DNA of 20,950 bases, from IMG/VR virus record IMGVR_UViG_3300031963_009209, positions 1 through 20,950 of that record; one strand, 5' to 3'. Both the position numbers and the translations under genes were made by a program. The notes beneath the pieces were generated by a model that did not search any database, was not told the DNA's origin, and saw nothing but the letters and a program-made list of their open reading frames with translations. Shown here one piece after another: positions 1 to 20,950 of this stretch. Position 1 is the stretch's first letter. Every line of letters starts with the position of its first letter. Source of the stretch: a virus.

Positions 1-34
1 TAGTTTCTTGGTCTTTTTTGACTTTAAAATGCAT
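1..34 (-). CDS. Start of an unknown gene, cut by the window edge
   Basis: An ATG at 34 overlaps the TGA of the preceding gene in a TGATG junction. It is preceded by a strong Shine-Dalgarno (GAGGAG, 2 bases before the ATG, encoded in the last Glu codons of the upstream gene). Only 11 codons are visible (MHFKVKKDQET), so no function can be given. The start itself is convincing because the site and coupling match the other junctions in this window. Confidence 0.7.
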   Translation of the reverse strand, partial: MHFKVKKDQET

Positions 35-588
35 CACTCCTCGCTTTCTGTAATAAGATCTTCAATTGTAGTATTTGTTATTTCATCAGAATTAGAGACG
101 TACTGGATTTCTTCAAAAGATTCAACTGTAATTCCCTTGGTGCAGTTATTCTGGATGTCGTAACGTCTTTTATAGTCGTCAGAGTTTATCTCTCTTTGGT
201 CCCAAAAGCTATATGCCAGATTTCCCAGAGCCTTACTTTTTTCATTAAACTTAACAATTGCGGCTTCGACATCTTCAGGAAAGAATCCATTCTCGTTAAA
301 AAACCTAACATTCTCAGGATTTTTTGTCATTCGTTTAGCTATTTTAAAGAGATGATTAGACTCAGAATCTGTGACAAAAGTAGAATGTACAAACTCTTTA
401 TAATAGGAATCTAGAAATTCTTTTTCTTCTGCGTTTAAAGGGCGTATTACACGCTCTCCGTCTAAGTTAAAAACTCCATTTACATATTCAGATTCTATAA
501 AATCTTGCCTATGTAATCTGGCTCCTTTCTTACTCAAGTTCTGAAACTTTCTTTTGTGCTTTTTTACTTTTCCAATGTTGTTTGTCAT
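34..588 (-). CDS. Unknown phage protein, 184 residues
   Basis: I do not recognise a family. The N-terminus (residues 1-28) is strongly basic with many Lys and Arg, the middle is mixed helical with aromatic residues (a YYKEF stretch near 62-66), and the tail is acidic, ending in ESEE. There is no signal peptide or membrane segment, so it should be cytoplasmic or virion-associated. The ATG at 588 lies 59 bases inside the upstream gene and has no good Shine-Dalgarno; a TTG at residue 18, close to the upstream stop, is an alternative start. Its last two Glu codons form the ribosome-binding site of the next gene. The reading frame is solid; the start and function are not. Confidence 0.8.
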   Translation of the reverse strand: MTNNIGKVKKHKRKFQNLSKKGARLHRQDFIESEYVNGVFNLDGERVIRPLNAEEKEFLDSYYKEFVHSTFVTDSESNHLFKIAKRMTKNPENVRFFNENGFFPEDVEAAIVKFNEKSKALGNLAYSFWDQREINSDDYKRRYDIQNNCTKGITVESFEEIQYVSNSDEITNTTIEDLITESEE

Positions 589-919
589 ATTGTTTTGCAG
601 CTTTTAGCAACTCCTCGTTAACTTCAAATAGACCTTCTTTAAGCATGTAATATCTCTGGTTATTTCTTCGATAATCTGGAAAGTGTTTACCAAAAGTCTG
701 AAAGAAAGTTATCTTCTTTGCTTTTCTTTTTGGCTGATCCACTCTCCAGATTGATCTGTAAATATAAAAAATCAAATAGTTTGGTATTGCCTGTGTTCCT
801 GATTGAATTTCCAATTCGTTAATAAAATCAAGAACATCTCTATTTTCAGACTTAGCCTTTACTTTAGAAGTTGACTTTTCCTGAACTAGCTTTAACAATT
901 CCTCTATAGACTTTTCCAT
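530..919 (-). CDS. Unknown phage protein, 129 residues
   Basis: The ATG at 919 follows AAGGTG at a 5-base spacing, ten bases after the stop of the ClpP-like gene, so it is probably co-transcribed with it. Residues 1-25 form a charged helix. The region around 45-60 is aromatic (YLIFYIYRSIW), and 65-95 carries KKITFF, FGKHF and RRNNQRYY, a basic-aromatic pattern compatible with a winged helix or other DNA-binding fold, though this is only an impression. The C-terminus is Lys-rich. No catalytic motif is visible and I do not assign a family. Confidence 0.82.
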   Translation of the reverse strand: MEKSIEELLKLVQEKSTSKVKAKSENRDVLDFINELEIQSGTQAIPNYLIFYIYRSIWRVDQPKRKAKKITFFQTFGKHFPDYRRNNQRYYMLKEGLFEVNEELLKAAKQYDKQHWKSKKAQKKVSELE

Positions 920-928
920 TATAGCACC

Positions 929-1699
929 TTAAAAAATTAAATTCAAATTCTTTCTTTTTAATTCTACAGCTCTTTTAATTTTTTCGATCTCCTCAGGCTT
1001 TACACTTCTGTTAAACTTAAAACTTAGCGGAGCTGAGATTAAAGGACACTTAGAAAATTGTAAAGTTGCTATACCAAACGGAGTTCTAACATCTTGTTCG
1101 TAAGTTTCTCTCAGGAGATTATCAGCACATTTTACGTTAGCCAAAGCATCTGCGTGTTTCTTGTCTACAGCTTCATTCCCATTAAGCCACAGCTCATTCA
1201 CAATAGCAGCGTCATAAGCTTCTTTGGTCATTCCAACTCTCTTAGAGGCTCGTTCTGACATTCCAGACAGGATTGACTGGATATGATTCACTCTAGAATT
1301 TAGCTCTCCGGGAACTTGTCCGGACACTCCGCTTAAGAAACCACGATGACTCATCAAAGTCCCAGAAGGAATAATGTACCGAGTTCCCAGCTCTTGAACA
1401 AACTGATATCCCATGGAAGCAGCAAAGATTGTGATAGTGTGGACAGGAATTCCTAAACTTTTAATTGAGTCTACAAATCGCAAGCCAGCTGTTACTGAAC
1501 CTCCGGGAGTATCTAGAACTAAATAGATAGGAGATGCTTTTAAAGACTTGGACATGATCTCTAAAGTCTTCTTAGACACAAGCTCTGAAGTTACTTGATC
1601 GTTAAATATAACAGAATTGTTTTCTGTCAGTGTAATGTTTACAGGTGCGGCATTAGCAATATTGCAGAGCAATGCCAATACTAACAAATACTTAATCAT
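929..1699 (-). CDS. Exported ClpP-like serine protease
   Basis: This 256-residue protein looks like a peptidase of the ClpP/SppA (crotonase-fold) group. After a signal-peptide-like N-terminus (hydrophobic residues 4-14, then a short ANAA-type cleavage site near 18) comes a strand-turn motif DTPGGSV at 63-69. The nucleophile region is AASMG with Ser95, and a His lies at 118 in LMSHRG, matching the ClpP serine and histidine spacing (97 and 122 in E. coli). The ClpP catalytic Asp region aligns to ELWLNGNEAVD near 169-179, where Glu or Asn seems to replace Asp. A C-terminal extension of about 65 residues has no membrane segment. GGAG lies 5 bases before the ATG. The leader suggests it acts outside the cytoplasm, unlike classical phage ClpP-type head proteases. 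The target is unknown. Confidence 0.82.
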   Translation of the reverse strand: MIKYLLVLALLCNIANAAPVNITLTENNSVIFNDQVTSELVSKKTLEIMSKSLKASPIYLVLDTPGGSVTAGLRFVDSIKSLGIPVHTITIFAASMGYQFVQELGTRYIIPSGTLMSHRGFLSGVSGQVPGELNSRVNHIQSILSGMSERASKRVGMTKEAYDAAIVNELWLNGNEAVDKKHADALANVKCADNLLRETYEQDVRTPFGIATLQFSKCPLISAPLSFKFNRSVKPEEIEKIKRAVELKRKNLNLIF

Positions 1700-1714
1700 G
1701 AATTCTCCAATAAT

Positions 1715-1738
1715 AAAAAAACAAACGTAATTGTTTGT
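1715..1738 (-). terminator. Weak hairpin with T-run in the leader of the ClpP-like gene
   Basis: On the minus strand, ACAAAC (1738-1733) and GTTTGT (1726-1721) form a perfect 6-bp stem with the loop AATTAC, followed at once by TTTTTT. The shape is that of a small intrinsic terminator, but the stem has only two GC pairs. It lies between the candidate promoter and the Shine-Dalgarno of the exported protease gene, so it could equally be an attenuator or a 5' stabilising hairpin. Confidence 0.4.
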
Positions 1739-1744
1739 GTCTAA

Positions 1745-1773
1745 GTTATATCATAGCATGTAAGAAAAAACAA
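1745..1773 (-). promoter_or_regulatory. Candidate extended -10 promoter for the ClpP-like gene
   Basis: Read on the minus strand, TTGTTT (1773-1768) is followed by a 17-base spacer and TATAAC (1750-1745). TGA directly before the -10 gives an extended TGn element. The -10 matches sigma-70 consensus at five of six positions; the -35 matches only at TTG. It sits in the longest intergenic gap of the window, and its start point would fall near 1738. Confidence 0.5.
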
Positions 1774-1776
1774 TAT

Positions 1777-2100
1777 TTATTTCTTACAACCTCCTACTAA
1801 AATAACTCCGTTCTCAAATCCACCTCTTTCTAAGAACTTAGCTTCCCTTTTTGAGAATACTAAGTCAACTATATCTTGGTTGATAGCTAACGCCTTTATA
1901 ACCTCTAAAAGATCTCCGATTTCTTCAGCCAACTCTTCTACGTTCTTTGCTTCTACAACTTCGTTCGCTTCTTCCAACACTTTGTTTTTTATAAATCCAA
2001 GCAATTCTTCCTGAGACGCAATTCTAGTGTTTAAAGTTTCCCCTCGTTCCTTCAATACAAAGTCAGCAATCTTGTCACGAATGAGCTTTTCGTCAGTCAT
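1777..2100 (-). CDS. MazG/PRA-PH-like nucleoside triphosphate pyrophosphohydrolase
   Basis: This 107-residue protein fits the all-alpha NTP pyrophosphohydrolase superfamily. Residues 5-11 read KLIRDKI, typical of phosphoribosyl-ATP pyrophosphohydrolase-like phage proteins. The metal-binding pattern EEANE (43-47) is followed by ELAEEIGDLLEV (56-67), supplying the acidic residues that hold magnesium, and RGGFENGVIL (92-101) is the usual closing motif. Members hydrolyse (d)NTPs to monophosphate and pyrophosphate, clearing unwanted nucleotides or shifting nucleotide pools. It starts in an ATGA overlap with the HNH gene and is the last gene before the promoter gap. The substrate cannot be predicted. 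Confidence 0.85.
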   Translation of the reverse strand: MTDEKLIRDKIADFVLKERGETLNTRIASQEELLGFIKNKVLEEANEVVEAKNVEELAEEIGDLLEVIKALAINQDIVDLVFSKREAKFLERGGFENGVILVGGCKK

Positions 2101-2489
2101 TTCTTATTCTCCTTCCTAGCCTTTACTCTGTCAACACGTTCTTCTAAGCTCTTGCTCTTGTGGCAAATCCAACAAATATTCTGGACATTATCCTCTTCGC
2201 AAAACATTCTGGAGATTATTTTGTTCCAGTCTTTTTCTTTTCCAGAGTCTTCGACCGCTACAACTGGTTGTATATGATCAGCGTCCATTCTACCAGCAAT
2301 GGCAGTAGGATGCTCTATTTGAATAAGCTCAATCGATCTTTTACCAGTGTAAATTATTTGATCACATAAAGGACACTGATGTAATTCAGGGCCTATTTTA
2401 GTCTTTTTTTTCGCTTTCAATATTGGGGGCCACTGTTTTGTCAGCTTTCTTAGGGCTGACATTATTTTGGCTTCGAATCTCTTGTCCAT
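2097..2489 (-). CDS. HNH endonuclease
   Basis: This 130-residue protein has the zinc-stabilised HNH layout: CPLC at 39-42, the catalytic DHIQPV at 71-76, Asn101/Asn104 in NVQN, and CWICH at 106-110 followed by a basic KSKSLEE segment. The N-terminal 35 residues are basic and helical. HNH proteins of this kind nick or cut DNA and occur in phages as free-standing nucleases or packaging and recombination helpers. The chosen ATG overlaps the preceding gene by 92 bases, which is long here; an ATG at residue 10 (2462) would reduce this to 65. The N-terminal residues look like real protein, and neither start has a strong Shine-Dalgarno. Confidence 0.87.
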   Translation of the reverse strand: MDKRFEAKIMSALRKLTKQWPPILKAKKKTKIGPELHQCPLCDQIIYTGKRSIELIQIEHPTAIAGRMDADHIQPVVAVEDSGKEKDWNKIISRMFCEEDNVQNICWICHKSKSLEERVDRVKARKENKK

Positions 2490-2820
2490 TTTTATTACCC
2501 ACTTCCTTAACAGGAGCTTCTTTCTTTTCCTGTTTTTCTTGATGTCTAACTAATTTATCTTTTATGGCAGTAAGACCAAGATCTTGCAGTCTATTAAAAT
2601 CATCAACCTGAGATAGACCTTTATTATAAAGACTACTTCTAAACCAAAGTCCAACTGGAATTAAATACAAGCCGCCTTCCTCTGCTTCTATCAAAGTTCC
2701 TTGGTTGTTAGCTAATATAGTTGCTTTTTTAGCAGTTACCCACTCTCTACTAGAAGCGTCTAAAGCTTCGCTATTTATGATTTGATCCAACTTAACTTTT
2801 ATTCCCATATCTTTTTTCAT
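2398..2820 (-). CDS. Unknown protein with disordered Lys-rich tail, 140 residues
   Basis: No family recognised. Residues 1-95 could be folded, with a compact stretch around EGGLYLIPVGLWF (48-60). From about residue 95 the composition becomes Lys/Glu/Asn/Gln-rich with no hydrophobic core (QEKQEKKE, KKADKT), a typical disordered tail. That tail is encoded by the same DNA as the start of the HNH endonuclease in another frame, which may explain its composition. It starts in a TGATG junction with the upstream coiled-coil gene, with AGGAAG shortly before the ATG. No membrane segment. Confidence 0.8.
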   Translation of the reverse strand: MKKDMGIKVKLDQIINSEALDASSREWVTAKKATILANNQGTLIEAEEGGLYLIPVGLWFRSSLYNKGLSQVDDFNRLQDLGLTAIKDKLVRHQEKQEKKEAPVKEVGNKNGQEIRSQNNVSPKKADKTVAPNIESEKKD

Positions 2821-3104
2821 CAGTCTTCCTTTTTATTTTTTATAACAGCTCTGTACCCACAAGCAGCACCGCATAATTCTAATGATCCCATTGGTAATAG
2901 AGAAACTTTAACTTTAGCCCCACAACTAGGACATTCCTTTTCAACAGACTTCTTAATCTTGGGAGTCTCAACTTTTTCAACTTTACCAGTTTTTTCCTTT
3001 TCTCGCAACAACTTTTTTAATTTAGCATTTTCCTCTTTTAAATCCTTAACTTGTCTTTCAAGTGCGTACTCAAACTCTAGGTTAGCCTTGCGATTCCTTC
3101 CCAT
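2820..3104 (-). CDS. Coiled-coil protein with C-terminal zinc ribbon, 94 residues
   Basis: Residues 8-42 form a charged heptad-like helix (EYALERQVKDLKEENAKLKK), followed by a Lys/Glu linker and a zinc-ribbon-like end: CPSCG at 58-62 and LCGAACGYR at 77-85, giving a four-cysteine CxxC...CxxxC arrangement. Such small proteins often bind nucleic acid or a protein partner, but no specific role can be read. AAGGAG lies 4 bases before the ATG, inside the end of the resolvase-like nuclease gene (23-base overlap). Confidence 0.82.
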   Translation of the reverse strand: MGRNRKANLEFEYALERQVKDLKEENAKLKKLLREKEKTGKVEKVETPKIKKSVEKECPSCGAKVKVSLLPMGSLELCGAACGYRAVIKNKKED

Positions 3105-3633
3105 GACTCTCCTTTACGGAATAACCATTTTCGTTAATTCTATGCTCCTCAAACCTAACTTTACCTTGTTGGATTAAAGAACGTATATTTCTTTGTTTCT
3201 CTGAAAGCTGGCTCGTCCCAACCTTTATCTCAAGAAACACAATCTCATCCTCTGAAAAAACGACGTAATCGATTGGTCGAAACATCGGCACGAGATCTTT
3301 TACATTGTACTTAAAATCTTCATGAAATGGAAGAACATTCTCAGAAATTAATCCAAGTCTCACACTTTTACTTTGTTGTTGGGATTTAAGATCAGAAAGC
3401 TCTTTTTCAATCTTGGAATAGTCTTCTTTAAGATGGTGTATCTTAGCTTCTTTTTCCCCAACAATCTCTCGGAAATGAGCCATGGGGATAATTGAGCCGT
3501 AATCTGGCACAAGCTTTTTATAAGCCTCTAATTGCTTTTTGTAAGAGTCTATGGTTTCTTTATGTTTTACAATTTGCTTAGCGTAAACATAAACCAAACA
3601 TAGAATACAAATTAGAAATGCTATAGCAGACAC
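3082..3633 (-). CDS. Membrane-anchored Holliday-junction-resolvase-like endonuclease
   Basis: Starting at the GTG at 3633, the protein has 183 residues. Residues 2-18 are a membrane anchor (AFLICILCLVYVY), 25-88 a long charged coiled coil, and 90-165 a PD-(D/E)XK-type domain. The core reads PIDYVVF (120-126), then VFLEIKVG (132-139), giving the D...ExK triad (about Asp122, Glu135, Lys137), followed by QLSEKQRNIRSLI. This layout matches the predicted endonuclease family distantly related to archaeal Holliday junction resolvases (Endonuc_Holl), which often carries an N-terminal membrane helix. A TTG at 3651 is possible, but GTG has AAGG at a 6-base spacing and a TAGTG junction, so I prefer it. 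Confidence 0.82.
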   Translation of the reverse strand: MSAIAFLICILCLVYVYAKQIVKHKETIDSYKKQLEAYKKLVPDYGSIIPMAHFREIVGEKEAKIHHLKEDYSKIEKELSDLKSQQQSKSVRLGLISENVLPFHEDFKYNVKDLVPMFRPIDYVVFSEDEIVFLEIKVGTSQLSEKQRNIRSLIQQGKVRFEEHRINENGYSVKESHGKESQG

Positions 3634-3851
3634 TAAATACCTTCGTGGCAATAATTAATTACGTCTTCGTATATATCTAACACGTACTGTATTTTAAAAA
3701 CATCCTCTGTTACACACGGTCCAAACTCCGGATATTCGTTATCGCAATATCTAATGATAACAAAACCATGCCCATCTCGCACAGTTTCAAAAACTCTTCC
3801 AGTTTTTGTAGAGTAATAAATACCTTCTATCTCACTTGCGCTCTTTAACAT
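3633..3851 (-). CDS. Small unknown protein, beta-rich, 72 residues
   Basis: The start at 3851 is chosen because GGGAGG lies 7 bases upstream; in-frame starts further up lack a good site. The protein alternates short predicted strands (GIYYS, GRVFETV, GFVIIRY) and ends in a helical, aromatic, acidic segment (YVLDIYEDVINYCHEGI). It resembles the other small SH3/KOW-like candidates here in size and strand pattern, but lacks their K-x-G-D opening, so this link is tentative. It overlaps the upstream membrane peptide by 20 bases. Confidence 0.75.
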   Translation of the reverse strand: MLKSASEIEGIYYSTKTGRVFETVRDGHGFVIIRYCDNEYPEFGPCVTEDVFKIQYVLDIYEDVINYCHEGI

Positions 3852-4005
3852 CGTACACCCTCCCATCAATATAAACAATATTTGTTTTTAGACTAGTCTT
3901 AGATACAAACTCCGTAACCATAATATATCCAGTCACAGAAAGGGTCAAGACAAAAGCTATGTAAAAGCCAATCATAAAGCTGGTTGTGCATTTAATCAGC
4001 CTCAT
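3832..4005 (-). CDS. Small single-pass membrane protein, 57 residues
   Basis: This ORF is short but fits between its neighbours: its ATG at 4005 overlaps the end of the zinc-ribbon gene by 14 bases, with GGGA just upstream, and its stop overlaps the next start by 20 bases. After MRLIKC comes a hydrophobic span at about 10-30 (FMIGFYIAFVLTLSVTGYIM), then a soluble tail of about 25 residues ending in basic DVKERK. It is therefore likely an inner-membrane peptide. Without it there would be about 140 bases of non-coding DNA in a stretch that otherwise has none. Confidence 0.65.
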   Translation of the reverse strand: MRLIKCTTSFMIGFYIAFVLTLSVTGYIMVTEFVSKTSLKTNIVYIDGRVYDVKERK

Positions 4006-4213
4006 GCCGTTCCCATTTACACTTTACGCAAGTGTATTGTTCTTCTGCGCTGCAACAGCAACCTTCACGTAGCTTTTTGTTTTCAGCATCCTTATACTCA
4101 CAAGCGGCTTGCCATGTATTTTTGATATGTAACATATAGTGAGGGCAATTATCATTTTGTCCAAAATAATCTAGCTCCCACTTCTCAAAAGCTTCTTTGT
4201 CTTTATCGTTCAT
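3992..4213 (-). CDS. Small Cys-rich phage protein, 73 residues
   Basis: Two parts are visible. Residues 1-45 have a helix-turn layout common in small phage proteins (KEAFEKWE near the start, then HIKNTWQAACEYKDAENKKL). Residues 50-66 are cysteine-rich (CCCSAEEQYTCVKCKW), consistent with a small zinc-binding ribbon. It starts in an ATGA junction with the DUF3310 gene. No enzymatic motif; function unknown. Confidence 0.8.
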   Translation of the reverse strand: MNDKDKEAFEKWELDYFGQNDNCPHYMLHIKNTWQAACEYKDAENKKLREGCCCSAEEQYTCVKCKWERHEAD

Positions 4214-4617
4214 TTCTTTTCAACCTCTGAAATAAGCTTATCAATATACACTTTAGCCTTTTCTAAATCATGAATGCCATTCTTTTCTTTATAACGCCAC
4301 AGATACTTAAGAACTGAGCCTTCCAAGAAGTTCATTTCTTGGTCAAGGATTACATCCCAACATTCCAACTTGCCACGCTTATTATAACGCTCTGGCTTTT
4401 TAATTTGCTCAGATAGTGTGTCTTCAGAAAGATATGGTTCTAACTCAGTAGCATTAAATCTCATAGTATACCCTCCCGTACTATCGCTAACATACACATC
4501 ACATAAGAAGCTAACTGGATCTACAAATAATAATTTTCCTATTTTTTGTCTACCATTAACATTTAATAAAACAGCTCCACCAACATCGCAATATCCAGAA
4601 GACGTAGCTATTCTCAT
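4210..4617 (-). CDS. DUF3310 protein with an N-terminal barrel-like domain
   Basis: The C-terminal half (about 74-130) matches the phage domain DUF3310: PERYNKRGKLECWDVI, then NFLEGSVLKYLWRYKEKNG and DLEKAKVYIDKLI, the hallmark pattern of the family sometimes annotated as nucleotide kinase. That activity is doubtful because no P-loop is present. The N-terminal 60 residues form a strand-rich unit (VGGAVLLNV, QKIGKLLFVD, CDVYVSD, YTMRFNATELEP) of SH3-like type, similar to the separate small proteins here. It overlaps both neighbours by 4 bases. DUF3310 proteins are widespread in phages with unresolved role. Confidence 0.85.
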   Translation of the reverse strand: MRIATSSGYCDVGGAVLLNVNGRQKIGKLLFVDPVSFLCDVYVSDSTGGYTMRFNATELEPYLSEDTLSEQIKKPERYNKRGKLECWDVILDQEMNFLEGSVLKYLWRYKEKNGIHDLEKAKVYIDKLISEVEKK

Positions 4618-4847
4618 ATTTTTAAGTCCTTCACTAGCTTGTTTAATATTCGTCTGACTTCATCCCTACTAATTTGCAAATCCTCGGCTATACTTTCTAT
4701 GGGCTGACCGCATATATACAACATTCCAACAAACCAATCAACTCCTATACCATCATCAGCATCTAAAGATAATCTAACTTCAGACCTAGCAGGATAATGA
4801 TACACCATTTTATGAATTTTGAAAATAATTTTAGCTATGAGTTTCAT
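4614..4847 (-). CDS. Small HTH protein, 77 residues
   Basis: The N-terminus is basic and hydrophobic. Residues 48-73 read as a helix-turn-helix of the sigma-region-4/LuxR style (QPIESIAEDLQISRDEVRRILNKL), so DNA binding is likely. It starts in an ATGA overlap with the HExxH metallopeptidase gene immediately upstream, a pairing also seen for ImmA-type peptidases and their repressor partners. It is much shorter than a full repressor and has no obvious oligomerisation domain. Direct evidence for regulation is absent. Confidence 0.78.
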   Translation of the reverse strand: MKLIAKIIFKIHKMVYHYPARSEVRLSLDADDGIGVDWFVGMLYICGQPIESIAEDLQISRDEVRRILNKLVKDLKI

Positions 4848-5188
4848 TTTTTGTTCAGTATTAAAAGTTTATTGTGGATAAAATCAGACTCTTGCACTAT
4901 CAACGGAGCCGACTCTCCAACTATCTCAGCACCTAAATCCTCCATGTCATCCTTTGTAAAATCTGGAGAAGATGTTGTGTTGCTTTCGTGAACAAAGATA
5001 TGAAAAAGCTCGTGCCTAACAACGTTAGTGTCGAAGTACGGTTTATTGAAGTAAACCTCCCTCTCTTTTGGGTAGGTAATAGCCTCAGAATCAGACCCAT
5101 GCTTTCTTACATAGGTTGTTGATGATTCGAGATAAAAGTGCCATTCAGCACCTTTAATTAACCTCGTCACAAACTTTTTACTAGCCAT
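4844..5188 (-). CDS. Small zinc metallopeptidase, ImmA/IrrE-like
   Basis: This 114-residue protein carries VVRHELFHIFVHE at 56-68, a clear HExxH zinc-binding helix (His59, Glu60, His63). A later acidic helix, DDMEDLGAEIVGE at 80-92, could supply the third ligand (Glu83 or Glu88), as in the gluzincin-type ImmA/IrrE family. Family members are intracellular and cut phage repressors or other regulators; here the partner might be the HTH protein encoded immediately downstream. The ATG is preceded by GAGG and sits two bases after the exonuclease stop. No signal peptide or membrane segment. A toxin-like or anti-host role is equally possible. Confidence 0.8.
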   Translation of the reverse strand: MASKKFVTRLIKGAEWHFYLESSTTYVRKHGSDSEAITYPKEREVYFNKPYFDTNVVRHELFHIFVHESNTTSSPDFTKDDMEDLGAEIVGESAPLIVQESDFIHNKLLILNKK

Positions 5189-5190
5189 TT

Positions 5191-6003
5191 TTAGCCTCTA
5201 TTTTTTGCGGCATTGAAAGCTCTCATAGCGTTTGCTACTCTAGCATTACCTCTTGCAAACTTAGCCAAGGTATCTACAAAAAGTTCTTCCATACTTAAAA
5301 CATCAAACTCATTGTATTTTTTCATACAGTTCCATGCTTTTTTATTACCCTTCATGGTTTCATCCCAAAGAGCAAATCCGGGAAATTCTTTATGATCTTG
5401 CTTTTTATATTTCTTGTTAAAACGTTCAGTCATATAGGCTAAGCTATACCACGGCAGTCTTAAGTGTTTTTTAGCTACCTTCTTAGTATCAATTGTTTCA
5501 TACTTTTCTGGCACGGGCAATTTATGCTCTGCTATTCTATTATTAATTTCTCCATAATCAAACCCATCACCGTTTTGCCAAATAATAATGTCTGCTTCAC
5601 TCATAAGAGTAACTAACGGTTTTAAAAGCTCTTTCTCATTCATTAGATTCTTTTCATTACCACGCTGATCTTTGTAGAAAATATCCTTTTCTCCAATCCA
5701 CTTAGCAGACCATGAAAGAATAGCTCCATCCTCAATCATCATATTATAGCTTAGATTCTGTTGCCAAACTCCCCAGTGCCAAGATTTCTTTGGCTTCGTT
5801 TCGATGTCAACCAAAAGAACTCTAGGAAGTTCCTTTTCAATGTCCATGCCATAAACATCAATAGCGTGTTTAATAGAATCTGGAGAACGTACGTAGTCAT
5901 ACTTAATTCTAAACTTCTTAGCAATTTCAAATCTAGAAAAACCCTTCTTATATTCTTTTAATACAAAGTTTATCTCACTTACTTTCCAAGCTTGCTTGCT
6001 CAC
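5191..6003 (-). CDS. Stand-alone DEDD 3'-5' exonuclease with N-terminal HTH
   Basis: The 270-residue protein begins with a helix-turn-helix-like unit (about 5-45). This is followed by an RNase H-like exonuclease core: VLLVDIETK (Asp66, Glu68), IIIWQNGDGFD (140-149, Asp149), and YNEFDVLSM (230-238, Asp234), the ExoI, ExoII and ExoIII motifs of DEDD nucleases, of the type found in family B polymerase proofreading domains and YprB/RNase_H_2 proteins. No polymerase domain follows. It probably trims DNA or RNA 3' ends, perhaps guided by the HTH. It uses a GTG start with AAGGAG 5 bases upstream, written in the last codons of the previous gene. Confidence 0.87.
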   Translation of the reverse strand: MSKQAWKVSEINFVLKEYKKGFSRFEIAKKFRIKYDYVRSPDSIKHAIDVYGMDIEKELPRVLLVDIETKPKKSWHWGVWQQNLSYNMMIEDGAILSWSAKWIGEKDIFYKDQRGNEKNLMNEKELLKPLVTLMSEADIIIWQNGDGFDYGEINNRIAEHKLPVPEKYETIDTKKVAKKHLRLPWYSLAYMTERFNKKYKKQDHKEFPGFALWDETMKGNKKAWNCMKKYNEFDVLSMEELFVDTLAKFARGNARVANAMRAFNAAKNRG

Positions 6004-6296
6004 TCTAACTCCTTTAATAATCCAGTCTTTTTTCTAATTTCTGACTCGTGATAATAATTCTGAACTCCGTATGTTTTTTTATAAACAGGAATGCAAAGAT
6101 ACGTGTAAGGTCTTTGTTCTTTTGTTATATAGACTATTTCAAATTCTAAATCATTAATAAACACAAATTCCCCAACTTTAAACTTAGGCTTTATCAACGC
6201 TTTATAAATCCAAGAGTATAACTTTCCTATTCTATCTGGATGCGTTAGAAGCATATTTAAAACTAACAATATACCCACAACAACCATTGTTACCAT
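6000..6296 (-). CDS. Membrane-anchored small barrel-like protein, 98 residues
   Basis: Residues 2-17 are a membrane segment (TMVVVGILLVLNMLL) and 20-37 a basic linker. Residues 38-85 are a strand-rich unit opening with KFKVGEFVFIND and continuing LEFEIVYITK, TYLCIPVYKK, which has the K-x-G-E/D opening of SH3/KOW-like barrels. The C-terminus LLKELE is encoded by AAGGAG, the ribosome-binding site of the exonuclease. It starts at a TAATG junction. Function unknown. Confidence 0.8.
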   Translation of the reverse strand: MVTMVVVGILLVLNMLLTHPDRIGKLYSWIYKALIKPKFKVGEFVFINDLEFEIVYITKEQRPYTYLCIPVYKKTYGVQNYYHESEIRKKTGLLKELE

Positions 6297-6499
6297 TATA
6301 GCTTATTTCCTAATAAAATTAAAGTAGCAATTAATGTTATTGCCTGAATTACCACTTGCACGAACTGTAGCTTTGCCTGAAGCATTTGGAGCTTAATTCT
6401 CTTAGCCAAATACTGCTCGTGCTTCATTTTAATAATTCCATCTTCTCTTTTTTCCTGTTCGTACATCAACATGCACAAATCCTTTATTTCTTCCGTCAC
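6296..6499 (-). CDS. Small coiled-coil protein with C-terminal membrane helix
   Basis: The stop and the C-terminus are clear: a charged, heptad-like helix (MKHEQYLAKRIKLQMLQAKLQ) followed by a hydrophobic span (FVQVVIQAITLIATLILLG). The start is uncertain. A GTG at 6499 has GAGG 6 bases upstream but overlaps the peptidase gene by 71 bases; an ATG at 6427, two bases beyond the peptidase stop, would give a 43-residue protein with a weak site. A TTG at 6511 is also in frame. Its place directly after a murein peptidase and its single membrane helix suggest a lysis accessory such as a holin or spanin component, but nothing in the sequence proves this. Confidence 0.65.
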   Translation of the reverse strand: MTEEIKDLCMLMYEQEKREDGIIKMKHEQYLAKRIKLQMLQAKLQFVQVVIQAITLIATLILLGNKL

Positions 6500-6815
6500 C
6501 AACTGCCTCAAAGTATTTTTCGCATATTAAATAAAGTTTGTCAAGACTTTCTTTAGAGCTTGCAGAAGGACGTATATCTGCCGCCTTTCCTAAACAGTGC
6601 TGGCTGGAAAGAGATCCGCCAATTTTAGCGTTATGAGCCGGAGAGCGGTATCCAGAAGTGATGGTGATAGACTCGCCAAACTCTTCTCGGACAAGATCAA
6701 GCTTTTCCAACAGAACGGGATCAACGTAAAACTCTTTGTCTGTGGAGTTTTCAAATTCCTTGCTGGAGAAATATTTGGAAAGTTTCTTGTAAGTGCCTTT
6801 TTTCCAACTAATCAT
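6429..6815 (-). CDS. M15-type peptidoglycan peptidase, probable endolysin
   Basis: This 128-residue protein matches the compact D-Ala-D-Ala carboxypeptidase/L-Ala-D-Glu peptidase group (Peptidase M15). ITSGYRSPAHNAKIGG (50-67) leads into SSQHCLGKAADI (70-81), which supplies zinc ligands His73 and Asp80. FVHVDVR (113-119) supplies the third ligand His115 and the nearby Asp117. Such enzymes cleave cell-wall peptides during host lysis. There is no signal peptide, so it would need a holin; small membrane proteins lie on both sides. The ATG has AGGAG at a 6-base spacing. Confidence 0.9.
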   Translation of the reverse strand: MISWKKGTYKKLSKYFSSKEFENSTDKEFYVDPVLLEKLDLVREEFGESITITSGYRSPAHNAKIGGSLSSQHCLGKAADIRPSASSKESLDKLYLICEKYFEAVGDGRNKGFVHVDVRTGKKRRWNY

Positions 6816-7063
6816 TCATAACTCCTAAAATCAAACGCATGCCTAGTATTTACAACAATAGTTTTATACCACGGCATTTTATAAGTCCATACAGTGGTAA
6901 AGCCGTGTTTACCTTGCCACACACCTCTATAACAACCTTCTTCAAACTGATCTAAGTCCTCTAAAGAATTTATGTAAGCTTGTTCTTCTTTATCAGCGAG
7001 GTAAATTCTTAATCCAAATATAGCAGAAAATCTGTAAATAAAAGCTTTAGACTTTAAACTCAT
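6812..7063 (-). CDS. Unknown aromatic-rich protein, 83 residues
   Basis: No family recognised. It is rich in Tyr, Trp and Phe (RGVWQGKHGFTTVWTYKMPWY) with alternating strands in the second half. The first 20 residues are basic and hydrophobic (SKAFIYRFSAIFGLRIYL) and could be membrane-associated. It starts at an ATGA junction with GAGG upstream, and its last codons (RSYE) contain AGGAG, the site used by the peptidase gene. Co-expression with the peptidase is therefore likely. Confidence 0.78.
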   Translation of the reverse strand: MSLKSKAFIYRFSAIFGLRIYLADKEEQAYINSLEDLDQFEEGCYRGVWQGKHGFTTVWTYKMPWYKTIVVNTRHAFDFRSYE

Positions 7064-7671
7064 ACTGACCTCAGTGGATGATTTTCTGGAAATTCTTCTT
7101 TCATAACTTCCAAACCTTTATTGTACTTGAGCCAATCCATTCCGCTCTTAGCCTCAAACATAGCATCAATTTTAGCCACAAGCCAGTAGAAGGGATTAAA
7201 CTTACCCCATGTCTGGAGAATGAAGTGCCTGTCCTGCAGAGGAACCGAAAAAGCAAATCTATAAATTTGATCCATATTATTCTGCCAGAAGTAATTACGA
7301 TGCTTTCCTCTAAGCTCTAGTAATTGCTTAATTGTCTTTATTAAATTGAACTTAGGAACTTCATAAGGGGAGAAGCTCCACCCGGTTAAATGCTCAGGCT
7401 TTAAAAAGCCCAAGGAAGCCATTCCAAGAATCTCGTCACGAGAAATTGGAGGACAAGATTTGTACGGAGTTCTTATCAGATAAAAACCAGCGGTTAGTTC
7501 TGTAGTCGGAATTATACACTTTTTGAAAGTAACCTCAATGAGATCCTTATCTAAAGGAAGCTTGCCTTTCTCGGCATAGGCAGTGTATATCCAAGCGTTG
7601 TTAGACTTTGGTTCGCCCGCAACACACGGCTTGTCGTGATACATTCCGTACTTGTCCATATAGTCACTCAT
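7060..7671 (-). CDS. Unknown phage protein, 203 residues
   Basis: I do not recognise this protein. It is Trp/Tyr/Phe-rich with no membrane segment. Notable stretches are NNAWIYTAYAEKG near 24-36, LTAGFYLIRTPYKSCPP near 59-75 and DRHFILQTWGKFNPFYW in the second half. It is the largest gene between the polymerase and the exonuclease. The start is at an ATGA junction; GGAG lies 11 bases upstream, which is far, so translation is probably coupled to the gene before it. It could be a structural or host-interaction protein, but there is no evidence for a role. Confidence 0.8.
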   Translation of the reverse strand: MSDYMDKYGMYHDKPCVAGEPKSNNAWIYTAYAEKGKLPLDKDLIEVTFKKCIIPTTELTAGFYLIRTPYKSCPPISRDEILGMASLGFLKPEHLTGWSFSPYEVPKFNLIKTIKQLLELRGKHRNYFWQNNMDQIYRFAFSVPLQDRHFILQTWGKFNPFYWLVAKIDAMFEAKSGMDWLKYNKGLEVMKEEFPENHPLRSV

Positions 7672-7880
7672 AGAAGTTCAATCTCCAAAGGGGAAAGTTT
7701 TTTTATAAATTTATCTTCAAGGCAATCACAAGTTCGTACTTTTATGGGAGTGTTATCGGTCATAAAGATTATTGTTACTTTAGCTCCGTATTTTTTTAAA
7801 ACGACATAGAAATCCTCACAGAAAGGATCAAACCACATAGTATGTTTTTTCAACCTAGCTATTTTGCTTTTTCCACTCAT
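7668..7880 (-). CDS. Small unknown protein, 70 residues
   Basis: The ATG at 7880 is chosen over an upstream in-frame start at 7925 because the longer form would overlap the zinc-ribbon gene by 71 bases. The start MSGKSKIARLKKH gives a basic N-terminus, followed by a compact beta/alpha-looking domain (DFYVVLKKYGAKVTIIFMTD) and two close cysteines (RTCDCLED). The C-terminus PLEIELL is partly written by a GGAG upstream of the next gene. The site before 7880 is weak (GAAAAG), so translation is probably coupled. Confidence 0.7.
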   Translation of the reverse strand: MSGKSKIARLKKHTMWFDPFCEDFYVVLKKYGAKVTIIFMTDNTPIKVRTCDCLEDKFIKKLSPLEIELL

Positions 7881-8049
7881 CGTACTTTTCTTTTTTAACT
7901 CCGCACTTAGCACAGTCGTAAACAACGCTAATAATTAACACGGTAGACTTCCATTCATGGTAGCACATCTTTTGATTCCAATCAATATCTTTTGAGGAGG
8001 TTTTTACAGGCTCTTGAACATACTCGTCCGGATCAATCCACCACTCCAT
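7855..8049 (-). CDS. Small zinc-ribbon-like protein, 64 residues
   Basis: The protein opens with an acidic, Trp-rich stretch (MEWWIDPDEYVQEP) and then has CYH at about 29-31 and CAKCG at 46-50, a plausible Cys/His zinc site enclosing a hydrophobic strand (STVLIISVVYD). The start overlaps the stop of the upstream gene in TAATG, with GGAG 5 bases before the ATG. Similar tiny zinc-binding proteins in phages often modify host enzymes, but nothing specific is indicated. Confidence 0.78.
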   Translation of the reverse strand: MEWWIDPDEYVQEPVKTSSKDIDWNQKMCYHEWKSTVLIISVVYDCAKCGVKKEKYDEWKKQNS

Positions 8050-8486
8050 TAAAACTCCAAAGATAGCCCTAAGCCTACTCTCTTTGTGGTGTCGGCAGAA
8101 GCGATAGCGGATAACCTACCAATGATCGGGACAGACACAACCGCCCCAAACTCAGGCTTGTCGGAAAAGGCGTTCAGATCTTTTATGGCAAGTAGCCCCA
8201 CAGCCACCCCCCTACTGGTGGAAGTCTTCTCAGATATTCTGGAAGTTTCTTTGGAAGTCTCACTACTGCTATCTTCTACAACAGTGGTTTCTTTGATGGA
8301 AGACCCATCTTTTGAAGTACTTTCTTTCACAGTTGTTACTTTTTTAGTCTTTTTCTTTTCAACTTCCACGGTTACGTATTTTACAACTTCTTTAACCGTT
8401 TCTTTTTTTGGAGTTATAAAATAACCAGCTGTAAAGAAAATTAAACTAGCTAGTAATAAATTCTTGTATTTAGTAATTGTCTTCAT
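8049..8486 (-). CDS. Membrane-anchored Ser/Thr/Lys-rich protein, 145 residues
   Basis: An N-terminal hydrophobic segment (LLLASLIFFTAGYF, about 10-24) can act as a signal anchor. A long Lys/Glu/Val/Thr/Ser-rich segment follows (about 27-92), low in complexity and likely extended or coiled. The C-terminal 50 residues alternate small and hydrophobic residues (RGVAVGLLAIKDL, FGAVVSVPIIGRL) and finish with VGLGLSLEF. The final aromatic residue and alternating pattern recall the closing strand of membrane barrels, although part of it (LEF) is dictated by the next ribosome site. Possibly an envelope-spanning lysis or superinfection protein. Confidence 0.78.
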   Translation of the reverse strand: MKTITKYKNLLLASLIFFTAGYFITPKKETVKEVVKYVTVEVEKKKTKKVTTVKESTSKDGSSIKETTVVEDSSSETSKETSRISEKTSTSRGVAVGLLAIKDLNAFSDKPEFGAVVSVPIIGRLSAIASADTTKRVGLGLSLEF

Positions 8487-8667
8487 TTTTTGACCTGTGT
8501 ATTTTATGCAAGCGTAGTATTGAAAAGATTATAATGATAACTCCAAAGAATCGTGGAAAAGTTAGCACTGTAATAAGAGCTGTAGACATTACAAACATCA
8601 GTATTCTTATAAATAGCTGACTAAACATTAAAAAGCCCATAACAAGCATTAACAGGTATTTAACCAC
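8470..8667 (-). CDS. Small hydrophobic membrane protein, 65 residues
   Basis: A GTG start is preceded by AAGGAG at a 5-base spacing. The protein is almost entirely hydrophobic from residue 4 to 37 and again from 40 to 52 (FFGVIIIIFSIL), with an Arg/Pro break between, and ends in a basic hydrophilic tail (RLHKIHRSKNEDNY). Two or three membrane spans are likely. Size and topology suit a phage holin, and it lies about 1.7 kb upstream of the peptidase in the same transcript, but other membrane roles are possible. Confidence 0.78.
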   Translation of the reverse strand: MVKYLLMLVMGFLMFSQLFIRILMFVMSTALITVLTFPRFFGVIIIIFSILRLHKIHRSKNEDNY

Positions 8668-8681
8668 AACGACTCCTTAAA

Positions 8682-8837
8682 TCAAGTTAGAATATAGTCA
8701 ACAACAGAACCGGCAGATAGAGTTAGTATTATCACTAAGACTAGACCTAAAGCCATTGGCAAGTTTCTTTCTTTCGTAAAAGTTGCCACTGAACTTCCTA
8801 TAAAAAATCCAATTAAAACTTTCAGTAATATAATCAT
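8682..8837 (-). CDS. Small two-span membrane protein, 51 residues
   Basis: This short ORF starts in an ATGA overlap with the end of the upstream gene and ends 14 bases before the next start. It has two hydrophobic spans (IILLKVLIGFFIGSSVA at 2-18 and MALGLVLVIILTLSAGSVV at 28-46) joined by a short charged turn TKERN, a hairpin topology typical of class II holins. Without it, the stretch 8668-8833 would be empty, unlike the rest of the window. The assignment as a holin is inference. Confidence 0.7.
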   Translation of the reverse strand: MIILLKVLIGFFIGSSVATFTKERNLPMALGLVLVIILTLSAGSVVDYILT

Positions 8838-9154
8838 ACACGCCCTTGGATTTTAAAAATGAACTTATCCAACAATGACAGTTTCTTTACGTCTTCTGGT
8901 TGGAAGTAATGCTGATAGTGATACTTAATTCCATCTAAACGATATTTCCAGCGAATGTAAGGCACACCCTCATCATTAAATCTAACAACTGTACCAACTC
9001 CGTGAATAGCAAAAAGCTCGCAAACAGCTTGAGTAAAATGCTTATATTCCATTATGCCGGCAAGACTGGACGTATCAAAAGTTATATCGATGTTAGAATA
9101 AAACTTAAAGCCTTTTTTTGTCATTTTTACTTTATCACCAATTTTTAATTTCAT
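8834..9154 (-). CDS. Barrel-like small protein, 106 residues
   Basis: The protein opens MKLKIGDKVKMTKKGFKFY, a K-x-G-D-x-V start typical of SH3/KOW-like barrels. A helical insertion follows (about 25-48), and then further strands, GVGTVVRFNDEGVPYIRWKY, and a FQPEDVKKLSLLDKF ending. It lies one base after the polymerase stop, so it is translated with it. The general shape matches the other small barrel candidates in the replication block. Function unknown; a replication accessory or nucleic-acid-binding role is possible. Confidence 0.8.
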   Translation of the reverse strand: MKLKIGDKVKMTKKGFKFYSNIDITFDTSSLAGIMEYKHFTQAVCELFAIHGVGTVVRFNDEGVPYIRWKYRLDGIKYHYQHYFQPEDVKKLSLLDKFIFKIQGRV

Positions 9155-9155
9155 A

Positions 9156-11465
9156 TCAATGTCCGTCCTTAAGGTTATATGCTATTTCTGGCTTAGCAAT
9201 TAAAGGCATAGCCAGTTTATTAGTATTCTCCATGCAATTTTGCACCACTTGCTTAACTTTGTCAATACAATCTTTATGACATGACACAACAAGCTGGTCA
9301 TGGATCTGGAGACTAACCCAAGCATCTAATCCATTTGCTAAAAATTCTCGCGACATAGCTATTGCTGCGCGATTAACAAGACTTGCCGCAGCAGACTGAA
9401 TTGGAAAGTTTAAAGCGTTGTTAAGTAAATTGTTATATTCTTTTCGCACAAGTTTTAACTCATCCATGGGAAGTTTGTGCTTAAAACATAACTTAGGCAA
9501 GGCTTTAAAATCTAAAATAGAATCTCCAAACTTTCTATAAATTTCCTTAGCTCTTGGTAAATGTCTAACTCTTCCAAACTTTGAAGTAACTGTGCCGTTT
9601 CTCTTAACTTCAGTCAAATAATTATCCATAGCTTGCTTAAGTCCGGGAAATGAATCAAAGTAGTTGTCAATAATAGTCTGAGCTTCTTCTTTGGAAATAT
9701 TAAGCGTATAAGATAGTTTAACGTCTTTCATTCCATATCTAATACCTAGCGCGTAAGCCTTAGCGTTTTGTCTAGCTATTGGGTTAACATTCTTCAAAAA
9801 GTTAGCAGCTTTCTTGTCAGCACTAACACCTTCAAGTTTCTCCGCACCAATCCCAACCTTGGAATAAAAATCTTCGCCTTTTAAGAAAATGTCGATTAAT
9901 GCCTGATCTCCAGCGTCGTCGGCAAATACTCGTGGTTCTAAAGACTCATAGTCATCGTCAATGAACACGTAGCCAGATTTAGGTATAACCAGTGATCTAA
10001 TAGTGTTATTGAAGTATAACACTCTAGAATCTTCAGTTGAGCCATCCTCGTCTTCCTTTGGTCTTGGTAATTGCTGAAAATCGCTTCCATATCTTGCAGA
10101 AGTGGTAGCGTGTTGTTTAAAGGTAGGATAATAGATTCCTTCTTCTTGCTTTTCCATAAATCTATCATAATAGCTAGATTTAATTTTAGTAAGTTTATTA
10201 AACACTCTTAATTCTTTAGCCCAAGTAAAACCATACTTCTCAGCTAAATGCTCGACAAAATCCTCATTAAACTGACCCTTACCGCTTGGAGTTTTAGTCA
10301 ATGGTTCAATCTTCATATAATCAAATACAATCTTTCCTAGCTGATCTTTTGATCCAATGTTGACAGGATACTCCTGAGTTTCATAAAGACAGTCCATTTG
10401 AACATTTTGCCAGAAAAGAGAATGGAAATTAGAAACAGCTCCTTCTGAAAGAAACTTATAAGCATTATAAATTTCTGGAATACTAGTATTTAGAGAAGCT
10501 ACAGTTTTCTTGTTAATCTGATATTTTCCACTAGCTAGTTTAGGTAGATTTAACTCTAGTATCTCACAGAACTTCTGTGCAAATTTTCCAGTAGGTTTAA
10601 CAGGAAATTCTTCATTGACTAAATCTCTAACAAATTTTTGAGCCTCCGCAGTTTTCATAATTGCATCTACAACTTTCTCTTCACAACGCTCCAACTCATC
10701 ACTAATTTCTTTTAGATACTGCTCAAGCTTAGGCATGTCTAAGTGAACACCTCTGTGTTCCATTTTTATCGTCACAAGCTTATACAAAGGCATTACCTCG
10801 TCTTCATAGAAAAGTGTGTGCAATTCTTGTTCAATAAGCTGAGTCTCAAAGTAGTTGAATAGGCGCAAGGTAATATCAGTGTCGGCAATAGCGTACTTGG
10901 ATAAAACCTCCAAATCAGCCTTATACATATCTTTTTGTTCTTTAACCCAGCGTCCACCGTTAGCTTTAACATTCTCCTCAAGATCAAGCTGTTCTTGATT
11001 GGCAGCATCCTGAGAATCCAAGCCAATTTCTTTGGCATAAATAATAGCATTCTCTTTCAGAGCGAACGGACCTTCTTCAGCAAGTGTATGTTTCATAAGC
11101 TGAGTATCAGCATGTAAAGCTGAAATAAGGCTTATCCCAAGGTTATTGGCAGTAACTCTAACGTCAAAGCTTGCGTTGTGCATTATGAGTTTTTTTAAGC
11201 TAAGTCTGGAGAGAATGTCCTTTGCGATGGATAATTCCCAGCTTTGGGGCACAAGCTCTTGTGTTTCTTTGTTCCAGACATGTAGTGGCAAATACCAGCC
11301 AGAACCCTCAATACAGGAAACTGAAAAGCCAATGACTTTATCCTTGCGAACATTTAACCCAGTAGTTTCTGTATCATAAGCCACAATGTCGTGGGAGTTA
11401 AGTTCTGAGATAAATTGAGATAGGTTTTGCTGAGTTATAAGTTTGTAATCTTTTAGATTTCCCAA
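9156..11465 (-). CDS. polA: DNA polymerase I-like (family A) with 3'-5' exonuclease
   Basis: This 769-residue replicative polymerase lacks the 5' nuclease of cellular Pol I. The proofreading domain has AYDTETTG (Asp31, Glu33), HNASFD (96-101) and YAIAD (191-195). Polymerase motif A is DYESLEPR (505-512), with the conserved catalytic Asp505 and steric-gate-like Glu510. Motif B spans 565-578 (Arg565, Lys569, Tyr577), and motif C is QIHDQL (720-725). Two departures from E. coli stand out: Leu573 sits at the Phe762 position, and the motif C acid after Asp723 is Gln724. The start is TTG at 11465 with GGAG 7 bases upstream, the only site that fits the upstream gene. It extends primers on phage DNA in the cytoplasm. 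Confidence 0.97.
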   Translation of the reverse strand: MGNLKDYKLITQQNLSQFISELNSHDIVAYDTETTGLNVRKDKVIGFSVSCIEGSGWYLPLHVWNKETQELVPQSWELSIAKDILSRLSLKKLIMHNASFDVRVTANNLGISLISALHADTQLMKHTLAEEGPFALKENAIIYAKEIGLDSQDAANQEQLDLEENVKANGGRWVKEQKDMYKADLEVLSKYAIADTDITLRLFNYFETQLIEQELHTLFYEDEVMPLYKLVTIKMEHRGVHLDMPKLEQYLKEISDELERCEEKVVDAIMKTAEAQKFVRDLVNEEFPVKPTGKFAQKFCEILELNLPKLASGKYQINKKTVASLNTSIPEIYNAYKFLSEGAVSNFHSLFWQNVQMDCLYETQEYPVNIGSKDQLGKIVFDYMKIEPLTKTPSGKGQFNEDFVEHLAEKYGFTWAKELRVFNKLTKIKSSYYDRFMEKQEEGIYYPTFKQHATTSARYGSDFQQLPRPKEDEDGSTEDSRVLYFNNTIRSLVIPKSGYVFIDDDYESLEPRVFADDAGDQALIDIFLKGEDFYSKVGIGAEKLEGVSADKKAANFLKNVNPIARQNAKAYALGIRYGMKDVKLSYTLNISKEEAQTIIDNYFDSFPGLKQAMDNYLTEVKRNGTVTSKFGRVRHLPRAKEIYRKFGDSILDFKALPKLCFKHKLPMDELKLVRKEYNNLLNNALNFPIQSAAASLVNRAAIAMSREFLANGLDAWVSLQIHDQLVVSCHKDCIDKVKQVVQNCMENTNKLAMPLIAKPEIAYNLKDGH

Positions 11466-11704
11466 GCTAGATCTCCATTGGCTAGTAAATACAAGCCTTC
11501 AGCTTTCTTTCTCTCTTCTTCAGTTATCTTACCATTTTTAAAATAACTTACAAGAATATCATCCATAATTCTGCTTTCATACTTTCCGCTCAGAATATGA
11601 TTACATTCATCTAGTAATACATCATCCGTTAAACACTCTAATTCTAAATTTAGAGTCAGTTTTTCAAAAGAGATGTCATTATAGTCAACAAGCCCTTGTT
11701 TCAT
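11453..11704 (-). CDS. Small unknown protein before the polymerase, 83 residues
   Basis: An acidic, helical protein (rich in Leu, Glu, Asp) with KITEEERKKAEGLYLLANG near the end and no recognised motif. It starts at an ATGA junction with AAGGAG 5 bases upstream. It overlaps the polymerase start by 13 bases, and its near-terminal Gly-Asp-Leu codons contain the GGAG used by the polymerase. Tight coupling suggests a role in replication, but none can be read from the sequence. Confidence 0.8.
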   Translation of the reverse strand: MKQGLVDYNDISFEKLTLNLELECLTDDVLLDECNHILSGKYESRIMDDILVSYFKNGKITEEERKKAEGLYLLANGDLAWEI

Positions 11705-11928
11705 AACAACTCCTTTTCTAAAGAAGAATATGGATGTTCAAAAACCACCATATCAGGATTCCTAAAACAGCCAACAATTCCATCTAAATATCTAACATAA
11801 ATGTCACCAGAATCTCCAACCAACTCAACAACGAAGCAAAAGTGATGGTGTCCTGAGTGTGACATGTTATATCTAAATCCTTTTTTTAGATCCCTAACTT
11901 TACAAATCTTTTCTAGCTTTTGTTCCAT
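11701..11928 (-). CDS. Barrel-like small protein, 75 residues
   Basis: The ATG at 11928 is chosen because an upstream in-frame start (12036) would overlap the primase by 137 bases; AAAGGG lies 9 bases before the chosen ATG. The protein has a His-rich stretch (HSGHHHFCFVVEL), then strands DIYVRYLDG and VGCFRN, and closes MVVFEHPYSSLEKELL. The strand pattern and the closing P-x-S-x-L-E region match other small barrel candidates here, although the last residues are dictated by AAGGAG, the next gene's ribosome site. Confidence 0.75.
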   Translation of the reverse strand: MEQKLEKICKVRDLKKGFRYNMSHSGHHHFCFVVELVGDSGDIYVRYLDGIVGCFRNPDMVVFEHPYSSLEKELL

Positions 11929-12751
11929 CTCTAATAGCCCTTTTGATTTGGTAGGTGTCTTTACTATCCAGCTCACTTGGAGCGACCTTCTGGATAACCT
12001 CTTCGATAATTGTAGCATCAACTCCAGATAAAGCAAGAGAAAACACGCAACTGTTCAGGGCGTTTATCCAAAGTCCAGATAAGCCTGTGTGGGCGTTTGT
12101 TAGAAAGAACTCCACAGCCTCTGGAATAGCCTCTCTTTCCTTTCCGTAAAGAAACTTAACCATATCCTTCAGATCGTCCGGAACCTCAACCTGAGTCTCT
12201 TTATAAGCGTTTGGAGACGCAACAACTGGAGCTGCTTTCTTTGGCACAAGAAAATCCCCATCCTGCCAAAAACCGTCGTCCATCTTAGAAGGGGCATACC
12301 AACGAGCGTAGTCAGAACATTGAGTATCTAGCTCTGGAAATTGACTCTGTAACCAATCCCAAGTAGCGTCAAAATCCTCGTAGTTCAAAATAGTTTTTGC
12401 GAGCGGGATTATTAAACGAAATCTGTGAGCTTCTGACGTGTGGCTTGGGCTTGGAAGGCATAAGCAAGCTAGTCCCAGCTTCTGCACACGCTTTTCAGCG
12501 TCTTCAATGAGCAGCCCGGAGTCAATGTCAAGACTCATGAAGTCAGTGGACACGAAGTTGTCATTATGTCTAACTCCAGAGAAAATGCTCGGACTCCAGC
12601 CGTAGGAAGTGACTGCTTTGATCAGATCCTCCTCTGTGTTTACAAGCATTTCTTGCGGAAGGTTAGGGTTAGAAGCCAGCCTTGATTGCAAAGCTTTTTC
12701 ATCCTTGTTCTTAGGCAAAAAATTAACTTTAGGGAATACGCTTATTCTCAT
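11900..12751 (-). CDS. Archaeo-eukaryotic-type (AEP) DNA primase
   Basis: This 283-residue protein shows the primase-polymerase core. FMSLDIDSG (71-79) supplies the paired metal-binding aspartates Asp75 and Asp77. LPSPSH (99-104) carries the S-x-H-like motif, and HRFRLIIPL (109-117) is the basic strand with nucleotide-binding Arg residues. CSDYARWYAP near 145-154 is another common element. The C-terminal part (about 195-283) is helical, resembling primase C-terminal (PriCT-like) domains, without a helicase fusion. It would make primers for the family A polymerase, next to a separate helicase gene. It starts in ATGA with GGAG 5 bases upstream. Confidence 0.85.
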   Translation of the reverse strand: MRISVFPKVNFLPKNKDEKALQSRLASNPNLPQEMLVNTEEDLIKAVTSYGWSPSIFSGVRHNDNFVSTDFMSLDIDSGLLIEDAEKRVQKLGLACLCLPSPSHTSEAHRFRLIIPLAKTILNYEDFDATWDWLQSQFPELDTQCSDYARWYAPSKMDDGFWQDGDFLVPKKAAPVVASPNAYKETQVEVPDDLKDMVKFLYGKEREAIPEAVEFFLTNAHTGLSGLWINALNSCVFSLALSGVDATIIEEVIQKVAPSELDSKDTYQIKRAIRDGTKARKDL

Positions 12752-12948
12752 AGCAACTCCAACTCCAAAGAACTTAGTTTAGCGAAATCTCTGGTAAAAG
12801 TGTCAGTGTTTTGATGCAGGATGAGTCTCATCGCTTTGTTAACTTTTGGACAACCTAAAGCTACAATGGTATAAACCTCATCCACACTAATTACCTCAAC
12901 TAGCATACCATACTTTATACTTCTATACAAATCCCCAGACTCTACCAT
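12748..12948 (-). CDS. Barrel-like small protein, 66 residues
   Basis: Opens ESGDLYRSIKYGMLVEVISVDEVYTIVALG, a G-D-x-Y start with alternating strands in the manner of SH3/KOW-like barrels, then RLILHQNTDTFTRDF and the closing segment LSSLELELL. It begins 7 bases inside the previous gene with GGAG at a spacing of 8. Its own end contains two GGAG copies that serve the primase. Lies between helicase and primase genes; likely cytoplasmic, function unknown. Confidence 0.8.
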   Translation of the reverse strand: MVESGDLYRSIKYGMLVEVISVDEVYTIVALGCPKVNKAMRLILHQNTDTFTRDFAKLSSLELELL

Positions 12949-13166
12949 AGCTCAAACTCCAGTGATGATAGTTCTTCAACAGGAACATTAATATCGTCTA
13001 CTTGCGCATAGTACCATTTTTCATTAGTAGTAAGTTCTATAAAACATAATCTGTTCCTATATGGACCTATATCACTCACAATTATACCACTAAAAGCTAT
13101 AACTTTGATACCATACCAAGTAGATGCTCTATATAACTTATTAACTACTAATTCTTTTATTTTCAT
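12942..13166 (-). CDS. Barrel-like small protein, 74 residues
   Basis: Strand-rich throughout (LYRASTWYGIKVIAFSG, RLCFIELTT, KWYYAQVDD), with the closing segment VEELSSLEFELW. It starts at ATGA at the end of the helicase gene, using the GGAG contained in the helicase's final Gly-Asp-Leu codons. The length and strand order resemble the other small proteins threaded through the replication block. No catalytic or metal-binding motif is visible. Confidence 0.8.
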   Translation of the reverse strand: MKIKELVVNKLYRASTWYGIKVIAFSGIIVSDIGPYRNRLCFIELTTNEKWYYAQVDDINVPVEELSSLEFELW

Positions 13167-14170
13167 AGATCTCCAGAATCTCCACTAAACTTCTCAGTAA
13201 TTGTAACAACTTTACCATTTGGACTTATAACTTCTTTGATCAAGTCATAAGTATGAGCTTTATGTTTTTCTTCTGCAGACTTCATAGCAAGAAGCTCGTT
13301 ATAAAACATCTTGAAAGTCGAATACTCTGGGTGAGTCATTTTTCTGAATCCTCTCGTCTCAATGTCATAAGCAAGAAGTTTATTCTGCCCACGCTTAACT
13401 TTGTCATCCTTGGAAGACTCACGAATCTTACAATAACCCCAAGACATAACACTTACTTTAGCTTCTTCCTCCAGCCTGAGAATGGGACGGTGAATCTGCA
13501 TAATATCTGATGCGATGTACTTAAATTGGCTACAACCAAGAACCGCATCTGCGTCTAGAGGAACTTCTCCCTTCTGCCCAGCACCCTTATTAACCTGCGC
13601 CATTGGAATACCAAAAGCGTTAAGCTCAACAGCCATTTCCTTGAGAGTGATCATGATTGAGTTTAGAGTGGAAGGGTCATTTTCCCCCAGACAGTGAATA
13701 TGGTCAACTGCGAACGTGACAACATCCCCAATGACCTCACGATACTTTAAAAGCTCTTTCTTAATCCAGCCCATAGATACTTCACGAGACTTTCCAGTTT
13801 CATCATAGCGAGAAATAATATAAAGTCTTTCGGAAATCTCAGGACAATCTTCTGTCAGTTTAAACCAGCGTTGAGAAATTTTCTCGTCCGTCATTTCCAA
13901 GGAAACATACACGGCACAAGAGTCTGGATTATTCTTTAAAATGTGTTTGAAGAAGTAAAGAACAACTTCTGACTTACCTACTCCAGAATCTCCAATAACA
14001 CCAAGAAGTTCTTGTCTACTCCACTTATTCCTTAGACAATCAAACTCTTCTGGACCATTTACGAAAAGCTTTGTGTTTAAGCCTCCTGTAACTTTACCAG
14101 TTCTCTTAAGATCAGCCATAGATCTAACGCCCATCTGACTCTTTCTTTTATCCGCAAAACTTGTCATCAT
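13163..14170 (-). CDS. DnaB/RecA-type replicative helicase (SF4 ATPase)
   Basis: A single RecA-like ATPase core fills most of the 335 residues: Walker A GDSGVGKS (60-67), YVSLEMTDEKISQRW (88-102, with the DnaB-type Glu92), Walker B VVTFAVDHIH (150-159, Asp156), and Gln192 in AQVNK, the sensor position. The N-terminal 45 residues are short and lack the DnaB helical domain, so this is a minimal SF4 enzyme. It would form a hexamer unwinding DNA ahead of the polymerase; a RecA-like recombination ATPase is the alternative. GGGAG lies before the ATG at 14170. The adjacent primase and polymerase favour the helicase role. Confidence 0.87.
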   Translation of the reverse strand: MMTSFADKRKSQMGVRSMADLKRTGKVTGGLNTKLFVNGPEEFDCLRNKWSRQELLGVIGDSGVGKSEVVLYFFKHILKNNPDSCAVYVSLEMTDEKISQRWFKLTEDCPEISERLYIISRYDETGKSREVSMGWIKKELLKYREVIGDVVTFAVDHIHCLGENDPSTLNSIMITLKEMAVELNAFGIPMAQVNKGAGQKGEVPLDADAVLGCSQFKYIASDIMQIHRPILRLEEEAKVSVMSWGYCKIRESSKDDKVKRGQNKLLAYDIETRGFRKMTHPEYSTFKMFYNELLAMKSAEEKHKAHTYDLIKEVISPNGKVVTITEKFSGDSGDL

Positions 14171-14179
14171 GCTTTCTCC

Positions 14180-14386
14180 CTATAGTAATTCTTCTGTTAA
14201 AGTTGTTAAAGGAACTAACTCCACGTCACAAAAATTAAACATACTCCTCTGCCTAACTGTTTTTTCATTAACATACCTATAATAAACATCTTCCTCATCA
14301 AAGGAAAGTATTATTAAAATTTGTTCATTTAATTTAGTCCACGAGGCTTTTTTGATAATGAGATAGGTTCCAATTTCAACTTTCAT
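14180..14386 (-). CDS. Barrel-like small protein, 68 residues
   Basis: Opens MKVEIGTYLIIKKASW and continues with strands EQILIILSFD and DVYYRYVNE, then FCDVELVPLTTLTEELL. This is the cleanest example in the window of the pattern: a short K-x-x-G opening, three or four strands, then a V-E-L-V-P-x-S/T-x-L tail. It starts at a TAATG junction. Unlike most neighbours its tail is not shaped by a ribosome site, since the GGGAG for the helicase lies after its TAG. That suggests the tail is partly a real family trait. Confidence 0.8.
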   Translation of the reverse strand: MKVEIGTYLIIKKASWTKLNEQILIILSFDEEDVYYRYVNEKTVRQRSMFNFCDVELVPLTTLTEELL

Positions 14387-14610
14387 TATTCTTCGATCTC
14401 CCTTACGTCGTAAAAGAGCTTAACATTTTCTATTCTTTTCGTCAATTCTTCATTTTCAGGATCTATTTCTTTGCAGAAGATGTAAGCTGCCAGTATTGGA
14501 CAAAAGCTAACAGTTGAGTATAAAGCCAGAGAGTTTATACCTTCTTCTCTGTACCTTTCTTGCACAAACTTTTCATGAGCCTGTCTGAACTGTCCAATTT
14601 TAAACTTCAC
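14386..14610 (-). CDS. Small unknown helical protein, 74 residues
   Basis: GTG start with GGAGG 4 bases upstream, immediately after the terminator hairpin. The protein is mixed basic and acidic with a central hydrophobic run (LALYSTVSFCPILAAYIFC, about 28-46) that may pack in a core or touch the membrane, then ENEELTKRIENVKLF. No recognised family. It is the first gene of the replication block, so its transcription depends on readthrough of the hairpin or on a promoter not visible here. Confidence 0.75.
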   Translation of the reverse strand: MKFKIGQFRQAHEKFVQERYREEGINSLALYSTVSFCPILAAYIFCKEIDPENEELTKRIENVKLFYDVREIEE

Positions 14611-14620
14611 CTATCCTCCA

Positions 14621-14645
14621 AAAGGAAAGGGGCCTCTCGGCCCCC
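14621..14645 (-). terminator. GC-rich hairpin terminator between recombination and replication blocks
   Basis: On the minus strand GGGGCC (14644-14639) pairs perfectly with GGCCCC (14634-14629) around the GNRA-type loop GAGA, followed by TTTCCTTT. It begins a few bases after the TAA of the upstream gene. The T-run is interrupted by CC, so some readthrough is likely. The plus-strand reading also has a T-rich tail, but there is no plus-strand gene to terminate. Confidence 0.8.
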
Positions 14646-14649
14646 CTCT

Positions 14650-14988
14650 TTATTTTTCGAGATCTGCAGTTATTTCCATCTGCACAAACTCAAGTCGCCC
14701 ACCGGGAGAGTAGTCGGCAACTTTCTTCTCGAACTCTTTTTTATCTATAATGCCTTTATCTAACAGTCTACTGAGCTTTGTTTCTGGACGAGACACATAA
14801 AGAGTCTTGCCGCTCATTTTTACACCATTAATAATAATCTCAGTATTCTTGTCTAATTTTAGAGCATAAAGTTTACGACCTTTATCGTCAGTCTTATACT
14901 CACCTTCTAGCCTATTACCTTCTTCGTCAAATTGTGATTGGAAAATTAAACTTCCAACTGTTGCGTACTTACTCTTTTGCTTCGCCAT
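14650..14988 (-). CDS. Unknown protein of the recombination block, 112 residues
   Basis: A strand-rich protein: YATVGSLIFQSQFD, RKLYALKLDKNTEIIINGVKM, GKTLYVSRPE, then a short helical region and RLEFVQMEITADLEK. The pattern of K-rich opening, repeated strands and acidic end resembles OB- or barrel-type phage proteins often found near annealing proteins, so single-strand DNA binding is a possibility but not shown. The start has a very strong GGGAGGAG 3 bases upstream, inside the end of the previous gene. It is followed directly by the terminator. Confidence 0.8.
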   Translation of the reverse strand: MAKQKSKYATVGSLIFQSQFDEEGNRLEGEYKTDDKGRKLYALKLDKNTEIIINGVKMSGKTLYVSRPETKLSRLLDKGIIDKKEFEKKVADYSPGGRLEFVQMEITADLEK

Positions 14989-15319
14989 TTTCTCCTCCCA
15001 TTAAACCGTTAAGTTCGTTTTGTTGTTGTTCTCTTGAAAAACCATTGATAATGCCTTCAATTGCCGCCTCTGTTCCTAAAGCCACTAGACTGTCTGAGAT
15101 ACGCTTCCAAACAGTCAGGGAAACTCTAAGCTCTGGCTCTGACTGATCAAACTCAGTATCAACCAGCGGATACATAGCCATTGCATTTATAAGCCTACTT
15201 TTTTGACCATGACTTAGAATTGAGATAGAGTCTTTAAACTCTTCTTGATCTCCAACAATATTTCTAACCAAAGTCTCAGTCACTTCTTTTTTAGAAACAA
15301 CCTTACCTATATTATCCAT
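14969..15319 (-). CDS. Unknown helical protein of the recombination block, 116 residues
   Basis: Mostly helical and acidic, with KKEVTETLVRNIVGD, GQKSRLINAMAMYP, LTVWKRISDSLVALGTEAAIEGIING and a Gln/Asn/Gly-rich end. No motif recognised. It starts at a TAATG junction with AGGAG 7 bases upstream, written in the last codons (SGDL) of the annealing protein gene. Its own C-terminal Gly-Gly-Glu codons provide the ribosome site of the next gene. Probably works with the annealing protein. Confidence 0.8.
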   Translation of the reverse strand: MDNIGKVVSKKEVTETLVRNIVGDQEEFKDSISILSHGQKSRLINAMAMYPLVDTEFDQSEPELRVSLTVWKRISDSLVALGTEAAIEGIINGFSREQQQNELNGLMGGENGEAKE

Positions 15320-15915
15320 TACAGATCTCCTGAAGGAATTGAAGTTGTTACAGGCTTAGTAGAATTCTTTCTAAAAGAACCTCTACTAGCAGCTGAAGTA
15401 GATTCTACCGCAGTTGCCTCCAACTTGTCAACATTATTTACTGTAGGTGCAGAAACAGTAATGTTAGAAGAACGTCTTCCAATTTCAGGACTCTCTAGAT
15501 CAGCCTCTGCCATGTCTTCTGTTGGGATGGCAAAAGTTTGAATAAGTGCATATTTTAAAGCAGCAGATAAAGCTTTATTTGTAGCCTTATCCCCAGAATC
15601 TAATCCCTCTGCTGGAATTGGTCCTACAGTTACCTTAGAACCATCTTCAGCAAAAAAATCATATTCCATTAGAATTGTAACATGTTTATCGACCCCAGCT
15701 TTACCAGAACCTCTAGTAACTTCTTTTAACTCATGCTGTTCACTTACACAACGAGGAGCCATAAAAACCCCATGCTTAGTTAGAGCTGGATAAAGAGAAT
15801 TAACAAACTGATCAATTCCACGAAACTTAAAACCTTGAGCTTGATTCTTTTGGTCTTTGCCAACTGAACCAATGTCTCGCATAACTTCAGACATTTTTTT
15901 GTAAATTTGACTCAT
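15319..15915 (-). CDS. erf: Erf-family single-strand annealing protein
   Basis: This 198-residue protein matches the Erf recombinase family (P22 Erf type). KNQAQGFKFRGIDQFVNSLYPAL at about 23-45 is the family opening. A variable strand section is followed by the signature EGLDSGDKATNKALSAALKYALIQTFAIP (103-131). The C-terminal 60 residues are Ser/Thr/Asn-rich and probably disordered, with a short basic end that could bind DNA or partners. Erf proteins form rings and anneal complementary single strands in phage recombination, with nuclease help here perhaps from the Cas4-like enzyme. ATG at 15915 has AGGAG 6 bases upstream. Confidence 0.93.
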   Translation of the reverse strand: MSQIYKKMSEVMRDIGSVGKDQKNQAQGFKFRGIDQFVNSLYPALTKHGVFMAPRCVSEQHELKEVTRGSGKAGVDKHVTILMEYDFFAEDGSKVTVGPIPAEGLDSGDKATNKALSAALKYALIQTFAIPTEDMAEADLESPEIGRRSSNITVSAPTVNNVDKLEATAVESTSAASRGSFRKNSTKPVTTSIPSGDL

Positions 15916-16087
15916 TATTTTCTCCTAAAAAAATTTGACATTGGTTAATATTATCTTTTATTTGAGAAAGTTCATTATTCAATAGTTCAATTTTTTTTGA
16001 AATTGATAAAATTTCTGAATTAATGCTATTTTCTTTAACTTTCAATGTTTGCAATGTTTTTTCTACACTAACCTTAATAAAATTCAT
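15887..16087 (-). CDS. Small coiled-coil protein, 66 residues
   Basis: Nearly the whole protein is a regular heptad-like helix (VKENSINSEILSISKKIEL, LNNELSQIKDNINQ), with an Asn-rich end. It begins directly after the TAG of the upstream gene and overlaps the Erf start by 29 bases. The upstream site is weak (GGGGTG). It might be an Erf partner or a small structural peptide; I cannot say more. Confidence 0.7.
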   Translation of the reverse strand: MNFIKVSVEKTLQTLKVKENSINSEILSISKKIELLNNELSQIKDNINQCQIFLGENNESNLQKNV

Positions 16088-16342
16088 CTACACCCCCAAT
16101 AGCGTAAGAGTATTCTCTAAAGCAACAACATTGGCTTCTTCAATAGTAGCGGCAATAGCTGGAATAGACATCTTTTTAGTAATAACTGGACCCTTACCTT
16201 CTCCCCCCGGAGCAAAGATTGTAAGATTTAGCGTAGATGCTACTTTACCTGCCTGTCCAGAATTAGAAAGATTGAAACTGAGATCAAAACCGCCATTCTC
16301 TGGCACAAGCTTTTTTAATCGTTTAGAAAATTCTTTGTCCAT
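16088..16342 (-). CDS. Unknown protein near Erf, 84 residues
   Basis: The first 20 residues are basic (EFSKRLKKLVPENGG), then a strand-rich middle (FDLSFNLS, ASTLNLTIFAPGG) leads to MSIPAIAATIEEANVVALENTLTLLGV. The closing helix T-x-x-x-A-x-x-x-A-L-x-x-x-L-x-x-L-G loosely recalls helices in annealing proteins, but this may be chance. AAGGAG lies 7 bases before the ATG. Its place between Erf and other small genes suggests a recombination accessory. Confidence 0.8.
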   Translation of the reverse strand: MDKEFSKRLKKLVPENGGFDLSFNLSNSGQAGKVASTLNLTIFAPGGEGKGPVITKKMSIPAIAATIEEANVVALENTLTLLGV

Positions 16343-16344
16343 TT

Positions 16345-16674
16345 TTATTCTCCTTTTAAATGGTTTAAATTATTCTTGTTCATGACTCTATCAATCAAAA
16401 ACTTCTTTGCTTCGTAAAGAGCATACTCATACCCATTTGAGTTAGTCTCTACTACTTTACCTATAATAGCAGCTTTTGAATCAAAGTCAAATGATATTTC
16501 TATCAGTTTGAACTTACCGTCTCTATCCTGTATTACAGAGAATCCAATGCCGGGAAGACTTTGCTCTAAGGCATCTTGCTTAGCCTCTACCTGCTTCATC
16601 CCTCCGAGCTTTTCTCTCAACTGGTCTATAATGTCCAAAAGCTCTTTTTTTGATTTCTTTTCTAAATCACTCAT
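16345..16674 (-). CDS. Unknown protein with N-terminal coiled coil, 109 residues
   Basis: The start MSDLEKKSKKELLD at 16674 is preferred to an upstream ATG (16713) because GGAGG lies 7 bases before it and it gives the usual 4-base ATGA overlap. Residues 1-37 form a charged helix. Residues 45-95 alternate strands (GFSVIQDRDGKFKLIEISFDF) with a final helix (YALYEAKKFLIDRVM). The C-terminal LKGE is written by AAGGAG of the next gene. No family recognised. Confidence 0.8.
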   Translation of the reverse strand: MSDLEKKSKKELLDIIDQLREKLGGMKQVEAKQDALEQSLPGIGFSVIQDRDGKFKLIEISFDFDSKAAIIGKVVETNSNGYEYALYEAKKFLIDRVMNKNNLNHLKGE

Positions 16675-16841
16675 GTCAATTCCTCCATAATTGTTGAATA
16701 AGGCACAATCCACTCAAATCTTAAAGGCATGTCATATCCTTTTCCAGAGCATACCACTACAGAAGAGTTTAGTACATACTTTACAACATAACTCTTACCT
16801 TCTAGCAAATCAATAATTTTATCCCCAACTTTATAATTCAT
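16671..16841 (-). CDS. Barrel-like small protein, 56 residues
   Basis: The ATG at 16841 gives an ATGA overlap with the previous gene and has GGAG 5 bases upstream; an in-frame start at 16895 would overlap by 58 bases. The protein opens MNYKVGDKIIDLLEGKSYVV, a K-V-G-D barrel start, then strands SSVVVCSGKG and RFEWIVPYSTIMEELT. This is the shortest member of the small barrel-like set in this window. Function unknown. Confidence 0.75.
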   Translation of the reverse strand: MNYKVGDKIIDLLEGKSYVVKYVLNSSVVVCSGKGYDMPLRFEWIVPYSTIMEELT

Positions 16842-17047
16842 ATAAGCTCCAAAAGTAGTGGAGAAGCTCTTTCTAAACCTTCTATAAAGTCCCACTCTCC
16901 ATTTTCATACAACACAGAGTCTTTTTCGAAGTAAAATACTAATTTGATCACTTTTAGCGGAAGTTTTGTGTCGTTGTCGCAAACTATCTGTCCACTATCT
17001 TTATAATAAACATAATCCCCTATATTAATTGCGTTTTTTGAGTCCAT
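16838..17047 (-). CDS. Barrel-like small protein, 69 residues
   Basis: The ATG at 17047 has GGGAG 5 bases upstream and overlaps the nuclease gene by 23 bases; the longer reading from 17146 would overlap by 122 bases and I reject it. The protein opens NAINIGDYVYYKDSGQIV, then PLKVIKLVFYFEKDSVLY and EWDFIEGLERASPLLLELI. This is the G-D-x-V opening and strand order of SH3/KOW-like small barrels. Its final Leu-Glu codons carry the ribosome site of the next gene. Confidence 0.77.
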   Translation of the reverse strand: MDSKNAINIGDYVYYKDSGQIVCDNDTKLPLKVIKLVFYFEKDSVLYENGEWDFIEGLERASPLLLELI

Positions 17048-18017
17048 CCATTCTCCCATGCCAACAAAGATTAAAAAACTCACAAGGCTTTCCAAAAAAA
17101 GCACAGTCCTTGGGTGAGTCCTTTTTAGAAAATTCCTCACAGGCAATATTATTAAGCTGAACTTCTAACTTGTCAAACACTTTTTGCTTCTGCTCGTCAG
17201 AAATGGAGTCTTTTATAAGTTGAGTTCTTGCTTTTGGTTCTTTGACTCGGATCTTCTTCTCCATAACAGCGTAAGCACCTCTATCACAAGTCTCAGCTTC
17301 GCAGTAAATAGCAAGCTGAATGCTATTTGCCACAGAATCGCTTTTGTACGGCTCTGATGATGTTTTGTTGTCCACAATATGTCTGACTGAAGGATCGTCT
17401 TTAAAACTCGCAATAAAGTCAATTTTCCCCCTTAGCTTGTCCCCAGATTCGTTCAATAGCTGAACTTCTTTCTGTATGTTAAACACTTCTTGAATCTCTG
17501 GAAGAATGTCCCTTTCATAAGCCTTAAGCATCATTTCGCCCTTTCGATAAAGGCTAAGCCAGCATAAGTTGTTAAAAGCAATTTTCGTACCTTGGGTAAG
17601 TTCGCCATGGGTTTTTATATACTTCTTACAATAGGCAAAGAATTCTTCCCAGTCTGAAATACTTGGGTAAGCTTTTGTAAGTGCTTTAAAATCTTCAGGC
17701 AATAGGATGTTTGGATCAAAGTCAGAATAGAAGTACTCACATAAAGGATTCCTTTCTAGCAATACTCCATTTTGCTCACGCATAGTTTTATCGAACATCG
17801 AGTAGGCATCTTCGTATAAAAGCAAGTCAAGCTCTTTCTCGGTTAGATTTACTTTTCTCTTTAACAGAAAAAGCTCAACAGCAGCATCAATGGCTGTGCC
17901 AAAGAATAGTGGACTGGCAATCTTCTCAGAGGTTAGCCGCTCCCTATATCTAAGGCGGTACTTCTCTGAGCATTGCTCAAAGCATTCCAAAGCCGAAAAT
18001 GAAACATCAATACTCAA
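17025..18017 (-). CDS. Cas4/RecB-like PD-(D/E)XK nuclease with Fe-S cysteines
   Basis: Read from the TTG at 18017 (330 residues), the protein opens with LSIDVSFSALECFEQCSEKY, holding the first cysteine (Cys16) in the standard RecB/Cas4 N-terminal position. FFGTAIDAA (38-46) follows. The catalytic core is GKIDF (Asp200), IVDNKT (Asp216, Lys218) and QLAIY (Gln234, Tyr238). The end has Cys305, Cys312 and Cys318, which with Cys16 can hold a 4Fe-4S cluster. Such enzymes resect DNA ends to give single strands, a natural partner for Erf. AAGGA lies 5 bases before the TTG; an ATG at 18062 is possible but lacks a ribosome site. Confidence 0.87.
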   Translation of the reverse strand: MSIDVSFSALECFEQCSEKYRLRYRERLTSEKIASPLFFGTAIDAAVELFLLKRKVNLTEKELDLLLYEDAYSMFDKTMREQNGVLLERNPLCEYFYSDFDPNILLPEDFKALTKAYPSISDWEEFFAYCKKYIKTHGELTQGTKIAFNNLCWLSLYRKGEMMLKAYERDILPEIQEVFNIQKEVQLLNESGDKLRGKIDFIASFKDDPSVRHIVDNKTSSEPYKSDSVANSIQLAIYCEAETCDRGAYAVMEKKIRVKEPKARTQLIKDSISDEQKQKVFDKLEVQLNNIACEEFSKKDSPKDCAFFGKPCEFFNLCWHGRMDGLKKRN

Positions 18018-18393
18018 AGGAATCCTTGAAGTTAAAGCCTGTAAAAAATACAGAATTTGCATTATTATATTTAATAAAGGTATAAGAATTACCAGTAGAG
18101 TCTAGCATATCTACAGTTGTCTTGTCTAACTCTTTTACAACTTTTTGAACTGTAAGCCTTTGCAATTTAGCCCTACTCTTAGCTAACTCTCTACCAGTCT
18201 TTTTATTGAATCTATCCTCCTTGGAACAAACAGCAATTCCAATTTTCTTCTCAAAGAAGTCGCTCGGATTTAATGTTTGCAATATCCAAGGTTTAAGATC
18301 TTCTACTGCTATAGTTACTCCACCAAAAGAAGACTCATTCATATATGATCCAGAAGAATCCCAATTAAAAATACGAATATGTTTAAAAATCAT
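18007..18393 (-). CDS. Unknown protein, 128 residues
   Basis: No family recognised. The N-terminal half has strands and turns (IRIFNWDSSGSYMNESSFGGVTIAVED), the middle is basic and helical (NKKTGRELAKSRAKLQRLTVQKVV), and the end returns to strands (NSYTFIKYNNANSVFFTGFNF). It starts in an ATGA overlap with the small lipoprotein-like gene and ends 10 bases inside the nuclease gene. Soluble, with no membrane segment. Coupling with the nuclease suggests joint expression only. Confidence 0.8.
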   Translation of the reverse strand: MIFKHIRIFNWDSSGSYMNESSFGGVTIAVEDLKPWILQTLNPSDFFEKKIGIAVCSKEDRFNKKTGRELAKSRAKLQRLTVQKVVKELDKTTVDMLDSTGNSYTFIKYNNANSVFFTGFNFKDSFEY

Positions 18394-18512
18394 CGTAAAC
18401 TCCCCGGAGATTCTGGTGGAAAAGTGTACTCCTCTGGCTCGTTGTCGATGCTCCTATTGCTAGAACAAGATACAAAAAAACCAAGCAAGAATAAAATAAT
18501 AAAAGTTCTCAT
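18390..18512 (-). CDS. Small lipoprotein-like peptide, 40 residues
   Basis: Both ends form 4-base ATGA overlaps with their neighbours, which strongly supports this short gene. MRTFIILFLLGFFVSCSS is a signal sequence followed by a lipobox-like FVSC, so Cys16 could be lipid-modified and the short hydrophilic, acidic, Pro-rich remainder (EPEEYTFPPESPGS) would sit outside the inner membrane. The -3 residue is Phe rather than the usual Leu, which weakens the call. Small lipoproteins in phages include spanin outer subunits, but no partner gene is nearby. Confidence 0.7.
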   Translation of the reverse strand: MRTFIILFLLGFFVSCSSNRSIDNEPEEYTFPPESPGSLR

Positions 18513-18853
18513 TCATCCTCCACAAGCTCATACATACTATTTCTAGTTTCAATACTGATAAAAGTTTTCTTTTTTTTACAAGAAACAATTTCGCTAGTCC
18601 TAAACCATTCTCTCAAAGAACTGATAAAAAGGCAAGCTACATCTTCTGTTCCGACTATTCTAACTTCCCCAGAACCAACACAAGTCTTCTCTATTAACTG
18701 AATAGTCACATCATTTTTTTTAGACCCAACTTTATACAGTCTATAATTCTTCTCGTAGTCTATACAGCCCAAGTTTTTATCTTGGGCTATTTTTTTAATA
18801 ATATCTGAAAGATCATCTGGGATAACAGAATGTATTTTTATATTATCTGGCAT
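18509..18853 (-). CDS. Unknown protein after the reductase, 114 residues
   Basis: A soluble alpha/beta-looking protein: IPDDLSDIIKKIAQDKNLG, YRLYKVGSKKNDVTIQLIEK, EVRIVGTEDVACLFISSLREW, KTFISIETRNSMYELVEDE. No recognised motif. Its ATG and ribosome site (GGAGG) lie within the codons for the reductase C-terminal cysteine tail, overlapping it by 16 bases. Co-expression with the reductase is certain in outline, but a role in nucleotide metabolism is only a guess. Confidence 0.8.
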   Translation of the reverse strand: MPDNIKIHSVIPDDLSDIIKKIAQDKNLGCIDYEKNYRLYKVGSKKNDVTIQLIEKTCVGSGEVRIVGTEDVACLFISSLREWFRTSEIVSCKKKKTFISIETRNSMYELVEDE

Positions 18854-20688
18854 ACCCCTCCGCTACAAGCCAATTGTTCAGCTCTGTTGGTATTATCCTC
18901 CATCTCTATAACTTTTGTCAAGTCAACTTCCTTAACAACCTTGTCAAGTTTCTCAAACTGCTCTTTTGAACAGTCTTCAAAAGGTGCTTGCTGGTATATA
19001 GTGTCTGAGAACGGGAGTAAACTTACAGCAGCATACTGGAATCTGTCGTTCCAAAGGCTGTGAAGCAGAATCTCAACTTCCTCAGGCTTGTAGTTGATGG
19101 TACAGCTAATGTTGTGAGTATTATCTCCCTGTCTATGCCCCGGAACTACCCAGTTATTATAATAATGCTTAACTCTGTTAAAAAGGTCTGTTGCGGTCTC
19201 TCCATGCCTAGTGATAGCTCCGGCTGGAGATTCTTGTGGAATAGTCACAACTACTCCGCTCGGAGAGAAGATATCGTCCTCAACAAGCTCAGGAACAACC
19301 TTCATCAAGTACCTAGCCAATTCGTCGTCCTTGTTCATTCTTACTCGTCTGAGGTAATAATCCGAGTGCCTTGCGTGAATTCCAGAGCTAGATCCAAGCA
19401 CACAACTGGCAGTGCCTTCTGGCTTAATCGCTGTTGTTCTTGTGGCAATGTTTGTTCCGATCTTTTTAGCGTACTTTTCATTAACTTCTAAAACTAGCTT
19501 GGCTGCTTTCTGAAGCTCGTCTCCAGACAAATTACTTGCGTCGGCAATTCCAGTAAATGAGCAGCCGATCAAAGCTTCGCTCTCTGTTACCGTCTTCCAT
19601 TTCTCACTTAAGTAAGGAAAATCAGTAAATCCAGCCTGTAAAGTTCCTAGCAGTGCTGAGGCGTAAACTCTATTGTGGAAATCCTTCTCGTTCTTTATTC
19701 CAGTGAGGTTAGTCGTGGTGAGATTACAAAACTGGTTTGATTGAAGTCCAATCTCTGCACACGGATTAGTTCCCCATTCAACGTTGTTTGTCCAGAAAAA
19801 TCCCGGCTCTCCAGCGTTAGAAGCAATGCACATGTCATAAACATTTTTAAACTCTTCAAAAGTCGTTTCACCTCTCGGAAGAACGGCTGAGTTGTTTGCT
19901 CTTGCTCTGTGAGGGTAACGCTCCCACCAAGAACCGTGCTTAGAAGTTAGCATTGAGTTATCATCTCTGTCAAACAAAGATATAAGAGCCGCTCTACGAA
20001 TTCCCCCAGAAAGAACACAGTCTGCGATTAAACAAATAATGTCGTGAACTTCTATGGAAGAGAGTTTTCTGCCTATTGCAAACTTAAGCATCTCTTCAAC
20101 CTTCTCTAGCATTTTTTTCAGAGGTTCAGGACCGGGAGCTTTTGCTCCAGTGGTAACAAGGTAAGATCCCTTTTGTCTAACTTTAGAAAAGTCGAAAATA
20201 GGTCTGATTGAACCAAAGAAGTAAGCTGACATCAATTGGTTGAGAGACTCTGCCCACCCTTCAATGGAGTCGTGAACCACGTAAATTCCCTCTTCTTTAG
20301 GTTTTCTCAAGCTTGGTAGTTGATTTACGTGATGCCTTTGCACAGAATATCCGAAACCTGTTCCAGACAAAAGCAAAAATAAAGCCTCAGCAAAGATCCT
20401 CGGATAGGTGATATTGGCAAAAGAGCAGTTAAAAATTCTAACGTTATTTCTAAAGATAGCCTCGCCTCCAAACTGGAGAGATCTCATAGATGGCATTACG
20501 TTAAAATCATGAACTTGTTTAAAAGCTTTGATAATGTCTCTGCTGAGTTTTGGATATTTCTCCAGATACATCGTCAAGTTACGGTTTAAAGTTTCTTCTA
20601 AAGACTCTCTTCGATTAAATGCGCTTAAATGTTTTGCGTAAGTTCTATAAGCTACTAATTCGCTTAAAAACTTATTGGACTTGTTCAT
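18838..20688 (-). CDS. Class II (adenosylcobalamin-dependent) ribonucleoside-triphosphate reductase
   Basis: This 616-residue enzyme reduces ribonucleotides to deoxyribonucleotides using a B12-derived radical. Residues match the Lactobacillus leichmannii monomeric enzyme: Cys88 (equivalent to Cys119), then NPCAEI with Cys310, Glu312 and Cys321 (equivalent to 408, 410, 419, with identical spacing). The C-terminal pair Cys608/Cys613 in CSGGVC matches 731/736 and passes electrons from thioredoxin-like reductants. It is about 120 residues shorter than the bacterial enzyme. No intein or frameshift. GAGGAG precedes the ATG, with a candidate promoter just upstream. Because it needs coenzyme B12 and no oxygen, it suits hosts that make or take up cobalamin. 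Confidence 0.96.
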   Translation of the reverse strand: MNKSNKFLSELVAYRTYAKHLSAFNRRESLEETLNRNLTMYLEKYPKLSRDIIKAFKQVHDFNVMPSMRSLQFGGEAIFRNNVRIFNCSFANITYPRIFAEALFLLLSGTGFGYSVQRHHVNQLPSLRKPKEEGIYVVHDSIEGWAESLNQLMSAYFFGSIRPIFDFSKVRQKGSYLVTTGAKAPGPEPLKKMLEKVEEMLKFAIGRKLSSIEVHDIICLIADCVLSGGIRRAALISLFDRDDNSMLTSKHGSWWERYPHRARANNSAVLPRGETTFEEFKNVYDMCIASNAGEPGFFWTNNVEWGTNPCAEIGLQSNQFCNLTTTNLTGIKNEKDFHNRVYASALLGTLQAGFTDFPYLSEKWKTVTESEALIGCSFTGIADASNLSGDELQKAAKLVLEVNEKYAKKIGTNIATRTTAIKPEGTASCVLGSSSGIHARHSDYYLRRVRMNKDDELARYLMKVVPELVEDDIFSPSGVVVTIPQESPAGAITRHGETATDLFNRVKHYYNNWVVPGHRQGDNTHNISCTINYKPEEVEILLHSLWNDRFQYAAVSLLPFSDTIYQQAPFEDCSKEQFEKLDKVVKEVDLTKVIEMEDNTNRAEQLACSGGVCQII

Positions 20689-20714
20689 GCTACTCCTCGG
20701 TTAGTGGTAGGATT

Positions 20715-20743
20715 ATTTTAGCAGAATTAAAGATAAAAATCTA
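20715..20743 (-). promoter_or_regulatory. Candidate extended -10 promoter for the reductase
   Basis: On the minus strand, TAGATT (20743-20738) is followed by a 17-base spacer that ends in TGC, then TAAAAT (20720-20715), a five-of-six -10 with an extended TGn. The -35 matches consensus at only three positions. It fills the 55-base gap between the transglycosylase stop and the reductase, leaving a leader of about 20 bases with GAGGAG. Its form is like the candidate at 1745-1773. Confidence 0.45.
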
Positions 20744-20950
20744 TTAATTTTTAAGCTGAGACATAACTTTTTTGTAGTAAATAAAACTAGTTGGACGTTT
20801 AATTTTAGACCCCCCTTTTAATCCAGCGTTGTAGCAAACTAGCCAAGTATTATTTAGTTGATGCTTACACTTCTTTCTAGCCTGATTCAAAAGCTCAATC
20901 CCACGCTTTACGTTAGTGCATCCTTGGAATAATTGCTGTTGAGTTTCTGG
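20744..20950 (-). CDS. Lytic transglycosylase-like protein, C-terminal part (partial)
   Basis: The final 68 residues of a gene that begins outside the window. The visible part reads NVKRGIELLNQARKKCKHQ, then WLVCYNAGLKGGSK and a Tyr-rich end FIYYKKVMSQLKN. The N-x-x-x-G-x-x-x-L then A/C-Y-N-x-G pattern is the closing half of the SLT (goose-lysozyme-like) transglycosylase fold. Such proteins cut peptidoglycan strands and, in phages, often help DNA entry through the cell wall. The catalytic Glu would be in the missing N-terminal part, so the call rests on the tail only. Confidence 0.65.
   Translation of the reverse strand, partial: PETQQQLFQGCTNVKRGIELLNQARKKCKHQLNNTWLVCYNAGLKGGSKIKRPTSFIYYKKVMSQLKN

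Follow-up and report, generated by a model that had tools for sequence, protein, structure and literature searches.

The gene and its predicted product

ClpP is the textbook cytoplasmic or organellar protease fed by an ATPase, and a viral gene whose product joins ClpP-type motifs to an apparent export leader raises the question of where such a protein works and what it cuts. The gene occupies positions 929..1699 on the minus strand of the window, i.e. the whole 20,950-bp stretch of viral DNA analyzed here. The ORF is real and complete, starts with ATG and encodes 256 amino acids, and a GGAG is located near its start (plus-strand positions 1705–1708). A sequence-only reading had taken the product for a ClpP-like protease on the basis of the motifs DTPGGSV (residues 63–69), AASMG (containing Ser95) and LMSHRG (containing His118). 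All three motifs are present, and the identification was borne out by the Pfam CLP_protease model PF00574 (7.7e-15, 55.7 bits; cut-off, 20.2), by a sequence match to solved ClpPs (2e-11) and by the predicted fold, which is that of ClpP. The AlphaFold model, obtained with a 76-sequence alignment, had a pLDDT of 93.9 and a pTM of 0.88, and its core was superposed on ClpP by Foldseek with an E-value of ~1e-14 and an rmsd of ~2 Å. Three parts were distinguished in the protein: a Sec-type leader at the N-terminus, the core with the ClpP fold, and an extension of ~70 residues at the C-terminus.

We compared the protein with ClpP of peptidase family S14 (Staphylococcus aureus 6l40 and Neisseria meningitidis 6nah), which has the same fold (target-normalized TM ~0.8, rmsd ~2 Å) and with which it shares the PGGS, ASMG and H motifs and the G-Q motif of the handle region. 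It differs from these enzymes in having a leader, Glu in place of the catalytic Asp and a C-terminal extension with two invariant Cys, and in having little or no N-terminal axial-loop segment. Its score against the NCBIfam ClpP equivalog TIGR00493 was 43.4 bits (cut-off, 308.6). Likewise, in 16 leaderless ClpPs taken from phages that also encode the family, from other phages and from plasmids, the acid is Asp and both the extension and the Cys pair are absent. Other ClpP-fold proteases, namely NfeD1b and SppA of family S49, act outside the cytoplasm using a Ser–Lys dyad, whereas the present family has an invariant His118; the 256-residue protein gave no S49 family match, and for the NfeD1b profile the score was 13 bits (cut-off, 40).

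The viral structure library contained two near full-length matches. A 'ClpP Protease subunit' from an uncultured Caudovirales phage (UniProt A0A6J5KYR7) matched over 250 columns at 35% identity; it probably belongs to the present family, although its annotation says only ClpP. A ClpP/TepA-like protein of Fadolivirus, a giant virus of amoebae (A0A7D3V576), matched over 231 columns (TM 0.78, 28% identity), and this match extends past the ClpP core. A literature search found no exported phage ClpP family, an absence that is weak evidence, as most subscription journals lay outside the scope of the search.

Size and distribution of the family

A close-relative scan with the single protein returned, as its sole match, a copy of this gene on a twin contig with 98% identical DNA; the two copies of the gene differ at four nucleotides and at no amino acid. 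We opened the wider family with a DNA pattern for DTPGGSV-xx-AG, followed by alignment scans of IMG/VR, which yielded 134 stretches with genes for relatives; 80 loci were retained. Some pattern hits were discarded as unrelated or out of frame (L011, L015 and L033), and others were leaderless ClpPs outside the family (L016, L019 and L028–L030). The kept loci, pattern hits and genome hits together gave 80 non-redundant proteins, and conservation was counted on the 76 that were aligned, in which identity reaches down to 29%. The dN/dS ratios of the window gene against five relatives were 0.15–0.23 (NG86; dS saturated at 1.3–3.0), and the sequences indicate that the gene is under purifying selection.

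A scan of 84,980 GTDB species gave four candidate loci, all in metagenome-assembled genomes (MAGs); three of these are clear members and the fourth is a weak, partial match; the two larger of the MAG contigs have many neighbor genes in common with the phage loci. No further bacterial member was found at E ≤ 1e-30 in 353 further or repeated genomes from the phyla of two of the hosting MAGs. When 50,697 phage records were queried with three diverse members, distant ClpPs were the only matches; those inspected were leaderless, as were the inspected matches in plasmid records. The family is thus essentially viral. One Deltaproteobacteria MAG (G034) carries three copies of the gene, on contigs C54, C273 and C79, two of them split by frame breaks. 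When a tree was computed from core columns only, leaving out the leader and the extension, the family formed one clade (SH-aLRT 98); this was a rapidly computed tree in which some branches are long, and it did not settle the deeper root or the closest sister.

The N-terminal leader

The leader comprises residues 1–17, MIKYLLVLALLCNIANA (1649..1699, minus strand), and is followed by AP. It shows the pattern of n-, h- and c-regions, with a Lys, a hydrophobic core and an A-X-A site, and the putative signal peptidase I site is A17|A18. In the AlphaFold model, residues 2–14 form a helix and the core begins at about residue 20. We applied a test for a basic and hydrophobic leader to the family, with start codons chosen from the strength of the ribosome-binding (SD) site and the codon only. 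Such a leader was detected in all 80 non-redundant relatives, compared with 9.6% of shuffled sequences, and in none of the 26 further ClpP-like proteins that these phage loci encode, which served as an internal control. The earlier claim of a signal-peptide-like N-terminus is thus upheld by charge, hydrophobic core, A-X-A site and relatives alike; the first ~20 residues, considered also as a possible non-signal segment, look like a signal peptide by sequence, and related phage genomes do have the same kind of leader. Moreover, no start codon is present between the leader and the core, and a leaderless isoform is therefore not expected.

The number of residues ahead of the core ranges from 21 to 103 in the family; this segment is short in 48 of the 76 aligned proteins and exceeds 60 residues in 16, and two members have lipobox-like leaders resembling lipoprotein signals. 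Such a spread would fit signal peptides that are cleaved in most members and anchors plus linkers in the others. It seems that location is conserved in the family while the export route varies, i.e. that several routes give the same location, because the pre-core length varies and two leaders are lipobox-like. An alternative for the window protein itself is that an uncleaved N-in anchor tethers the ClpP-like domain to the inner membrane, on its outer side, so that it would be exported yet attached. The 16 long members, read as anchor plus linker, and the two lipobox-like leaders favor this possibility; however, the window protein and its closest relatives have only ~20 pre-core residues and A-X-A sites are common, and we regard tethering as unlikely.

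Putative active-site residues and cysteines

The alignment and the predicted fold place Ser95 (codon 1415..1417, minus strand) and His118 (codon 1346..1348, minus strand) at the positions of the catalytic Ser and His of ClpP, in agreement with the active-site pair proposed earlier; both are invariant (76/76). The acid position had previously been read as Glu or Asn. The first of these holds and the second does not: Glu169 (codon 1193..1195, minus strand), which is Glu in 75 of 76 proteins, aligns with residue 172 of S. aureus ClpP, which we take to be the catalytic Asp of the established numbering. The residues leading into this position are VNE in the 256-residue protein, compared with DRD in S. 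aureus ClpP.

Asp184 is also invariant among the 76 proteins, and the extension following it (929..1147, minus strand; 73 codons including the stop) was modeled as a short helix, beta strands and a terminal helix. The length beyond Asp184 is 45–144 residues in the family (median, 85), compared with 4–41 in leaderless ClpPs. Within the extension, Cys191 (codon 1127..1129, minus strand) and Cys218 (codon 1046..1048, minus strand) are both invariant (76/76) and are putative disulfide partners. The mature parts contain two Cys in 45 proteins, four in 27 and three in 4, that is, an even number in 72 of 76, as would be expected for disulfides in an oxidizing compartment.

We also considered that the protein might be exported without being a protease, as a ClpP-fold scaffold or binding protein that, for example, masks a receptor. 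Catalysis is not required for export or for the disulfide features, the acid is Glu rather than Asp, and the preceding residues differ from those of ClpP. However, Ser95 and His118 remain invariant and Glu169 nearly so in relatives as divergent as 29% identity, and Glu is also found in two annotated head-maturation ClpPs of phages. A non-catalytic role is accordingly improbable.

Genomic context and the head-maturation alternative

Phage-encoded ClpP-type proteases of the head-maturation families (NF045542, phrog_94 and phrog_133; e.g. those of Fels-1 and Pmp14) resemble the present family in having Ser and His, and the Fels-1 and Pmp14 enzymes further share the Glu acid and an E-x-W motif. 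Those sampled nevertheless differ from it in that they are leaderless, adjoin the portal gene, have no Cys extension and fall in a separate clade. That no portal gene is visible in the window carries no information by itself, the window being a 20,950-bp fragment.

Three lineages were distinguished by context. Lineage 1, which includes the window, consists of ~80-kb phages. Here the gene stands at the end of the replication arm, ahead of a change of strand to the tail and virion genes, and is followed by a gene with a Pox_D5-like domain and then by a 184-residue gene. In the window, these conserved neighbors lie at 530..919 (minus strand, 129 residues; PF03288, 9.8e-5) and 34..588 (minus strand), respectively; the former is found in 27 of 82 loci, directly downstream in 26 of these, and the latter in 29 of 82, mostly at the second position. 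Lineage 2 comprises large phages in which the neighbors encode SbcC/SbcD, a helicase and a zinc-ribbon protein. In lineage 3, the surroundings are head genes: a portal gene lies upstream, and the second gene downstream encodes a phrog_1028 prohead protease.

In G002, a window-like relative of 80 kb, the terminase–portal–MCP cluster is ~35 kb from the ClpP-like gene; no recognizable protease was found in that cluster. More than one PF00574 gene is present on 18 of the 30 larger contigs, and G014, G018, G019 and G020 each encode a separate head protease of phrog_1028 (E ≤ 1e-38). A second, leaderless ClpP-like protein of ~160–280 residues is often encoded two to four genes upstream of the leader-bearing one (L054, L055, L057, L058, L062, L063, L065, L067, L070, L073, L075, L076, L078 and others); by a simple pattern, some of these second proteins do not have the usual ASMG-type serine motif.

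Thus, the earlier suggestion that this is not a head-maturation enzyme is probably correct: such a role is unlikely because of the distance in G002, the extra PF00574 genes and the separate prohead proteases, although less firmly so for lineage 1. The alternative takes the protein for an ordinary head-maturation protease of the ClpP-like kind, with an N-terminus that only resembles a signal peptide. It draws on the matches of PHROG head-maturation families to the 256-residue protein (up to 1.7e-10), the shared Glu acid, the position of the lineage 3 gene between portal and prohead protease, and the fact that no other head protease was recognized in window-like phages. We found it very improbable in view of the leader, which is universal in the family and absent from co-encoded ClpP-like proteins, the invariant Cys pair, the low NF045542 score (38.3 bits; cut-off, 120), the remote head cluster in G002 and the many relatives with other ClpP-like or prohead proteases.

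A ClpX-like ATPase in window-like loci

In eight window-like loci, a gene for a ClpX-like AAA+ ATPase lies three to four genes downstream (G002 34972–35898, equivalent to L123:15972–16898, with homologues in L043–L048 and L064). The encoded protein scored 229 bits to Escherichia coli ClpX. It is devoid of the ClpX N-domain and of the segment (chain positions 205–232) that holds the ClpP-docking loop, and is perhaps, from its sequence, a stand-alone phage unfoldase. On the twin contig of the window, none of the ORFs called in the 10 kb downstream of the ClpP-like gene resembled this protein.

The proximity of the two genes and the score to E. coli ClpX would fit a phage ClpXP pair in which the ATPase feeds the ClpP-like peptidase. 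We rejected this pairing because the ClpX-like protein has neither the N-domain nor the docking-loop stretch; in addition, the twin contig has no such gene nearby and the leader would separate the two proteins to opposite sides of the membrane. The probability that they form a ClpXP pair is minimal.

Proposed mechanism and meaning

We consider it probable that the product is an exported, leader-cleaved, disulfide-stabilized ClpP-type serine peptidase that acts free of a Clp ATPase on envelope peptides or loose segments. The protein would be exported via the Sec pathway, its leader would be removed after residue 17, and it would fold outside the inner membrane with a Cys191–Cys218 disulfide in the C-terminal extension. 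Ser95, His118 and Glu169, placed by alignment, would form the catalytic triad. Peptidase activity would need no Clp ATPase, because there is no ATP in the compartment and the N-terminal axial-loop segment of ClpP is largely or wholly missing from the mature protein. Without such an ATPase, the enzyme would therefore probably act during infection on peptides, or on parts of envelope proteins that are unfolded or loose. The synteny of the loci revealed no neighbor gene that points to a substrate. Clearance or remodeling of host envelope proteins, including superinfection exclusion, is the likeliest use, although as a specific proposal it is doubtful.

The occurrence of an exported ClpP-like protease in many uncultured bacterial viruses suggests that phages digest envelope proteins during infection. 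In its broadest form, the proposal that a dedicated extracytoplasmic, disulfide-stabilized and ATPase-free ClpP-type peptidase, which degrades envelope proteins in infection, is shared by diverse tailed phages and possibly by a giant virus is tentative, at somewhat below even chances; if true, a ClpP lineage has adapted to work beyond cytoplasm and organelles. A consistently exported phage clade with an invariant Cys pair and an intact catalytic site would point to a way of acting on the cell envelope that is undescribed for phages. In databases, these genes may simply carry labels such as 'ClpP' or 'head maturation protease', and the leader, Cys pair and Glu acid provide a simple sequence signature for finding the family.

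Upstream sequences and other genes of the window

The dyad ACAAACN6GTTTGT, a possible operator or regulatory hairpin, lies at 1721..1738, 22–39 nt upstream of the start codon. The exact dyad occurs once in the window and is present at the same place in the window-like loci L041–L048 and L064, and otherwise only in L118, at a different place; its stem is kept and its loop varies. A weak promoter-like site, TTGTTT-17-TATAAC, was read from the sequence at 1745..1773 (minus strand). The earlier proposal that the gene has its own promoter was supported in part: the number of sigma-70-like sites in positions 1–3000 of the window (9) did not exceed that expected by chance (8.0), whereas TTGACA-17-TAnnnT precedes the ClpP-like gene in L051, L053, L071, L080 and L037, and the dyad is conserved. 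The dyad and the consensus-like promoters of relatives suggest that the ClpP-like gene is regulated on its own, with a weak promoter match in the window.

Three other genes of the window, all on the minus strand, are of note. The gene at 4844–5188 encodes a small protein with an HExxH-like motif (RHELFHIFVHES), a possible metallopeptidase with related genes in 15 loci. At 3082–3651, a Holliday-junction-resolvase-related endonuclease domain (PF10107, 1.5e-20) is combined with an N-terminal hydrophobic segment. Finally, the gene at 8049–8486 encodes a membrane-anchored protein rich in Lys, Glu, Ser and Thr, which is conserved in 15 loci and is spanin-like by eye.
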